From Candidatus Nitronauta litoralis (lineage in GTDB: Bacteria; Nitrospinota; Nitrospinia; Nitrospinales; Nitrospinaceae): a DNA stretch of 64,000 nucleotides. Of the stretch, positions 1 to 64,000 are shown piece by piece. The translations under genes were made by a program, and so were the position numbers. Numbering within the stretch: position 1 is the first letter of the stretch; every line of letters begins with the position of its first letter. The DNA lies in the NCBI GenBank assembly GCA_015698285.1, contig CP048685.1, positions 3,536,060-3,600,059 on the forward strand, in the 5' to 3' direction. Under the pieces are notes generated by a model that was given only the letters and a program-made list of their open reading frames with translations, ran no database searches and was not told where the DNA came from.

Positions 1-566
1 GCGCGGTTGAACTCGTCAGACAAGCCAAAGCCAAAGGGCTGCCTGTGACCTGCGAAGTTGCACCGCATCATTTCATCCTGACAGATGAATCGGTAAGGGG
101 CTACGACACCAATACTAAAATGAGCCCTCCCCTTCGGGCCCTCCGCGATGTTGAGGCGGTTAAAGAAGGGATGAAAGACGGTACAATCGACATCATCGCC
201 ACCGATCACGCCCCTCATGCCGACCTGGACAAAGAAGTAGAATATTCCTGCGCGGCGTTTGGAATTGTAGGGCTGGAGACAGCACTGCCCTTGTCAATGG
301 AAATGGTAACCGAAGAGGTCATCACTCTCCCCAGAATGATCGATATGCTGACCGCAAGTCCCGCAAAACTTTTTAAACTGGACAAGGGTAATCTTGCGGA
401 AGGTAAAGACGCCGACATCACTATCTTTGATCCTGACACAGAATACACAATCGACATCTCCAAATTCAGATCCAAAAGTAAAAACTCGCCTTTTGACGGA
501 CGTAAGGTAAGAGGACGGGTTCGCTACACATTGGTAAAAGGCAAAATCCTTTTCTCGGAGAATTAA
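1..566 (+). CDS. pyrC: Dihydroorotase, C-terminal part (start lies before the window)
   Basis: Dihydroorotase closes carbamoyl-aspartate to dihydroorotate in cytosolic pyrimidine synthesis. The reading frame is open from base 3 to the stop at 564-566, giving about 187 visible residues. Amidohydrolase metal and active-site motifs are present: EVAPHHF near the start and ATDHAPH in the middle. The C-terminal small beta-domain follows (GNLAEGKDADITIFDP, then a VKGKILF end). The next gene, carA, begins 6 bp later, so the two are probably one pyrimidine operon. The class I (Aquifex/Bacillus-like) type fits better than the shorter E. coli type. The N-terminal half cannot be assessed. Confidence 0.93.
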   Translation, partial: AVELVRQAKAKGLPVTCEVAPHHFILTDESVRGYDTNTKMSPPLRALRDVEAVKEGMKDGTIDIIATDHAPHADLDKEVEYSCAAFGIVGLETALPLSMEMVTEEVITLPRMIDMLTASPAKLFKLDKGNLAEGKDADITIFDPDTEYTIDISKFRSKSKNSPFDGRKVRGRVRYTLVKGKILFSEN

Positions 567-572
567 CCTGTA

Positions 573-1697
573 ATGCAAGGTGTTCTGGTATTAGCAGACG
601 GACGGGTATTTAAAGGACGTCTGTTTGGAGCGAAAGAAGAAGCCACTGGCGAAGTAGTATTTAATACCAGCATGGCGGGTTATCAGGAAGTCATCACCGA
701 CCCCTCCTATGCCGGGCAAATGGTGGTGATGACCTATCCTCTCATTGGAAACTACGGAATCAGTCCGGAAGACAACGAATCCGAAAAACCCTGGCTCACA
801 GGCTTTATCATTAAGGAACTGAGTGGCATCTCCAGCAATTGGAGATCTCGTGAATCCCTGGATGAGTTTTTGGAGCGCCACAAGATTGTCGGCTTTCAGG
901 GATTGGATACACGAGCCCTCACGCGACACATTCGTGATGGAGGAGCTCAACAGGCCATCATTTCGCCACACATCGATCAACTCGACGACTTGAAACAAAG
1001 AGCGCGTGAGCTCCCGTCAATGGAAGGGCAGGATTTTGCTAAGGTTGTGACTTGCCGGGAGCCTTATGAATGGGTCGAGGGGGAGTGGAACCTGGAAAAG
1101 GGATTTTCCAATCCGGTCACTCAGGCAAAATGGAATGTGGTGGCCTATGATTTCGGTATCAAACGAAATATTTTACGATGCCTGGTCAGTGCAGGATGCA
1201 ACGTTAAAGTCGTTCCCGCTAATTTTCCTGCTGAAGAGGTGATGAAGCAAAACCCGGATGGGGTATTTCTTTCCAATGGCCCGGGGGATCCCGCAGCGGT
1301 CACCTACGCTATCGAAAATATTCGTAAACTTATCGGCCATATACCCATTTTTGGAATCTGTCTGGGCCATCAGATTTTGAGTCTTGCCCTGGGAGCTGAT
1401 ACTTACAAACTGGTATTCGGTCATCATGGCGGAAACCAACCCGTAATGGATAAAGAATCCCAGCAAGTGGAAATCACCTCACAAAACCATGGTTTTGCTG
1501 TCGCACCGGACTCCAAAGGGGATTTTGAAATAATTTCAATCAATCTCAACGATCAAACAGTGGAAGGTTTGCGCCATAAAACGCATCCCATCTTCTCAGT
1601 TCAATATCACCCGGAAGCATCGCCTGGTCCAATGGACTCGTCCCATCTTTTCAGTCGATTTGTAAATTTGATGGAGACCACCCATGGACGGCGTTGA
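573..1697 (+). CDS. carA: Carbamoyl-phosphate synthase small subunit
   Basis: This is the glutaminase subunit that releases ammonia from glutamine and passes it to CarB for carbamoyl phosphate, the shared precursor of pyrimidines and arginine. At 374 residues it has normal length. The N-terminal CPSase domain (residues 1-130, starting [18 protein letters not shown]) is followed by a class I amidotransferase domain. That domain carries the nucleophile motif [15 protein letters not shown] and the His/Glu motif [10 protein letters not shown]. It follows pyrC closely. Its last 14 bases overlap the start of the coiled-coil gene at 1684, so carA and carB are not directly adjacent. Translational coupling with the next gene is likely. 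Confidence 0.97.
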
Positions 1698-2583
1698 TAT
1701 CAGTTCATGGGTGGAAACTATCTCAAGAGAGGTAGAGGAAGAATACCTTCTAGCAGCAAAAGAGGCTTATCAAAAGCTTTCTGGACCTGTTTTCCAGGAT
1801 GACAAGTCTTATGAGCCCCGCATGGGATTATTTCTTGAATGGTTCGTTCTTTATTACCAACTTCCCAATTCAGGAAAGGTTCCTTTAAGGGATTTTCTGG
1901 AAAATAAACGAGAGGAATTGGACAACAATGAAGTTTCTGATCTTGAAACCATGACGCATTCCCTGCATGGCATTTTTCAAGTGACCCATTTAAGCGATCG
2001 ACATACCCGGGTCCATGAATTATTTGAGGATAAAGAGTTCAGGGTCAATAAAACAGAAGCCGACTTTTTTTTCAGCAAAAATGATTTGTTCGAAGGCAAC
2101 CTGTTTTCCCTCCTTGATGACAGTCTTTTTCCCATGAGAGACGATAACGCCTTTACCGGAAACTTTGTGTATCATCCCCCGGCGGTTTTCAAGTTTATCC
2201 GTGCAAAAGTCAAAGACGTGAGAACTATTGAAAAAGAGAGTACGAGTAAATTAAAAATTCGTCAAAAAGAATTGGACCGGATTGAAAAGAAATCGCAAAC
2301 CAGCGAACGACTTTTAAGCAAAATTAAAAACAAAATCGAAAAATCCAGGAAACCTGAAAAACGTGAAAAGCTGGAGCAGGAATACCGGGAGAAGGAAAGA
2401 GAATTAAACGGTATCCGAGAAGAATTAAAAAAAGTCGAATCTGAAATTGCTAGTTTTAAAGCCAACGAAATGGGCTTTGAACTGAGAACTCGCCGATTCG
2501 AATTAATGCAACACCTGTCCTATATGAGCTTGAAATGGGAACGTTCAAGACAAATCGATATTAACGACATTTACAACGATTAA
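1684..2583 (+). CDS. Unrecognised coiled-coil protein encoded between carA and carB
   Basis: No family is recognised for this 299-residue protein. The first ~165 residues look globular and mixed, with aromatic stretches such as [14 protein letters not shown] and a phenylalanine-rich block [17 protein letters not shown]. Residues about 175-260 are highly charged, Lys/Glu-rich and heptad-like, so a long coiled coil is expected. A short conserved-looking tail ends in DINDIYND. There is no signal peptide or membrane segment, so it is probably cytoplasmic. The gene overlaps carA by 14 bases and shares the A of its stop codon with the ATG of carB (TAATG), so it is translated as an integral part of the car operon. 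A structural or regulatory link to carbamoyl-phosphate synthase is inference only. Confidence 0.85.
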
Positions 2584-5500
2584 TGCCAAAAAGAACTGAC
2601 ATAAAAAAAATCCTGGTTATAGGAGCAGGCCCTATCATCATAGGCCAGGCTTGTGAATTTGATTACTCCGGAACCCAGGCTTGCAAAGCCCTGAAGGAGG
2701 AAGGATACGAAGTTGTACTCCTAAACAGCAATCCAGCCACCATCATGACTGATGTTGAGTTTGCAGATAAAACTTACGTTGAACCTGTTACCCCGGATGT
2801 CGTCCGGAAAATAATTGCAGAAAATAGGCCCGATGCCCTCCTCCCGACAATGGGCGGGCAAACAGGGTTAAACACAGCGCTTGCCGTGGCAGAGTCCGGA
2901 GCTCTCGATGAGTTCTCTGTAGAGCTTATTGGAGCCAAAGTAGAGGCCATTAAAAAAGCCGAAGACAGGGCTCTATTCAAGAAGGCCATGGCCGCCATTG
3001 ATCTCGAAGTGGCACCAAGCGGCTACGCCTCCACCATGGAAGAAGCTCTCGAAATTGTAAAAGAAACCGGGTATCCAGCCATCATTCGGCCCTCGTTTAC
3101 CCTGGGAGGTTCCGGTGGCGGCATTGCCTACACTGAAGAGGAGTTTCGGTCAATCGTCCAGTGGGGTCTGGACTCCAGCCCTAACAGCACCTTGTTAATT
3201 GAAAAATCTCTGTTGGGATGGAAAGAGTTTGAACTTGAAGTGATGCGGGACTTACGGGACAACGTGGTTATCATTTGTTCCATTGAAAACCTCGATCCCA
3301 TGGGAATTCATACCGGTGACAGTATCACCGTGGCGCCGGCCCAGACTCTCACTGACAAGGAATACCAGATTCTGCGAAACGCCTCCATTGCCATCATTCG
3401 TGAGATTGGCGTTGAGACAGGTGGTTCCAATATTCAGTTCGCTGTCAATCCAGAAAATGGGGAAATGATTGTCATTGAAATGAACCCGCGGGTTTCACGA
3501 AGTTCTGCCCTCGCCTCCAAGGCTACCGGTTTCCCGATTGCCAAAATTGCCGCGAAGCTTGCTGTTGGCTTCACTCTGGATGAAATCCAGAATGACATCA
3601 CCCGTGAAACCCCAGCATCTTTCGAGCCCACACTGGATTACTGTGTGGTTAAAGTCCCACGATTCACTTTTGAAAAGTTTTTCAAAACCCCTCCCCTGCT
3701 CACAACCCAGATGAAATCGGTTGGTGAAGCTATGGCCATTGGTCGAACTTTTAAAGAAGCTTTGCAGAAAGCACTGAGGTCCCTTGAGATTGGTGTTTTC
3801 GGCCTTGAAGAGGAGTTTGAAGCCGCCAAAGGTTTGGAACACAGGAACATCACCCATCTTGACGAATTAAGAGAGTTGCTTAAAAAACCGCATTGGGACA
3901 GGCTGTGGCATGTCGCTGCTGCATTGAGACGGGGAATGTCTATTGAAGAGATATATGGAATTACCGGAATCGACCCCTGGTTCCTGTTTAACATAAACGA
4001 AATTCTGGAATTGGAATCCCGTGTCAAAGAGAACCAATCCATAGCCCAAATGGATTCAGACCAACTGAGGCAAGCTAAAGAAATGGGGTTTTCGGATCCG
4101 TACTTATCCAATCTCCTGTCCTGCAAACCTGAGGATATAGCGAACAAGCGGAAGGATTTGGGTATCTTACCTGTATATAAAAGAGTCGATACCTGTGGGG
4201 CAGAGTTTGAGGCTCACACTCCATACCTTTATTCCACTTATGAAGAGGAATGTGAAGCAGCCCCTACTCAGTCCAAAAAAATAATGATCCTTGGCGGGGG
4301 CCCAAACCGAATTGGACAAGGAATAGAATTTGATTACTGCTGTGTCCATGCATCCTTTGCCCTTAAAGAAGCCGGATTTGAAACCATCATGGTCAATTGC
4401 AATCCGGAAACTGTAAGTACTGACTACGATACATCGGATCGCCTCTATTTTGAACCACTCACTCTGGAGGATGTCCTTCACATTGTGCGGATTGAAAAAC
4501 CGGACGGAGTGATTGTTCAATTTGGGGGCCAGACTCCCCTGAAGCTTTCCATGGCATTGGAACAGGCTGGCGTTCCTATCATTGGCACCAGTCCGGATGA
4601 TATTGACCGCGCAGAAGATCGTAAACGGTTCACTGACGTTCTCAATACTCTTGGTCTAAAACAAACTCAAAACGGTACAGCAACCTCATTTGAAGAAGCT
4701 CTCGAAATAACGCAAAGTATCGGTTACCCGGTGGTCGTCAGGCCTTCTTATGTATTGGGAGGCCGAGCCATGGAAATCGTTCATGATGAAGCCGCTTTAA
4801 GCCAATACATCAAACACGCAGTCAAAGCATCCCCTGAGCATCCCATTCTGATAGACGGTTTCCTCAAAAATGCAACTGAGGTTGATGTTGACGCAATATC
4901 AGATGGTGACCATGTGGTGATCGGGGGAGTAATGGAGCACATCGAAGAAGCCGGGGTACATTCGGGCGACAGCGCCTGTTCCCTTCCGCCCTTTTCTATA
5001 GCTGCTCCCGTCATTGAAGAAATCAAACGTCAGACAAAGCTGTTGGCAAAGGAACTCAATGTTATTGGATTGCTCAATATACAATTTGCCATACAGGGGG
5101 AAGACATCTTCGTCCTTGAAGTCAATCCAAGAGCTTCAAGGACCGTTCCTTTTGTAAGCAAAACAATCGGAGCCCCTCTGGCCAAGCTAGCGGCCCGGGT
5201 TATGGCTGGGGAAACTTTACAGTCATTGGGTTTTACGAATGAACCGGAATTCAAACATATTGCCGTAAAGGAATCTGTCTTCCCCTTTATTAAATTTCCG
5301 GATGTGGATGTCTTGTTAGGACCGGAAATGAAGTCCACCGGGGAGGTCATGGGACTGGACACTGACTTTGGCAGAGCCTTTGCCAAGTCGCTTCTGGCAA
5401 CAGGTGTAACCCTTCCCTCAACAGGAACAGCGTTTATCAGCGTCAAGGATGACGACAAGGACGCCGCCCTTTTAATTGGGAAAACTTTAAAAACTTTGGG

Positions 5501-5825
5501 CTATCAGCTTTTAGCCACCCGAGGTACTGCAAAATTCTTCCAGGACCATGGAGAGGAAGTTAAGGCAATCAATAAATTCCTTGAGGGGCCTCCACACATT
5601 GTAGATTGTATCGAAAATGGTGATGTTCAGTTAGTGGTCAACACTACCTTTGGAGTCCAGGCGATCAATGATTCATTTTCACTACGGCGGGCATCGTTGA
5701 CACAAAACCTTCCCTACTGCACCACAATTCGGGGAGCTCAGGCACTGTTAGCGGCATTAGAAGCGATGAAAAAAAATGAGCTTGGGATAAGATCTTTGCA
5801 GGAATACCGGGACGACATTAAATAA
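2583..5825 (+). CDS. carB: Carbamoyl-phosphate synthase large subunit
   Basis: This synthetase subunit makes carbamoyl phosphate from bicarbonate, ammonia and two ATP. At 1080 residues it is full length. It shows the family's internal duplication: two homologous ATP-grasp halves, each opening with a Rossmann-like GxGP motif ([19 protein letters not shown] and [17 protein letters not shown]), an oligomerisation domain between them, and a C-terminal MGS-like allosteric domain (about residues 945-1080, with TRGTAKFF and NTTFG) of the kind that binds UMP or ornithine. The start overlaps the stop of the upstream coiled-coil gene by one base, which implies coupled translation. No frameshift is seen. 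Confidence 0.98.
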
Positions 5826-5830
5826 TATTT

Positions 5831-6919
5831 TCAAAATCCTAATTCAAAACCCAAAATAGAAAAGAAATCGAAACTTGTGATAGTACCCCGGGGATAATTC
5901 CGTTCACGTACCAAATCTTCAAAGGGCCGGTTAGATTCAATAGCTGCCAAATCACTTCCACTTGCTTGCCCAGTCTTATCCAGAACATTTATAGGAAATT
6001 TTTCACCCCGTGCAATCAATCCTCTTTTTAAATTAGTGCCTACCAAAAGGACTGCTTCCGAAAAACCCTCCCCTGTTTCTGATACACGAACTGCCCCAAG
6101 GCGTTTAAAGTGATCACCCAGGTCAGCCCCCGTGATTGGGTCTTCCAGATTTGGTGTGAGTTTATAGATCGTGAACTCATCACCAATTTTCACTCCGTGT
6201 TTGCGACCAACATTCAAAGTCACCGTCTCCTGATCTTCATCGACAAACAAAACCTGGGAATCCAATGGGATTTCATTCAGGAAACCACTTAGATATTGAA
6301 ATATCTTTTCTGTCAGGTTCTCGATCGCATGCCCCATAGACGTTTTTTGAAAGTCAGGGTGGCCTGGAATAAGTGATTCCTCCGTATTTGGAAAGGGCTC
6401 TATTCCTCCATGCCCCACCGCCCAGAAATACTTTTGAGAAATAATCCTCTGGGTAAAATTATCGACTAACTTCAGGTGCAGGTGGACCTCGGCTAAATAA
6501 TCATCCTCAATATTCAATCCAATCATGGAAGCAGGAACCTCGACATGAGGACTGAAAACCTGCAGTTCGCCTTCCAGGACAAATTGAACGGGAAGTTTTT
6601 TCTGCTTTTCCTTTTCAGATGAAACGTCCTCCCCCGTATCCATTGCCAACGGGTCATCTTCCCCTTCATCATCATTTTTTACAGGGGCATCACTTTTCTC
6701 CCAGAGAATGTTGGGGGAAAGAATCCCTCTTTGGTCAATCGCCACAGCGACCACTCTTCCGGGATCGTAATCACCCTCCCAATCCATAGGATTGAGTATA
6801 GCCCCCATTTTGACAGTCTTGATGTGTTGGGCACTCGCATTAAAAGGCCCAAAACAAAAGGTCAAAAAGGCAATTGTCAAAATCACAGGAAAAATCCGGT
6901 TACGGCTCACTTTTTTCAT
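5831..6919 (-). CDS. Secreted FlgT/CsgG-like protein of unknown role
   Basis: The 362-residue protein starts with a clear signal peptide (basic MKKVSRNR, a hydrophobic core, then FNASAQ). Residues around 75-105 form an acidic Asp/Glu-rich linker. The later part contains a block of the type VTLNVGRKHGVKIGDEFTIY followed by LGAVRVSETGEGFSEAVLL, which resembles the C-terminal domain of FlgT-like and CsgG-like periplasmic proteins. This suggests an envelope or flagellar-base accessory protein, but the match is by eye only. It converges on carB with a 5-bp gap, so the two genes share a termination zone. No operon partner is adjacent on this strand. Confidence 0.7.
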   Translation of the reverse strand: MKKVSRNRIFPVILTIAFLTFCFGPFNASAQHIKTVKMGAILNPMDWEGDYDPGRVVAVAIDQRGILSPNILWEKSDAPVKNDDEGEDDPLAMDTGEDVSSEKEKQKKLPVQFVLEGELQVFSPHVEVPASMIGLNIEDDYLAEVHLHLKLVDNFTQRIISQKYFWAVGHGGIEPFPNTEESLIPGHPDFQKTSMGHAIENLTEKIFQYLSGFLNEIPLDSQVLFVDEDQETVTLNVGRKHGVKIGDEFTIYKLTPNLEDPITGADLGDHFKRLGAVRVSETGEGFSEAVLLVGTNLKRGLIARGEKFPINVLDKTGQASGSDLAAIESNRPFEDLVRERNYPRGTITSFDFFSILGFELGF

Positions 6920-7031
6920 CCTTGTTTATTGATTGCCAGTACCATTGTATAATAGATCCGTTACGCCCCGAACATCCTGGATTGAACCAATCAATTATTC
7001 TCATCAACCTACACAGGCCACGATTTTTACT

Positions 7032-7793
7032 ATGCTCAGAAAAGAATTTCCTAAGCTTCTTATCGGATTTATCGCCTTGATCCTTACCCCTGTTTCTCCG
7101 GTTTTTGCCAATTCAGCTCCAGAAGGTATGGTTTTGATCAAGGGCGGCTGTTTTATGATGGGTACGGATAAGCATTATCTTGTCACATTTGAAAATGAAC
7201 CCAATCATATGGAGCGGCCGGCACATAAAGTTTGTCTGGATTCGTTTTACATGGATACCCATGAAGCCACCCAGAAAAAATGGAAAAAATGGATGCCGAA
7301 CCTTCCAACCACCTTAATCGGTGATGATTTGCCTGTTGATCACGTTCGATTTAGGGAAGCACGGACCTTTTGCGCGCGCAGGGGAGGAAGACTACCTACT
7401 GAGGCGGAATGGGAATACGCAGCCAAGGCAGGCTCAACAGCCGAAAATTTCTGGGGCGATGGTATCAATGGAGACTATTCGTGGTATGACAGAAATTCAA
7501 CTCGAAGACCCCACCCGGTTGGAACCAAAAAACCGAACCCCTGGGGTCTTTACGATATGATGGGAAGCGTATGGGAGTGGGTTTCTGACTGGTACGATTG
7601 GACTTATTACCAGAGAAGCCCAATTCAAAATCCCCAGGGTCCTAAGTTTGGAAGTGCCAGGGTTATCAAGGGTGCCTCCTGGCTGGATGACAAGTCTTAT
7701 TTCCGTGCAGCCATGCGAGTGCGTGGTAGAGCGGATCCCACAGAGACATTTCTTGTCGGTGTGCGCTGCGTCAAATCAACCAAGGGAAAATAG
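7032..7793 (+). CDS. Secreted formylglycine-generating-enzyme-fold (SUMF1/FGE-sulfatase) protein
   Basis: The start at 7032 is chosen because the protein then opens with a signal peptide (MLRKEFPKLLIGFIALILT, cleavage near VFA). The longer frame from 6933 only adds a non-signal-like extension. The mature part is a SUMF1-type domain: PEGMVLIKGGCFMMG, EATQKKW, RLPTEAEWEYAAKAG, NPWGLYDMMGSVWEWVSDWY, VIKGASWLD and a final GVRCV. Members range from true formylglycine generators to non-catalytic C-type-lectin-like binding proteins. Here the protein is exported and no sulfatase lies nearby, so a periplasmic binding or scaffold role is at least as likely as catalysis. Length is 253 residues. Confidence 0.85.
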   Translation: MLRKEFPKLLIGFIALILTPVSPVFANSAPEGMVLIKGGCFMMGTDKHYLVTFENEPNHMERPAHKVCLDSFYMDTHEATQKKWKKWMPNLPTTLIGDDLPVDHVRFREARTFCARRGGRLPTEAEWEYAAKAGSTAENFWGDGINGDYSWYDRNSTRRPHPVGTKKPNPWGLYDMMGSVWEWVSDWYDWTYYQRSPIQNPQGPKFGSARVIKGASWLDDKSYFRAAMRVRGRADPTETFLVGVRCVKSTKGK

Positions 7794-7847
7794 AAACTTA
7801 CCTGAATTGAATTCGCTTAAAATCAACATTCATAAATCGGATTTTCC

Positions 7848-8495
7848 TTGGAAACAAAAGTAATTAACAGACTCTATCAAAAACTCGCAAAATCCCTGCC
7901 TGAAGCAAAACCGGAGCTGGAATTTACCAGCAATTTTGAACTTCTGGTAGCAGTAATTTTAAGCGCACAGGCAACAGACAAATCTGTCAACGGAGCAACC
8001 TCCACCCTTTTTAAAACACACAATACACCCCAGGCTATTTTAAAACTGGGACAAGCTAGATTACAAAAAAATATCCAGACTATCGGACTTGCGCCGACCA
8101 AGGCCAGAAACATAATCAAAACCTGTAAAATCCTATTGGAGAAACATGAAGGAGAAGTTCCTGACAAACGGGAATTCCTGGAAGCTTTGCCTGGAGTAGG
8201 AAGAAAAACAGCAAACGTGGTCTTGAATGAAGCCTTTGGAGAGCCAACGATAGCCGTTGACACCCATGTTTTTCGATTGGCGAACCGAACGGGGTTGGCG
8301 AACGGAAAAACGGTTGAAAAGGTAGAAGAGCAACTGATGAAAGTGACCCCAAAACGATGGCTGCAAAATGCCCACCGTTATTTGATTCTCCACGGTCGCT
8401 ATGTTTGCAAAGCCAAAAATTTCTCCTGTTCAGAATGCGTCATAAATAAGGAATGTGAATTTGAAAATAAGCTTTTCCCGGACACACGTTCTTAA
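7848..8495 (+). CDS. nth: Endonuclease III (DNA glycosylase/AP lyase)
   Basis: This base-excision repair enzyme removes oxidised pyrimidines. The helix-hairpin-helix and catalytic residues are intact: LPGVGRKTANVV carries the Schiff-base lysine and AVDTHVFRLANR the catalytic aspartate. The C-terminal [4Fe-4S] loop has the exact Cys-x6-Cys-x2-Cys-x5-Cys spacing, starting at VCKAKNFSCSEC. Length (215 residues) is typical. The start is a TTG at 7848; the next in-frame ATG would remove the first helices. The gene stands alone between a secreted SUMF1-fold protein and a lipoprotein gene. Confidence 0.96.
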   Translation: METKVINRLYQKLAKSLPEAKPELEFTSNFELLVAVILSAQATDKSVNGATSTLFKTHNTPQAILKLGQARLQKNIQTIGLAPTKARNIIKTCKILLEKHEGEVPDKREFLEALPGVGRKTANVVLNEAFGEPTIAVDTHVFRLANRTGLANGKTVEKVEEQLMKVTPKRWLQNAHRYLILHGRYVCKAKNFSCSECVINKECEFENKLFPDTRS

Positions 8496-8582
8496 GTTCT
8501 AGTTACCAAAGTATAATTTTTCAGTTTCATTAAGCGGCTTTATTACAACTAAGAATTAATTTAAGGGAATTTTAGTGCTCAA

Positions 8583-9194
8583 ATGAAAATTATGAATAAC
8601 ATTTCCATAGCTCTGTATTTGTTTCTCATTGCAGGGTGCTCAAGCACGCCTGAGAATACCGGAACGGCCTCAGAAATCCCGAACCCCATAAACGAAGTAT
8701 TCCATAACCCCATCCCAAAAAATTACGTTCTGGGGTATAAAACACTTAATGGAAATATGGAATTAAAGGAATATGTCCCAAGAGGTGAAACTTCAGAAAA
8801 CTGGACTGAAATGATCACAGTCCAGACCTATCTTGGAATGGTCCAAACCTCCCCAAGGAAATATGCTTCCTTAATAAAAGGAATGGGAAAACGGGTATGC
8901 CCAGGAATCAAATCGACAGTGGGCAAGGCAACCATTCAAAATGGATATGAAGTTTACAACTGGAAGCAGGTCTGCAATTTAAATCCCAATACTAATCGCG
9001 TTGAAGCAACATTGATCAAGGCCATTGCCGGATATGAAAATTTTTACACTATCCAAAAAGCCTGGGCCTATTATCCAACCGAAAAAGAAACTCTGACCTG
9101 GAAACACTTTCTAGACAGTACAACGGTTTGCGACACTGGATTACCTGATAGGCCCTGCCCTAAAAACAGCCCCAGGGAACAGCCGGTTGAATAA
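8583..9194 (+). CDS. Putative lipoprotein, unknown function
   Basis: A lipoprotein signal peptide is clear: a short basic start, a hydrophobic core and the lipobox LIAGC, giving an N-terminal lipidated cysteine at about residue 19. The mature region of about 185 residues has no recognised domain. It includes a stretch of the type NWTEMITVQTYLG and several cysteines (CPG, QVC, VCDTG, RPCPK) that could form periplasmic disulfides. ATG codons at 8583 and 8592 are both possible starts. The 3' end overlaps the start of the next gene (TTG at 9187), so the two are probably co-expressed. Confidence 0.75.
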   Translation: MKIMNNISIALYLFLIAGCSSTPENTGTASEIPNPINEVFHNPIPKNYVLGYKTLNGNMELKEYVPRGETSENWTEMITVQTYLGMVQTSPRKYASLIKGMGKRVCPGIKSTVGKATIQNGYEVYNWKQVCNLNPNTNRVEATLIKAIAGYENFYTIQKAWAYYPTEKETLTWKHFLDSTTVCDTGLPDRPCPKNSPREQPVE

Positions 9195-9936
9195 AGCCGG
9201 AGAACCACTCTATTCCCGCGTTCTCTCGCGGCTAAAAACCGTTTTACCCGAAAACTCCCAAATATCATCCACCCTTATAGTTTCCGGATCAGACCAGTAC
9301 CCGATTCAACATCTGGTTTTAGGAAAAGGAAATTCGCAGCGTGCTTTAATTTCTGCCGGGATCCATGGGGACGAACCCGCAGGGGTGGAAGCCCTTCTTA
9401 CTTTTCTTGAAAAAAAATTTTTTCAAAAATATATCGATGACTGGGAATTGAACATTATCCCCTGCATCAACCCGTCTGGATATAATGCGTCAACCCGCGA
9501 AAACGCTGACAAGATTGATCTCAACCGCAAGTTCAGGGATACCAGCCCGCCCCAGGAAGTGGTATTTATTAAATCTCTATTTAAACGCGCATTTGACCTC
9601 GATATTGAACTTCATGAGGACATTGACTCACCTGGGTATTATTTATTTCAGAAAGAAGCGGAACCCATTTCTCCACTAGGACGCAATATCCTGAATGAAG
9701 TATCAAAAATTATGCCAATTAATTTGGAAGAAGAAATTGAAGAGTTGCCCGCGGAAAATGGCCTACTTGCCCATCTGTCGAATCCGGATGAAATGGAATG
9801 GTGGCCAATGGCAATATACGCGTTTTCAAAGGGATGCAAGAAAGTTTTTACTCTCGAGACGGCAACCAAACTCCCAATGGATATGAGGGTCCGCGCCCAT
9901 TTAAAAGCGATTGAGGTAGCTCTGGATAATTTTTAG
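9187..9936 (+). CDS. M14-type succinylglutamate desuccinylase/aspartoacylase family protein
   Basis: This zinc-dependent deacylase or carboxypeptidase of the M14 AstE/AspA family has 249 residues. The zinc motif is HGDEPAG (His and Glu ligands) near residue 60, followed by INPSGYNASTRENADKIDLNRKF, which matches the substrate-arginine and asparagine region of the family, and by DIELHEDIDSPGYY (third zinc ligand His). ETATKLPMDMR near the C-terminus fits the catalytic glutamate. The substrate cannot be assigned; these enzymes act on N-acyl amino acids or cell-wall peptides. It starts with TTG inside the preceding lipoprotein gene and converges on the transglycosylase gene with a 3-bp gap. Confidence 0.85.
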   Translation: MNKAGEPLYSRVLSRLKTVLPENSQISSTLIVSGSDQYPIQHLVLGKGNSQRALISAGIHGDEPAGVEALLTFLEKKFFQKYIDDWELNIIPCINPSGYNASTRENADKIDLNRKFRDTSPPQEVVFIKSLFKRAFDLDIELHEDIDSPGYYLFQKEAEPISPLGRNILNEVSKIMPINLEEEIEELPAENGLLAHLSNPDEMEWWPMAIYAFSKGCKKVFTLETATKLPMDMRVRAHLKAIEVALDNF

Positions 9937-9939
9937 AGG

Positions 9940-12132
9940 TCAGGCTTTTATAGCGGTTATTACAGGGATCACAACTGGAGCACCTTCGGCAAGGGCATTG
10001 ATATTTTTTTCCTGATTATAGTTACTCAGGAGCCACATAGGAATCACATAAATATCGTTACATATTTCCCAAATCGTTTCTCCACGTTTCAGGTTCCGAA
10101 TGACCACTTTTTCAACCCGGTAGTTATTAAAAAAGTCTTCCTGAATTGCGCGATGATATTCCTGGCGTTTTTCTTCGAAATCCTGAGCTGTCTTTTTATA
10201 AAGAGGCACACGCAAGGACTGGTTTATCTGAAGAGACGCTCGACGCCCCAGTTTATTAAATTTCCTGAATTCCGCTATGGAGATACCTGCCCAGTCGGCA
10301 TAATGACTGAGCGTTTCTTCAAAGTCGACAGCAATTATCCCCACCTTCCCATTCTTGTGTGAACCTCCGGAAAACTTTACCGGCATGAAGGCAGGACGGT
10401 TTTTATTAAAATGCTTCGTCGTGCTGATGGCATCAGAGTATTCGATCTTTATTTTCCCGCTACCCTCAGCCTGCATTGGTGCCACACTGGCCACCAGCTT
10501 ATCATCCGCTTTCTTAGGTTGTTTTGTTTTGATAGAAAGCTTTCTTTCGGGTTTAACCAGCCCCGCAGACTGTAAGCTTGCAACTTTTATCGTTTGTCCT
10601 GGTTTCAAGCGGTCAGGGTTGCGCAACCTGTTTACGCGAATGAGATCTTTGACTGACATATCAAATCGACGGGCAATTTTGGAAAGATTGTCGTGACGCT
10701 TCACGCGGTAGTTTTTCAGATTATCGCTAAGATAGAGTTGGGGTTTGCGGGACTTGACGGAAGCCACTTTGACTGTTTGCGATTTCCTGACTGCTTTTGC
10801 CCCCCAAGGCATCTCGAGGACTTGCCCTTTGTAAATCCGGTGTTGATTGTCAATGTTATTTGAAACTTTGAGAGCCCTGACTGAAGTCCGCATTCGCCTG
10901 GCAATACTTGACAAAGTATCCCCCCTACGCACGGTATACCATCGTGATCTCACCTGTTTGCTGAAACGATGAGAACTCGGCAAGCTTGCGATTTTCGTCC
11001 CAAGATTGGAGACTTTACTTGCCGGTGCCTTCAACAGGAAGTTTTTCGGAATTCTTTTTTTGCCCGATATTACAGGCTCGCGCAAGGCAGGATTGAATTC
11101 GGCAATCTCACCCTTTGTCATGCCCAGATTTTTTACAAGGTCATCAATATGGATAAAATATTTCAGTCGTGTGGATACCGTTTTGATCGGTTTGTCCATC
11201 ACCACTTTTGGGAAATACTTTTTATAATTTTTAATGATTCCCAGAGCGGCTAAAAATTCTGCATAAAAATTCCGGGAAGCAAAACCAAAAGTGCGACTTT
11301 TGTAACGTTTTATGATTTTGACAATATCATTTCCATAGCGACGTTGTGCCCGCTTCATGCCATTAACGCCGTGGTTGTATGCGGTAATAGCTAAAGGCCA
11401 GGAACCCAGCTCATCATAGTTTGATTTTAAAAGCCTCGCGGCAGCATTTGCCGACAAAATGGGGTCACGTCTTTCGTCAACAGAATAGCCAACCTTCATG
11501 AACAGTCGCCCTGTACTGCGAGTGAACTGCCAGACACCTGCGGCACCAGCTGAGGAATAGGCATTGACCTGAAAAGAGGATTCAACATGCGGTAGCACGG
11601 TGAGCTCTTCTGGCATCCGGTGGAGACGAAATTCTCTCTGAATTCCTTCCAAATATTTGCCGGACCTCACAATACCTTCTCTGAACCTGTCTTTTTGACC
11701 AATCTGTACCCTGATTTTTCTTGCGGCGCGTGAATAACTTCCCTTAACAAGCTTGGCAACTCGTCGCTCTTCACTTGTTAATCCCAGTGTTCCTTTACGC
11801 TTGGCAAGCTTCCTCAATATTTTCTGGTATTTTCTCCGGACAGGGTTGACCTTGGCAGAACGCCGACGATGTCCAAGGCGTTTTTCACCGAGATAGACCA
11901 CTTCATAAATTACACTGAGGTCTTCAGAGTCATGGAGGATGGCGTGGCGTGTAGTGTATTCTGTGTAAACCTTGGTCCAGAATCCAACAGCGCTTTCCAA
12001 ACCACGGGGTGTGGTGAACCCCTTTTGCCCGCTATGGAGAGATGTTCCCTTGCTCCAGCCTGAGGTGACCGAGATCAAGAGAAAGCAAACAAAAGCAATT
12101 AACGTGAATGGAGCCTTCAATCGTAACAACAA
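9940..12132 (-). CDS. mltD: Membrane-associated lytic murein transglycosylase D-type with several LysM repeats
   Basis: This periplasmic enzyme cleaves peptidoglycan glycan strands. The 730-residue protein has an N-terminal hydrophobic signal, an SLT catalytic domain around residues 155-310 (LPHVESSFQVNAYSSAG holds the catalytic Glu, GVWQFTRSTGR follows) and a long C-terminal part with LysM modules. Clear LysM starts are YTVRRGDTLSSIARRM and YRVKRHDNLSKIARRF; a divergent one is LKRGETIWEICNDIY, and another degenerate copy lies near ETLSHYADWAGISIAEF. It is larger than E. coli MltD (about 450 residues) because of the extra repeats and a basic N-terminal region. It is downstream of the flagellar genes on the same strand but separated by 160 bp. 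Confidence 0.92.
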   Translation of the reverse strand: MLLRLKAPFTLIAFVCFLLISVTSGWSKGTSLHSGQKGFTTPRGLESAVGFWTKVYTEYTTRHAILHDSEDLSVIYEVVYLGEKRLGHRRRSAKVNPVRRKYQKILRKLAKRKGTLGLTSEERRVAKLVKGSYSRAARKIRVQIGQKDRFREGIVRSGKYLEGIQREFRLHRMPEELTVLPHVESSFQVNAYSSAGAAGVWQFTRSTGRLFMKVGYSVDERRDPILSANAAARLLKSNYDELGSWPLAITAYNHGVNGMKRAQRRYGNDIVKIIKRYKSRTFGFASRNFYAEFLAALGIIKNYKKYFPKVVMDKPIKTVSTRLKYFIHIDDLVKNLGMTKGEIAEFNPALREPVISGKKRIPKNFLLKAPASKVSNLGTKIASLPSSHRFSKQVRSRWYTVRRGDTLSSIARRMRTSVRALKVSNNIDNQHRIYKGQVLEMPWGAKAVRKSQTVKVASVKSRKPQLYLSDNLKNYRVKRHDNLSKIARRFDMSVKDLIRVNRLRNPDRLKPGQTIKVASLQSAGLVKPERKLSIKTKQPKKADDKLVASVAPMQAEGSGKIKIEYSDAISTTKHFNKNRPAFMPVKFSGGSHKNGKVGIIAVDFEETLSHYADWAGISIAEFRKFNKLGRRASLQINQSLRVPLYKKTAQDFEEKRQEYHRAIQEDFFNNYRVEKVVIRNLKRGETIWEICNDIYVIPMWLLSNYNQEKNINALAEGAPVVIPVITAIKA

Positions 12133-12294
12133 GAACTGTAACTCCCAGGGAAATGCGCAGGATTGTTTGCCGGGCCAGATTCGTCAAGGCCGGTAAGGTC
12201 TGGAATTAACGAATCAAGCAAAAATTCAATAACTCCTTTGTTTTTAAAAGGATAACAGAGGGTCTTCAGCGAGTCAAGACCTTTTGATTACTGG

Positions 12295-12588
12295 TTACTG
12301 AGGGGTATGAAAGCCCCCTTTGTAATCAGAGTTCATTTTATAAACCCAGGCCAATAACTCTGCTACTACCAGATAAACAGAAGGAGGTACCTCCTGATTA
12401 ACGTCCACTTGTGACAAAACTTCAACCAGGTCAGGATCTTCTTTGATGGGAATTTTATGCTCCCGGGCCAGTTCAATAATCCTTTCTGCCATCAGTCCCT
12501 TGCCTTTGGCGGTGACCTTGGGAGCTTGATCCTTTTCTTTATTAAAATGCAGGGAAAGTGCCGATTTTTGGTGCTTTTTTTTCTTCAT
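12295..12588 (-). CDS. FlhB C-terminal-domain-like protein (FhlB type)
   Basis: The 97-residue protein matches the cytoplasmic export-switch domain of FlhB/YscU without the membrane part: VTAKGKGLMAERIIELAREH, then IPIKEDPDLVEVLSQVDVNQ, then a hydrophobic end. The Asn-Pro-Thr-His autocleavage motif of FlhB is absent, as is usual for such stand-alone versions. The start overlaps the end of fliK by 4 bases. The FliK-FhlB pair is common in flagellar loci and suggests a role in substrate switching or hook-length control. Confidence 0.85.
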   Translation of the reverse strand: MKKKKHQKSALSLHFNKEKDQAPKVTAKGKGLMAERIIELAREHKIPIKEDPDLVEVLSQVDVNQEVPPSVYLVVAELLAWVYKMNSDYKGGFHTPQ

Positions 12589-14093
12589 GTCCTTACATCC
12601 ACCAGACTGCTTAAACTTTTGAAAACCCCCTCTGGCAACTCATCTATAGGTTCCTGAATTTTTTCGGGGTTTACCTGACCGTTAATTTCGGATTCAAATC
12701 CCATCTCTTTCAATTGTTTTTGAAAAATCTCGAAACCATCCTTTACGAACCCCAATACCTCTTCATTTTCTACAGCAACATTTAGACCCAGTGTTTTATT
12801 TTGAACCCGTGCATCCAAACGCACGTTTCCTAGTTGTGATAACTCCAGAAAAAAAACCAGGGTGTATTTCTTTTTTCCTTCGGTTTTGTTGCTTTTGGGG
12901 TCATCCCCATCTTCCCTATAAAATACTTTTATGGGTCTTCCTTGAGGCTCCAGCATATTTGGGATCATCAATGACATCGGATGATTCTCCTGGCGAGCAA
13001 CAACCTGCGTGAGCTGATGAATATCCAGGTTTTGAATGATTGCCTGCGTCTGCCTGCCAAGAGACTGAAAAGTCCCATCGCCTGTTTTAATCCCGGCCCC
13101 AAATCGTTTTTCCAAAACTCTGGACAATTCCTGAAGCTGTCCTTTGAAATCCTGCGTCACGGCTTGCTTTAAACCCGAACCTGTCGGGTTTTCCAAAAAC
13201 CGGCTAAGCCGGGATTCAAAGCTGGCTCCCGTCCTGGCAATATTTTCACGAATTGCTTTGGCCTCAACTGGCTCACTTTGCACCGCTTTTAAAACATTGA
13301 GAGTTTCTTGCAGTCTGGACTTCAATTCATTTGGAATGGTTTTGGCTTCAGACTCGCTCAACCTGAAAAAAGCACCTTCGAAATCCTTGATCAATTGGGT
13401 GAGAGGTTGCCTTCCCGGCAAAAGAGATTGAAGTAGTTTCAAAGCCGGATTTTGGTTTTCTGACCCTCTTACAGCCAGAATAAACCCATCACCTTTCGGC
13501 TCCGCTTTAATTGACAGTTCCGTGCCTTCAAGCAAGGCTGTATTACTATGGAAAAGCGTAACTTCCCGCCCCCGCAAACTCACCTGAACAGTATTGGAAT
13601 CAATTACCAGGTTTAGGCGGCCTGGGACCTGGTTATCAGGGGTCAATCCAAAGGCAGAAATTTCCTTTAATGAATAAACAGGAGGTGAGGGTAATGTTTT
13701 TTGCGAAGCATTTGACACCTTCACATGATCCAGGAGCCCGGCACTGGCTTTGGAACTGCCTTTTATAGCTGAGGGATTCTGGTTCTTCTGCTTCACCGTT
13801 CCCTCAAGGAGTTTAAAAATCGGTGTCGGTGAAAGCTGTTCAACCCGAACCTGAAAACTCCTTCCTGGACTCTGCGGTTGATTGAATTCTACAGCCGCAC
13901 GGTGCCCATTTAATTCAACAAGGTTCTTTCCAGAAGACAACTGGTCAATCACCTTTCCCGACACCACCTGCCCGGGGACAAAGTTTTTGATGAATTGATC
14001 CAGTGAAGCCAGTTTGAGCGTTTGAACTTTCAGGGATGGGTCATTCTGAAAAATGATACGGAGGGATTCTGCACTGTTAAATTCAGGAACCAC
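12585..14093 (-). CDS. fliK: Flagellar hook-length control protein FliK-like
   Basis: FliK is exported during hook growth and triggers the switch of export specificity at FlhB. The 502-residue protein has a low-complexity Gln/Ser/Lys-rich N-terminal and middle region, then a C-terminal Flg_hook-type domain from about residue 375 (YTLVFFLELSQLGNVRLDAR, then FEIFQKQLKEMGFE). This layout is typical for FliK, whose N-terminal part is poorly conserved. It overlaps the FlhB-like gene downstream and lies 36 bp after a small acidic gene. The assignment rests on the C-terminal domain and the neighbours. Confidence 0.85.
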   Translation of the reverse strand: MVPEFNSAESLRIIFQNDPSLKVQTLKLASLDQFIKNFVPGQVVSGKVIDQLSSGKNLVELNGHRAAVEFNQPQSPGRSFQVRVEQLSPTPIFKLLEGTVKQKNQNPSAIKGSSKASAGLLDHVKVSNASQKTLPSPPVYSLKEISAFGLTPDNQVPGRLNLVIDSNTVQVSLRGREVTLFHSNTALLEGTELSIKAEPKGDGFILAVRGSENQNPALKLLQSLLPGRQPLTQLIKDFEGAFFRLSESEAKTIPNELKSRLQETLNVLKAVQSEPVEAKAIRENIARTGASFESRLSRFLENPTGSGLKQAVTQDFKGQLQELSRVLEKRFGAGIKTGDGTFQSLGRQTQAIIQNLDIHQLTQVVARQENHPMSLMIPNMLEPQGRPIKVFYREDGDDPKSNKTEGKKKYTLVFFLELSQLGNVRLDARVQNKTLGLNVAVENEEVLGFVKDGFEIFQKQLKEMGFESEINGQVNPEKIQEPIDELPEGVFKSLSSLVDVRT

Positions 14094-14129
14094 ACTTTTC
14101 TCCAGGAAGGCGATGCGATTGTGGTGGTT

Positions 14130-14462
14130 TTATACCCTTAAATCGAGATGGGAGCTGGGATTGCCCTCAACTATGGGAACACTTACTTCAGGGGCCTCTA
14201 CTTCTTTTTCGGCACCGGCTTGCTTTTTCTTGATCCTGACTTGTCGGTTGGAGTTTTTTCCATCAGGGTCGGAGGGATTTGATTCTTTCGTATCTTCTGG
14301 GTCCTGGATTTCGTTTTGCTCAATATCGTCCAAAGCCGTTCTTTCTTCCTTAAGAGACTGGTCTACCCGCTGTTGTGCCTGGGCCTCAACAACCACCTTT
14401 TCCACAGAAGAACTCATCTGGAGAACGTGTTGAACACTGGCAGGATCGATTATCGGCATCAC
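14130..14462 (-). CDS. Small charged protein in the flagellar cluster, unknown
   Basis: No family is recognised for this 110-residue protein. The N-terminal ~45 residues look helical (PIIDPASVQHVLQMSSS, then EAQAQQRVDQSLKEER). The rest is Asp/Glu/Lys/Ser/Pro-rich and probably disordered. There is no signal or membrane segment. It sits between fliL and fliK on the same strand. Small genes of this style recur beside fliK in flagellar loci, so a flagellar accessory role is plausible but inferred from context only. Confidence 0.6.
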   Translation of the reverse strand: MMPIIDPASVQHVLQMSSSVEKVVVEAQAQQRVDQSLKEERTALDDIEQNEIQDPEDTKESNPSDPDGKNSNRQVRIKKKQAGAEKEVEAPEVSVPIVEGNPSSHLDLRV

Positions 14463-14521
14463 CTTCCCCTTAACAGACTGATATTATTACTATATCCCTT
14501 GAACAACATCTGTCAACCGGC

Positions 14522-15133
14522 TCACCTGATAATAAATTCAGAAAAATAAACATCATTTATCTTTCCGCTTCCGGTAACAAGAAGGGTATTCGTGGATGTA
14601 ACAATCTCACTTTTCAGACGTTCCTTTATCGGTTTTTTGGGGTTCATGAAATCCCTGGGCCGTTTCCTTTCAAGAATTTCATAAATGGTTTGCCTGATCA
14701 ACGGCAATACATTGTCAATCTCTTCATTTAACTTGATATTACTCATTTGGAGGTGAATCTGGATATGCATAAATTGTCCGGTCTCTTTTTTCTTATCCTT
14801 TAAAGGCAAAAAGAATGGCTCCAGCTTATAAAAATTAGGGGCTTCAGCTTCTCTTAGTGCCTGTTTTTTTTCTTCCGTTAATTCAGGGTCCTCCAAAGGT
14901 TTAGCCAATTCTTCGAGGGTTGGAGGTGCTTCTTCATCCGCCCCCATCATTAAAAATCCAACCGCCCCCCCAATAACTAAAACAGCGCTACCTGCAATTA
15001 TGAGTAACTTCTTTTTACTTTTCCCACCTTCTTCCTCAACTGCTTCGCCTTCTTCCTTTTCCGTTTCCTCCTCAAGCAGCCGTTCTAACGCCTGGGCTTC
15101 ATCTTCTGTGTCATTTTCTTCTTGTTCAGCCAT
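14522..15133 (-). CDS. fliL: Flagellar basal-body-associated protein FliL
   Basis: FliL is a single-pass inner-membrane protein around the stator-rotor interface. This 203-residue version has an unusually long acidic cytoplasmic N-terminus (residues 1-40, many Glu), a transmembrane helix (LLIIAGSAVLVIGGAVGFLM), a periplasmic linker and a C-terminal FliL domain (YKLEPFFLPLKDKK, then HIQIHLQMS and IYEILERKRPRDF). The C-terminal INDVYFSEFIIR matches the family end. The start overlaps the end of coaE by 8 bases, so a metabolic and a flagellar gene are translationally coupled. Confidence 0.92.
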   Translation of the reverse strand: MAEQEENDTEDEAQALERLLEEETEKEEGEAVEEEGGKSKKKLLIIAGSAVLVIGGAVGFLMMGADEEAPPTLEELAKPLEDPELTEEKKQALREAEAPNFYKLEPFFLPLKDKKKETGQFMHIQIHLQMSNIKLNEEIDNVLPLIRQTIYEILERKRPRDFMNPKKPIKERLKSEIVTSTNTLLVTGSGKINDVYFSEFIIR

Positions 15134-15743
15134 TTGATCCGATCAGGGCTTTAAGGTTTTCAAACAGTTTCTCTACCCTTTGCCCCAGGTCTTCAAGTGA
15201 AGAATCGTTTTCCAGAATATAATCCGCTACCGCCTTTTTTGCATTCAGGGGCATCTGACTTCGAATTCTGAGCCTGGCATCATCTTCCGCAAATCGCCCC
15301 TGGGCCACTATCCGACTTATTGCCTGTTCTTCCGGACAGGCCACTACAACCACCTTATCTACTTTTCGGTAATTTCCTGATTCAATTAACAGAGCAGCAT
15401 CCAGAATCACGACTGATGAAGGGGTTTTAATGCTAATTTCCCTAAACTCCACCTGTTCCTGCTCAAACACTTTCGGATGAAGAATCGTTTCCAGCTTTTT
15501 TTTCTGCTCGGCGTCTTTAAAAATAATTTGCGCAATTCTTTTGCGATCAAGAGTCTGGTCCGGCAAAACTATCTCAGGCCCCAAAGCCTCCGCGATTTCT
15601 TTCCATGCTGGCTTACCCGGTTCAACCAGACGTCGGCAAATCTGATCAGCATCAATGATGTGTCCCCCGAGCCTGGAAATCATTCCAGATACAGTCGATT
15701 TTCCAGCCCCCATCCCTCCTGTTACACCGACTAACAATGCCAT
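15126..15743 (-). CDS. coaE: Dephospho-CoA kinase
   Basis: CoaE catalyses the last step of coenzyme A synthesis, phosphorylating the 3'-OH of dephospho-CoA in the cytosol. Length is typical (205 residues). Motifs: the P-loop VGVTGGMGAGKSTVSGM at the N-terminus, the IDADQICRRLVEPG substrate segment, ILHPKVF, and the lid region AQGRFAEDDARLRIRSQM. It overlaps fliL downstream and lies 24 bp after an aminotransferase gene, so the group 12295-17320 appears to be one long same-strand transcription unit. Confidence 0.97.
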   Translation of the reverse strand: MALLVGVTGGMGAGKSTVSGMISRLGGHIIDADQICRRLVEPGKPAWKEIAEALGPEIVLPDQTLDRKRIAQIIFKDAEQKKKLETILHPKVFEQEQVEFREISIKTPSSVVILDAALLIESGNYRKVDKVVVVACPEEQAISRIVAQGRFAEDDARLRIRSQMPLNAKKAVADYILENDSSLEDLGQRVEKLFENLKALIGSNG

Positions 15744-15767
15744 ATAAACTCTTGAGTAATTCCAATT

Positions 15768-16634
15768 TCAGGAAGTGTCTGCCTCTCGACTTAAAGCTTC
15801 GTCATATAGTCGCATCATACGGCGCGTCACGGGTCCCGGCTGACCATCTCCAAATGGTCGCCCATCCAGATGAGTGACAGGCATAACTTTTTTAACCGTT
15901 CCGGTGATGAACGCTTCATCCGCCTTTATCAGGCTATCAGGAGGCCATTCACCTTCTTCTACCAATACTCCGTTTTCCTGAGCAACCTGGAGAAGAACGT
16001 CACGTGTAATTCCGGCAAGAATTCCACATTCAAGCGATGGGGTCATTATTCGACCATCACTTACAAAAAAGAAATTACTGGTGGTGCATTCGGTGAGATG
16101 GCCCTCATGATTCAGCATCAAAGCATCCTGTGCCCCCATGCTGTTAGATTCCAGCTTAGCTAACACATTGTTAAGGTAATTTCCTGTTTTTATTCCAGGA
16201 CTGACCGTGTCCCTGGAGTTGCGTTTGACCGAAACCAGAGCAACGTTGATCCCCTTTTCATAGTTTGCTTGAGGGTATGGTTTTAATTCCTTAACCAGAA
16301 CCAGCAATTCGGGGTTCGAACAAGAAGTGGGGTCAATATCAAGTTCACCCACACCCCGGGTCACGATAACCCTTATGTAAGACTCTTCATTACCTGCTTC
16401 CGTTACCGTACGGTCAATTTGTTGAACAATGTGCTCATCGGACCACGGGATTTCCATGGAAAGTCCGGCAGCTGAGTTTCGTAACCGCTTCAGATGCCCC
16501 ATCATGAAACAGGGAACACCCTTATGGGTTACAACAACTTCGTAAATACTATCTCCGAAAAGAAAACCATGATCGAGAACAGAGATAAAAGCATCTGGTC
16601 CAATTTCGCCATTTAAATTAATTTGCGTGGTCAT
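15768..16634 (-). CDS. PLP-dependent class IV aminotransferase (branched-chain/D-amino-acid type)
   Basis: The fold-type IV enzyme has 288 residues. The PLP lysine lies in SPGIKTGNYLNNVLAKLES. Other family blocks are DHGFLFGDSIYEVVVTHKG near the N-terminus, YIRVIVTRG, and LTECTTSNFFFVSDG with GILAGITRDVLL (phosphate-binding region). These motifs fit IlvE or D-amino-acid aminotransferase and less well aminodeoxychorismate lyase. The exact substrate cannot be decided without comparing the specificity loops. It sits between cvpA and coaE, 5 bp from cvpA, which gives no metabolic clue. Confidence 0.88.
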   Translation of the reverse strand: MTTQINLNGEIGPDAFISVLDHGFLFGDSIYEVVVTHKGVPCFMMGHLKRLRNSAAGLSMEIPWSDEHIVQQIDRTVTEAGNEESYIRVIVTRGVGELDIDPTSCSNPELLVLVKELKPYPQANYEKGINVALVSVKRNSRDTVSPGIKTGNYLNNVLAKLESNSMGAQDALMLNHEGHLTECTTSNFFFVSDGRIMTPSLECGILAGITRDVLLQVAQENGVLVEEGEWPPDSLIKADEAFITGTVKKVMPVTHLDGRPFGDGQPGPVTRRMMRLYDEALSREADTS

Positions 16635-16639
16635 TTTTA

Positions 16640-17320
16640 TTATTCTTTGGTTACGGACCGGATCAGGTCGTCTAGTTTTTTCTGATCTTCCTGACTGTGT
16701 TTGTCCTGTGGTTCCGATTTTGAAACCCCAAGCTCTTCCGCCTGTTTTTTTAACTTTTCAAACTGATCATTCATCTTTTTCATTTTTTCAATATCCGGCA
16801 TTTCTTCTTTTAACCTTTTAACCTTATTAAGATTCCTTTCAAAAAACTCGTCATCGACATTTAAAAGACGTTTTACCTCGACCGTAGTTTTCTCCAAATA
16901 AGGAGCTGTAACAGAATCACGGGTAATGTCTCCGTAAAAATCAGGAAACCATTGGAGCGGGACAATCACCATTGCCAACAGGGCTGCCGCTTTTAAAAGA
17001 CCAATTCCCCCACCAATGATTCGGTCCATACCGGAAAGAGTATCCGACTTATGCAGTAGTTTTTTAACAAGAAAACCTATTAAAGAAACCGCCATAGAAA
17101 ATACCAGATAAAGACCAACAAAGCCTACAGCTCTGGCGATAGGTTCGGAATCGATAAAGCCCTTTAGCTCAATCGCGGCTTCATGGTTATACTTTATTGC
17201 GACCAGGTACCCTACCGCGATAGAAAGCAGGGAAAACACCTCTTTAATCATTCCCCGAAACAAGGAATAAATAAGGCTGACACTTAAAACCAGAACGACG
17301 ATAGTATCAAAAGTTGTCAT
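16640..17320 (-). CDS. CvpA family membrane protein
   Basis: The 226-residue protein has four hydrophobic segments within the first ~115 residues (starting FDTIVVLVLSVSLIYSLFRG; the last around GIGLLKAAALLAMVIV), matching the CvpA/colicin V production family. A cytoplasmic C-terminal tail of about 90 residues is Lys/Glu-rich and probably coiled coil (ERNLNKVKRLKEEMPDIEK). The long charged tail is not part of the core family. CvpA proteins have been linked to envelope homeostasis, but the molecular role is unsettled. Confidence 0.87.
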   Translation of the reverse strand: MTTFDTIVVLVLSVSLIYSLFRGMIKEVFSLLSIAVGYLVAIKYNHEAAIELKGFIDSEPIARAVGFVGLYLVFSMAVSLIGFLVKKLLHKSDTLSGMDRIIGGGIGLLKAAALLAMVIVPLQWFPDFYGDITRDSVTAPYLEKTTVEVKRLLNVDDEFFERNLNKVKRLKEEMPDIEKMKKMNDQFEKLKKQAEELGVSKSEPQDKHSQEDQKKLDDLIRSVTKE

Positions 17321-17380
17321 TGGCTCTTTTGGAAAAGGCGGGTTGGAAAATATGAAAATTGAAAAGCGGAAATAGCCTGA

Positions 17381-17887
17381 CTATCGCAGACTACCTCTAA
17401 GTTTATCGAGGATCAACCTGAAGGTTGAGGTGAAGGGCAGCGTTTCATCCTGAAGTGAGGTTTCAATTTCATTTAGAGACCAGAAACGTCCCTCGGAAAT
17501 TTCATCAGGGTTAATTACAATATTTGCATCAGAGGTGCAGAGATAAACCCTGACATGCTCAAAAAAGGTCTCCGAACAGGCGCTGAATTTCCCAATTTCC
17601 TTTAGATCCGCTTTGATTCCAAGTTCTTCCTCAAGTTCACGGTGCGCACAACTTTCATAATCCTCTCCAGAATCGACATGGCCCGCTGCAGAAGTGTCCC
17701 AATAACCCGGATTTTCATCCTTAGCCAGTGATCGCTTCTGGAGAAACAATTCCCCTTTTGAGTTGAAAACAAGAATATGAACGGAGCGATGCCGCAATCC
17801 CCGCTCATGGACTTCCTTCCGGGTTGCCTGTCCTATGACCTGGTCATCCTGATCGACCACATCAAAAATTTCTTCTGACTCATGCAT
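17381..17887 (-). CDS. NUDIX hydrolase
   Basis: This 168-residue NUDIX pyrophosphohydrolase resembles the Idi/YfcD-like subgroup: an N-terminal EIFDVVDQDDQVIGQATRKE extension, HRSVHILVFNSKGELFLQKR, and the NUDIX box region AAGHVDSGEDYESCAHREL followed by EEELGI. The box residues (G-x5-E-x7-REx2EE) appear complete. The substrate is not predictable; isopentenyl-diphosphate isomerase is a possible relative, but the protein is short and lacks clear Idi hallmarks. It is 20 bp downstream of the HPr-domain gene on the same strand, so co-transcription is likely. Confidence 0.9.
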   Translation of the reverse strand: MHESEEIFDVVDQDDQVIGQATRKEVHERGLRHRSVHILVFNSKGELFLQKRSLAKDENPGYWDTSAAGHVDSGEDYESCAHRELEEELGIKADLKEIGKFSACSETFFEHVRVYLCTSDANIVINPDEISEGRFWSLNEIETSLQDETLPFTSTFRLILDKLRGSLR

Positions 17888-17907
17888 GAGAGTATTCCAA
17901 CCTATTC

Positions 17908-19224
17908 CTATTCAATGGAGCCCCTGAGATAATCCAGCTCTGCCGGGACCTCTTTCTCTTCGCAATAATTATGGGATGCCAGGATTTTCAAGTCATCCAG
18001 TATTCTTTTGTCTCCCTCGAATACCACCGTCTTATACCCCTTGTCCGCCAATTCTCCTCCAGCTTGCAACAAACCCATTACAGATCGCGCATCAATCTTT
18101 TCATTATCAATAATAATGCAGGCATCACCTTCATAGCGCCGAACAATTTTGGAAACATAGGTAGAGGGTCGGGCATGAAATCCAAGCGGGTCTGGCACCG
18201 GTAACTCATAACGAACCGTTTTCACAAAAACCTTTAGAAGCTCTTTGCTGAGCTTGTCCCCTTCATGCACATAGTAAAGAGAATAATAAAAACAGTAGTT
18301 CACGACGTGGGACAATAAATCGTTTTTATCAACCAACCCGCTGATAACTTTCTTTGCTTCACCTTTTCTGATTTCATCTTCATGACGTTCATAAAAATGA
18401 ATCAGCCAGATCATCATCTCGAGCAGGTGAAGTGGCATCGAGATATAGCCACGCAGGCCTTTCAACCCCTCATGCTTCTGTTCAATGGGAGTACTTTTTA
18501 TGTAGGTATCGAATTCTGATTGAATACTGTGCACCAGATTCATTAACATACGTGCGTTTTTTTCATCGATTTTGTCAGGAACAATTGCTTTCAATGCTTC
18601 AGGCACCTGTGTCCGCTCAACTTGCATCGCCTCCATCAGACTGCCCACTGCTTGCATTTTTTCCAGCATGTCAATGATCCGGTCTTCTTGTTCATTGACC
18701 TCTTCACCTTCTACATTTTTTGGAAGCCGCTTATTGGCTTCCAGCAATGCAAAATTATCAGGATCGATGGCAGCCTCGGGAATTGCCAACTGGTTTTTCT
18801 TCCCCTCTTCAATACATTCCAAAAAGAGTTTCAGGATGGAGTTATTTAAAAAGTCCAGAACCACATTTGAATCGTTAAAAAATCGCCCTTGCACTTCCTC
18901 AGTATCCCGCAACTTGTAAAAGGGATAACGATCAACCAGATGCTTACAAAAAAATGCTGCTTTAACCAGGTTTCGAATACAGGCAACATACTCTGTAAAA
19001 CCGGCCCAGGTTTTATTTTCGCGGGCACCGTGTTCATCCAGGAAACTTTCCAGTAACTCCGCCTCTTGAATCAGACTCGAATAGCATTTCCGGGTCGCAC
19101 CTCCGTCGCCTTGAGGAAGGTCTCGAAATGCATTGAAGGTTTTGAAAAATGCACCACAGCTATCCTGAAGAAGAATCAAAAATTCTTCTTCGGAAATTAT
19201 TTGATTCAGCGATTTTGGTTCCAA
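17908..19224 (-). CDS. Unknown protein with a C-terminal HPr (PTS phosphocarrier) domain
   Basis: The 438-residue protein has a ~335-residue helical N-terminal part with no recognised family and an HPr-like domain from about residue 335. The HPr active-site motif GFHARPS places the phosphorylatable histidine at residue 350. DARSVMGLL places a serine at 381, exactly 31 residues later, the same spacing as His15/Ser46 in HPr. Both phosphorylation sites are therefore conserved. The N-terminal part is mostly helical with charged stretches and no signal peptide, so the protein is cytoplasmic. No PTS enzyme I, HPr kinase or EII gene is nearby. It precedes the NUDIX gene and follows the HNH gene on the same strand. 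A regulatory role is inferred. Confidence 0.82.
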   Translation of the reverse strand: MEPKSLNQIISEEEFLILLQDSCGAFFKTFNAFRDLPQGDGGATRKCYSSLIQEAELLESFLDEHGARENKTWAGFTEYVACIRNLVKAAFFCKHLVDRYPFYKLRDTEEVQGRFFNDSNVVLDFLNNSILKLFLECIEEGKKNQLAIPEAAIDPDNFALLEANKRLPKNVEGEEVNEQEDRIIDMLEKMQAVGSLMEAMQVERTQVPEALKAIVPDKIDEKNARMLMNLVHSIQSEFDTYIKSTPIEQKHEGLKGLRGYISMPLHLLEMMIWLIHFYERHEDEIRKGEAKKVISGLVDKNDLLSHVVNYCFYYSLYYVHEGDKLSKELLKVFVKTVRYELPVPDPLGFHARPSTYVSKIVRRYEGDACIIIDNEKIDARSVMGLLQAGGELADKGYKTVVFEGDKRILDDLKILASHNYCEEKEVPAELDYLRGSIE

Positions 19225-19249
19225 AGTACGACCAGGGAAGTGTTGCTAT

Positions 19250-19792
19250 TCAATTTATAGAATTGCGAGCTTTAAGTGCTGGAGGCAGGTATTTATACCA
19301 GCTTTCCAAATGCTCCTCAGAAGCGGATGGAATCACAAATGAATGGTAATGAAAGTTCGGGCGAAAAGGTTTTTTCTTGAGTGGCATTCCAGCTTCAACC
19401 GCTGTCCTGCTGCCTTTTTTCAAGTTACAGGGTTTGCACGCCACCACAACATTAGTCCAACTGGTACCGCCTCCACGTGATTTGGGAATAACATGGTCCA
19501 CCGTCAACATATTCTCGCGAACTCCACAATATTGGCAGGTGTAATTGTCTCTTCGCATTATATTCTTTTTACTGAAAGACAATCCTTTGCCCATATTTCG
19601 CCGTACCATTTTCAAAACCCGTATTACCGTTGGCAAAGCAAAGCTCTGGTTTGGCGAACGGACAATATACCCGTTTGATTCTATTTTTTCCGCCCGTCCA
19701 GACAAAACCATGATGATCCCCCGTTTTGCCGTGCAAAATTGCAGGGGTTCATAAGAAAAATTAAGAATCAGAACTTTTTGCTCATCCAGCAT
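19250..19792 (-). CDS. HNH endonuclease
   Basis: The 180-residue protein contains a canonical zinc-finger HNH nuclease module: YTCQYCGVRENMLTVDHVIP, then SRGGGTSWTNVVVACKPCN. Two Cys-x2-Cys pairs and the central D-H and N residues are present. The N-terminal region (VLILNFSYEPLQFCTAKRGI) is that of the widespread stand-alone HNH family found in many free-living bacteria, whose role is unknown and which is not tied to phages. It sits 25 bp upstream of the HPr-fusion gene on the same strand. Confidence 0.92.
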   Translation of the reverse strand: MLDEQKVLILNFSYEPLQFCTAKRGIIMVLSGRAEKIESNGYIVRSPNQSFALPTVIRVLKMVRRNMGKGLSFSKKNIMRRDNYTCQYCGVRENMLTVDHVIPKSRGGGTSWTNVVVACKPCNLKKGSRTAVEAGMPLKKKPFRPNFHYHSFVIPSASEEHLESWYKYLPPALKARNSIN

Positions 19793-19917
19793 ACGAATTC
19801 CTTTTCATATCAAAGAAATACACGAGGAAACCGTCGAGAAATTTTACCCTTTAGGCCTAAGTGCGTCAACCGGTTTGATAAGAACCTACAATTTAAAAGG
19901 TATTTTTTTCAGGAAAT

Positions 19918-21339
19918 TCAGAAAAGGTTACCCTGCCCCAGTAGATTATCAGGGTCAAAACAATTTTTTATCGTTTTTAAATCGGCTAGCGCTTCATCGC
20001 CTACCATTTCATGGTAGTACTCTTTTTTTAGTTTGCCGACTCCATGTTCCGCCGAAATCGTTCCCCTCCAGGCAAGAACTTGATCCACAAACTTTTCATA
20101 AACTTCTTTTGCGGTTGTCATCTGTGACTTATCAGGCAGCAGGTTTATGTGAAGATGGTTATCGCCGATATGCCCAAACATGACATTGGGCAAACCTGAT
20201 TCTTTTAATACACTTCGGTAAAAGTGCATGAGATCAACAAAATGTAAATCGGTAACCGCCATATCCGTACCAATTTTAACACGTCCCTCACGGCTGTTCT
20301 CTTCATTGATTATTAAAGGAAGTCTATGCCGAAATTCCTGGAATTTTTCCAGATCGGCATCCGATTGAGAAAACCACGAATCCTCTAACGGAACCCTCAT
20401 ATTGTCCAGAAATTCAAACCAGGCTTCCAGATAGCGGTCGTAATCATCCATGGACTGAATATCCTGCTCAAAGTAAAGAGCTGCCATGGCACCAGGAGAT
20501 ATATTTGAAAATTCCGGTTTAAGCCTTTTCAAAGAGTTGGAATCAAAATACTCCAAAGCACAGGGTGAAATTTCCTGGACTTTGGATTCACGAATCTCCT
20601 TTACCAGGTTCCAACATTGCTCTTCATCTTCTAAAAATAATATTCCACTTAAAAAATCTGCAGGTGAAGGTATAGTTTTAAGTGTGATTTTCGTAAAAAG
20701 GCACAAAGTGCCGTCTGAACCAACAAACAAATCGAGCCAATCCATATCCGGCTGAACATAAAATCCAGCAGCGTTTTTGCACTGGGGACTTGTGTAGTTG
20801 ATATCTGGGAATCTGATTTTTGAACCGTCGTTAAAATCAAGATCACTTGATATTTTTTGCCCTCTGGAGACCTTGGCACAACGCCCATCTACCAACACTA
20901 TTTCTACTTCTTCCACATAATTGCGAGTGGCGCCCCACTTGTAACTCCTCGATCCTGATGCGTTGGTCGACAAGGTTCCGCCCAGACTCGCCCAGGTTTC
21001 CGTTGGATTTGGCGGGTAAAACCAGCCTGATCCCTTTAGATGGCTCTGTATATTTTTTATGGTAACGAAAGGACCGGAAACAAGTTTCCCCATTGAATCC
21101 GGCCCAGATAACTCCTTCAGCTTTTCCATTGAAATTATAGTTCCCGACAAAGGGATGCCGGAAGCTGTCAAACCCGTTCTCGCACCAGAGATGGTTATTG
21201 GTTCCGTGTTGCTCTTTAAAAATTGAATCAATTCCTCGACAGAATCAGGGATCACAACAGAGCTTGCTGTTCCGTCAGGAAAATTTGAAGCATCCTTCAG
21301 GTAGGGTGCGATAGCAGAGGAATCTTTTTTGATAATCAT
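19918..21339 (-). CDS. FAD-linked oxidase (GlcD/D-2-hydroxyacid dehydrogenase family)
   Basis: The 473-residue flavoprotein has an N-terminal PCMH/FAD-binding-4 domain (SVEELIQFLKSNTEPITISG, GARTGLTASGIPLSGTIIS, LGGTLSTNASGSRSYKWGAT) and a C-terminal FAD-oxidase domain with the metal-binding motif FGHIGDNHLHINLLP and the terminal SAEHGVGKLKKEY. Family members oxidise glycolate, D-lactate or D-2-hydroxyglutarate. Its start overlaps the end of the VOC-type gene by 4 bases, so the pair is coupled and may act in one pathway. No GlcE/GlcF subunits are adjacent, which argues for a single-subunit D-2-hydroxyacid dehydrogenase. Confidence 0.9.
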   Translation of the reverse strand: MIIKKDSSAIAPYLKDASNFPDGTASSVVIPDSVEELIQFLKSNTEPITISGARTGLTASGIPLSGTIISMEKLKELSGPDSMGKLVSGPFVTIKNIQSHLKGSGWFYPPNPTETWASLGGTLSTNASGSRSYKWGATRNYVEEVEIVLVDGRCAKVSRGQKISSDLDFNDGSKIRFPDINYTSPQCKNAAGFYVQPDMDWLDLFVGSDGTLCLFTKITLKTIPSPADFLSGILFLEDEEQCWNLVKEIRESKVQEISPCALEYFDSNSLKRLKPEFSNISPGAMAALYFEQDIQSMDDYDRYLEAWFEFLDNMRVPLEDSWFSQSDADLEKFQEFRHRLPLIINEENSREGRVKIGTDMAVTDLHFVDLMHFYRSVLKESGLPNVMFGHIGDNHLHINLLPDKSQMTTAKEVYEKFVDQVLAWRGTISAEHGVGKLKKEYYHEMVGDEALADLKTIKNCFDPDNLLGQGNLF

Positions 21340-21962
21340 GAAGACCCCTCGGAAATACGAGAGGATTCCATCAAGCCGTTTGCCTGAGGGGGGAGAAACC
21401 CGGCGTAGCCATTGTGACGCTCTATCAACTCCAACACGGTATATGCCTCTCCCTCACGCATTTCTGGTTTTGTAAACACCTGACGCAGATCAGATCCAAC
21501 TTCACCCACAATACTTCCTGCCATTTCAAACCCGCTCTTTTCCATGGCACTGATCGCTTTTTCGATATCTTGTGTCAATAATGCGACATGGTGGAAACAT
21601 TGGTCTCCATGAGCACGAACCCACTTGGGGATCAGGCTCTCCTGTCCTCGTTCATCACTATAGGCCTGATCCACAAACAACGCAGGATATCCCGGCTTGC
21701 GATAGACTTTTGCCCACCAGCTATCAAACTTCAGAACCCCTATTAAAGAGTCGTACTGGTATCCCAACCCAATAAACTCCTTCACCCGCTGTTCCACATC
21801 CATTGTTCTAATTGTGCAATGATCCACAAGGGGCATTAAACCGATACCCAGTTCGTTGAGTTTCATATTGAAATGTCTTGCCACAGCATTTCCTTCTAAA
21901 AATCTCGCTATGTAGTCCTCAAAAATAGCATCCAGTTCAGTCATGGCATTCTGGCTCCCCAA
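21336..21962 (-). CDS. VOC-fold metalloprotein, resembles DUF1338 (HglS-like)
   Basis: The 208-residue protein reads as a two-module vicinal-oxygen-chelate fold with a His-His-Glu metal site: His48 in LVDHCTIRT, His125 in CFHHVALL and Glu178 in YTVLELIER. The combination of VDHCTIRT and HNGYAGFLPPQANGLMESSR recalls DUF1338 proteins. A known member of that family, HglS, converts 2-oxoadipate to D-2-hydroxyglutarate, which an FAD dehydrogenase then oxidises. The coupled downstream gene is such an FAD dehydrogenase. However, HglS is roughly twice as long, so this may be a separate VOC dioxygenase or isomerase family. The fold is fairly sure; the substrate is inferred. Confidence 0.6.
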   Translation of the reverse strand: MGSQNAMTELDAIFEDYIARFLEGNAVARHFNMKLNELGIGLMPLVDHCTIRTMDVEQRVKEFIGLGYQYDSLIGVLKFDSWWAKVYRKPGYPALFVDQAYSDERGQESLIPKWVRAHGDQCFHHVALLTQDIEKAISAMEKSGFEMAGSIVGEVGSDLRQVFTKPEMREGEAYTVLELIERHNGYAGFLPPQANGLMESSRISEGSS

Positions 21963-22018
21963 AGAAGATTTAAGGACGAATCCAATAAACTTACTACTTT
22001 ATTTTATCACTATGGAAG

Positions 22019-22042
22019 GGAGTGACCAATGTTTGTCACTCC
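22019..22042. terminator. Hairpin downstream of the SGNH/TPR gene, possible terminator
   Basis: GGAGTGAC (22019-22026) and GTCACTCC (22035-22042) form a perfect 8-bp stem with an 8-base loop, 29 bp past the stop of the minus-strand SGNH gene and 57 bp ahead of the minus-strand VOC gene. No strong U-run follows on the minus strand, so it may be a weak or factor-assisted terminator. Confidence 0.4.
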
Positions 22043-22070
22043 TAAGATAATTAAAACGGAAGGTAAAGCT

Positions 22071-23627
22071 CTAATGAGGTTTTATTTGCCAACACGTTTT
22101 CAGTAAATTATTTTCGGCATTCAGTCGGTCAATTCTACGTAAAATTTTCTCCCCTGAATCACAATGGTAAAAGGGAAAATCCAGCAACAAACGGCCAACC
22201 GTATATCGCGCTTCCACAAATTGCCTTGGGCCATACCCTATCTGACGAACATATTCCACAGGTCTTCTTAACCGGGACCAATCCCAGAAACCATCTAACC
22301 CAGTCCCTCTTTCCAGTTCGAGGGCATGGGCAATACTATCAGCGATTAAAAAATGTCCGTTAATATTAGGATGAACGTGTTCAAGAAAAAAATTATCACC
22401 AACGATACCATCCGAAGCCACTTTTTCCATTTTACTTTCCAAATCAACAACAGCAATTCCCTTATTTTTTCCAACTTTTCTGACAACAGCCTGCATCCCG
22501 GCACAAGCTCTTAAATGAACTCCATCAAATTCACGAGCTAATCGATATTCCTTTCGTGCCTCTACCTTATTCCCCTGTGCCTCCAATAACTTACCCAATA
22601 AAAAATGACTTTCTGCAAATCCCGAATCCAATTTAACCGCTGCTTTTAATTTGTTAAAAGCAAGGGCTGTTTGTTTCAATTTTATAGATTCGCGTCCTTC
22701 TTCAACCAATTTTTTCATGCGAGACGTTTCCATACCCGAGAGACCTTTATCGGGAATTGAACGAATAGGTGGGAAGTCCCTTATATTTGAAGCGGGGCTC
22801 AGGAGCATGACCTGAATCCCTTCATTCCTGGCGAGGGTGACTATACGGTTCAAGTTTTCCTGATAGTTCTTGAGAGCGATTGAATGCTCCGTTTGGTCCC
22901 AGGTAATATTCGACTTGGACAACATAGCTCGAAACATGTTGACCTGACTTTTTCTGTTTGCATCTTCTTTTCCTACACCTTTAACTTTCATCACCATTAA
23001 TTCTCCCGCTAAAAACAGTCTGGAATGATGAAGGTTCCTCACCAGATCCATTATCCAACGCTGGTTACCGTAATTAATGGTGGAATTGACTCCAAAGTGA
23101 CCGATAAATTCATTGTGGCCTGAATAGATTATCAGCAGGTCAGGTTCGTAATTGATTACCTCCCGGGTCAGGTCCAACACACCAAAACTGCTCAAAGCAT
23201 CGTAGCCCGCATTGATCACTTCAAAATTTTTTCCCGGCACTACATCTTTTAAAATCATTTCGAGAAAGCGGGAATAATTAATCTCACGACCAGTGAAAGG
23301 AAATCCTCTGGTCGTTGATGCGCCTAATGTGAAAATTCGAAAAACTCCTTGTTTTTTTTCGGTAAAAAACTCGGTATCCTGAAACCAGGGTTTTTCTCTC
23401 ATCAAAGAAGAAAAATTTACAGGCAGATGTTTGAAATAATGGAGGGCAACATATTGGGAGTTGAGAGAAGACTTACCTTTATGGATTTTTGAGTCCTGGA
23501 TAACAAAATTATAGGCTTCCCCATAGCCTCCCCATCTTAGGGTCAATTCCCCAATCAATATCAGCAATAAACCAAAAAGAACCAGGGCAATGCGTCCAAG
23601 CCCCTCTCTTAAATCACAACCCATCAT
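22071..23627 (-). CDS. SGNH/GDSL-like hydrolase with TPR segment, membrane anchored
   Basis: The 518-residue protein has an N-terminal transmembrane anchor (IALVLFGLLLILIGELTL) and an SGNH-like periplasmic domain. The block I serine is in FTLGASTTRGFPF, the block III Asn/His is in IYSGHNEFIGHFG, and the C-terminal HVHPNINGHFLIADSIA fits block V (Asp/His) with Asn or His variation. Between them, residues about 310-380 contain tetratricopeptide-like repeats (FNKLKAAVKLDSGFAESHFL, then KVEARKEYRLAREFDGVHLR). SGNH proteins of this layout are often carbohydrate O-acyl transferases or esterases acting outside the cytoplasm. The substrate is unknown. It stands alone between two hairpin or promoter regions. 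Confidence 0.8.
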   Translation of the reverse strand: MMGCDLREGLGRIALVLFGLLLILIGELTLRWGGYGEAYNFVIQDSKIHKGKSSLNSQYVALHYFKHLPVNFSSLMREKPWFQDTEFFTEKKQGVFRIFTLGASTTRGFPFTGREINYSRFLEMILKDVVPGKNFEVINAGYDALSSFGVLDLTREVINYEPDLLIIYSGHNEFIGHFGVNSTINYGNQRWIMDLVRNLHHSRLFLAGELMVMKVKGVGKEDANRKSQVNMFRAMLSKSNITWDQTEHSIALKNYQENLNRIVTLARNEGIQVMLLSPASNIRDFPPIRSIPDKGLSGMETSRMKKLVEEGRESIKLKQTALAFNKLKAAVKLDSGFAESHFLLGKLLEAQGNKVEARKEYRLAREFDGVHLRACAGMQAVVRKVGKNKGIAVVDLESKMEKVASDGIVGDNFFLEHVHPNINGHFLIADSIAHALELERGTGLDGFWDWSRLRRPVEYVRQIGYGPRQFVEARYTVGRLLLDFPFYHCDSGEKILRRIDRLNAENNLLKTCWQIKPH

Positions 23628-23720
23628 AAGCGATTTTTTCTAAAATGGTAGGAAATGGACTACAGGCATATCCTACCACAGAAATGTAACTCCAATTAAT
23701 TAGAATATTTGGGGCAATTC

Positions 23721-23750
23721 TTGACACCTCCTGACAACAAAAAGTATCCT
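23721..23750 (+). promoter_or_regulatory. Sigma70-like promoter for the MoxR operon
   Basis: TTGACA at 23721-23726 and TATCCT at 23745-23750 are separated by 18 bp. The start codon of the MoxR gene follows 26 bp after the -10 element, with an AAGGAG ribosome-binding site between them. This is the clearest sigma70-type promoter seen in the window. Confidence 0.65.
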
Positions 23751-23775
23751 GTTCCCGGAAAATTAAGGAGATCAA

Positions 23776-24732
23776 ATGAATCAGGAAAACAAACTACAGC
23801 TCGAGACGGTGACCCTTGGTGGGGTCAACCTCACACTGAGTCCCCAGGATAAAAGCCAGCCTGAATGGATAGGGCAAGAGGAAATTCTAAAGCAATTGCT
23901 CGCTTGTTGGCTGGTGGTGGCAAAGGAGGATATGCCACTTTCACCACGCATTGTCGGCATGCCGGGAATCGGAAAAACGACCCTGGGTATGGTAGCGGCA
24001 AGAAACAGAAAGCAGCCTTTATATATTTTCCAGTGTACCAGCGACACCAGGCCCGAAGATTTGCTCATTACCCCGGTGCTATCTGAGCAAGGCAAAATTT
24101 CCTACCATGCGTCTCCATTAGTCACAGCGATGATTAGCGGGGGTATCTGTATTCTGGACGAAGGCAACCGGATGAACGAAAAGAGCTGGGCATCCCTGGC
24201 TCCCCTGCTCGATCATCGGCGTTATGTGGAGTCAATCATCGCTGGTATTCAAATTCCGGCACACAAGGAATTCCGTTGCTGCGTCACCATGAACCAGGAT
24301 GAATCAACCTTTGAGATTCCAGATTATATTTTGTCGCGTTTGCAACCTACCCTGTCACTGGGCATGCCGACTGAACAGGATGAAATGGCGATCCTGAAAT
24401 ACCATCTACCCTTTGTCCGGCATGATATGGTTGAACTGACCGTTCAGTTCCTGCAAAAATCACATCAACTCGACCTGGACTTTTCTCCAAGAGATGGCCT
24501 TCATATCCTCCAGTACGCAGTCAAACGACTGGCTCAGGACCCGGAGCATCCATTATCAAGCGACAAAGCCTGGAAAGAAGCGGTGGAAGGCATTCTTGGA
24601 GAAGACGCGCTGGATCTGGATAAGCTTGCGGAGCGTAAACGTCGCGCTCTTGGCAATGAACGGTTGCCGATGGGTCTCGGTGATTTCTTCTTTGGGGAGG
24701 GAGACCCTCTTCACCCCGATCTTGATCGATAA
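23776..24732 (+). CDS. MoxR-type AAA+ ATPase
   Basis: The 318-residue AAA+ ATPase has a Walker A motif [10 protein letters not shown] at residues 61-70 (Ile replaces the usual Thr), a Walker B motif [12 protein letters not shown] with Asp128-Glu129, and a sensor-1-like TMNQDE segment followed by [12 protein letters not shown], which contains the Arg-finger region of the MoxR/CbbQ/NorQ group. MoxR ATPases act as chaperones that insert metals or remodel partner proteins, usually with a VWA-domain protein encoded alongside. Here the only downstream partner is the 607-residue protein starting 13 bp later; no VWA gene is present. A good promoter and ribosome-binding site precede the gene. Confidence 0.93.
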
Positions 24733-24744
24733 CGAGAGGTTATC

Positions 24745-26568
24745 TTGAGCGAACTATTCACGCTTAGTGACCGGATCGAATTTCTCCCTGTCGTTCACGG
24801 CAGCGGACAGTTCATGCGGGTCGTCAGGCAACGCCTGTTAGGCAAGACCTACGACTGCCTGGCAGTTTGCCTGCCGCCTGAATTCCAGTCCACTGTAGAA
24901 ACCGGAATCACCCATCTTCCCTACATTACGGCAAGCTTCCAGTCCGAGGAGGACGGCACCCAGAATTATGTCCCCATAGATCCCACCCAGCCTGTTATTG
25001 CTGGTTTAAGAATTGCCTTGCAGGAAAATATTCGGCGGGAGTTTATTGACTTGCCAGTCTCTCGTTTCGAACCAAGAAAATCAATATTCCCGGATACCCT
25101 GGCACTTTCTCAACTTACTTTGGAAGAATTTGCAGTAACCTTACTGCCCTCACTAAAGAAACCACCTGCAGACAGCCAACAGGATTTAAGAATCCGCTGG
25201 ATGGCACACCAGTTACACCGTCTGGAACTCGAATGTGAAAATTTAATTTTTATTTGTTCCATGCTTGATTGGCCCTGGATAAAGGCCGCTTATGACAGTC
25301 TCGAAAAATTCCCACAGCCCGAAAAGACAAACAACCCAGACCTCTTTGGAATAGAACATTCCACATTGACCTTTGCCCTCAGCGAACTTCCTTATGTCAC
25401 ATCTCTTTACGAAAAAAGACGAGAAGAATTGCGATCAGACAAAACAGCCGAAATTGATGGGGTAAAAGAGATCCTGCTAAGAGCTCGCGAAAAGTTTCTG
25501 GAAAGACACAAGGTCAAATATCACAATCTGTCTTCTCAGGCATTTCAGGTTTATCTCCAATATGTGCGCAACCTGTCTCTCATGGAAAGCAGGCTGACTC
25601 CAGACCTCTATACGCTGGCCATGGCAGCTAAACAGGTTGGAGGAGATTCCTTTGCGATCGCATTGGTCGAGGCAGCACGGGAGTACCCTTACCAGGAAAA
25701 AGAAGAATATTTCGACACCATGACGCTTGGCATTGACCAGGGAACTTTTGGGGACGACACCCCCGTCAACCTTAAAAACCGTCTACAGGAAACCGAGCTG
25801 GTCTGGCGCACCCTGGACTTGAAACCACAACCAGATTGGAAAAAACAGGACGAATGGAAATACACCTGGGATCCGCACGGCCAATGTTCATGGCCCCCTG
25901 AAGACGACAAGATTGAAAGTTTTAATACGCATGTCCGGGAACAGACCAAACTATTACTGGCCAACGATCTTGCCAGAAGCGAAAAATTCACCTCATCTGT
26001 AAAAGATGGGATCGACATCCGCGATACCCTGCGCAACTGGCATACTGGTGATATTTATGTAAAAGAAATTCCGCCTTCGCGCGGAAAGGTCGAGATTGTT
26101 CTTTTCCTGTTCGAAATGGAACCGGTTCCGGAACGTTATCCCTGGCGCCAGACCTGGTACGCTGAGCACAATGAAGAATCGACCCTGTGTTTTTTCGCAA
26201 CCAACTATATCGATAATATGATCGGCCCGGGTATAGGGCAGGCTACCTATGGTGGATGCATGATGATGTTTCCCCCCCGACCAATTCCGAATATCTGGGA
26301 CGACCCCCGCATGAAACTTTCGGAAACTCTGGAGGAACGTTTACTGGAGGCCGCATTTTTTCATTCACAGGAGCGCCATGTGACGGTGGTCTCCCCTGCT
26401 CCGCCTCCCGCTGCCTGGAGAAAACTGGCACGGCATTACCACCGTCGAATAATTCACATCCCCCTCAAAAGGTTTTCCAACCAGACCATCGAGAAGGTAC
26501 GGCAATTTCACGTTTTAAATGGCAAACAGGTGCGATCATTTGCCCAGAGATTTATCAGCGACTTTTAA
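24745..26568 (+). CDS. Large partner protein of the MoxR ATPase, possibly DUF5682/EreA-ChaN-like
   Basis: The 607-residue protein starts with TTG at 24745, preceded by GAGAGGTTA. The N-terminal ~110 residues (FLPVVHGSGQFMRVVRQRL, then CLAVCLPPEF, then RREFIDLPVSRF) resemble the start of DUF5682/EreA-ChaN-like proteins, where a His-rich opening, a line on a parent substrate pocket and an FIDLP motif recur. The middle is helical. The C-terminal third contains a distinct block: IPPSRGKVEIVLFLFEMEP, TWYAEHNEESTLCFFATNY and MIGPGIGQATYGG. There is no signal or membrane segment. DUF5682 proteins are known from MoxR-VWA loci, which fits the coupling here. The similarity is by eye, so the family call is tentative. 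Confidence 0.6.
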   Translation: MSELFTLSDRIEFLPVVHGSGQFMRVVRQRLLGKTYDCLAVCLPPEFQSTVETGITHLPYITASFQSEEDGTQNYVPIDPTQPVIAGLRIALQENIRREFIDLPVSRFEPRKSIFPDTLALSQLTLEEFAVTLLPSLKKPPADSQQDLRIRWMAHQLHRLELECENLIFICSMLDWPWIKAAYDSLEKFPQPEKTNNPDLFGIEHSTLTFALSELPYVTSLYEKRREELRSDKTAEIDGVKEILLRAREKFLERHKVKYHNLSSQAFQVYLQYVRNLSLMESRLTPDLYTLAMAAKQVGGDSFAIALVEAAREYPYQEKEEYFDTMTLGIDQGTFGDDTPVNLKNRLQETELVWRTLDLKPQPDWKKQDEWKYTWDPHGQCSWPPEDDKIESFNTHVREQTKLLLANDLARSEKFTSSVKDGIDIRDTLRNWHTGDIYVKEIPPSRGKVEIVLFLFEMEPVPERYPWRQTWYAEHNEESTLCFFATNYIDNMIGPGIGQATYGGCMMMFPPRPIPNIWDDPRMKLSETLEERLLEAAFFHSQERHVTVVSPAPPPAAWRKLARHYHRRIIHIPLKRFSNQTIEKVRQFHVLNGKQVRSFAQRFISDF

Positions 26569-26574
26569 TATGAT

Positions 26575-27222
26575 TTATACCCAGGCCTCCTCCCGATAGG
26601 CGCTGTCCCAAAACATCCATTCAAGGCGAGTGGATAAGACAAAAGCATTTAGCATCTGTTCTCCCTGTTCAGTGTTCACCTGATCTGCAACCCGGTCGGT
26701 TAAATCAATCGCATCATCCACAATTTTCGAAAACTCTTCCCCCGAATAAGTATCGATCCATTTCTGGTAGGGGTTTTCCGCAACCGCTTGTGAATGGATA
26801 TGCAAACCGACTTCACGGTAAATCCAGAAACAAGGGAGCAAGGCAGCGATACCCTCCGCGTAGCTTTTGTGAGTACAAGTTGAAATCAGAAAATTTGTGT
26901 AAGAGAAACATCCGGGAGCTTTATCAACATCCAACTCAATATCGAACAAATCAAAATAATGCTGATGCAGGCCACGTTCCGCAACAATAGCTCCCTTGGA
27001 AAATTCGAGCAACAAGACAATATCATCAGGGTTATCGGCTTTGGAAGCAACAATGGCAAGCGCCCTGGCAAAATCGACCAGGTATAAGGAATCCTGCTTC
27101 ATATAAAATTGAAACCGTGACAACGCGAGCGTTCCCAGGGAAAGCTCCCGGTTAAAAGGATGATCCAGTATTTTCTTATATAGTGGAGCTACGGCATCCC
27201 ATGCCCTTTCGGAAAATTTCAT
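26575..27222 (-). CDS. tenA: TenA-family aminopyrimidine aminohydrolase (thiaminase II)
   Basis: TenA hydrolyses amino-HMP or related thiamine breakdown products so that HMP re-enters thiamine synthesis. The 215-residue protein has the family architecture (all-helical). DSLYLVDFARALAIVASKA and STCTHKSYAEGIAALLPCFW are clear matches; the Cys in LLPCFWIYRE is in the position of the catalytic cysteine. The start overlaps the end of thiD by 4 bases, so it forms a thiamine salvage operon with ThiD, which phosphorylates the HMP product. No TPP riboswitch was found upstream of the pair. Confidence 0.94.
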   Translation of the reverse strand: MKFSERAWDAVAPLYKKILDHPFNRELSLGTLALSRFQFYMKQDSLYLVDFARALAIVASKADNPDDIVLLLEFSKGAIVAERGLHQHYFDLFDIELDVDKAPGCFSYTNFLISTCTHKSYAEGIAALLPCFWIYREVGLHIHSQAVAENPYQKWIDTYSGEEFSKIVDDAIDLTDRVADQVNTEQGEQMLNAFVLSTRLEWMFWDSAYREEAWV

Positions 27223-28055
27223 TTATTGTCCTCTCCCCCTTCTTTCCACAATTTATAAAAATGAGACACAGGCCCCTGCCCCTTGCCAAGCGAATACTCA
27301 CCCCCTGCCTGGACAGTTCCAGCAATATACTCTTTGGCTGATTGCACAGCTTCTTTTAATTCACGTCCCTTCGCCAGATATGCGCCGACCGCAGAGGAAA
27401 AGGTACAACCCGTGCCATGCATGTTGGGTGTGGTCTCGCGGCGACTGTACAACCACTGTCCTTCAATTCCGCTTTCACTTCGGAACGCCAGGTAGTCATC
27501 GCTTCCCCCAGAATCCAGATGGCCCCCCTTGATGACAACGCAAGAAGGACCCTCTTTAAGCAAGGCATGTGCAGCCTCTTCCATATGATCCCGGGTTTTT
27601 ATAGACCGTTTTAAAAATTCACCTGCTTCCGGAAGATTCGGAGTCAGCACAGTCGCCCTTGGAATCAAGTCTTTCCTCAAGCTTTCGATCGCATCGTCTC
27701 TAATAAGACGATCGCCACTTTTCGCAAACATGACCGGATCGACAACGAGTTTTTCTACAGAATATTTATTCAGGCACCGCGCCACCACCTCTATGATTGC
27801 AGGGGAATGCAGCATTCCAATCTTCACGGCATCGACTTCAATATCGTCCAGAATTGCAATTAATTGCGACTCAACAAACTCCGACGTGACATCAAAAATA
27901 CCCCGAACTCCCATAGTGTTCTGAGATGTTAAAGCCGTAATAACGGACATTCCATAACAACCCAGCGCAGAAAACGTTTTGAGATCGGCCTGGATTCCGG
28001 CTCCACCACTGGGATCAGAACCTGCAATGCTAAGCGCTGTTGTGTACGATTTCAT
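27219..28055 (-). CDS. thiD: Hydroxymethylpyrimidine/phosphomethylpyrimidine kinase
   Basis: ThiD phosphorylates HMP and HMP-P to HMP-PP for thiamine synthesis. The start at 28055 gives MKSYTTALSIAGSDPSGGAG, the canonical ThiD opening, and is preceded by AAAGGATC; the longer frame from 28121 adds 22 unrelated residues. Other motifs are GIQADLKTFSALGCYGMSVI, KIGMLHSP, DPVMFAKSG and the catalytic NMHGTGCTFSSAVGAYLAKG. Length is 278 residues. It is coupled to tenA downstream. The ribokinase-like fold is complete. Confidence 0.96.
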   Translation of the reverse strand: MKSYTTALSIAGSDPSGGAGIQADLKTFSALGCYGMSVITALTSQNTMGVRGIFDVTSEFVESQLIAILDDIEVDAVKIGMLHSPAIIEVVARCLNKYSVEKLVVDPVMFAKSGDRLIRDDAIESLRKDLIPRATVLTPNLPEAGEFLKRSIKTRDHMEEAAHALLKEGPSCVVIKGGHLDSGGSDDYLAFRSESGIEGQWLYSRRETTPNMHGTGCTFSSAVGAYLAKGRELKEAVQSAKEYIAGTVQAGGEYSLGKGQGPVSHFYKLWKEGGEDNK

Positions 28056-28272
28056 AATGGATCCTTTCAAGGCATGGTACCAAAGCCACCCCTGTCCAGA
28101 AATACAAATGACCTCCTCCAAAATAAAATTTATGACCTCTTAATTGGTAATTGGGAGGATTTCCACTTTTTGCTATACTCTTCAACAGGGAAACGGTTTC
28201 CAACCCCGTTAATACCCTCCTTTGTATTCGATCCTGCCCTTGAACTCCTGTCGTTAATCCGACAAATCACAC

Positions 28273-29844
28273 ATGCCAACAACCAACCATCAGGTCAGCC
28301 GCGCCGCCGGAGTCATCGGTTCCATGACTCTACTCTCGAGAGCCTTTGGTTTTATGCGAGATGTCCTCATCGCCATGAAATTCGGAGCAACTCCTGCAGC
28401 CGATGCATTTTTCGTGGCTTTCCGGATTCCCAATATACAGCGTCGGATCCTGGCCGAAGGTGCTGTCAGTTCAGCATTCATTCCAGTATTCAGCGAGTAT
28501 CGTGAAAATCATCCTGAAGAGGAATCCTGGTTATTGGCTGCAAACCTGTTTAATATCCTCCTGTTTCTATTGGTCGCCTCTTGCATTTTTCTCGCACTGT
28601 TTGCTCCATGGATCGTCGCCCTGTTTGCCCCCGGTTTCATAGATGAACCCAAAAAGTTTGACCTGACAGTTAAACTGACCCAATGGATGGCGCCGTTTCT
28701 TCTCTTTATTGGTTTGGCAGCGTTCAGCACCGGCATTTTGAATACCTTCAAAGAATTTGCGTTGCCCGCTGCTGCTCCGGCGATCACCAACATCTGCATT
28801 ATTCTCTCCATCCTTTTTTGGGCTCCCACCCTGGATGTCCCCGTGATGGCTCTGGCCTATGCGGTTTGTATCGGCGGTTTTTTTCAGTTTGCTTTGCAAT
28901 GGCCCGCCACTGGCCGCCTAGGATTTCGTTTCATTCCGACATGGAACTGGCGTCACTCGGGCGTTATTCAAATTGGTAAATTAATGGTTCCGGTCATGCT
29001 GGGCCTAGCTGTTTACGAAATCAACCTCCTGGTAGACACACTATTAGCCTCTCTTCTCGATAGCGGTTCAATTTCCTATCTCTATTACGCCAACCGCCTG
29101 GTGCAATTACCTCTTGGAGTTTTTGGCGTGGCACTGGGCGCCGCCCTGCTGCCCCTGCTATCCGAACAGGCAGCGAAGAAAAAATTTGGTGAACTTAGAG
29201 ACTCGCTCAATTTTGGTATCCGATTAGTCCTCTTCATTTCCATACCGGCAACGGTTGGGCTCATATTGTGCCGAATGCCGATAGTAAACACCCTGTGGGA
29301 ACGCGGAGAATTTTCAACCACCGCAACGGATGGGACGGCCTTCGCTCTCCTTTTTTATGCCCTGGGATTGTGTGGATTCGCCGGCTCCAAAATTGTAATC
29401 ACTGCATTCTATTCCATGCAGGACACCAGGACTCCGATGATTATTGGAATCTGGTCCATGGTTTTAAATATTGTGTTGAACATCCTCCTCATGGGTCCTT
29501 TGAAACATGGAGGCCTGGCTCTGGCCACTTCCCTCTCCTCCATATTCAATGCAGTGGTTCTCATATTTGTTTTAAAAAACAGGCTTGGACGAATTGGGGG
29601 GAAAAAAATAGTGACCATGACCCTTAAGGTCACGGGGGCTGCAACAGCCATGGGAGCGGTAGTCTACGTATTCAACGAATGGGCATTTGACAGGACCGCA
29701 GCTCTTTTAGTAAAAGTCCCCGTGCTCCTGGTGGCCATCATCATGGGGGCCTTTATTTTCGGGGTAATTGCGCGTTTTATGAAACTTGAAGAATTGCGCT
29801 ACGTTCTTGACCTGAAACAAATAAGGGCCGCAAAGACTACCTGA
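28273..29844 (+). CDS. murJ: Lipid II flippase MurJ (MviN)
   Basis: MurJ moves lipid II across the inner membrane for peptidoglycan synthesis. The 523-residue protein has about 14 hydrophobic helices and the family hallmarks: GSMTLLSRAFGFMRDVLIA near the N-terminus, ADAFFVAFRIPNIQRR, AEGAVSSAFIPVFSEY, INLLVDTLLASLL and YYANRLVQLPLGVFGVALG. Arg residues in the central cavity region are retained. It is divergent from thiD, with about 215 bp between them. No operon partner follows directly. Confidence 0.96.
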   Translation: MPTTNHQVSRAAGVIGSMTLLSRAFGFMRDVLIAMKFGATPAADAFFVAFRIPNIQRRILAEGAVSSAFIPVFSEYRENHPEEESWLLAANLFNILLFLLVASCIFLALFAPWIVALFAPGFIDEPKKFDLTVKLTQWMAPFLLFIGLAAFSTGILNTFKEFALPAAAPAITNICIILSILFWAPTLDVPVMALAYAVCIGGFFQFALQWPATGRLGFRFIPTWNWRHSGVIQIGKLMVPVMLGLAVYEINLLVDTLLASLLDSGSISYLYYANRLVQLPLGVFGVALGAALLPLLSEQAAKKKFGELRDSLNFGIRLVLFISIPATVGLILCRMPIVNTLWERGEFSTTATDGTAFALLFYALGLCGFAGSKIVITAFYSMQDTRTPMIIGIWSMVLNIVLNILLMGPLKHGGLALATSLSSIFNAVVLIFVLKNRLGRIGGKKIVTMTLKVTGAATAMGAVVYVFNEWAFDRTAALLVKVPVLLVAIIMGAFIFGVIARFMKLEELRYVLDLKQIRAAKTT

Positions 29845-29872
29845 CCGTTGCAAGGAAAGCCATGATTCTTTA

Positions 29873-29900
29873 TTGCACTCTCATCTCCCTTCACTATAAT
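29873..29900 (+). promoter_or_regulatory. Sigma70-like promoter for thrH
   Basis: TTGCAC (29873-29878) and a consensus TATAAT (29895-29900) are 16 bp apart. The thrH start codon is 33 bp further, with GAGGAA as ribosome-binding site. The spacer is one base short of the optimum. Confidence 0.5.
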
Positions 29901-29933
29901 ATTCTCCCAAACTTAAACCTGAGGAACTGAAAC

Positions 29934-30545
29934 ATGCTGGCTTGCCTTGACCTTGAAGGGGTATTGATCCCTGAAATCTGGATTGCATTTGCAGAAAAAA
30001 CCGGAATAGAAAAATTACGCCTGACCACTCGGGATATTCCCGACTACGACGAATTGATGCGTGGGCGCCTCAAGATTCTCGATGACAATAACCTCAAGCT
30101 ACCGGATATTGAAAAAGTAATCGGTTCCATGGAACCCATGCAGGGTGCCAGGCAATTTCTGGATTGGCTGAAATCCGAATTTCAGGTAATTATCCTGTCG
30201 GACACGTTTTACCAATTTGCCGGCCCCCTCATGGCACAACTCGATTATCCAACTTTGTTTTGTAATTCTCTGGTTATTGACAGCAACGGAAGGATTGCAG
30301 ATTACAAGCTTCGACAGAATGATGGAAAAACCAAGGCGGTGAAAGCTTTTCAGAGCCTGAATTTCCAAGCCATAGCCGCGGGCGATTCATACAACGACAC
30401 GGGAATGCTGAAACAGGCTGAAGGCGGTATTTTCTTCAAGCCTCCGGCAAGTATCACGGAAGAGTTTCCTCAATTTCCAGTCACACAAAATTATGACGAA
30501 TTAAAAGCTGCTTTTCTGAAAGTCAGGGAAGGAATTCTTAAATAA
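29934..30545 (+). CDS. thrH: ThrH-type phosphoserine phosphatase / homoserine phosphotransferase
   Basis: This HAD-superfamily enzyme, first described in Pseudomonas, dephosphorylates phosphoserine and can pass the phosphate to homoserine. The N-terminal CLDLEGVLIPEIWIAF is diagnostic for ThrH: nucleophile Asp6 with Glu at +2 instead of the usual Asp. Motif II is ILSDTFYQFAGPL, the motif III lysine is near KLRQNDGKTKAV, and motif IV is AIAAGDSYNDTGML. The length of 203 residues is right for the family. It suggests that serine or threonine synthesis uses this enzyme in place of, or beside, SerB. The gene appears to be a single-gene unit with its own promoter. Confidence 0.94.
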   Translation: MLACLDLEGVLIPEIWIAFAEKTGIEKLRLTTRDIPDYDELMRGRLKILDDNNLKLPDIEKVIGSMEPMQGARQFLDWLKSEFQVIILSDTFYQFAGPLMAQLDYPTLFCNSLVIDSNGRIADYKLRQNDGKTKAVKAFQSLNFQAIAAGDSYNDTGMLKQAEGGIFFKPPASITEEFPQFPVTQNYDELKAAFLKVREGILK

Positions 30546-30548
30546 GGG

Positions 30549-31055
30549 TCACTCGACTTTGGAATCGAGCAACCGGGTGGCTATCCAACCTGTTCTTTTG
30601 TCTAGTTGAATTTCGCACCAGGTATCTGTTTTTCTTATCATCTTCACAACCTGCCCCTTGTTCAACACCCCTATGACCGGGCTATTGGAGGTTGCCCTGG
30701 CCCGGACATTTGCACGATCAACATTGACCATGTGCACAAGTTTGAAATCTGGCTCGTCAGCAACAGGTAGCTCTTCTTTTAACACAGGGATAGTGGATTT
30801 TATTTCGGTGACCAGTGTGTCGAAACTCGAAAAGCTTTCCGGTTTGTATTTATAAAAAACCAAACCGGAAAAAATCAGAACTACAACCATTACCCTGAAA
30901 AATGTCTGCCAGGGCCCGATACCCTCATTAACTTCCTCAGGTGGAAGTTTTGGTGGCCCGCAACCTTCACAAAAAATGCTGGAGGGACGTATCACTGTAT
31001 GGCATACAGAGCAGACCTCCGCATCCCGACCCGTTTTCATCTTTCCAGAAACCAT
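30549..31055 (-). CDS. Zinc-ribbon, membrane-anchored SH3-domain protein
   Basis: The 168-residue protein begins with a cytoplasmic zinc ribbon (CSVCHTVIRPSSIFCEGCG, two Cys-x2-Cys pairs). A transmembrane helix follows (TFFRVMVVVLIFSGLVFY). The C-terminal part, about residues 108-165, is a bacterial SH3_3 domain (VNVDRANVRARATSNSPVIG, then CEIQLDKRTGWIATRLL), placed on the periplasmic side by the topology. Such proteins probably bind cell-wall peptides. It converges on thrH with a 3-bp gap and lies 26 bp downstream of the M32 carboxypeptidase gene on the same strand. Confidence 0.85.
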   Translation of the reverse strand: MVSGKMKTGRDAEVCSVCHTVIRPSSIFCEGCGPPKLPPEEVNEGIGPWQTFFRVMVVVLIFSGLVFYKYKPESFSSFDTLVTEIKSTIPVLKEELPVADEPDFKLVHMVNVDRANVRARATSNSPVIGVLNKGQVVKMIRKTDTWCEIQLDKRTGWIATRLLDSKVE

Positions 31056-31081
31056 GGTTCTGTCTCTTCAAAATTTTTAAG

Positions 31082-32605
31082 CTAGGAAAAACTGATTTCG
31101 TAAAGCTCCCCGTATTTATTTTTTAGATAACTGATGAAGTGCTCCGGGTTGAGTGGCTCACCAGTCACCTTTTCGCAAAGTCCTTCTGCAGAATAAAGCC
31201 TGCCCCTTCTGTGGATATTTTGATTCAGCCATTCCTTAACCGGCTGCAATTTTCCCTGGCTAACTTGTTCCTCAATATTCGGAATATCCCGTTTGAGAGC
31301 TTGAAAATACTGGCAGGCATACATGGCTCCTAATGTATAACTTGGGAAATAACCAAAAGCCCCGCCGCTCCAATGGACATCCTGCAACACTCCTTCGGCA
31401 TCTGTCTCCGGGGTCAGGCCCAGATATTCTTTCATTTTTTGATTCCAAACCTGGGGAAGGTCATCCACCTGAATCGACCCATCAAAAATCCCCCTCTCTA
31501 CTTCAAACCTGAGTATAACGTGGAGGGGATAAGTCACCTCATCAGCTTCAACACGGATAAAGGAGGGGGAAACCTTATTGATCGCTGCGTACAGGTTGTC
31601 AACACTCGCTCCGTTCATTTGCTCAGGAAAGGTTTCCGTAAACAGCGGCAGATAATATTTTAAAAATGGCCGCCCCTGTGCGATCATTCTTTCCCAGAAA
31701 AGAGATTGGGATTCATGAACCCCCATGGTCAAAGACTCGGAAACCGGGAGATCCGGCCAGTCCTGCATCCTCCCCTGTTCATAAAGTCCATGTCCTGTTT
31801 CGTGGATCACAGCGTACAGCGATTCCACAAAGTTATCCTCCCCGTAACGGGTGGTGATCCGGACATCTGTGAAATCGCCTCCACCGGAAAACGGGTGAAC
31901 GGAAACATCCATCCTCCCCTGATCAAAAGAAAACCCCATGTCTTCACTGATTTTCCGACCCAGGGCTTCCTGCCTATCAAGTGGGAATTTGCCTGTGAGA
32001 ATACTGGTATCCACTTCTTTTCCACTTTCGGCAATTGCTTGAACCAGGGGAATCAATTCCTCTTTCAGTTTTTCAAAAACAGGCAAAATGGTTGCAATGG
32101 TGGCATCGCGTTCAAACAGGTCGATATTGGCATCATAGGGGTGCTTTTCAGGTGCCACACAGGCAGCCCATTCCTTTTTTAACTCGATCAGGCGCTTCAG
32201 TGTGGGAGCAAAATCCTGGAATCTGTTTTCCTCCCGGGCTTTAGCCCATATGGAATGCCCTTTGGAACTGAGCTCTGCTATCTCTTTTACCAATCGACCC
32301 GGTACTTTGGTCTCCAGGTCATAATCCCGCTTTGCTTCCAGAATGTTTCGCCACTCGTATTCATTGAACTGGGCTTCCGGACATTCCAGCAACTGGTCCA
32401 ACATTCCTTCAAGTTCAGAGTCAGTGGACTTTTCATGAAGAATTGAGGCAAGAGTTGCCATTTGACGAGCCCGGGAATTAGCACCGCCCTTAGGCATGAT
32501 CACCTCCTGATCCCAGTGCAAAATACCCATCACAGCGCCAACTCTGCTTTTATCCTGTAATTTTTCTTCGAGGGAGTCGTAAACATCCCGAACGTTATTT
32601 TTCAA
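31082..32605 (-). CDS. Thermostable carboxypeptidase 1 (peptidase family M32, Taq type)
   Basis: This cytosolic zinc metallocarboxypeptidase has 507 residues, the usual length. The zinc site HETGH is at residues 268-272 (VIHETGHGLYEQG). The family-specific motifs HPFSGG, DVRITTRY, ESLTMGVHESQSLFWERM and RVEADEVTYPLHVILRFEVE are present; GYFPSYTLGAMYACQYF lies near the C-terminus. It removes C-terminal residues with broad specificity. It is divergent from the cytochrome c gene across a 258-bp region that holds a Fur-box-like site. Confidence 0.95.
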   Translation of the reverse strand: MKNNVRDVYDSLEEKLQDKSRVGAVMGILHWDQEVIMPKGGANSRARQMATLASILHEKSTDSELEGMLDQLLECPEAQFNEYEWRNILEAKRDYDLETKVPGRLVKEIAELSSKGHSIWAKAREENRFQDFAPTLKRLIELKKEWAACVAPEKHPYDANIDLFERDATIATILPVFEKLKEELIPLVQAIAESGKEVDTSILTGKFPLDRQEALGRKISEDMGFSFDQGRMDVSVHPFSGGGDFTDVRITTRYGEDNFVESLYAVIHETGHGLYEQGRMQDWPDLPVSESLTMGVHESQSLFWERMIAQGRPFLKYYLPLFTETFPEQMNGASVDNLYAAINKVSPSFIRVEADEVTYPLHVILRFEVERGIFDGSIQVDDLPQVWNQKMKEYLGLTPETDAEGVLQDVHWSGGAFGYFPSYTLGAMYACQYFQALKRDIPNIEEQVSQGKLQPVKEWLNQNIHRRGRLYSAEGLCEKVTGEPLNPEHFISYLKNKYGELYEISFS

Positions 32606-32777
32606 AATAACCCCACATCAAGTTAATAACAAAATTGTACCTAAACCCACCTCAAAGGCCAAACTATGCTCACTATCATTTGTAACATTCCCAAATTCTG
32701 ACTAATAGGAAAAAATGGTGTAGTAATTTTTTTTCCAGTACGGGTTATCCATTGACCTTTTATGCCCCTCACGATAT

Positions 32778-32796
32778 ATTGAAAATGGTTCTCAAT
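32778..32796. promoter_or_regulatory. Fur-box-like operator upstream of the cytochrome c-ftr1 unit
   Basis: The 19-bp dyad ATTGAAAATGGTTCTCAAT has perfect 5-bp outer arms (ATTGA/TCAAT). Its core TGAAAATGGTTCTCA agrees with the Fur 7-1-7 consensus TGATAATNATTATCA at 11 of 14 informative positions. It lies 67 bp before the start of the cytochrome c gene that precedes the FTR1 iron permease. Iron-dependent repression is inferred. Confidence 0.55.
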
Positions 32797-32863
32797 TAAT
32801 AGCCGTTCCCTGTTCATTAAAAACAAAGGGAACATCTTTAACCTTTCAAAAAAACTTAATTTT

Positions 32864-33904
32864 ATGAAATTCCCTTTTTTCGTCCGGTCCTTACCCTTAC
32901 TTCTTGTCCTTTTTCTCCCAAATACAGCGTTTGCTTCTGATATTAAAGAACAAGCTGAAAAAATTGTGATGATGTTGAACATCGTCAATAAAGAGTATCA
33001 CGAGGGAGTTAAGGATGGAAAAATCATCAATGCGGACGAGTATGGAGAAAGTCAGGTATTCCTAGCTCAGTCAGAAGAGCGGTATCAGGGAATTTCAGAG
33101 AAGGGTCAGGATATAAAGTCAGCTTCGAAGTTGGCAGCAAAGTTCAAATCCCTATCCAAAATAATTGCATCCAAAAAGGATCCGGCTCAAATATCAAAAG
33201 CCGTTCAAAACCTGAATGCGGGTCTGGTAAAACAGTTCGGGCTAACAATTTTTAAGTCGCCGAGAAAGCCCGTATCACTGGCAAAGGGGAAAACCATATA
33301 TCAAAAGAACTGTGTCGTCTGCCACGGCCCAACCGGTCAGGGGGATGGTCCCAAGGCAAAAGGCCTGGAACCGGCACCGGCCCGGCTCGCTGACCCTCAG
33401 CTGACAGGAGATGGCATTACCGATCCGTATGACAATTTCCAGATCATCTCGGTGGGCATAGCCAACACTGCCATGCAGGGCTGGGCGGATACTTTAAGTG
33501 AAGAAGAAAGATGGGATGTAACTTTTTTCGTTAGAACCTTTTCCAATAAACTGGTCAAATTACCCGCTATCCAAAAAGCGGCCGCAACAGAAAATTCAGG
33601 TGCAACAGGTGAAAACCCTGAAAAGGTTCTGGAGGAAATAAAAAACCTGCTAGAAAAATCACGTTCAGCTTATGAGAAGGAAAAAGTCCGTCCGGCAAGA
33701 CTGGCCGTAATTGATGCTTATCTTGTTTTTGAACCAGTTGAACAAGTTTTGCTCGAAAAAAATAGAAAAGTTGGAAAGGGTATTGAGCGCACCTTCGGTG
33801 AATTACAAACACAAATGAAAAAGAAAGCTCCCTATCAGGATATTGAAACGACCATAAACAAAATCAATCTGGATTTAAAAAGCGCCCTGCCCCTGTTGCA
33901 ATAA
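32864..33904 (+). CDS. Periplasmic cytochrome c with an FTR1-type N-domain copy, partner of the iron permease
   Basis: The 346-residue protein has a signal peptide (SLPLLLVLFLPNTAFA), an N-terminal helical segment, and a class I cytochrome c domain with heme motif CVVCH (Cys150, Cys153, His154) and a likely axial Met in NTAMQGW. A C-terminal segment, about residues 255-346, contains RPARLAVIDAYLVFEPVEQ and KVGKGIERTFGELQ. The same block recurs at the N-terminus of the FTR1 protein encoded next (STARLAAMDAYLVYEGIEP, ELGKGLEQTFGKLQ). In other bacteria cytochrome c and FTR1 modules are fused in one chain; here they are two proteins, each keeping this helical domain. It may oxidise Fe(II) or deliver electrons for permease-linked oxidation. 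Confidence 0.88.
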   Translation: MKFPFFVRSLPLLLVLFLPNTAFASDIKEQAEKIVMMLNIVNKEYHEGVKDGKIINADEYGESQVFLAQSEERYQGISEKGQDIKSASKLAAKFKSLSKIIASKKDPAQISKAVQNLNAGLVKQFGLTIFKSPRKPVSLAKGKTIYQKNCVVCHGPTGQGDGPKAKGLEPAPARLADPQLTGDGITDPYDNFQIISVGIANTAMQGWADTLSEEERWDVTFFVRTFSNKLVKLPAIQKAAATENSGATGENPEKVLEEIKNLLEKSRSAYEKEKVRPARLAVIDAYLVFEPVEQVLLEKNRKVGKGIERTFGELQTQMKKKAPYQDIETTINKINLDLKSALPLLQ

Positions 33905-33919
33905 AGAGTATTGTTTAAG

Positions 33920-33957
33920 GGGGCCGGTTACAGTATTCTCACATTGTAATCGGTCCC
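33920..33957 (+). promoter_or_regulatory. Long RNA hairpin in the cytochrome c-ftr1 gap
   Basis: Bases 33920-33932 (GGGGCCGGTTACA) pair with 33945-33957 (TGTAATCGGTCCC) to give 13 consecutive pairs, two of them G-U, around a 12-base loop, 15 bases after the cytochrome c stop. The wobble pairs work only on the plus-strand RNA. A weak U-stretch follows (CTCTTTTG at 33967-33974). It may stabilise the upstream transcript or act as a partial terminator. Confidence 0.6.
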
Positions 33958-34005
33958 TGAAATTACTCTTTTGAATTAATTTCAGGCGCCAACTCATCAT
34001 TGAAC

Positions 34006-34027
34006 GGCACTGACGGGTGCCTTTTTT
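34006..34027 (+). terminator. Terminator-like hairpin just upstream of ftr1 (possible attenuator)
   Basis: GGCAC (34006-34010) and GTGCC (34017-34021) form a short GC-rich stem with a 6-base loop, followed directly by six T (34022-34027). It ends 10 bases before the ftr1 ATG at 34038. No ribosome-binding site is visible between. The position would make it an attenuator for ftr1. Confidence 0.5.
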
Positions 34028-34037
34028 ATTACAAGTC

Positions 34038-35243
34038 ATGTTTTTAAAACGCATCCTTAAAGCATCCATATTCGTCAGTCTTCTTCTTGTTCAAAGCCTG
34101 GCTTATGCAGAAGATTCAACTGAATCAACAGAGCAAACACCCGCCCAGATAGTCCAGGAAATCCAGACTATTCTTACCGAAACCCAGACTGCCTATAAAG
34201 ACAAGGACAGTTCAACGGCAAGACTTGCCGCCATGGACGCCTATCTCGTTTATGAGGGAATAGAACCCGCACTGATCAACAAGGATAAAGAATTGGGAAA
34301 AGGGTTAGAACAGACCTTCGGCAAGTTGCAGGGACAAATCAAAAGCGATGCTCCCCTCGAAAAGGTCAATACCATTATCGCTGAGCTCAATGCTGGGTTA
34401 AAAAAAGCCCTTCCCCTGCTCGAAGAAAAAATGGGATTCGAAAGTCAGTTCATCAATTCTTTCGGAATCATCGTTCGCGAAGGTTTTGAAGCCATATTGA
34501 TCCTTGCCGCCCTCATCACCTTCCTCATCAAATCAAAAAATCAGGACAAGGTCCGGCACATCTGGATTGGCGTGGTCCTGGCGGTGGTCGCCAGCCTCTT
34601 TACCGCATGGTTACTGGAAACAGTGTTTGAAATGGGAGCCGCCAGCCGGGAAGTGATGGAAGGATGGATAATGTTGCTAGCTGTCGTCATGCTGTTCTGG
34701 GTGAGTTATTGGCTGGTTTCAAAAGTTGAAGCCTCAAAATGGCAGGCTTACATATCCGGTAAAATGAAAGATGCAATTGGAACTGGGAACACATTCACCT
34801 TAGGCATGGTGGCGTTTATTTCGGTTTACAGGGAAGGATTTGAAACGGTACTTTTTTACAAGGCGTTGTTCATCCAGGCTGGTGAATCGGCCAGCGGCAT
34901 CCTGCCCGGTTTTCTTTTCGGCTGCCTGGTGTTGGTAATCGTCTATTTCCTGATTTATAAAATGGGAATTCGAATCCCGGTCAAATGGTTCTTTATTGCC
35001 ACCAGTGCTCTACTTGCCTTCATGGCTTTTATGTTCATGGGCAAGGGATTGCATGAACTACAGATGGGGAACGCTCTCTCAATCACACCAGTCACCTGGG
35101 CGCCCGAATTTGCCGAACTAGGGATGTACGCCACAATCGAAACCTTCATTGGACAGGTCATTCTCCTTGTAGCCTACATAATAGCAATAGCAATCACCCT
35201 CCGTTCCAAACTTGAAGGAAAAGTAAAACCACAGACTTCCTAA
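34038..35243 (+). CDS. FTR1-family iron permease
   Basis: FTR1/EfeU permeases take Fe(III) through the inner membrane, coupled to an oxidase or electron donor. Starting at 34038 gives a proper signal peptide (MFLKRILKASIFVSLLLVQS, cleavage near AYA); the longer frame from 34017 adds seven residues from the attenuator hairpin. Residues about 30-135 are a periplasmic helical domain shared with the cytochrome c protein. The membrane part has seven hydrophobic segments and the two iron-transport motifs REGFEAIL and REGFETVL (family consensus REGLE). Length is 401 residues. The 3' end is present again as a decayed tandem copy at 35311-35584. Confidence 0.93.
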   Translation: MFLKRILKASIFVSLLLVQSLAYAEDSTESTEQTPAQIVQEIQTILTETQTAYKDKDSSTARLAAMDAYLVYEGIEPALINKDKELGKGLEQTFGKLQGQIKSDAPLEKVNTIIAELNAGLKKALPLLEEKMGFESQFINSFGIIVREGFEAILILAALITFLIKSKNQDKVRHIWIGVVLAVVASLFTAWLLETVFEMGAASREVMEGWIMLLAVVMLFWVSYWLVSKVEASKWQAYISGKMKDAIGTGNTFTLGMVAFISVYREGFETVLFYKALFIQAGESASGILPGFLFGCLVLVIVYFLIYKMGIRIPVKWFFIATSALLAFMAFMFMGKGLHELQMGNALSITPVTWAPEFAELGMYATIETFIGQVILLVAYIIAIAITLRSKLEGKVKPQTS

Positions 35244-35310
35244 TTGAAATCAATTCTTTGAATTCTTGAGGGATCAAACATTCAGGGATTTGAATCCAGG
35301 TCAACCTGTA

Positions 35311-35584
35311 CTCTACTTGCCTTCATGGCCTTTACTTTCATGGCCAAGGGATTGACATGATCACCCGATAGGGAACGCCCTCTCAACCACTCCAGCCAGT
35401 TGGACGCCCGAATCCTAAGACCTTGGAATAAACGCCACAGTCGAAACCCTCATTGGACAAGTCATTCTTCTTGTCGCCTACATAATAGCAATAGGAATTA
35501 CCCCCCCCTTTCCAAACTTGAAGGAAAAGTAAAACCACAGGCTTCTTAACTGGAAACAGTCCTTTGAATTTTTGAGGGATCAAG
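35311..35584 (+). pseudogene. Decayed tandem copy of the ftr1 3' end
   Basis: Bases 35311-35584 repeat 35008-35277 (the last ~235 bp of ftr1 plus ~34 bp after its stop). Long stretches are identical, such as CTCTACTTGCCTTCATGGC, GCCTACATAATAGCAATAG and CTTGAAGGAAAAGTAAAACC. The copy has several small indels and a TGA created within the reading frame, so it does not encode a working permease tail. It is best explained as an old partial tandem duplication now eroding. Confidence 0.88.
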
Positions 35585-35632
35585 AATTAAGAAAAAATAT
35601 AGAGAAAAAAAAAAATATCTTAAAAACGAAAA

Positions 35633-35663
35633 TATTGCGGGGCCCTTAAAGGACCCCGCAATA
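35633..35663 (-). terminator. Rho-independent terminator of nxrA
   Basis: A 13-bp stem (35633-35645 with 35651-35663, one mismatch, loop TTAAA) has a GCGGGG core. In minus-strand direction it is followed by a long T-rich tract (complement of the A-rich 35590-35632 stretch). It lies 8 bases after the nxrA stop codon. Confidence 0.85.
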
Positions 35664-35671
35664 CTTTGCCT

Positions 35672-38600
35672 TTATATCTTAGTGCGTACGTATTGTCCCG
35701 CGAGATACATTTCAGCAAAACGGTCTTTCAGCGGAGACTCAGGAGTGTAGCCCGTTCGGACTGGCTCCCAAAGCCCCTTACCGTGCAGACCACCGTCTTC
35801 CGCCTTGGAGAATTTAACCAAAGTTTCCTTCGGCGTGGCGTTAACAGCGTGGTTGTCTGCCTCGTAACCATGCTTGAACTTCATCTTGGATTTTGCCTTA
35901 TGGAACAGACTGTCAGTCTGATGCATCGGCATCAACCAAGACCGGGTGATGGACTGCTGACCACCGTAACGGAAGTTAGACTGATAAGGAGTGGTCATGG
36001 ACATTGCACGTCCGTCTGGCCGCTCTTCATGAGCCTTAACCGTACGCTCTGTACCGGCCCACGTTGCATGTTTCATCATCGTGGTGTGATACGGATACGC
36101 AGGGTTGTACTTCGCACGCAACATCAGGCGACCAACCTTATAACGAGGATCGGAAGGTTTCCAACCCATATAAGGACGATCAGCCGGATTAGCGTCACAG
36201 TAGATATAGTCACCATCATTGATACCCAGATCCTTACAAAGGAATGGGTTCATATGAACTTGCCATTCACCCACACCAGGAGACCGTTTGTCCATGCGAT
36301 ATGGATCACCAAAGTTGTTGTTCCAGATCATGTTCCAGTCAGTCGTCGCCCAGGACGAATGAGCGGTATGTCTGGACTTCGGAGTTACGCAGTAAAAACG
36401 ATATCCCTTTTCCCACAAGAAGTTTTTGGTCGTACGTACTGAAGACCATGGCTTCTTGATATTCCGCACGTGACGCAGATCCGGATCTTGCTCGTCTTCC
36501 GGAATTCCGTAGTCATCAGGACGGATGTAGGGATTGGTGGACACGATAACGTTCGGCAGGTAAGGCGTTGCTTCCGGACCTTCCCTATGAACAACAAAGT
36601 TCTCACCAAATTCGATCGCTTCCGGCTCATCATTGTAGAACTGGATACGTCCGTTTGGTGTGTAGTAAGGTTTAGACTCGGTAAACATCTCCCAGAACGG
36701 AGAACGCGGATAAGTTCTGAACAGCATCAGACATGCACCCGGCTCACCATACTTGCCGTTGATGATGTCATCGATGTTGTAGCCCATACCCGTGGTCGAC
36801 GTGGTGAACAACCGACGAATCATTGCTTTCGTCCGAGTGGGAGCTTTACCTTCATAAATCTTCATGTAATCCGCAAAACGCCTGTCACCTGTAACCTCTG
36901 ACAGTCTCAGAGCGAATTCCCGATGAATCAGGTTATCGTCAATGGTGTCGAAAACAGGCTTAATACCGGTACCACCCCAAATCTGATGGAACGGATTAGA
37001 ACAAGAAGACGTAATCTCATAACTCTCAAACTCAGCCCAGGAGTTCGGCGCAAGTACGATGTCTGAGTACTCACAAGAACCCGTGAACTCGATGTCCTGA
37101 GCTATGATCATGTCAATGCTGTTATTGGTATTAAAAATTAATTCATAAAACCACTTCGCATTGTTGATTACGTTAACGTTTACAAACCACATCAACTTGG
37201 TCGGAGTCGGCATATGGGAACGACCCGTGAAAACCTTACGTCCATACCGTGGGGTATTAACGATAAGAGCTTTATCACGATGCGCCCAGTAGCTGACTTC
37301 TTCACCCTTCATGTACCCCTTAACATTGGCCCAGTCGACATTTTTGGCTGGATCAGTGATCGGGTTGAAAGGATCTTCAGCAACCATCGCCGCAAAGCCA
37401 GGACCTGACCAGTGAGAACCCTGGTAGTTACCAGCTTTGTAGTTTCCGGACCAGGTATGAGAACCGGAACCCTTCGGACCTACGTTACCGGTCAACAACA
37501 GCGGAACATAGGATGCGCGGTTATGCATGGTGGCATGGAAGTAGTGATTGATACCCTCACCGTAGTGGATCTCAACGGGGAGAATCGTACCCATGTCACG
37601 CGCCAGACGAACAACGAGATCCTTAGGAGCATGAGAAATCTGATGAGTGGTATCCAGATCGTAGTCCTTCAGATGGATCTTGTACATTTCGTACAGAGGC
37701 ATAGCCGTGATGGTCTTGCCATTTACAAGCTTAATATCATAAACACCGTCCAGAGCTGGATCGATGTTCTTTTTACGCATTTTCGCACCGATGTCTTCGC
37801 GAGTGATCGCTACAGGCTTGTCGGTGTTGGTATCCCAGACAACAAAGTCCGGCATTTTGTCCCGATTGAAGTTCTTCATCCACTTGGTGGTGAAGCCATC
37901 TTTCGGAAGCGGCTGAGGCTTATAACCGGGAATAAAATCATCCGGATGCAAGCGCGTCAGGTTATCGGTACGTACCAGAAGAGGCATATCGGTGTAATCC
38001 TTGATGTAAGGAATATCCGTCAACCCTTCGTCCATGATGATTTTGGCCGTACCAAGGAAAATGGCGATATCTGAAAGACCAGCGCGAACCGGAATCCAGT
38101 AATCAGCCTTCGTCGCAGGAGGATTGTACTCCGGCGCAATAGAAACCAGCGTACCACCACGTTCCATGATTTCAGTGTACCAATGCGCTTCCGGCATCTT
38201 GTTTTCAATGAGGTTTTTACCCCACTGAATGGTCAGCTTCGCATAACGATGATCAGCGAAGTCGATGTCAGAAGTCTGCATACCATGCACCCAGGAATGC
38301 CCCGGAGCCTGATCACCATGCCAGGTGTAGTTGGACCACGCACGACCACCCAAAACATGACCAGGACCACGGCCACGCACGATAGCATCGATCAAAACCA
38401 CCATGTTGGCAACTCGGTAAAGACCATATTTACCAACAACACCGGCCATTCCCATACCACCGCGGTATTTCATAACGCGTGAACCGGAACCGCCCATGGC
38501 TTCGATCATTTCTGGCTGATAACCTTCGTTTTTCAGGCGCTGGGCACCACGAGGACCGGAGTAGGCTTTACCTACCGCAATGTGCCCCTTAGCCAGATAA

Positions 38601-39133
38601 GTGAAGGTCTGATCCCAGGTCATACGAACAAACTCGTCCGTTCCCCGGCTGGTGAACTTATACTTTTCACGGTTTTCTTTGTCGAGATAAGGAAACCCGT
38701 CATCCGCCCACTGTTTCCAGCCAACGCGAATCATCGGGTACTTATTCCGATAAGGACCGTAAACGCGGCGAGGGAAGGTCATGCCGCGCAGACACATGCG
38801 TGGGTTCCAGGCAGCGTCTGACTGGTTACCATACAGGTCAAGAATTTTATGATGATCGTAGTTCTGCTCAATACGCATCAAAATGCCGTTACGGACGAAT
38901 CCACGAACACGACACTGATGGGTGTCATTAGGAGAACAGCAGTACGTGAATGAACGTTCATACTTATACTGGTCACGATAGACTTCTTCCCAGCGACGAT
39001 CCGGATAGGATTCGAGGGGATTACCTACCTTAACAACCGGCTTTAACTGTGCTCCAACTCTCTTACTAGAAAGTGCCATCGCCGTAGCGACGCCAGCACT
39101 GACCTGCAGGAACTTCCTGCGATTCAACCTCAT
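35672..39133 (-). CDS. nxrA: Nitrite oxidoreductase alpha subunit (molybdopterin)
   Basis: NxrA carries the molybdenum bis-MGD centre where nitrite is oxidised to nitrate, the energy source of nitrite oxidisers. The 1153-residue protein belongs to the type II DMSO-reductase family. It starts with a twin-arginine leader (RLNRRKFLQVSAGVAT, AxA-like site near VGAQ), indicating Tat export, as in the periplasm-facing NXR type of Nitrospina/Nitrospira. The FS0 iron-sulfur region has Cys65/Cys66, Asp70, Cys74 and Cys114; aligned to NarG, Asp70 falls where NarG has a cysteine. The molybdenum ligand Asp is at about 274 (YTWHGDQAPGHSW, compare NarG WYCDLPP). A strong AAAGGAGA ribosome-binding site precedes it and a terminator follows. 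No nxrB or nxrC lies in the window, so the gene is transcribed alone. Confidence 0.93.
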   Translation of the reverse strand: MRLNRRKFLQVSAGVATAMALSSKRVGAQLKPVVKVGNPLESYPDRRWEEVYRDQYKYERSFTYCCSPNDTHQCRVRGFVRNGILMRIEQNYDHHKILDLYGNQSDAAWNPRMCLRGMTFPRRVYGPYRNKYPMIRVGWKQWADDGFPYLDKENREKYKFTSRGTDEFVRMTWDQTFTYLAKGHIAVGKAYSGPRGAQRLKNEGYQPEMIEAMGGSGSRVMKYRGGMGMAGVVGKYGLYRVANMVVLIDAIVRGRGPGHVLGGRAWSNYTWHGDQAPGHSWVHGMQTSDIDFADHRYAKLTIQWGKNLIENKMPEAHWYTEIMERGGTLVSIAPEYNPPATKADYWIPVRAGLSDIAIFLGTAKIIMDEGLTDIPYIKDYTDMPLLVRTDNLTRLHPDDFIPGYKPQPLPKDGFTTKWMKNFNRDKMPDFVVWDTNTDKPVAITREDIGAKMRKKNIDPALDGVYDIKLVNGKTITAMPLYEMYKIHLKDYDLDTTHQISHAPKDLVVRLARDMGTILPVEIHYGEGINHYFHATMHNRASYVPLLLTGNVGPKGSGSHTWSGNYKAGNYQGSHWSGPGFAAMVAEDPFNPITDPAKNVDWANVKGYMKGEEVSYWAHRDKALIVNTPRYGRKVFTGRSHMPTPTKLMWFVNVNVINNAKWFYELIFNTNNSIDMIIAQDIEFTGSCEYSDIVLAPNSWAEFESYEITSSCSNPFHQIWGGTGIKPVFDTIDDNLIHREFALRLSEVTGDRRFADYMKIYEGKAPTRTKAMIRRLFTTSTTGMGYNIDDIINGKYGEPGACLMLFRTYPRSPFWEMFTESKPYYTPNGRIQFYNDEPEAIEFGENFVVHREGPEATPYLPNVIVSTNPYIRPDDYGIPEDEQDPDLRHVRNIKKPWSSVRTTKNFLWEKGYRFYCVTPKSRHTAHSSWATTDWNMIWNNNFGDPYRMDKRSPGVGEWQVHMNPFLCKDLGINDGDYIYCDANPADRPYMGWKPSDPRYKVGRLMLRAKYNPAYPYHTTMMKHATWAGTERTVKAHEERPDGRAMSMTTPYQSNFRYGGQQSITRSWLMPMHQTDSLFHKAKSKMKFKHGYEADNHAVNATPKETLVKFSKAEDGGLHGKGLWEPVRTGYTPESPLKDRFAEMYLAGQYVRTKI

Positions 39134-39499
39134 AGACCATCTCCTTTAAAAATTGTAGAGAGGAAATTTTTGAAGATTGAGCAGCTTGACCACCCAACCC
39201 TCCCCAAAGACCGCCACTGCCTACCTAATCGTGGAACCTCAACCAGTGACAAATCCAACCAAGTCCATTTCCCTGAACCTCAAGGAAACAAGACCTATTT
39301 CAGGCCTTTTGCACTTGTGCGAGAGAGTATCTAAAATTACAGGAAGGAAATATCGGGGAAATCCTAAATTCAAATAAAATTTTCCCTAAAATTTTTGAAA
39401 AATTATCTCATCAAAGCAGTGGGTGTTTTTCCGACTCGCGCCCAGATTTCATGAATCTTAAAAAAACAAAATAGCGGGATATAAATAAAAAAATACAGC
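39134..39499 (-). promoter_or_regulatory. Upstream region of nxrA (366 bp, no gene)
   Basis: This gap lies between the response regulator stop and nxrA, both on the minus strand. It contains the AAAGGAGA ribosome-binding site (39137-39144) and an AT-rich half (39360-39480). A short dyad GCAC-TT-GTGC (around 39310) is visible, but no certain -35/-10 pair or regulator site could be fixed by eye. The length suggests a long 5' leader or several operators for nxrA. Confidence 0.5.
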
Positions 39500-40141
39500 T
39501 CAAATTAATTTATTCAATACAGCGTATTGAACCAGTTGAGAATTCGACTCCATATTCATTTTTTGAATTATATGACTTCGATGAGCACTGACGGTCTTCA
39601 CACTCACAAACAATGATTTGGCAATAGCTGTCAGTGAATGCCCCGCAACAAGGAGGCGAAATACCTGAAATTCCCTATCTGAAAGCAATTCATGGGGCGG
39701 TTTATTGTTACCCGATGAGTTAAATGCCATTTTCTCCAAAAAGTCGATACTAAAGTACCTGCCACCGGAGGCCACTTTTCGAATAGCTTCTTTTATAGTC
39801 TCCAAAGAAGATTCCTTGGTAAGGTATCCCGAGGCCCCTGCTTTTACATAACGCGCGGCAAAATGCTCTTCCGGGTACACGCTAAGGACAACTACCCCAA
39901 TTCTTGGAAAATGACTTAATAATTCCTTCAGGTAATCAAGACTCCACTCTCCTTCCATAGTTACATCCAGGAGAACGACATCAATTTTCGATTCTTTTGC
40001 CTTTTCCAAAATTTCCCGGCCATTAACAGCCTCTGCGACCACATTTAAATCATTGTCTCCTGAAAAAGCCCTAAGTAACCCTTGTCGGAAAATCGGATGA
40101 TCGTCTGCAATCATTATGCGAATTGCCTTGTCATTATTCAT
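39500..40141 (-). CDS. NarL/LuxR-type response regulator
   Basis: The 213-residue regulator has a receiver domain with phosphoacceptor Asp59 (KIDVVLLDVTMEG) and the acidic pocket MIADDHP, plus a C-terminal LuxR-type helix-turn-helix from about residue 150 (LSDREFQVFRLLVAGHSLTA, IAKSLFVSVKTVSAHRSHI). It is encoded 2 bp after its likely partner kinase. It is the nearest gene upstream of nxrA on the same strand, so control of nitrite oxidation is a reasonable inference but not shown. Confidence 0.95.
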   Translation of the reverse strand: MNNDKAIRIMIADDHPIFRQGLLRAFSGDNDLNVVAEAVNGREILEKAKESKIDVVLLDVTMEGEWSLDYLKELLSHFPRIGVVVLSVYPEEHFAARYVKAGASGYLTKESSLETIKEAIRKVASGGRYFSIDFLEKMAFNSSGNNKPPHELLSDREFQVFRLLVAGHSLTAIAKSLFVSVKTVSAHRSHIIQKMNMESNSQLVQYAVLNKLI

Positions 40142-40143
40142 TG

Positions 40144-41703
40144 TCAGCTTCCTTTTGGAATTTTAATTTTCACTGTTGTCCCCTGACTACTTCCCCCGAA
40201 TACAGTAAAATCTCCGCCCCAAATTTCCGCCCTCTCCTTCATTCCCAGTAACCCCAGCGACGTAATGCTATTCACCTCATGCCCATTTATCCCCTGCCCA
40301 TTGTCACGAACTTGCATAATCACACTTTCACTATCCTCATAAAAGTCGACATGGACCTCACTGGCTTCAGCGTGCCTCACAATATTGGTTAAACATTCCT
40401 GAAAAATTCTAAATATAGTTGTCGAACGTTTTATATCGAGATTACATTTTGAAGTTTTGTCTGTTAAGAAGAACTTAACACCCGTTTTCTCCTGGAACGT
40501 GGTTCCCTGCCAATTTATTGCCTCCACGATACCCAATGAATCCAATACGGGCGGCCTGAGCTCCCTTGAAATCTTTCTCACAACCTCAATATTCTTTTCA
40601 ATCAGGTTAAACATCATTTTAATGCTGTCATCCACCGCTGGTTTTTTTTCCGGAAGTATGTTTTCCAACAAAGACAGCTCAATTTTCAAACTTGTCAACA
40701 CCTGCCCAAGGTTGTCATGCACCTCCCTGGCCATTCTCCTGCTTTCCTCTTCACGAATTGAATCGAGTCTTTTATAGAGCTGGCGCAAGTGAATATTATG
40801 CTTTTCCTTGGCTTCCTCAGCACGGGTCCTCTCAAGAATACGGCCCAGCAAAACACCGATACTATCCATTACCTCCATTAATCTTTCACTGGGCTTGACA
40901 TGATCGGAAGAAAAGAACTCCATAACCCCCACTGTTCTATCACCAATCATAATAGGAAACCCCAAACCTGAAGCCACTTCAATTTGATCCGGTTTCCCTG
41001 CCCTTGGAAAATTCAAGTCGGACTGCAAGTCGAATATGAAATGTGATTTTCCATCCGCCATCACACGACCCGGTAAACCTTCTCCAGGCTCCAGCCTGCT
41101 TTTTTTGGTAACCTCCTGGAAGTTTTTGAACTTTTTTTCATTTTCCAGGTACCAGATTCCTGCGGGATAAAGAGTCTTATTGTCTTCACCGATTAAAAAT
41201 AAATGCCCGACAGGCCAACCGGTAAAATTGCAAATTTTTCGTAAACTGTATTCAATTGCCTCACCCAGGGAACGGGACAGATTCGTAAACAAGGCGATAT
41301 CCCGGCTTAACTCAACATAACCAGACTCCTCCTCAATCTGTTTATTGGCTTTTTCCAATAAATCGCTACGTTCCTTCTCTTCCAGAAGGCGCAAATTCAT
41401 TAAAGAAAAATAGACCGTGAGCCAAAGAGTGGCAACAGTCAAACCGCGGTTAAAAGCCGCAACGGTTTCATCAGTATTAAATGGAGACAGGAAAAAACCC
41501 GCAATGGTAAAGACGGATCCTAAAATAGCATTGAAAAAAATCAACTTTCTTGAAATGGCCCACATACCGACCAATATCAAGGCTATATAGGGCATACCCC
41601 CGGCAATCCCCAAAGGCAACAACATGTCCAGATAAAGGAATGTAAAAGCCATTCCTAAACTTAATACAAGAAAGCCCCAAATTTGGTTTTGCGATTTCCC
41701 CAT
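40144..41703 (-). CDS. NarX-like histidine kinase with membrane segments and GAF domain
   Basis: The 519-residue kinase has about four hydrophobic segments in residues 10-105 with very short loops, a short coiled coil, and a GAF domain around 133-292 (TGWPVGHLFLIGEDN, GLPGRVMADGKSHF, IGDRTVGVMEFFS). A HisKA_3 dimerisation domain follows with His329 in RRMAREVHDNLGQVLTSL, then a HATPase_c domain (FQECLTNIVRHAEA; QVRDNGQG; GLLGMKERA). Lacking a large periplasmic loop, it probably senses a small molecule or redox state inside the cell or in the membrane. It is paired with the NarL-type regulator just downstream. Confidence 0.94.
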   Translation of the reverse strand: MGKSQNQIWGFLVLSLGMAFTFLYLDMLLPLGIAGGMPYIALILVGMWAISRKLIFFNAILGSVFTIAGFFLSPFNTDETVAAFNRGLTVATLWLTVYFSLMNLRLLEEKERSDLLEKANKQIEEESGYVELSRDIALFTNLSRSLGEAIEYSLRKICNFTGWPVGHLFLIGEDNKTLYPAGIWYLENEKKFKNFQEVTKKSRLEPGEGLPGRVMADGKSHFIFDLQSDLNFPRAGKPDQIEVASGLGFPIMIGDRTVGVMEFFSSDHVKPSERLMEVMDSIGVLLGRILERTRAEEAKEKHNIHLRQLYKRLDSIREEESRRMAREVHDNLGQVLTSLKIELSLLENILPEKKPAVDDSIKMMFNLIEKNIEVVRKISRELRPPVLDSLGIVEAINWQGTTFQEKTGVKFFLTDKTSKCNLDIKRSTTIFRIFQECLTNIVRHAEASEVHVDFYEDSESVIMQVRDNGQGINGHEVNSITSLGLLGMKERAEIWGGDFTVFGGSSQGTTVKIKIPKGS

Positions 41704-41921
41704 GATCTCAATTAGTTTAAGTATTAATAGTGACTAATGAAAAAATTATCATAGCTTAAATGTAGGATACAACCAGCAGCAAAAGGACTCGAAAATACGG
41801 ATTAATTAAGCCGTAGGAATATCCGAATATGGGGATATCGCTACTGACCCGTTGTCAACAAATCATTAAGTCCGGGAGGACATATAGTGAGTGGGATTTA
41901 CTTAACTACAGCCGAACGCGA

Positions 41922-42191
41922 TTAATGAAGGTGGGAGGATCGGTCTTTTGAATTTGAGCTGTAGGTTCCCAGGTCTCTGTCAAAATTCATCTTCTTGAAT
42001 TCTTCCCAGTTGTCCCGGAACAAATTAAATCCAATATGATCGAGAGCCTGCATTACTTCCAATTCGGTCATTTCGTTTTCTCCCGCTTCAGAACGGGCAT
42101 CCTGAATGACAGCATCCAGGTTTTCGCAAAGACGGAGAAACCTTTCTTCATCTTCCCAGAAGATGAGGTCTTTCATAAAGTCAAAAGCCAT
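41922..42191 (-). CDS. Small acidic protein, unknown
   Basis: The 89-residue protein is acidic and probably helical (ERFLRLCENLDAVIQDARSE, then EMTELEVMQALDHIGFNLF). No signal or known domain is seen. It follows the aldolase gene at 42240 on the same strand by 48 bp, with a purine-rich GGAGAT upstream of its ATG, and likely belongs to the same transcription unit. Function unknown. Confidence 0.65.
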   Translation of the reverse strand: MAFDFMKDLIFWEDEERFLRLCENLDAVIQDARSEAGENEMTELEVMQALDHIGFNLFRDNWEEFKKMNFDRDLGTYSSNSKDRSSHLH

Positions 42192-42239
42192 AACAACGAG
42201 ATCTCCTTGGATCGGCAGGTGAGAAGAACCCCAATCGGG

Positions 42240-42899
42240 TCACGATGACATTTTAGTGAAAAATCCCCGGACTGCAAATAAAATCTCTTGAAGATCTTTT
42301 TGGATCGATGCTGTATCTCCCGACGCCAGTCGTTCTCTGGAAAATATAGAACCGCCAACAGCTACTGCTTTGGCACCTGATTTCAAGTATTCATGAGCGT
42401 TTCCCGCCCGCACACCCCCAACTGCCATCATTTTAATATCTGAAAAAGGTCCTTTTATTTCCTTAAAATAACCTGGGCCCAATTGGGAAGCTGGAAATAC
42501 CTTGACCATAGCGGCACTCGCATTCCATGCACGTTCAATTTCAGTTGGAGTGAAGGCTCCGGGGAAATACGCAACCTTCTCTTTCGCACAAAATGCAGCT
42601 ACAGTTTCATTTAAGGTTGGACTCACTAAAAAAGTAGCACCGGAATCCAGGGCTTGCCGAGCCTCATCAACGGAAAGAACCGTCCCCGCTCCAAAAGTAA
42701 AACGTCCCGCAAAAGTGCGGGACGCATTTTTTATTATAGTAAAGGCATCGGGAGTGTTGAGTGTCACCTCAACGTACCGGAGTCCTGCATTGTGCGCCGC
42801 CTCTAGAACAGGCTCGGTCTGCTCTAGAGAAATACCGCGCAGGATCCCCATGACAGGGCAGGATAAAAATGAATTCAGATTAAAAACCTGCCCGGACAT
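42240..42899 (-). CDS. KDPG/KHG-type aldolase (Eda family)
   Basis: The class I aldolase family cleaves 2-keto-3-deoxy-6-phosphogluconate or 4-hydroxy-2-oxoglutarate to pyruvate and an aldehyde. The 219-residue protein has GLRYVEVTLNTPDAF (the catalytic Glu), FTFGAGTVLSVDEARQAL, FLVSPTLNE, FPGAFTPTEIERAWNASAAM and the Schiff-base lysine in MVKVFPASQLGP, then MAVGGVRAGN. All catalytic positions appear intact. It sits 6 bp after an HMGL-like aldolase gene, suggesting a shared pathway that splits a keto-acid, but no Entner-Doudoroff dehydratase is nearby. Confidence 0.93.
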   Translation of the reverse strand: MSGQVFNLNSFLSCPVMGILRGISLEQTEPVLEAAHNAGLRYVEVTLNTPDAFTIIKNASRTFAGRFTFGAGTVLSVDEARQALDSGATFLVSPTLNETVAAFCAKEKVAYFPGAFTPTEIERAWNASAAMVKVFPASQLGPGYFKEIKGPFSDIKMMAVGGVRAGNAHEYLKSGAKAVAVGGSIFSRERLASGDTASIQKDLQEILFAVRGFFTKMSS

Positions 42900-42905
42900 G
42901 GTTAA

Positions 42906-43856
42906 TTAAACGTTGGCTTCGTTGAGCAGCTTTTCGTAGAAAGAACGAAAATCGTCCCGCTCCTCTGTTTTGAGATGTGCCATTCCAGCTCTTGGATGAA
43001 GGTCCAGAATTCCAGTAACAGCATAAGGAATGGTGTAACCCCATTCGATCTCCTTTTGCATTTTGAGGAAATCAGAGCCAATCAATTCCAGGACCGGACT
43101 CAAATCAAACTTGGGGTTTTTAAGAAACCCCAGCAACAGTTCCATCGGGCAATTTCCTGCGGCCCGACCAATTCCAAAAATCGTGGCGTCCAGGTAATTA
43201 ATATTATTGATGATGGCTTCAATAGTGTTCGCAAATGCCAGTTGCTGGTTGTTATGGGCATGAATTCCGATTTCCTTGGAAGGCATCAACGACTTGTACT
43301 TTTTGGCCATGTAAGCGATCTGTTCTGAATACAACGCCCCAAAACTGTCCACCAGATAAACCACATCTGTCGCACATTCTTTCTCAAGTTGAATCAGAGC
43401 TTCATCCAGTTCGCGTTCACGTGCATGGGAAACTGCCATAACGTTTACCGTTGTTTCATACCCCTTGTCGTGAATCTGGTTGACCAAATCAATCGCCTTG
43501 TCTATATCCTTTACATAGGATGCAACCCGCATCATGGTCACAACACTCTCACTTTTCGGAGGAATGTCCTCTGGGTCCACCCGTCCAATATCCACCATCA
43601 CGGACAATTTGGCGCCATTCTCAACCCCAATAATGGCATCCTTAAGGTCTTCTTCCTTGCAAAACTTCATGGCGCCAAATTTGGACCGGTCAAACTGAGA
43701 CTCGTCGGCCTTATAACCCAGTTCGACATAGTCGATCCCGGCTTCACTTGCAGCTTTATATACATTTCTTACCAGTTCAGGGGAGAACTGATGATCATTC
43801 ATTAATCCACCATCACGGATGGTACAATCCAAAACCTTGATCTCAGGGCGGTACAT
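42906..43856 (-). CDS. HMGL-like/4-hydroxy-2-oxovalerate aldolase-type protein (DRE-TIM)
   Basis: The 316-residue protein is a DRE-TIM metallolyase: VLDCTIRDGGLMNDHQF gives the divalent-metal Asp and catalytic Arg, IDYVELGYKADES and VVYLVDSFGALYSEQ follow, and GIHAHNNQQLAFANTIEA supplies the two metal-binding His. The C-terminal region (IPYAVTGILDLHPRAGMAHL) matches a branch of aldolase-like proteins often found in polysaccharide or nucleotide-sugar loci. Substrate not assigned. With the Eda-family gene it forms a two-gene core of an operon on this strand. Confidence 0.9.
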   Translation of the reverse strand: MYRPEIKVLDCTIRDGGLMNDHQFSPELVRNVYKAASEAGIDYVELGYKADESQFDRSKFGAMKFCKEEDLKDAIIGVENGAKLSVMVDIGRVDPEDIPPKSESVVTMMRVASYVKDIDKAIDLVNQIHDKGYETTVNVMAVSHARERELDEALIQLEKECATDVVYLVDSFGALYSEQIAYMAKKYKSLMPSKEIGIHAHNNQQLAFANTIEAIINNINYLDATIFGIGRAAGNCPMELLLGFLKNPKFDLSPVLELIGSDFLKMQKEIEWGYTIPYAVTGILDLHPRAGMAHLKTEERDDFRSFYEKLLNEANV

Positions 43857-44081
43857 GTCTTAAAGTCTCCCTTATTCGCCACACAAATTTCCGGGCGAAT
43901 TCTTCTAATGTCATTTATTGATGAGGGAGTCGATTATAGAAAGTGATTGAGTTTCAGTCAATTAGATAATGAAAAGGGTATTAATATGTCAATAAAGTCT
44001 GAAACCGATCACTTCTAATTAAAGTTCTTTTTAAATAGATTTAAACAAAATTTATCAAATTTATAGGGAATGAGGTGCAGC

Positions 44082-44504
44082 GTGAACTTCTGGCTCGTCA
44101 AGCAGGAACCCAGTAAATACAGTTGGGAGGAGTTTTTAAAAGATAAATCCACTTATTGGGATGGGGTCCGCAACTATCAGGCCCGAAACAACCTTTCGGC
44201 AATGAAAAAAGGGGATCTGGTGTTTTTCTACCACAGTGTGGTGGGGAAAGAAATCAAGGGGATCGCTAAAATCACCCGTGAGGCCTATCAGGACCCCACA
44301 ACAGATGATGATCGCTGGGTGGTGGTAGACCTCAAACCGGTTAAATCTATGAAAACACCAGTAACTCTGGACGACATCAAGGGAAACAAGAAACTCGGTG
44401 AAATCGCTCTTGTAAAACAGTCACGGCTTTCTGTGATGCCCATGACTGCAGAGGAATTTAAAATCATCCTTGGGATGGGGAACACAACAATTAAGGATAT
44501 ATAA
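44082..44504 (+). CDS. EVE-domain protein
   Basis: The 140-residue single-domain protein is of the EVE/PUA-like family (relatives of human thymocyte nuclear protein 1), which bind modified bases in RNA or DNA. The GTG at 44082, preceded by GAGGTG, gives the family start MNFWLVKQEPSKYSWEEF; the ATG at 44070 overlaps that ribosome-binding site. Other blocks are WDGVRNYQARNNLSAMKKGD, LVFFYHS, GIAKITREAYQDPT and SRLSVMPMTAEEFKIILGMG. The gene is isolated from obvious restriction or modification genes. Confidence 0.94.
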   Translation: MNFWLVKQEPSKYSWEEFLKDKSTYWDGVRNYQARNNLSAMKKGDLVFFYHSVVGKEIKGIAKITREAYQDPTTDDDRWVVVDLKPVKSMKTPVTLDDIKGNKKLGEIALVKQSRLSVMPMTAEEFKIILGMGNTTIKDI

Positions 44505-44612
44505 ACCCTGAAGCACCTTTTCTATGCTGATAAAAAGGATTAACAAAACTCTCATAAATACATTATTTAAAAGATTTTTTAAACTTCTACTCAAAAATAA
44601 TAGCATTGGCAC

Positions 44613-45395
44613 ATGAAAAAAAATGCAGAGAAACCTGAGCTGATCAGCGCTAACCAGATTGTCAGCCAAAAGGCCCACAATATCCAGTGGATGTTCAACT
44701 CCATTGCCCACCGTTATGATCTCCTGAATCGATTGCTCAGCGGCGGGATGGATATAAGATGGCGGCGGAAAATGGTCCGAAAGCTGGCACCAGTTGAGGG
44801 AGAATCTATTCTGGATCTGGCCACGGGAACAGCGGATGTAGCTCTCGAAATCCTCCACCAGACCAGGGGCCACCTCAACAGGCTGATCGGCCTGGATTTC
44901 AGCCCAGCTATGCTAGCCCTCGCCAAGGACAAGCTGTCAGCAACAGCCGCCACGCCAACCCAAATTGCTCTGGCAGCGGGTGCAGCGGAGTCCATTCCGA
45001 TATCAGACTCACAATTCGACGGACTCACCGTTGCTTTTGGTGTCCGAAATTATGCAGATCTTGACCGGGGTCTAACTGAAATGGCTCGAGTACTGAAACC
45101 TGGTGGACGGGCGATTATTCTTGAATTTTCCCTGCCCCGCTCCCGTATTCTTTGCTTTGGCTATAAGTTATACTTTAAGAAAATACTTCCATTGCTTGGT
45201 GGCCTGATATCAGGACAACCTGATGCTTATCAATACCTGCCTGACTCGGTAGAAACGTTTCCTGTTAGAAATGCACTAAGGGAGAAACTGCTTGCAGCGG
45301 GGTTCGAGAGCGTGGAATATAAGGACATGAGCCTGGGAATTGTGACCTTGTACCAGGCATTCAAGTCGGAATCAAATCAGCCGTTCAGTCAATAA
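44613..45395 (+). CDS. ubiE: Demethylmenaquinone/2-methoxy-6-polyprenyl-benzoquinol methyltransferase
   Basis: This SAM-dependent C-methyltransferase of quinone synthesis has 260 residues, the typical length. Motifs: MFNSIAHRYDLLNRLLSGGM at the N-terminus, the SAM-binding ILDLATGTADVALEI, IGLDFSPAML, and the UbiE-specific VAFGVRNYADLDRGLTEMAR with LKPGGRAIILEFSLP. Whether it serves menaquinone or ubiquinone is not visible here; Nitrospinota are expected to use menaquinone. It lies 3 bp before the HtrA gene, so the two may be cotranscribed. Confidence 0.95.
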   Translation: MKKNAEKPELISANQIVSQKAHNIQWMFNSIAHRYDLLNRLLSGGMDIRWRRKMVRKLAPVEGESILDLATGTADVALEILHQTRGHLNRLIGLDFSPAMLALAKDKLSATAATPTQIALAAGAAESIPISDSQFDGLTVAFGVRNYADLDRGLTEMARVLKPGGRAIILEFSLPRSRILCFGYKLYFKKILPLLGGLISGQPDAYQYLPDSVETFPVRNALREKLLAAGFESVEYKDMSLGIVTLYQAFKSESNQPFSQ

Positions 45396-45398
45396 ATT

Positions 45399-46544
45399 AT
45401 GAAAAAATTCGTTCTGATCGCATTCTTTTTCCTGATATTTTCCTCGGTGCTGATCAACTATCAGGGTTACCAAATTAAAATTCCGGATATTATCCCCGCT
45501 TCCACCGGTCACCTTGCCACAACAATACCGAAAAACTACAACGATCTGCTTTCATTGCAAAAAGCTTTTATCAGGAACGCGCGGCAACTCAGACCTTCGG
45601 TCATCAGTATCAACAATCTGAAAGAGCTGAAGCGTAGCCCGCATTCCAACCTGAAGCCGGGGGAAAACTTCCTGAACAGGTTCAAGGACTTCCTCGACAA
45701 AACTTTTCGAAAACACTATCAAATGGAGAGCCTCGGGTCAGGAATTCTTCTGACTAATAATGGTTACATCCTGACCAACTATCATGTTGTGGAAGAAACC
45801 GACAAAATTCTTGTGAAGCTTTCTGACGGCGAAGAATACAACGCCAAGATCATCGGTCTCGACCCCAAAACCGACTTGGCGGTACTCAAAATATTTTCTC
45901 TGACCGGCTTTGACCCTGCACCACTTGGACGATCCGATGATTTAAAGGTAGGCGAATGGGTCATGGCCATCGGCAACCCCTATGGACTCGAGGGAACCGT
46001 TACCGTTGGCGTGGTCAGCGGTATTCATCGCAGTGACCTGGGCATCACCACGTTTGAGAACTTCATTCAGACAGACGCTTCGATCAATCCCGGCAACAGC
46101 GGTGGCCCCTTGATCAATCTGGACGGACAGGTCGTGGGTATCAATACAGCCGTCGCAGAAATTGGAGCCGGCGTGGGGTTTGCTATCCCCATTCAAATGG
46201 CAGTGAAGATTGCTGAAGAGATAATTGAGAAGGGGGAAGTCTCTCGCGGTTGGCTGGGTGTTGGTATCCAGGAACTCACACCTGAGCTCGCGGAATCTTT
46301 TCAGGTGGCGATTGATAAGGGAGGCGTTGTCGTCAATAGCGTCGAAACCGGCGCTCCAGCAGACCAGGGCGGCCTCAAGCGCGGCGATATCATTGTCAGC
46401 TATGCAGGAGAGCAAGTATCCGATTTAAAAGAGCTGCAAAGAATGGTGGCAGAATCAAACATTGGGGAAGAAATCCCTGTCCAGATATTACGAAACGGCC
46501 AAGCCCAGCAGAAAAAGATCACGATTGGAAAAATGATTTCTTAA
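45399..46544 (+). CDS. HtrA/DegP-like periplasmic serine protease with one PDZ domain
   Basis: The 381-residue protein has an N-terminal signal anchor (KKFVLIAFFFLIFSSVLI), a trypsin-like domain with the catalytic triad His129 (ILTNYHVVEE), Asp159 (PKTDLAVLKI) and Ser234 (NPGNSGGPLINL), and a single C-terminal PDZ domain (GWLGVGIQELTPELAESF; GAPADQGGLKRGDIIVSYAG). With one PDZ domain and a signal anchor it is closest to the DegS type. It degrades misfolded envelope proteins or starts a stress cascade. It follows ubiE at 3 bp. Confidence 0.95.
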   Translation: MKKFVLIAFFFLIFSSVLINYQGYQIKIPDIIPASTGHLATTIPKNYNDLLSLQKAFIRNARQLRPSVISINNLKELKRSPHSNLKPGENFLNRFKDFLDKTFRKHYQMESLGSGILLTNNGYILTNYHVVEETDKILVKLSDGEEYNAKIIGLDPKTDLAVLKIFSLTGFDPAPLGRSDDLKVGEWVMAIGNPYGLEGTVTVGVVSGIHRSDLGITTFENFIQTDASINPGNSGGPLINLDGQVVGINTAVAEIGAGVGFAIPIQMAVKIAEEIIEKGEVSRGWLGVGIQELTPELAESFQVAIDKGGVVVNSVETGAPADQGGLKRGDIIVSYAGEQVSDLKELQRMVAESNIGEEIPVQILRNGQAQQKKITIGKMIS

Positions 46545-46579
46545 AAAGGTAACCCCCAATTTTCCCAGACAAAAAATGA

Positions 46580-46809
46580 ATGTATTGCCTCCCACCGAAC
46601 GTTTTGATCAATCGGAAACCTGGGCCAGAATACGGAAATTTCCCTCATCGGCTTCCAGACGAGGTCTATGAAAAAATCCTCTACCTCCGCAAAACCTATC
46701 ACAGGGGCCCGCAAAGGAATTGGAAGTTTTCTACCACTGCCATCGGCCTCACGGGGAATTTAGGGGGAAAACCCCCTATGAAATCCTTAAAGAAAAATTG
46801 GCCCGTTGA
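46580..46809 (+). pseudogene. IS481-type transposase relic with internal deletion
   Basis: Two transposase segments are joined. Frame 2 reads LPDEVYEKILYLRKTYHRGP, the helix-turn-helix part of IS481-type transposases. From 46729 in frame 1 it reads FYHCHRPHGEFRGKTPYEIL and ends in a TGA at 46807-46809, the usual end of the integrase domain. Everything between, including the DDE core, is missing, so the element lost several hundred bases and is dead. The switch of frame lies around 46715-46729. Confidence 0.8.
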
Positions 46810-47168
46810 AAAGCTGTGGACTCTCACATATGTTTCATATTGATATTCACGCCAGCGGTTCAATTCTGCTCATCAGCCCCATCATCACAAAGATTTTTTT
46901 GGAATCTTACCCTTTTGTTATTCCACAACCTGATTTTTCCTAACGACAAATACAAATTATTTTTCTAAGTCATATAATTAATTAACGACCACACCTCGCT
47001 GATTCCCCTTCCAGTTTACTAAATAATAATTTGAATGTTGAAATTTTTGCTTGCCGGTTTTTTTCGTTTCTTATTATTCCGCAATGGAACCTTAGTGATA
47101 TAGTTGAAGGATACCTAACCAGCGGACGAGGTATTCCAACAAACAGAAATATATCTTAAATCCACCTG
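46810..47168. other. Intergenic, no gene seen (359 bp)
   Basis: AT-rich stretch between the IS relic and the OmpR-type regulator. It presumably holds the promoter of the two-component operon, but no clear -35/-10 pair, operator or RNA gene could be identified by eye. Confidence 0.5.
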
Positions 47169-47846
47169 ATGAAAATACTTCTTGTAGAAGACGATAAGGT
47201 ATTGAGCCAATTTGTAACCAAGGGACTGCAACAGGAAGGGTTTATCGTGGAAAACGTAAGGACCGGGAATGAAGGTCTGGACCTCGCCACGGAAAGCGTT
47301 TTCGATGTACTTATCATTGACATCATGTTGCCCGGCTTGGATGGAATTGACCTCATCCATCGTCTGCGTACCAAAGGGATAGCCACCCCTGTGCTGGTTC
47401 TTAGCGCCAAGGCCTCTGTGGATGATCGTGTTCGTGGGCTAATGGCAGGCGGGGACGATTACCTTGTCAAACCCTTTGCTTTCGCCGAACTGGTCGCGAG
47501 GATTCAGTCCCTTATGCGTCGGGCGAAGTTAATTCCTGAACCGCAGGAATTAAAAGTGGAAAATTTAATTTTGGATCTCGTCAGACACAAGGCTACCCGC
47601 GATGGGAAACTGCTGGACCTTAAATCCGGAGAATGGGCACTACTGGAATTTCTTGTGCGGAATACGGGAAGGGTTGTATCCAAAACTATGATTATGGAGC
47701 ATGTTTGGGATTTTAATTTTGATCCTCAGACTAATGTTGTGGAATCCCGGATCTGTCGTTTACGGGATAAAGTAGACCGTCCTTTCGAACACAAACTCAT
47801 CCATACGATACGAGGAGCGGGTTACGTACTTGAGGTTCGGGGTTGA
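47169..47846 (+). CDS. OmpR/PhoB-type response regulator
   Basis: The 225-residue regulator has a receiver domain (KILLVEDDK; phosphoacceptor Asp51 in VLIIDIMLPGLDG; LVLSAKASVDDRVRGL; the switch lysine in DDYLVKPFAFAEL) and a C-terminal winged helix (LDLKSGEWALLEFLVRNTGR; TNVVESRICRLRDKVD; IRGAGYVLE). The end overlaps the start of the kinase gene by 4 bases. A possible target site lies behind the kinase gene and again before the PepSY gene. Sequence style is close to CopR/QseB-type regulators. Confidence 0.96.
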   Translation: MKILLVEDDKVLSQFVTKGLQQEGFIVENVRTGNEGLDLATESVFDVLIIDIMLPGLDGIDLIHRLRTKGIATPVLVLSAKASVDDRVRGLMAGGDDYLVKPFAFAELVARIQSLMRRAKLIPEPQELKVENLILDLVRHKATRDGKLLDLKSGEWALLEFLVRNTGRVVSKTMIMEHVWDFNFDPQTNVVESRICRLRDKVDRPFEHKLIHTIRGAGYVLEVRG

Positions 47847-49228
47847 TGGGCAAGACGCTCGTTTTTCGATTGACGCTGTTTTACGGCGTTCTTTTAATTA
47901 TTTTTTCCATCGGAATTTATTTCTGGGCAACACAAAGCACCTCGCAGTTCTACCTGCAAAATGTAGATGACCGCCTTCAAAATGCTTTGATGGAGTTACA
48001 AGAAGAATATGAAGATGAAGACTTGGAGGAACTACGGGAAGAATTTCGGGAAGAAGGTGAAGAACAGGGCCAACTTAAAATGTTCTTCAGGTTGATCACT
48101 CCTGACAAAAGAAACCTGGTGTCATCAAATCTCACCGCCTGGTCCGATTTACCAGCCCCTCAATCTGAATTCGAAAACCTGCAAAGTGGGGAACCCCAAT
48201 GGTCCAGCATTAACCTGCCGAGCCGGGATACCCCCGTCCGGATACTAACAATTAGATTGCCAGACGGTAATATCCTCCAGGCCGGAGTGGACTTGGGGGA
48301 AGGTGGAAAAATGCTGGTTCGCTTTGATTCCGTGCTCCTCGCTTTGTTGCTTTTCATGTTGATTTTCGGAAGTCTGACAGGAGGCTGGGTGTTACACAAT
48401 GCCCTGGGTGGAGTTCGGCGCGTCACGGAAACAGCCCTGCAAATCGGCCAATATAATCTCGAGGCACGGGTCCCGATTGAAAACAAGGCAGAGGAAATTG
48501 ATCAACTGGCGCAGGCGTTCAATTCCATGCTCAATCGAATAGCTTCCTTGATTGAAGAATTAAAGGAAGTTTCGGATAACATTGCACATGACCTCAAACG
48601 TCCAGTAACACGAATTCGGGGAATCGCGGAACATGTTTTGATCCAGCCGGAAACAACAGAAGAGATGAAAGAAGTAACGGGTATTATGATTCATGAATGT
48701 GACCGACTGGTAGGTACCATCAACACTATGCTTGAAATTTCCCGCCTGGAAGCAATCGGGAAAGTGGAATTCATGGAAACCGTGAATCTTTCCGCTTTAT
48801 GCCGGAACGCTGTGGAATTATTTGAACCGGTCGCGGAAGACAAAGGGCTTCGAATAGCGCTGGAGGTACCCGACACCCCCATTCTTTTGAAAGGAAATCC
48901 CACCCAATTGCAACGCGCGCTGGCCAATATAATAGACAACGCGCTGAATTATTCAAATCAGGGGACCATCACCGTGTCCCTCAAATCATCGGATGGGACC
49001 ATTCAGGTTGTTATAGCGGATGAAGGCGTGGGGATTCCGACTGAGATTCAATCTAAAATATTTGAGCGATTTTTCCGTGGTGATTCCAGCCGGTCGGAAC
49101 AAGGTACAGGATTGGGGTTAAGCCTGGTTCATGCCATTGTACTCGCCCATGGCGGCCGGGTAGACCTGGAAAGCCATCCGGGAACAGGAAGCCGGTTTGT
49201 TCTGGTGTTTCCCTCCTCCCCGATTTAA
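47843..49228 (+). CDS. EnvZ/CusS-type sensor histidine kinase with acidic periplasmic loop
   Basis: The 461-residue kinase has a first transmembrane helix (residues 10-29), a periplasmic sensor of about 130 residues, a second helix (residues 163-183), HAMP (about 184-236), HisKA with His249 in VSDNIAHDLKRPVTRIRG, and HATPase_c (ANIIDNALNYS, IADEGVGIPTEI, GTGLGLSLVHAIV). The sensor opens with a strongly acidic stretch at residues 51-73 (QEEYEDEDLEELREEFREEG), a feature seen in sensors that bind cations. It partners the regulator upstream. Its last ~200 bp and the following control region exist as a second, broken copy at 52474-52753. Confidence 0.95.
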   Translation: MMGKTLVFRLTLFYGVLLIIFSIGIYFWATQSTSQFYLQNVDDRLQNALMELQEEYEDEDLEELREEFREEGEEQGQLKMFFRLITPDKRNLVSSNLTAWSDLPAPQSEFENLQSGEPQWSSINLPSRDTPVRILTIRLPDGNILQAGVDLGEGGKMLVRFDSVLLALLLFMLIFGSLTGGWVLHNALGGVRRVTETALQIGQYNLEARVPIENKAEEIDQLAQAFNSMLNRIASLIEELKEVSDNIAHDLKRPVTRIRGIAEHVLIQPETTEEMKEVTGIMIHECDRLVGTINTMLEISRLEAIGKVEFMETVNLSALCRNAVELFEPVAEDKGLRIALEVPDTPILLKGNPTQLQRALANIIDNALNYSNQGTITVSLKSSDGTIQVVIADEGVGIPTEIQSKIFERFFRGDSSRSEQGTGLGLSLVHAIVLAHGGRVDLESHPGTGSRFVLVFPSSPI

Positions 49229-49313
49229 CCCTCTTCGCAACCTTCCCCAAACATTAATTTTTGGTAATGTTTGCGTCATCTTTCCGTAAGGTTTGAAAGG
49301 TAAATTGGATTTA
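49031..49313 (+). repeat. Direct repeat, copy A: kinase tail plus downstream control region
   Basis: This segment covers the last ~198 bp of the kinase gene and ~85 bp after it. Copy B is at 52474-52753 in the same orientation, 3.4 kb away. The non-coding end (49249-49313) differs from copy B at only about 3 positions, whereas the coding part in copy B has frameshifts. Confidence 0.88.
49249..49301 (+). promoter_or_regulatory. Inverted repeat and AAGGT direct repeats behind the kinase gene
   Basis: AAACATTA (49249-49256) and TAATGTTT (49265-49272) form an 8-bp inverted repeat with an 8-base spacer. AAGGT occurs twice 9 bp apart (49288 and 49297), a spacing near one helical turn as used by OmpR-type regulators. 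The same set stands before the PepSY gene. An operator is inferred; the inverted repeat could also be a terminator. Confidence 0.45.
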
Positions 49314-49772
49314 CCCGGTTGACTCATACGATCCATTTACTAATTGATTTTTTAACGTTGATCTTAGCCCAGGTTTAACCCAATCTAAAAATGAAGCGCT
49401 GGCATGATAAATTGGGGAAACACCGAAAGGCAGTAATGCATTTCAAGGAAGTCAAAACATTGGCAAATGGAAATTCAAAATTCCTGAATTCAGAAGTTCT
49501 TAAGTGCCATTTAAAGAAATACTAGAAGCACAAACTCTGCTGAGGGTTCCCATCAATATTTCTGGAAGCAAATATTATTTTTTTTCAAAATTGCGTGCAA
49601 GCCCTCAGGCACACAAAGTTTTCCGGAGTTCAAGAAATTGACATTATCAGACACCCATACAGAATTGGAGAACTATAGTCATAGATGGACAGAAAGGTAA
49701 CACTCCGTTTAAATTCGCATCAAACAGTTATAACTTAAATTTGAAAAATTAATTAACCCTATGAGGGACAAA
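49314..49772. other. Intergenic, no gene seen (~460 bp)
   Basis: No open frame with coding character, RNA gene or mobile-element relic was recognised. The stretch is AT-rich and contains the GAGGG ribosome-binding site (49763-49767) of the next gene at its end. Confidence 0.5.
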
Positions 49773-50303
49773 ATGATGCAGCTTACCCATGTTAAATACG
49801 GGATTCTAATTGCCATGATCGCCATTTTGTTTGGTGGGTCTATGGGACTTTCATTCGGTTGTTGTGAGGATGATGTAAAGGGATTTCTGAAATCCCAAGC
49901 GGAATCGGTTTTTCAGGAAAAGTATGGAGGAGAACAGACTAAAAAAGACAAAGTGGTTAATAAGGCATGGGTCTATATGAAAAGAGCTCACTTACATTCT
50001 CAGACCATGGGGGTAATCGCCATTGCATTTTCCCTGTTGGTTGCCTGGCTCAATTTTCATCCCAAAATTCAACTGGGAGTTTCCCTGCTAAGTGGATTGG
50101 GTAGTTTGGGATATGGGATTTTCTGGCTGTTGGCCGGAGGGCTTGCTCCCGGTATGGGCGGAACCCACTCAGCCAAGGAAGCGGTCGGCTTGATCGCTCA
50201 GTTGTCAGGGGGCGCATTTTTTGTGTCAGGGGTGACTGTTTTTGCAATACTTGCGTATAAAATGTTTGTCAACCGGCAAAAAGAGTCTATCGGAAACTCC
50301 TGA
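49773..50303 (+). CDS. Membrane protein, unknown function
   Basis: The 176-residue protein has about four hydrophobic helices: YGILIAMIAILFGGSMGLSF, VIAIAFSLLVAWLNF, IQLGVSLLSGLGSLGYGIFW and GGAFFVSGVTVFAILAYKMF. A Lys/Glu-rich loop lies between the first two and a CCEDD motif follows the first helix. The ATG at 49773 is preferred over 49761 because GAGGG lies 5 bases before it. No family is recognised. It precedes a glutamate-synthase-like gene and lies between the two copies of the kinase-tail repeat. Confidence 0.75.
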   Translation: MMQLTHVKYGILIAMIAILFGGSMGLSFGCCEDDVKGFLKSQAESVFQEKYGGEQTKKDKVVNKAWVYMKRAHLHSQTMGVIAIAFSLLVAWLNFHPKIQLGVSLLSGLGSLGYGIFWLLAGGLAPGMGGTHSAKEAVGLIAQLSGGAFFVSGVTVFAILAYKMFVNRQKESIGNS

Positions 50304-50726
50304 TGGCTGCAGATTAATATTTCCAGATTAAAAAAGAAAAGGACAAAGATAAAATCGAAAAGGTATTTCCCGAAAAAGTGCTTTATGAGCACGAAGAAGT
50401 GGCGCAATTGTTCTGGTGGATTGCGGGGCAAATTCCTGGTTTCACCTGGATGCCTTCTCCATAAAAATTTGGACCGGCTCGGACTGGCACAGGTGATTTT
50501 GAATTTGATCGACATCTTCCCCTTGGTCAATGCCGGGCATACGGGAGGAGAACGGATTTAAAAGTATGGTGCCGGTATCGCGCAATTGGCTAATGAAATT
50601 CGAGGCCTCATCAAAGCTCGTCAATTCCAAATGGATCGTGAAGAATCGGAGCATTACAAAAATAGTGACCACTAACATGATGTTTGAAAAATGACAATCA
50701 TAACAAGGTAATTAAGGATAATGACG
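50304..50726 (+). other. Possible decayed gene between the membrane protein and the GltB-like gene
   Basis: No intact gene is seen in this 420-bp stretch. Frame pieces read DKIEKVFPEKVLYEHEEVAQ (about 50350-50410) and KYGAGIAQLANEIRGLIKAR (about 50562-50622, ending at a stop near 50675). They have coding-like character but are separated by stops and a frame change, so a broken gene is likely. Family unknown. A minus-strand frame at 50442-50678 is judged a shadow. Confidence 0.35.
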
Positions 50727-52235
50727 ATGAACTACGACTTTATGGAAACTATGGAACATTATCTTTTACAAGGGTTTGTATTTACCATTGGTCTATTGGT
50801 CCTGGCAGTTATTATTTTAATTATCATTGATATAAGTCAGACCAAGGATGCCATTCGCAAAAATTTTCCGGCTTTGGGGAGGTTTCGTTACCTGTTCATC
50901 AAATTGGGGGTGTTTTTCCGTCAGTACTTTTTTGCCATGGACCGAGAAGAAATGCCGTTCAATCGGGCTGAGCGGGAATGGATTAGCAGGGCGGCAAATG
51001 ACTACGACAATACGGTTGCTTTTGGCTCAACCAAAAACCTGAACGCACCGGGGACAGTGATTTTCGTCAATTGTCCGTTTCCCACACTGGATCAGGACTC
51101 TATGGAAATACCGTCGCTCAAGATTGGACCTTATTGCAACCATCCCTACGATGCCCCGTCTATATTCAATATTTCTGGTACGAGCTATGGATCTATTTCA
51201 ATTCCTGCTGTCCAGGCGCTCTCCAAGGGTGCGCGGTTGGCAGGGTGCTGGCTGAATACCGGAGAAGGAGGGCTTACCTCTTATCACCTGGAAGGGGGAT
51301 GCGATATTGTAATGCAAATCGGCACAGCAAAATACGGTGTACGTAATGATCAAGGTGAGCTTTGCGATCGTAAACTCAAAGAAGTTGCGGCTCATGAACA
51401 GGTCAAAATGTTTGAAGTGAAATTGAGTCAGGGCGCAAAACCCGGTAAAGGCGGTATGCTACCGGGTGTCAAAGTGACATCAGAAATTGCCAAAATCCGC
51501 GGTATCCCTGAAGGAAAGGATTCCATTTCCCCAAACCGGCACCCTGAAATTAACAGTGTTGAAACATTGCTGGATATGATTGTTCACATCCGAGATGTTA
51601 CAGGTAAGCCCACTGGTTTTAAGACTGTTATCGGAGGTGATAGCTGGTTGGAAGACATGTGTGAAGAAATTCACAAACGCGGTATTGAAAATGCGCCAGA
51701 CTTTATTACTGTCGATAGTGGCGATGGCGGTACCGGGGCCGCGCCCATGCCACTCATGGATAATGTCGGGCTGGTGATTAAGGAGTCTTTGCCGTTGGTC
51801 TCTGATATTCTTCACAAATATAATCTCCGGAAGCGCATTAGGCTCATTTGTTCGGGCAAGCTGATCACACCTTCGGAAGTAGCATGGGCTATCGCATCTG
51901 GTGCTGATTTCGTAACCTCAGCGCGTGGGTTCATGTTTTCACTGGGCTGCATACAAGCTTTAAACTGCAACAAGAATACCTGCCCGACGGGGATCGCAAC
52001 GCACAACACAAGGCTGCAAAAGGGATTAAATCCTGAAGACAAGGCAGTGAATGTTGCCAATTACTGCAAAAATATTGTTCATGAAGTTGAGACTATTTCT
52101 CACTCCTGCGGTGTCGCCAGACCACGCTTGATGGATCGCAGGCATATTCGCATCGTACAAGTAAACAGTAGGTCCATCCCCATGGACGAGTTGTTCCCGC
52201 GCCCAGATGTTTTGCCAGATTACAAACACAAATAA
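50727..52235 (+). CDS. FMN-binding glutamate-synthase-like protein (GltB2 domain), membrane anchored
   Basis: The 502-residue protein starts with a transmembrane helix (FVFTIGLLVLAVIILIIIDI) and then a Glu_synthase domain: FNISGTSYGSISIPAVQALS, NTGEGGLTSYHLEGGCD, KPGKGGMLPGVKVTSEIA, FITVDSGDGGTGAAPMPLMD and GADFVTSARGFMFSLGC. The [3Fe-4S] cysteine motif is CIQALNCNKNTCPTGIATH. The glutaminase domain of real GltB is absent, so it belongs to the stand-alone FMN-dependent group of uncertain reaction. The start at 50727 has AAGGA at the right spacing; 50721 is also possible. Confidence 0.92.
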   Translation: MNYDFMETMEHYLLQGFVFTIGLLVLAVIILIIIDISQTKDAIRKNFPALGRFRYLFIKLGVFFRQYFFAMDREEMPFNRAEREWISRAANDYDNTVAFGSTKNLNAPGTVIFVNCPFPTLDQDSMEIPSLKIGPYCNHPYDAPSIFNISGTSYGSISIPAVQALSKGARLAGCWLNTGEGGLTSYHLEGGCDIVMQIGTAKYGVRNDQGELCDRKLKEVAAHEQVKMFEVKLSQGAKPGKGGMLPGVKVTSEIAKIRGIPEGKDSISPNRHPEINSVETLLDMIVHIRDVTGKPTGFKTVIGGDSWLEDMCEEIHKRGIENAPDFITVDSGDGGTGAAPMPLMDNVGLVIKESLPLVSDILHKYNLRKRIRLICSGKLITPSEVAWAIASGADFVTSARGFMFSLGCIQALNCNKNTCPTGIATHNTRLQKGLNPEDKAVNVANYCKNIVHEVETISHSCGVARPRLMDRRHIRIVQVNSRSIPMDELFPRPDVLPDYKHK

Positions 52236-52473
52236 GGCTCAATTTAGAAAACACCTTAAATTATTCCCCGTCAGTTAAACCCGGACCAAAATCAGAAAAA
52301 AAATTAAGAGACACTTTTTATTAACCTTTCCAATCCAAAGGAAGGCGTTATGAAGAAGGGGTCGAGTGAAAGAGTTGAAAAAGAGAATCGTCATCGGACG
52401 GGTAAAAAGTGTTCGACTTGGAAAAAGATTCGTGCTCTTGACTGAAAGTATCTTTCCCTTCTGCCGTCGTGAA

Positions 52474-52753
52474 GGGATTTCAACTGAGATTCAATCTAAA
52501 ATATTTGAGCGAATTTTTCGTGGTGATTCCAATCGGTCTGAACAAAACAAGGATTGGGGTTGAGCGTGCTCCATGCCATTCTCCTCCCCATGGCGGGCGT
52601 GTGGACCTGAAAAGCCATCCGGGAACAGGAAGCCGGTTTATCCTGGTGTTTCCCCCTCTCCGTTTTAATCCTCCTTGCGATCTTCCTCAAACATTAAAAT
52701 TTGGTAATGTTTCCGTCATCTTTCCGTAAGGTTTGAAAGGTAAATTGGATTTA
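52474..52753 (+). pseudogene. Direct repeat, copy B: broken copy of the kinase tail plus control region
   Basis: This is a second copy of 49031-49313. The kinase part reads QSKIFERIFRGDSNRSEQ and later DLKSHPGTGSRFILVFP, but frameshifts within AACAAAACAAGGATTGGGG and further on break it. The control region after it is almost unchanged and sits directly before the PepSY gene at 52806. The preceding stretch 52236-52473 holds no gene that could be supported. Confidence 0.85.
52689..52741 (+). promoter_or_regulatory. Conserved inverted repeat and AAGGT repeats before the PepSY gene
   Basis: AAACATTA (52689-52696) and TAATGTTT (52705-52712) keep identical arms to copy A while the spacer differs. 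AAGGT repeats lie at 52728 and 52737. The PepSY start codon is 65 bp further. This looks like the promoter/operator of the PepSY gene, probably under the OmpR-type regulator encoded at 47169. Confidence 0.5.
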
Positions 52754-52805
52754 TCAGGCCGAACAAACCGGCAAATTTTTTGACTATTTTATGGAGGTTA
52801 CAAAA

Positions 52806-53135
52806 ATGAACAGGAAACCAAAGTCAAGCCAGCAATTGTTAACCGCTCTGATGTTTGTGGCACTTTTGGGATTGGGAATCCAGGGCCCCCAAGTCCAGGC
52901 CTCGGAAAATCAGGAAATTCCCTCTAACCTGAATATCAATATGAAACAGGCCATGGACATTGCAAAACAGACAGGCGGCGGAAAGGTTTTGGAAATCGAA
53001 CTGGAGAAGGAGTATGGCCAATGGGTTTATGAAGCGAAACTTCAAATGCCCAATGGCTGGGAAAAAGAAATCCACATCAATGCCCGGAACGGTAAAGTGA
53101 TAAAAGTAGAAATCGAATCAAATGAATATGAATAG
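52806..53135 (+). CDS. PepSY-domain periplasmic protein
   Basis: The 109-residue protein has a signal peptide (QLLTALMFVALLGLGIQGPQ, cleavage near VQA) and one PepSY domain (MKQAMDIAKQTGGGKVLEIE, EYGQWVYEAKLQMPNG, then NARNGKVIKVEIE). The start at 52806 is chosen because ATGGAGG at 52791 is its ribosome-binding site. PepSY proteins near OmpR/CusS-type two-component pairs are common and may modulate envelope proteases or metal response. A clear terminator follows. Confidence 0.88.
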   Translation: MNRKPKSSQQLLTALMFVALLGLGIQGPQVQASENQEIPSNLNINMKQAMDIAKQTGGGKVLEIELEKEYGQWVYEAKLQMPNGWEKEIHINARNGKVIKVEIESNEYE

Positions 53136-53181
53136 AAAGAAGAAAACGATAAAGATTAATTAACACTCACGCCTGCATCAT

Positions 53182-53212
53182 GCCCGGTAGCCACAAGGCA
53201 CCGGGCCTTTTT
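53182..53212 (+). terminator. Rho-independent terminator after the PepSY gene
   Basis: GCCCGGT (53182-53188) pairs with ACCGGGC (53200-53206), extended inside by GCC/GGC with one bulged A and loop ACAA, followed by CTTTTT (53207-53212). It lies 46 bases after the stop codon. Confidence 0.85.
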
Positions 53213-53216
53213 ATAT

Positions 53217-53698
53217 TAGGAGTCGGCAAGCTCTACCAGCAGACCGCAATCGACACGCATTCCAACCTTGGCTTCGCCAGGGTGTATCTCGATAAAATCG
53301 CACTCACTGCCGCGCCCAGCACATGGCGTTGCCCCGTATCTTAACTGACCGGGGAACCGAGTACTGCGGCCCATCCCTGCAAACTCTTCCTTCATCTTTC
53401 CGGCATTGAGCATTCCAGAATCAAGGTCCGCCATCCGCAGACCAACGGCTCGACTGAAAACATCAACCAGACTCTGCAGAAAGGATTTTACAAAGTAGCG
53501 TTCAGGAAGAAGCTGTACCAGTCCATCGAAGCCATTCAAAAGGACATGGACGACTTCATGCGCTATTACAACAACCAAAGAACCAATCAGGGAAAACACT
53601 GCCAGAACAGAACACTCATGCAGACCTTCCTGGACGGAAGATCTCTCTATCCACAATACATGTTTGAAAACAACGTGGAGGAAAACCAAGCCGCATAG
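53217..53698 (+). pseudogene. IS481-type transposase relic (integrase core, frameshifted)
   Basis: Reading pieces show KLYQQTAIDTHSNLGFARVY with the first catalytic Asp, then in another frame LPRILTDRGTEYCG with the second Asp, then HSRIKVRHPQTNGSTENINQ with the Glu. The end reads MRYYNNQRTNQGKHCQNRTL, the tail of IS481-family transposases, and stops at 53696-53698. The N-terminal half is missing and at least two frameshifts or deletions are present. The element is not functional. Confidence 0.85.
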
Positions 53699-54046
53699 TA
53701 CAATCTAAAATCCTTAACCAGAAAACCACCTGTAATCGCAAATGTTGCGCAGAGCAATTATATTGACCAAACCGCTGCATAACTTGACCATCTTTATCGG
53801 AGCCGTAAACGGTAGAAAAGAAAATTGCGTCACGCTCATGGTAAAGGAACTATTCATCCTCAAAAATGAGATCGAAGAGCTTTATATAAATACAAACACT
53901 GCCTACGACCTTTTGTGCGCAATCATTACTACCCTTAAGTTCGGCTTGAGGCTTACCAGCCCGTCAATCCGAACGTGCGACCACGCCTCATCGCCAGACC
54001 TCGAGCATGCGCTGCATGTATTCTCTGCACCCCCGCACCTGGGTGC
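53699..54046. other. Intergenic at the left edge of the GC-rich island (348 bp)
   Basis: No gene is supported; the frame at 53742-54062 has no coding character. Base composition rises near 53940, where AT-rich sequence gives way to GC-rich sequence. This is taken as the left boundary of the island. Confidence 0.5.
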
Positions 54047-55120
54047 TCACGGTGCACGCTGAAGATTAATCGAGGTTAGCTGATTCACGCTTTCGATACC
54101 ACTCAGCTCGAGGTGGTCTCCGTTGACCTGGAACCGCCCCGAGAACTGGAACTTGGGGTGCACCGTGCGAAGCTGGTTTCTCTCCACATCGTAGGATGTC
54201 CATAGATCGGTTACCCGGCCGTTGAGATCCCGAACGTGGAGATAACTACCTTCTTCAAAGTACATACGGTCGAAGCCGAGCGTTGCCGGCTCGATCCGGC
54301 TTCCGGTCTGTTCCACAGCGTCAAGTACGATCCAGGTTCCGTATACGGGCGAGAACCAGTCACTATGGTACCGGGTACGGTACAGGTCAACTCCGTGATA
54401 TGCGAGGAAGGCCAGCGCGATCAGACTCGCCAGCAGTGTTCGCCGTCGTGATGCAGGTTCTGCATCATAATCCCACAGTAGTGCCAGGACCCTCGGGCCA
54501 TGAGCGACGATGAGATAAACGCTCATCATCGTGAACACAATAGAATTCCAACCGATGGGAACACCGTATTCGAAGTTCACGAACGTGATGTTGACCATGA
54601 TCGAAAAAGTCGCGATCGCGCCTACCAAGGCAGTCCTGCGGGCGATCATAAGGCATCCGGCGATCACCTCGAACGCTCCCAGGAACAGCCCGTAGACGCG
54701 GGAGTGGGAGAAGAATATCCAGGCGCGATCAAACGGTTGGAGGTGCTCGGCGAGCACATCGTTCCAATATAGCTTCGGCGTGAACTGTATCGGGATGATC
54801 TTGACGAGGCCGTACTTCAGCATCGTGAACGCCAGAAAGTACCGCAGAACGATCTGGATGGCGGATGCCCAGGCATTCTGCTGCTGCTCGGGACGGCGTC
54901 CGATCCATACCGCGAATCCACACGCGCACAGCAGGATAATCAAATAGATGACGACCGCCGCCGTGCTGAACGGAGAGTAGTAAGGTGTGACGACCGATTG
55001 AACCTCTACGGACCAGAAGAACGCTGCGATACCGCACAGGGCGAAACCAGAAGCCAGAAAGGCCAGAAAAAGTGGGACTCTGAGCCGCTCACCCCACATA
55101 CCCTTTCTCATCCGCATCAT
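54047..55120 (-). CDS. DoxX-like integral membrane protein
   Basis: The 357-residue protein has about eight hydrophobic helices, among them FLAFLASGFALCGIAAFFW, AAVVIYLIILLCACGFAVWI, and FTMLKYGLVKIIPIQF, the last one typical of DoxX-like proteins. ALVGAIATFSIMVNITFVNF and YLIVAHGPRVLALL follow. The C-terminal ~100 residues are outside the membrane and beta-rich (GRVTDLWTSYDVERN; FQFSGRFQVNGDHLELSG). It lies downstream of the TonB-dependent receptor on the same strand. Base composition is clearly GC-richer than the flanks, suggesting transfer. Function unknown. Confidence 0.8.
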   Translation of the reverse strand: MMRMRKGMWGERLRVPLFLAFLASGFALCGIAAFFWSVEVQSVVTPYYSPFSTAAVVIYLIILLCACGFAVWIGRRPEQQQNAWASAIQIVLRYFLAFTMLKYGLVKIIPIQFTPKLYWNDVLAEHLQPFDRAWIFFSHSRVYGLFLGAFEVIAGCLMIARRTALVGAIATFSIMVNITFVNFEYGVPIGWNSIVFTMMSVYLIVAHGPRVLALLWDYDAEPASRRRTLLASLIALAFLAYHGVDLYRTRYHSDWFSPVYGTWIVLDAVEQTGSRIEPATLGFDRMYFEEGSYLHVRDLNGRVTDLWTSYDVERNQLRTVHPKFQFSGRFQVNGDHLELSGIESVNQLTSINLQRAP

Positions 55121-55289
55121 GAATAGGATTCAAGCGATAGTTTAACAGTCAAATCTTCCACTGGCATGGTCAGGTTTTCCAATGCACTGCTCTCCCTTAT
55201 GCATGACTCATCCCATTGGATCACGCCGAGGATATTGGCGGTTCAACCAAGCGTCAATGACATTGGGCCGAAACACCAACGGACTTCTG

Positions 55290-55325
55290 GTTAGGAGGGC
55301 AGCATCTGAAAGCTGCCCTCCTAAC
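55290..55325. other. Perfect 14-bp inverted repeat between the receptor and the DoxX-like gene
   Basis: GTTAGGAGGGCAGC (55290-55303) and GCTGCCCTCCTAAC (55312-55325) are exact reverse complements around an 8-base loop. It lies 43 bp past the receptor stop on the minus strand. No U-run follows on either strand, so it is either a factor-assisted terminator, an mRNA stabiliser or a mobile-element end. Confidence 0.65.
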
Positions 55326-55367
55326 GATTCAATGCTTCGATCGCATGCCCTCACACCAGGTCACAAA

Positions 55368-57575
55368 CTAATAGGTGATCGAGTATCCAATCGTCGCCGT
55401 TGCACCGCGTGACGGGGTATAGCTGCGGTTAGTAAAGGAATCCGACTGCGTTTGCGGTGCAAAGTAGAGCTCGTTCAGCACATTCTCCACCCCAAACCGT
55501 AACGTCCCTGGACCGGCCTGTATACTGCTGATCAGATCGACGGTCACAAAACTCTCGATCGGAAACTGTTCCACCCCGGCATCGAATGCCAAATCTCGGG
55601 ATCCTGAGTACAAAATCTGGACACGGTTTCGCCAACTCAGGTCAGGGCACGTCAGATGCTCCACGTATCCGGTCACTTTCACGGGTGGAATCACGCTAGT
55701 GGCCATGGGTGTAAAACTTCCGTCACCATCCGTATCGTTCACGCCAAGCAGATAGCTCACCGTCGTCCCCACCTGCCAGTTATCGATTGGCGTCGCGTCA
55801 GCGGTAAATTCCAGCCCCCACCTTCGCTCTGGAGCGCGGACAAGGGTATTCTCTACCGCGTCGAAGGATGCGCCCAACTCAGACTTGTTGTAGAAGACGG
55901 CTAGGCTCCCTTGCACGCGTTCCCAATCTCCTCTGGCACCCAGCTCATAATTCTCCGTTTTAATCGGTACGAATCTTTGGTCTTCAGTCGTAACCCTCAG
56001 GGACGTCCATTGGGGGAGAATAAAGCCTTCCGAATAGTTGAAAAACATACTGACCGCATCAGACACCTGAGCCGTGACCCCCGCGTTGAATAACGTCGCG
56101 TCAAGACTGGTATCGGTGGCGCTACCGAACTGCGATTCGGGCGTGGTAGGGAAATACGAGTCTGAGGCGTTGATCCAAATTCGCTCGTGGCGGAAGCCGC
56201 CACGGAACGTGACCCATTCCAACGGACTCACCTCGGTTTGCAGAAAGAATCCGAGATCCTGTTGTCTCCCGGACATACCCCGCGCTTCGCGCATGAACTG
56301 AAATACTCGCCCGCCGCTGGCATTGTAAGCAGGCGTGTCGAAAACGTCGGTGGTCGAAGACGTCTCTTCGTTGTTGTAGTCGACCCCGTAGAGTAACCGC
56401 GGATTCCAGGCGACAGGGATAGGTGTCACTATCTGGAGACGCCCCCCATAGACGTCAGATTCAGTCCGTCCGGCCTGGATGGGCCATGTGAGCCCCGGAG
56501 AACTGAATGCCGACAGATTAAAGGGAGGAAACAACGCACGCACTCGGCGGTAATACCCTTGCGCCGTCAGTTGACTGCCCCACAGATCCTGATGTGTATA
56601 GTCCAGACTGGTCACGAGGTTTTTTTGATGCGGTTCATCTTCCAGCGACAGGCCTTCGAGAAGCCTGGCTTTGGTCCGGCATCCTGTAAAGGGCGAACAC
56701 GTATCATCAACGTTCTGGTCGAACGTATAATCCGTGTCTGTTTCGACGTCATGATAGTTGGTCGAGAGCTGAATCCGCTGCTGTTGGTCGATGTCGTAGC
56801 CAACCTTGCCGTGGATGTTGAAAACGTTGGTGTCGGCCAGCGCGCCGGTGTAATTCTGATAGCCGGGCATGGTGCGGTCGCCATCGGCATCGAACTGGCC
56901 GCCGGTTCGGGAGAATGTCCCCGTCACCGTGTAGTCAATCGGGCCGCTCCCTCCCGTCACACCTTGCGTCAGCGACCCTCCGAAACTGTCGTCCGGATGC
57001 GCCAGGGACATATTGCCTGTCACATTCGTGTTCAACGTCAGCGTCCCTTTGACCGCCTTTTTAGTGATGATGTTGATCAGCCCACCGCTGGCGCCTTTGC
57101 CGTAGATGGCCGTTGCCCCTCTAATAACTTCGATGCGCTCGATGGATGCCGGGTCGATGGTATTGAGGTCCCGGCCGATGTTGATGCTGGAGTATTGGGG
57201 CACCCCGTCGATCATGACCAGCGTGTTTCGCCCACGAATTCCCTGCCCGAAGTTATCCGTACTCTGGTTGCTCAACGCCAGACCCGGCACGAGCTTGGGC
57301 AAAACCTCGCCGAGATTACGGGTTTGACTGATGGTGGTTTGCTGCGCGAGCTCTTCTTTGGTCACGATCGTGACGGATTGCGACACGGTTTTGAGCGAAT
57401 CGCTCATACGCGTGACGTTAATGTCAAGTTCATTGAGGAGTATAGATGATTTGGTCTCTTTCTTGGGTGGCTCTGCAGTTGCGTTAGTAACCGATCCAAC
57501 CAAGAGAGTCATGCTGATTAACAAGCACCCTGCTTGCAGGACGGAGAGGCGATTAACTATATGACTTTGTCCCAT
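55368..57575 (-). CDS. TonB-dependent outer-membrane receptor
   Basis: The 735-residue receptor has a signal peptide (LSVLQAGCLLISMTLLVGSV, cleavage near ATA), a plug domain around residues 60-170 (SQSVTIVTKEELAQQ, RNLGEVLPKLVPGLALSN, GQGIRGRNTLVMIDGVPQ, IERIEVIRGATAIYGKGASG) and a beta-barrel. The chain ends in an aromatic residue (ATIGYSITY), as outer-membrane barrels do. The plug resembles siderophore receptors, so ferric-siderophore uptake is the best guess. GC content is higher than in the flanks. No ExbB/ExbD/TonB genes are close. Confidence 0.93.
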   Translation of the reverse strand: MGQSHIVNRLSVLQAGCLLISMTLLVGSVTNATAEPPKKETKSSILLNELDINVTRMSDSLKTVSQSVTIVTKEELAQQTTISQTRNLGEVLPKLVPGLALSNQSTDNFGQGIRGRNTLVMIDGVPQYSSINIGRDLNTIDPASIERIEVIRGATAIYGKGASGGLINIITKKAVKGTLTLNTNVTGNMSLAHPDDSFGGSLTQGVTGGSGPIDYTVTGTFSRTGGQFDADGDRTMPGYQNYTGALADTNVFNIHGKVGYDIDQQQRIQLSTNYHDVETDTDYTFDQNVDDTCSPFTGCRTKARLLEGLSLEDEPHQKNLVTSLDYTHQDLWGSQLTAQGYYRRVRALFPPFNLSAFSSPGLTWPIQAGRTESDVYGGRLQIVTPIPVAWNPRLLYGVDYNNEETSSTTDVFDTPAYNASGGRVFQFMREARGMSGRQQDLGFFLQTEVSPLEWVTFRGGFRHERIWINASDSYFPTTPESQFGSATDTSLDATLFNAGVTAQVSDAVSMFFNYSEGFILPQWTSLRVTTEDQRFVPIKTENYELGARGDWERVQGSLAVFYNKSELGASFDAVENTLVRAPERRWGLEFTADATPIDNWQVGTTVSYLLGVNDTDGDGSFTPMATSVIPPVKVTGYVEHLTCPDLSWRNRVQILYSGSRDLAFDAGVEQFPIESFVTVDLISSIQAGPGTLRFGVENVLNELYFAPQTQSDSFTNRSYTPSRGATATIGYSITY

Positions 57576-57698
57576 TTTATATGTCCTTGTGGTTTTGATA
57601 ACTATTGATGATTCATTACTAGTTAACGGCTCTTGAAAGGGGCTAAAATCCAGTCATGAGGCGGCGAAACCCGACTTTAAACACGTTCTCGATTTTCG

Positions 57699-57890
57699 AT
57701 GAAGAAGTTCAAGCAAATTATGAAGTTTTTTGCACTCGATATTGAGGCGAGTAAAATCGCCTAATTGACGGATTTGAACCGCAACACGATCAACAAATAT
57801 CGGCGGTTGATCCGGGAAAGAATCGCCGAAGAGAGCGAACTGGAGTCCCCCTTTTCAGGAGAAATCGAAGTCAATGAAGCAAGCTTTTGA
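57699..57890 (+). pseudogene. IS1595-type transposase relic
   Basis: The frame reads MKKFKQIMKFFALDIEASKI, a stop at 57756-57770, then TDLNRNTINKYRRLIRERIA and SPFSGEIEVNEASF, which matches the start of IS1595/ISXO2-like transposases (helix-turn-helix then the SGEIEVDES catalytic motif). It ends at a TGA at 57888-57890, before the DDE core. The rest is missing. Confidence 0.78.
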
Positions 57891-58366
57891 ATTTGCAAAT
57901 TATTTGCAAAAATGGAGGCCACGATAATATATATTTTTATTAAATGCAAAGTATTTGCAAAAAATTATTATGCCCTAGTTTTCAAAGGCAGTTTTCACGA
58001 CTAAAGAAAGAGAGGAGAACCTTTAAAGGTATTACGACAAATTGATTAAGAAACGGGCCCTGATCCTTTGAAATTATTTATTCTGGGTGCCAATATTTCC
58101 GCAAGTCCCATGCACGATTTGCAGGAAAGGTTGTTCCATAACTGCCACTTTGCCCGAACTTGGGGTCACCCGCTTAACGTCAGTCTTCTCGCGTATGAGC
58201 AGCTCGAAGAAATTCGCTACTTCTCGCAGGAGCGACGCGTATTCGACACCCGTCGGATGCTTAACCTCCATGCTGAAGAAAGGCAAAACACCGATCGCTA
58301 TCGAGTTAAAATCGAGCATGCCGATCGAATTCTCCGGAAAAGAAGAAGGGTGTATTTGCAAAGAAA
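57891..58366. other. No supported gene (476 bp)
   Basis: Overlapping frames on both strands (plus 58068-58439 and 58087-58377, minus 58074-58361) are open, but none shows a recognisable family or a ribosome-binding site. Since the stretch lies between IS relics, they may be pieces of decayed mobile DNA. Confidence 0.4.
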
Positions 58367-58790
58367 TTGTCGAGTGAGGGTATGGTCAATGTTTTTCGGA
58401 TACGGACAAGAAAGAAGTATTCATCTCAGGAGAAAATAGGGATAGTTCTGGATGGACTAAGAGGTGATGAGAGTATCTCGGCGATCTGCCGTCGTGAAGG
58501 GATTCCGGATAACCTGTATTACCTCTGGAGCAAGGATTTTCTTAAAGCTGGGAAGAAACAGATGATAGAGATATGGCCAGAGAAGCGAACTCCACTGAGT
58601 TAACGGATTTAAATAAAGAGATTGGACATCTCAAGCCGTTGGTGGCAGAAATGGCCTTGAAGAATCGAGTCCTTAAAATAAGTATGGATGGCACGGATTC
58701 AGAGAAATTCGGTATATGAGATACGGTCCGTCTGAGAAACGAGAAATCATCCTCCCTGTTTAGGAGTCTGTGCTATCAGTACGCAGGGCC
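58367..58790 (+). pseudogene. IS3-family transposase relic (orfA and start of orfB)
   Basis: orfA reads RTRKKYSSQEKIGIVLDGLR, AICRREGIPDNLYYLWSKDF and stops early at 58601. A neighbouring frame continues with a leucine-zipper-like part (LTDLNKEIGHLKPLVAEMAL). orfB starts MRYGPSEKREIILPV and breaks at a stop. The catalytic domain is missing. Confidence 0.78.
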
Positions 58791-58950
58791 GGGTCTCCGG
58801 TTAATCAAACCAGATTCTCCTTTTTCCTCGTAGGCCCGCCTCCATTCATAGAATGTGGTTCTTGAAATCCTAAAATAGCGGAAGGTTTTGGAAACGTTTC
58901 TGATTGGCTTTGCGGGATCTAAGGCTCGAAGCTTACGATGAATATCTCAT
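58788..58950 (-). pseudogene. IS481-type transposase N-terminal relic
   Basis: On the minus strand one frame reads RKLRALDPAKPIRNVSKTFR then YFRISRTTFYEWRRAYEEKG and SGLINRRPG, the N-terminal helix-turn-helix of IS481-family transposases. No catalytic part follows, and the frame upstream contains a stop. It directly abuts the IS3 relic on the other strand. Confidence 0.75.
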
Positions 58951-59168
58951 TCTTCTGGTGTTATCACGACCTCCGGTTGATAAAGTTCTAAAATTGCCAA
59001 AACCTGTCAACCGATCTCGTGGATTTCACATTTTAGGAATTCAATTTTTGAAATTTCTGCATCGTGATTGTCGGGCTTAATTATTTTTCCATTCCCAGCT
59101 AGTTCCACAGGAACATCTGCACTCACCACACTCCTCCCCTATCCCAACTTTTTTATAGTTCCCAGTGT

Positions 59169-59378
59169 TTAACTAACCACCTCAAACCCCACTCCAGTAA
59201 TTGCCGAAGACACTTTTTCAAGTGGCGTGGCGGTCTCATCAAATTCCACGGCGACTTCCTTTTTGTCCAAATCTACATTGACTGATTGAATACCAGCCAA
59301 CCCTTGCACCGCTTTGGTCACCGTTTCGGCGCAGTGGCCGCAAGTCATTCCTTCTACTTTTAATATTTCCTGAGCCAT
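59169..59378 (-). CDS. Heavy-metal-associated domain protein, CopZ-like
   Basis: The 69-residue single HMA domain carries the metal-binding motif GMTCGHC (residues about 9-15) and has the ferredoxin-like fold pattern (VNVDLDKKEVAVEFDE; ITGVGFEV). Such proteins carry Cu(I) to P-type ATPases or act in mercury handling. No copper ATPase is within the window. It sits at the right edge of the IS-rich region and has a GGAG-rich ribosome-binding site on the minus strand. Confidence 0.92.
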   Translation of the reverse strand: MAQEILKVEGMTCGHCAETVTKAVQGLAGIQSVNVDLDKKEVAVEFDETATPLEKVSSAITGVGFEVVS

Positions 59379-59698
59379 ATTTTTTTTCTCCCTTTCTTCC
59401 TTCTAAAATTTTCTCAATATTTTAAGACAAACTCATATGCGAGATTTGGCTTGCTCCCCCTTTAACGAAAAGAGCTGGGGAAATCCTTCCATCTTCTTTT
59501 ACTTCATAAAAAAGAATCTTTCAATTGGATATACGTAGCAATCCCTCTGGCTTCGCCTTCCCCCTTCCAGAAAGGGGAATATTGAATTCACCCCAAACTG
59601 CCTTTCCTAATGGTAATCTAAAACTGAAGCGGGTTCCTTTGACATCAGAAATATTATCCCACAGTTTGGATTAAGACGGAGGCTGGAACGAAAATATC
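59379..59698. other. Intergenic, no gene seen (320 bp)
   Basis: Divergent spacer between the HMA gene and the pirin gene. It presumably contains both promoters. No repeat, hairpin or RNA gene was recognised. Confidence 0.5.
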
Positions 59699-60553
59699 AT
59701 GAGCGATTCTGAAAACTATCGAACAGCAAATTTGATCGTTAAAAACCAACGGGTGTCCGACGGTCAGGGTGTGAAAATTTTACGCGCTCTGGGCACACGC
59801 CAGTTAGTGCAAGCCGACCCTTTCCTTCTCCTCGACGAGTTTAAATCGGACGAGCCTCTGGATTATATTGGGGGATTCCCGGATCACCCGCACCGTGGAT
59901 TCCAGACGGTGACCTACATGCTGGCAGGACGTATGCGTCACAAAGACAATAAGGGGCATGCGGGCGTGCTCACTCCTGGCTCAGTGCAATGGATGAAAGC
60001 TGGACGCGGGATTATTCATTCGGAAATGCCGGAACAGGATGAAGGTCTTCTACACGGTTTTCAACTTTGGGTTAATTTGCCCGCCAGTGAAAAAATGTCC
60101 GAACCTTTCTATCATGAGTTTTCCAGTGAAAAGATTCCAACCGTATCGCGCGTGGGATGCGTCCTCAAGGTAATTGCCGGGAAAACACAGGAGGGGAACA
60201 TAGGAGCAGTTCAAGGTATTACGGGTGATCCTGTTTACCTGGATGTCCAACTTTTACCTGACAGCGAATTTTCTGAAAAACTGGAAAGAGACCACACTGC
60301 CCTCCTTTATATGTTTGAAGGCAAAGGATCTATAGTTTCCCTGGATAAAACAGAACTCCTGGAAACAGGAAACCTTGCTGAATTGGGATCTGGGAATCGG
60401 GTAAAAATCCGGGCTGGAAAAAGCGGTTGCCGCTTTTTATTAATCGCGAGCTCTCCCTTCAAGGAACCCATTGCCCGGCAAGGACCCTTTGTAATGAACA
60501 CCGAAAACGAGGTCCGACAAGCTGCCCTGGACTACGCTACCGGAAATTTTTAG
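59699..60553 (+). CDS. Pirin family protein
   Basis: Pirins are bicupin proteins with one iron site; some have quercetin 2,3-dioxygenase activity and others act as regulators. The 284-residue protein has the signature DHPHRGFQTVTYMLAGRMRH with the metal His residues, then HAGVLTPGSVQWMKAGRGII and HSEMPEQDEGLLHGFQLWVN. The C-terminal pirin_C domain contains FLLIASSPFKEPIARQGPFV and the family end NTENEVRQAALDYATGNF. It has its own unit, ending before a strong hairpin. Confidence 0.94.
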   Translation: MSDSENYRTANLIVKNQRVSDGQGVKILRALGTRQLVQADPFLLLDEFKSDEPLDYIGGFPDHPHRGFQTVTYMLAGRMRHKDNKGHAGVLTPGSVQWMKAGRGIIHSEMPEQDEGLLHGFQLWVNLPASEKMSEPFYHEFSSEKIPTVSRVGCVLKVIAGKTQEGNIGAVQGITGDPVYLDVQLLPDSEFSEKLERDHTALLYMFEGKGSIVSLDKTELLETGNLAELGSGNRVKIRAGKSGCRFLLIASSPFKEPIARQGPFVMNTENEVRQAALDYATGNF

Positions 60554-60590
60554 GAAATAATGTTGCCCCTAAGGAGCAGGAAAAAAATAA

Positions 60591-60634
60591 GGGGTTCATC
60601 AACAGGTGGGGAGACTCGCCCTGTGATGAACCCC
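60591..60634. terminator. Strong hairpin after pirin
   Basis: GGGGTTCATCA (60591-60601) pairs with TGATGAACCCC (60624-60634) and, past one bulged A, four more pairs extend it; the loop is 13 bases. It starts 38 bases after the pirin stop. The A-run at 60581-60587 would give a U-tract only for minus-strand RNA, so for pirin it is a terminator without a classical U-run. Confidence 0.55.
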
Positions 60635-60846
60635 AAAAGGAGAAAAACTAGTTGAATTTATTATAGTTTTGGCATTTTTATAATTCAAGCCCCAATCTTC
60701 ACCATGCTTTCAGCAAACAGCTTGAACCCTCCAATTTCATTGATCTTAGCCTTATTAGAGCAAAGGCCTGTTTTTATCTCCTTTATCTAAAAACTCCGCC
60801 CAACCCAGAGAAATAATGGTTGTTCTCTAAAAATCGTATTTTTTTC

Positions 60847-60876
60847 TAAAGGTATTTTGCTCAGGTTCCGCAATAA
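60847..60876 (+). promoter_or_regulatory. Candidate sigma28-like promoter for the flagellin-like gene
   Basis: TAAAGGTA (60847-60854) and a CCGCAATAA stretch (60868-60876) resemble the flagellar sigma28 elements TAAAGTTT and GCCGATAA with imperfect -10 match and slightly long spacing. It lies about 64 bp before the start codon. Confidence 0.3.
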
Positions 60877-60939
60877 ACAGGTGAGTGGGCCGGGAGGGCC
60901 CGAATTACTCATTAGCACCATATTAAGGAGGATATGGAT

Positions 60940-61716
60940 ATGCTTCATCGAATCTTCAATGACTTGTCATTTCCTGCGCAGCGTTCTTCAAGACCCTTTG
61001 AAGAAAATTCTGCCGTTTCACCGGATCATCCCACAACTCTAAACCCAACTGATCAAATTAGTGTTGATCCCAAGGGCCCTGCCCTTACCGAAAATCTTCG
61101 GACATCAAACCAAAGCTTCGCAAACGAAGTTAGTGACATCACCCATGATCTTGAGTTGGTTAGTGTTCTGGACAGCTCTCTTCAAAAACAAACTGAGTTA
61201 ATTATTCAACTAAGGAATTTGGCTTCTGAAGCCGCTACAGAATCTATAAGCGCAACCGAGCGTGAAGCAATTAATCTGGAATTCGAGCAACTCAAAGAAA
61301 AACTGGATAGGATTGATGTATCGCAAGCGTTTGATAGTCAGAGTTCAAATATTCTGGAAAACAAGATAAACAAGGAAGCGTTTAATAAAGAAATCTCAGG
61401 TTTATCTCAAGAACAAGTCACCACTCCGCGGGAAGCGTTATCCGCAATGGATGCCTTGGTGAGAGCACTCAATAAATTAGGAAGTATAAAAGAGGAAGCA
61501 GGATCTGCCCGGGCCAGGCTCGAAAAAGCCCTGGGCAATTTAAATATCAAAATAGAAAACTTAAGCGCAGCCGAGCCCGCGGCGCGGGATGAAAATATTG
61601 TCAGTGAATTGACCCGTTTCACGCGGGAACAGATCCTGACTCAATCGGCCACAGCTATGGTGGGGCAGGCCAACCTAATACCTCAGGGTGTTTTTGAACT
61701 GGTCGAGGAGTTATGA
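60940..61716 (+). CDS. Flagellin-like protein with atypical N-terminus
   Basis: The 258-residue protein has a flagellin D0/D1-like pattern: ELIIQLRNLASEAATESIS followed by EREAINLEFEQLKEKLDRID, and a C-terminal part with MDALVRALNKLGSIKEEAGS, ARLEKALGNLNIKIENLSAA and ILTQSATAMVGQANLIPQ, ending in VFELVEEL like flagellin C-termini. The first ~60 residues are Pro/Ser/Thr-rich and lack the conserved flagellin N-terminal helix. The start at 60940 has AAGGAGG 8 bases upstream; 60934 is too close. It overlaps flgM by 4 bases. It may be a minor or specialised filament protein. Confidence 0.75.
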   Translation: MLHRIFNDLSFPAQRSSRPFEENSAVSPDHPTTLNPTDQISVDPKGPALTENLRTSNQSFANEVSDITHDLELVSVLDSSLQKQTELIIQLRNLASEAATESISATEREAINLEFEQLKEKLDRIDVSQAFDSQSSNILENKINKEAFNKEISGLSQEQVTTPREALSAMDALVRALNKLGSIKEEAGSARARLEKALGNLNIKIENLSAAEPAARDENIVSELTRFTREQILTQSATAMVGQANLIPQGVFELVEEL

Positions 61717-62012
61717 GTGAATTCAACCCATCATACAAAATAGAGCGCAAAGCAGGTATCACCCCCTCTTCTAAAGCAGAAAAAAAACAAAACCAGGGGA
61801 AAGCATCTTCTATTCCTCAAGATAATGACAAAGTAAGCCTTTCCCCTGCTTCGAGGATCCCTGGACAAAGACGTACGTCGGAAGTCCGCCGCGATATGGT
61901 TGAAAAGTTTAAAACAGTTCTGGGGAATGGGGCCTATCAAATAAAAGCGGACGAAATTGCCGACAAAATGGTTCAAAAGATCCGTGAAAACAAGGGGCCT
62001 TCTATTTTCTGA
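61713..62012 (+). CDS. flgM: FlgM-like anti-sigma28 factor
   Basis: The 99-residue protein has a disordered N-terminal half with NDKVSLSPASRI and a C-terminal sigma-binding helix pair (RRDMVEKFKTVLGNGAYQIK, then ADEIADKMVQKIREN). FlgM holds sigma28 until the hook is complete and is then exported. ATGA overlap with the flagellin-like gene implies coupled translation, which is an unusual placement because flgM normally sits with flgA or flgN. Confidence 0.85.
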   Translation: MSEFNPSYKIERKAGITPSSKAEKKQNQGKASSIPQDNDKVSLSPASRIPGQRRTSEVRRDMVEKFKTVLGNGAYQIKADEIADKMVQKIRENKGPSIF

Positions 62013-62018
62013 TTTTTT

Positions 62019-62540
62019 TCAGAGAACTTTCACCTCTTTAAGATTTGGTAAATTGGGTAACCCCATCAATTTTTCCTCCCAGCGCTTACCAAGGCGATTC
62101 ATACGGGCATCCAGTTTTTCCAGTTGGCTTAGGGTCTCCGACTCAGAAAGAGCAACCAGCCCATCCCGGGTGATGGTGCAATTCCTGATATCCAGTTCCT
62201 TTATATTTTTTAACACCTCGGAATTACATAGAGCAATCAGCCCCGAATCTAAAATGGGGTTTTGTCTTAAATCAAGAATTTCCAAATCCTTCAAAGCGGG
62301 GTACTGACTGAGGTAAATTGCTTCCACGAAATCAATTTCCATTTTTGCCATCTTCAATACCTTTGGATTGGTTTCAATCCGGCTTTTGATAAACATCTCA
62401 AATGTTGTGATTTTTCGGGTCCGGTTCTTAAACAACCGGTCATCGATGGCAGTATTTATCTTGTCAAGACTCCCCCCCATCTCGAAGAAAAGTTCCAGGA
62501 TTTTCTCCTGGGTGAGCCCCTCGTCAAAGTCTTCGTTCAT
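62019..62540 (-). CDS. Leucine-rich-repeat protein, unknown role
   Basis: The 173-residue protein has about four leucine-rich repeats: YLSQYPALKDLEILDLRQNP, LDSGLIALCNSEVLKNIKEL, ITRDGLVALSESETLSQLEK and LMGLPNLPNLKEVKVL. Upstream lies a helical N-terminal segment (KILELFFEMGGSLDKINTAI). There is no signal peptide, so it probably mediates cytoplasmic protein contacts. It converges on flgM with a 6-bp gap. Confidence 0.82.
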   Translation of the reverse strand: MNEDFDEGLTQEKILELFFEMGGSLDKINTAIDDRLFKNRTRKITTFEMFIKSRIETNPKVLKMAKMEIDFVEAIYLSQYPALKDLEILDLRQNPILDSGLIALCNSEVLKNIKELDIRNCTITRDGLVALSESETLSQLEKLDARMNRLGKRWEEKLMGLPNLPNLKEVKVL

Positions 62541-62671
62541 ACCCCTCCTGAATGCCGTATAGGTTTATCCGTTTCGAGTCTGCCCCTCTAATGTACTCGA
62601 AAGGGACTTGGTTTTCGCTTTATTTTTGTTATACTTGACGCTTCTATCCGAACCTTTACTGGAGTTGGACC

Positions 62672-62956
62672 ATGATGGGAATAGGGTTTCCGGAACTGAT
62701 GATCATTTTGGTAATTATTATGATTATCTTTGGAGCCGGAAAATTGCCGGAAATTGGCAGTGCATTCGGGAGGAGCATCAAGAATTTTAAGACCTCCATG
62801 AAAGAAGCAGAGGAAGGTGAAGCGCAGGGCGAAGTAGAGTCCGCTCCAGAACCCGGGGCCGTGGCTGAAAACGCCGAAAGTGCGGGAACTTCAGAACCCG
62901 CTCCTGAACCGGTTGAAGCTGACGCTGATACCCCGAAAGCCACCGAAAATAGTTAA
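62672..62956 (+). CDS. tatA: Sec-independent translocase subunit TatA
   Basis: The 94-residue TatA has the N-terminal membrane helix ([20 protein letters not shown]), the [20 protein letters not shown] hinge and amphipathic helix, and an acidic Glu/Ala/Pro-rich tail. It forms the pore-like part of the Tat system for folded cofactor proteins; NxrA in this window has a Tat leader. No tatB or tatC is adjacent. A short hairpin follows. Confidence 0.94.
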
Positions 62957-63295
62957 TTTCTATTGGGAAGCGGGGTTCGTTAATTAACAGCTTCGCTTCC
63001 CTGTTCTTCTCGACCAGAATTTTTACTTATCCTAACCATTTATACTTCGGCCAAGAGGCTGTTTCCTGTTTCAGCCTGAAAGCTCGGCCAACCTCATCCC
63101 GCCCAGGCTTCTCCCCCAATCTAACCACAAAAAATTTTCCCCCTCATCTGGATTGTTGAATTTCTATTTAGACCACCCTCTTTTTTTACACATTGGCCTG
63201 AATTATTTTTTAATTTTTTATTAAAGTAAGGTTTGTTAAAACAACTTCAAGCCGTTACCCTGCAAAAAGTATATTGTGTTGGAGTCGTTTCAATT
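62957..63295. other. Intergenic after tatA with a short hairpin
   Basis: GGGAAGCG (62965-62972) and CGCTTCCC (62994-63001) are exact reverse complements around a 21-base loop, starting 8 bases after the tatA stop, without a strong U-run; a weak terminator is possible. The remaining 290 bp hold no gene that could be supported and presumably the promoter of the next gene. Confidence 0.5.
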
Positions 63296-64000
63296 ATGCA
63301 ACAGATGGTCAAGCAACTCAGTAAAAAATTGTGGGCCTCTTTCATGGATGTCGTTCCCATCCTGATAGTGATCATCTGTTTTCAAACCCTGATAATTCAA
63401 AAACCGTTTCCCAATCTGGCGGAAAGTCTGTTTGGCCTGGTCCTTGTGGTTGGCGGCCTGTTCATCTTTATGCTCGGACTTGAAACGGCCCTGTTCCCTA
63501 TCGGCGAAAAAATGGCCGGTCAGTTTGCAGCAAAAGGGAGCGGTCCCTGGGTGATATTTTTTGGTTTTGCTCTGGGCTTTTCCACCACAATTGCAGAACC
63601 TGCCTTAACCGTAATAGCCAGAAAAGCCGGAGAACTTGCTGTTCAAGGGCAAGCCATAGAAAAGTCCTCGCTGGGGAATTTTGTTTTTTGGCTCCGAATC
63701 ACCATTGCGAGCTCTGTAGGTATTTCCGGTGCCCTGGGTGTTTTTAGAATTATCAAAGGCTGGTCTCTTGTTCACTTTATCATCACAGGATATGCGCTGA
63801 TTATCAGTGTCACAATTTTTGCGCCAAAAGAAATCATCGGTATTGCTTTTGATGCAGGTGGGATCACCACCTCAACCATCACGGTCCCCTTGATCACCGC
63901 CCTAGGCGTTGGCCTGGCTTCCAGTATTCGCGGACGCAACCCGGTAACGGATGGATTTGGGATCATTGCACTGGCCAGCCTGTTGCCTATCCTGTTTGTT
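63296..64000 (+). CDS. DUF1538 integral membrane protein, N-terminal part (runs off the window)
   Basis: An open frame begins with ATG at 63296 and runs to the window end (235 codons). It has several membrane helices (MDVVPILIVIICFQTLII, LVLVVGGLFIFMLGLETALF, WVIFFGFALGFSTTIAEPAL) and the conserved motifs AEPALTVIARKAGE and FDAGGITTSTITVPLI of the DUF1538 family, which is thought to be a transporter but has no settled substrate. The family typically has two such halves; only the first is visible. Confidence 0.9.
   Translation, partial: MQQMVKQLSKKLWASFMDVVPILIVIICFQTLIIQKPFPNLAESLFGLVLVVGGLFIFMLGLETALFPIGEKMAGQFAAKGSGPWVIFFGFALGFSTTIAEPALTVIARKAGELAVQGQAIEKSSLGNFVFWLRITIASSVGISGALGVFRIIKGWSLVHFIITGYALIISVTIFAPKEIIGIAFDAGGITTSTITVPLITALGVGLASSIRGRNPVTDGFGIIALASLLPILFV

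Follow-up and report, generated by a model that had tools for sequence, protein, structure and literature searches.

An HPr domain fused to a conserved helical domain as candidate phosphocarrier of a regulatory PTS in Nitrospinota

The window, a 64,000-nucleotide stretch of a single-contig 3.92-Mb genome with Nitrospina and MAGs of Nitrospinaceae as its named near relatives, contains a gene (17908-19224, minus strand) for a protein of 438 amino acids plus stop in which a helical N-terminal domain is followed by a C-terminal HPr domain. On balance, we favor the reading that this fusion serves as phosphocarrier in a permease-poor regulatory phosphotransferase system (PTS) of the Ntr type, joined to its own effector domain. 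As judged from gene content, it is the only candidate in this genome for carrying phosphate from enzyme I (EI) to PtsN, because PF00381 finds no second HPr domain on the single contig, leaving the fusion as the sole HPr, and because both EIIA-Man, which is absent from the genome, and a free HPr are missing between ptsN and the EI gene.

The fusion protein and its two domains

The TTG start of the fusion is aligned with ATG, GTG or TTG starts in nearly all homologues, and no plasmid homologues were found. The initial annotation described an HPr domain fused to an unknown helical domain, and the open reading frame, a PF00381 match and the AlphaFold model (57 sequences, mean pLDDT 88.9) all bear this out. 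Mean pairwise identity is 65% for the HPr domain versus 52% for the N-domain. GPCRs are among the Foldseek matches; the maximal 19-residue hydropathy is 1.17, and a membrane-protein reading was therefore rejected.

The HPr domain, delimited by PF00381, the model and Foldseek, spans residues 336-433 (17926-18219, minus strand), including a C-terminal extension specific to the family. PF00381 matches residues 340-389 with 29.7 bits (E=7e-7), above its gathering cut-off of 23, which is exceeded in 61 of 77 Nitrospinota genomes. The match spans only positions 4-52 of the 81 in the profile, the C-terminal part of the fused HPr being divergent, and the score compares with ~75-103 bits for free HPr; with TIGR01003, the NCBIfam model for the HPr phosphocarrier, the fused domain reaches 33.1 bits against a cut-off of 47.9. 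Residues 336-417 are modeled with the element order β-α-β-β-α-β-α, and Foldseek matches the domain to solved HPr structures with a probability of 1.00 and a target-normalized TM of ~0.7 (up to 0.76). Beyond canonical HPr helix 3, at residues 419-432 (17929-17970, minus strand), lies the signature NYCE..P..L.Y, which is invariant in Nitrospinota and absent from the free HPr sequences compared; the family-specific tail reads NYCE..P..L.YL.

The equivalents of HPr His15 and Ser46 can be read directly from the sequence: His350 (18175-18177, minus strand) sits in PLGFHARPSTY and Ser381 (18082-18084, minus strand) in IDARSVMGLLQA. Their separation of 31 residues, to which the initial annotation had drawn attention, is indeed that of His15 and Ser46 in E. 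coli HPr. The same annotation had named a histidine not conserved in close homologues as a ground for rejecting its view, and the alignment contradicts this: none of the 58 Nitrospinota proteins departs from His350, Pro353 or Ser381, and 57 of them have Arg352, the other having Lys. All 11 relatives from outside the phylum keep His350, Arg352 and Pro353; in one, the distant relative L154, Cys takes the place of the serine. Combined, the profile match, the modeled fold, the conserved residues and the spacing of 31 place the HPr identity of the domain far beyond chance. Two distant relatives (L154:7852-9468 and L157:7928-10510), one of them that with the Cys, have HPr domains interrupted by a large insertion that follows helix 2 and precedes the final strand.

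The N-terminal part (residues 12-333; 18226-19191, minus strand) is predicted to be an all-helical domain, with a confident model (pLDDT 91.1, pTM 0.90) and no known family or fold found for it. Its 67 members gave only scattered weak matches and no family match in Pfam, no relative was detectable in NCBIfam, no PTS domain was matched, and the PDB sequences yielded no convincing match, the best being to a designed protein (E=0.009). At E<=0.001 no related fold was found in the PDB or the viral library, to which the comparison was limited, and a new fold is not claimed. A free-standing copy of the domain was found in none of 385 genomes. Across the 67 sequences, with identities down to 25%, 17 residues are invariant, the polar and charged ones being E59, D63, N70, E78, R84, R99, S236, R258, H266, H276, E279, R280 and H281; so many charged residues and histidines kept across divergent sequences point to a putative functional site.

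Two proposals for the N-domain were rejected. The best Foldseek match is the CHAD domain of 6qva, which is likewise all-helical with conserved histidines; a CHAD identity was not accepted because the match is weak (E=0.15, TM ~0.3, rmsd 17.6) and is joined by no sequence support, Pfam listing no CHAD match and hhalign giving a probability of 0.1 against a shallow YgiF CHAD set. Internal duplication was suggested by similar helix lengths and by H..DR / H..ER motifs, and the hhalign score of the two halves, 10.6, is below those of reversed and shuffled controls.

A proposed PTS of Ntr type and the probable loss of free HPr

The EI gene lies at 3,804,685, 249 kb from the fusion gene, in the order rpoN-hpf-ptsN-EI. 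The earlier statement that no EI gene is nearby is thus true locally and does not extend to the genome, and a genome lacking PtsI and PtsP, which the initial annotation had put forward as evidence against itself, is not what was found. EI is intact: it has 591 amino acids, matches a PtsI-type model from residue 4 and has no PtsP-type N-terminal GAF domain. The motifs of the active-site His, Arg and Cys (GGKTSH, FRTEYL and CGE) and the HPr-binding subdomain are kept in EI sequences across the phylum. PtsN, whose gene adjoins that of EI, contains the motif GIGENVAIPH and is one of two EIIA-2 proteins in the genome. The other (L069:1459-2145; G000:C1 near 2003391-2003807) is a 228-residue HTH-EIIA protein, its HTH-like N-terminus read by eye rather than by profile, and is a candidate DNA-binding PTS output of the same genome.

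By gene content the system resembles PTS-Ntr, with both the canonical GAF-containing EI and the free NPr missing. As in PTS-Ntr, the partners EI and PtsN are present, with ptsN and ptsI beside rpoN and hpf, and the fused domain shares with NPr/PtsO an HPr fold with equivalents of His15, Arg17 and Pro18. NPr, however, is a free protein of ~90 residues usually encoded in the rpoN-ptsN operon, whereas a stand-alone NPr or HPr is lacking here and its counterpart is the C-terminus of a 438-residue protein encoded 249 kb away. PtsP has an N-terminal GAF domain, unlike the EI found here, which is closer to the EI-R group (PMC2405797).

With its catalytic motifs and HPr-binding subdomain retained, EI must have an HPr to work with, and none other than the fusion is present; it is mainly on this argument that we infer a carrier function. 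EI would take phosphate from PEP and transfer it to the fused HPr domain at His350, and from there it would reach PtsN and the second, HTH-linked EIIA. The phosphorylation state of His350 would also report the PEP level to the N-domain and alter the action of that domain on its presumed target. Most likely, then, phosphorylation of His350 by EI would both feed PtsN and set the state of the N-domain. Of the Ntr-like phosphorelay with a new output domain proposed initially, the relay agrees with the gene content (EI by rpoN-hpf-ptsN, two EIIA-2 proteins, no EIIA-Man and no other HPr) and the novelty of the domain with its want of known relatives; a functional second phospho-site is the part that is not supported.

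Among Nitrospinota, the fusion is found in 62 of 77 genomes and in 29 of the 31 good ones, nearly always in single copy and in a few genomes split over two pieces; EI is found in 71 of the 77 and in all 31. Free HPr occurs in only four Nitrospinota genomes (G072, G074, G075 and G076, all of family f9), where it lies beside EI. Outside the phylum the fusion family is sparse, with 11 carriers in about 340 genomes spread over the domain. Eight of these also have a free HPr, which adjoins EI in six and is on a different contig from EI in G146 and G402; in G243 and G195, EI is present and the fusion is the sole HPr. All three genomes of the small phylum to which G281 (L147), G146 and G402 belong carry the fusion, and in G281 itself, which is 96% complete, neither EI nor free HPr was detected.

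The operons around EI also differ. The arrangement hpf-ptsN-EIIAMan-HPr-EI is found in G074-G076 of family f9 and in outgroups, among them G136 and G271; the f5, f6 and f7 representatives have ptsN-EIIAMan-EI; and Nitrospinales, together with G071 and G073 of f9, have ptsN-EI. EIIA-Man was assigned in these operons from one NCBIfam match and BLAST to that match. The simplest account of this comparison across families and outgroups suggests that free HPr was lost on more than one branch, with EI, PtsN and the fusion retained. The EI residue at E. coli position 76 is His in genomes with free HPr, whereas every Nitrospinales EI examined has Tyr, as do L118 (G068) and L175 (G243), where the fusion is the only HPr; exceptions with His are G001, G002, G195, G071 and G073. 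This split, though not perfect, could reflect co-adaptation of the HPr-binding face.

The occurrence of free HPr also bears on a different proposal, in which the fused HPr no longer hands phosphate on and is a docking module for EI or EIIA, phosphorylatable or not, that only regulates the N-domain. The divergence of the HPr sequence, the coexistence of free HPr in f9 and in most carriers outside the phylum, and the retention of the fusion in G281 all speak for such a module. We nevertheless regard it as unlikely: the His-x-Arg-Pro active-site motif is present in all relatives bar one Arg-to-Lys change, and in Nitrospinales the fusion is the only HPr available to the HPr-binding subdomain that EI retains. 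The reading of the fusion as carrier and effector is itself weakened by several of these observations, namely G281 with its fusion and no detected EI or free HPr, the modest Pfam score and sub-threshold TIGR01003 score of the fused domain, and two genomes (G027 and G067, both 92% complete) with EI in which the fusion was not detected. Moreover, most genomes outside the phylum have the fusion together with a free HPr beside EI, so that in those genomes the role of general carrier need not fall to the fused domain.

Gene neighborhood and a possible link to murein

In Nitrospinales the fusion gene belongs to a conserved run, HNH-fusion-Nudix-(MutS2-sized gene)-CvpA-like. In the window, the HNH-endonuclease-like gene lies 25 bp upstream (19250-19792, minus strand) and the Nudix hydrolase gene 20 bp downstream (17381-17887, minus strand); the former shows similarity to IscB-like HNH proteins. 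In f5 and f9 a gene for an M20D amidohydrolase directly follows the fusion gene, overlapping it or a few bp away. Beyond the phylum, genes of murein recycling or division are frequent neighbors: an M20D amidohydrolase gene adjoins the fusion in G136, G393 and G271 and is followed by AnmK; LdcA, a PBP4B-like protein and Mpl are encoded near the fusion in G281 and G146, in two different orientations, with a layout in G402 similar to that in G146; and in G301 the fusion immediately precedes RsmH, with FtsI and MurF downstream. A class IV aminotransferase had appeared to be a neighbor common to Nitrospinales and f9, an artifact of clustering that merged different proteins: that of f9 is IlvE (450 bits against a cut-off of 279), and that of the window reaches no cut-off.

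These surroundings raise the idea that the N-domain takes part in the recycling of murein (peptidoglycan) or in growth of the envelope, being either an enzyme itself or a regulator of neighboring enzymes, with HPr as a sensor of PEP or energy and the general-carrier role in Nitrospinota a later take-over. Polar and charged invariants are what a site would be expected to have, and there are parallels in other systems, in that PtsN controls GlmS in Salmonella (PMC5024086; reviewed in PMC13104625) and NPr, according to a cited work, acts on LpxD. The association is post hoc, however, and comes down to some three gene arrangements that are independent of one another; no such neighbor is found among the annotated genes at four distant loci (G329, G243, G195 and G244), the neighbors in the order to which the window belongs are FAD oxidase, HNH, Nudix and CvpA-like genes, and the N-domain matched no enzyme fold. 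We therefore regard this account as doubtful, and a contact of the N-domain with murein recycling or envelope growth as a lead of equally low probability.

Ser381, known systems and implications

That the protein is a classical HPr of Gram-positive type with an HPr(Ser) kinase acting at Ser381, as the invariance of this serine in Nitrospinota and an HprK-domain protein in the genome might suggest, is highly improbable, since that protein is an HprK-related kinase B far under the HprK cut-off, beside an ATP-grasp and an amphi-Trp protein of the GAK system, and since E. coli HPr also has Ser46, yet the E. coli control gave no HprK match. No HPr(Ser) kinase was found in the genome at the curated cut-off (best TIGR00679 score 34 bits against 240), and a classical HprK was rejected, the sole HprK-domain match being the kinase B (TIGR04355, 496 bits). 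The GAK cassette that encodes it lies at L007:132-2450 (G000:C1 about 2542124-2544442), and a literature search found no mention of the names HprK-related kinase B and amphi-Trp. The genome search proposed initially thus yielded an EI and no true HprK, and the missing kinase, offered at the outset as counter-evidence to the whole relay, bears on Ser381 only. Both phospho-site residues are kept, as had been claimed; Ser381 is probably not kinase-regulated, because no true HprK was found in the genome, and has most likely been retained for a structural role in the HPr fold. Crh, which has lost the active-site His, and HPr(Ser-P) of Firmicutes resemble the fused domain in their conserved Ser46 equivalent and an SVM-type helix 2, and differ from it in that here no HPr kinase reaches the cut-off and the His is kept.

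Fused HPr proteins known so far pair HPr with EIIA or EI (PMC2405797). The fusion resembles FruB/FPr, DhaM and the multiphosphoryl transfer proteins in that HPr is one domain of a larger protein; in those the partners are PTS domains, whereas the helical domain joined to HPr here shows no relation to PTS domains that could be detected. The literature on PTS fusions and GAK yielded nothing on an architecture of HPr with a helical N-domain, nor was a report of a carrier that is also an effector found in the literature searched. The words 'fused' and 'fusion' are absent from the main text of a 2026 review of PTS-Ntr (PMC13104625), and the Nitrospina and Nitrospinota genome papers examined mention neither PTS nor HPr.

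Tentatively, and at well under even confidence, the family may be a new kind of effector, in which HPr is hard-wired to a helical domain bearing a conserved polar site, that arose beside a normal PTS, probably in the control of murein recycling or the envelope, and in Nitrospinota replaced free HPr, such that all flow from PEP to PtsN would pass through the effector. The family also defines an uncharacterized domain that is conserved throughout the phylum and has a limited number of invariant residues. In this nitrite-oxidizing marine bacterium and nearly all Nitrospinota, HPr, the small phosphate relay of sugar and nitrogen sensing, is present solely as the C-terminal part of a longer protein, and the relay may thus be tied directly to a regulated activity of the N-domain. 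If so, the nitrite oxidizers of a major marine phylum would have a PEP-sensing relay whose carrier doubles as an effector, and the fusion would offer direct access to the coupling of carbon and energy state with nitrogen and envelope functions in these autotrophs.
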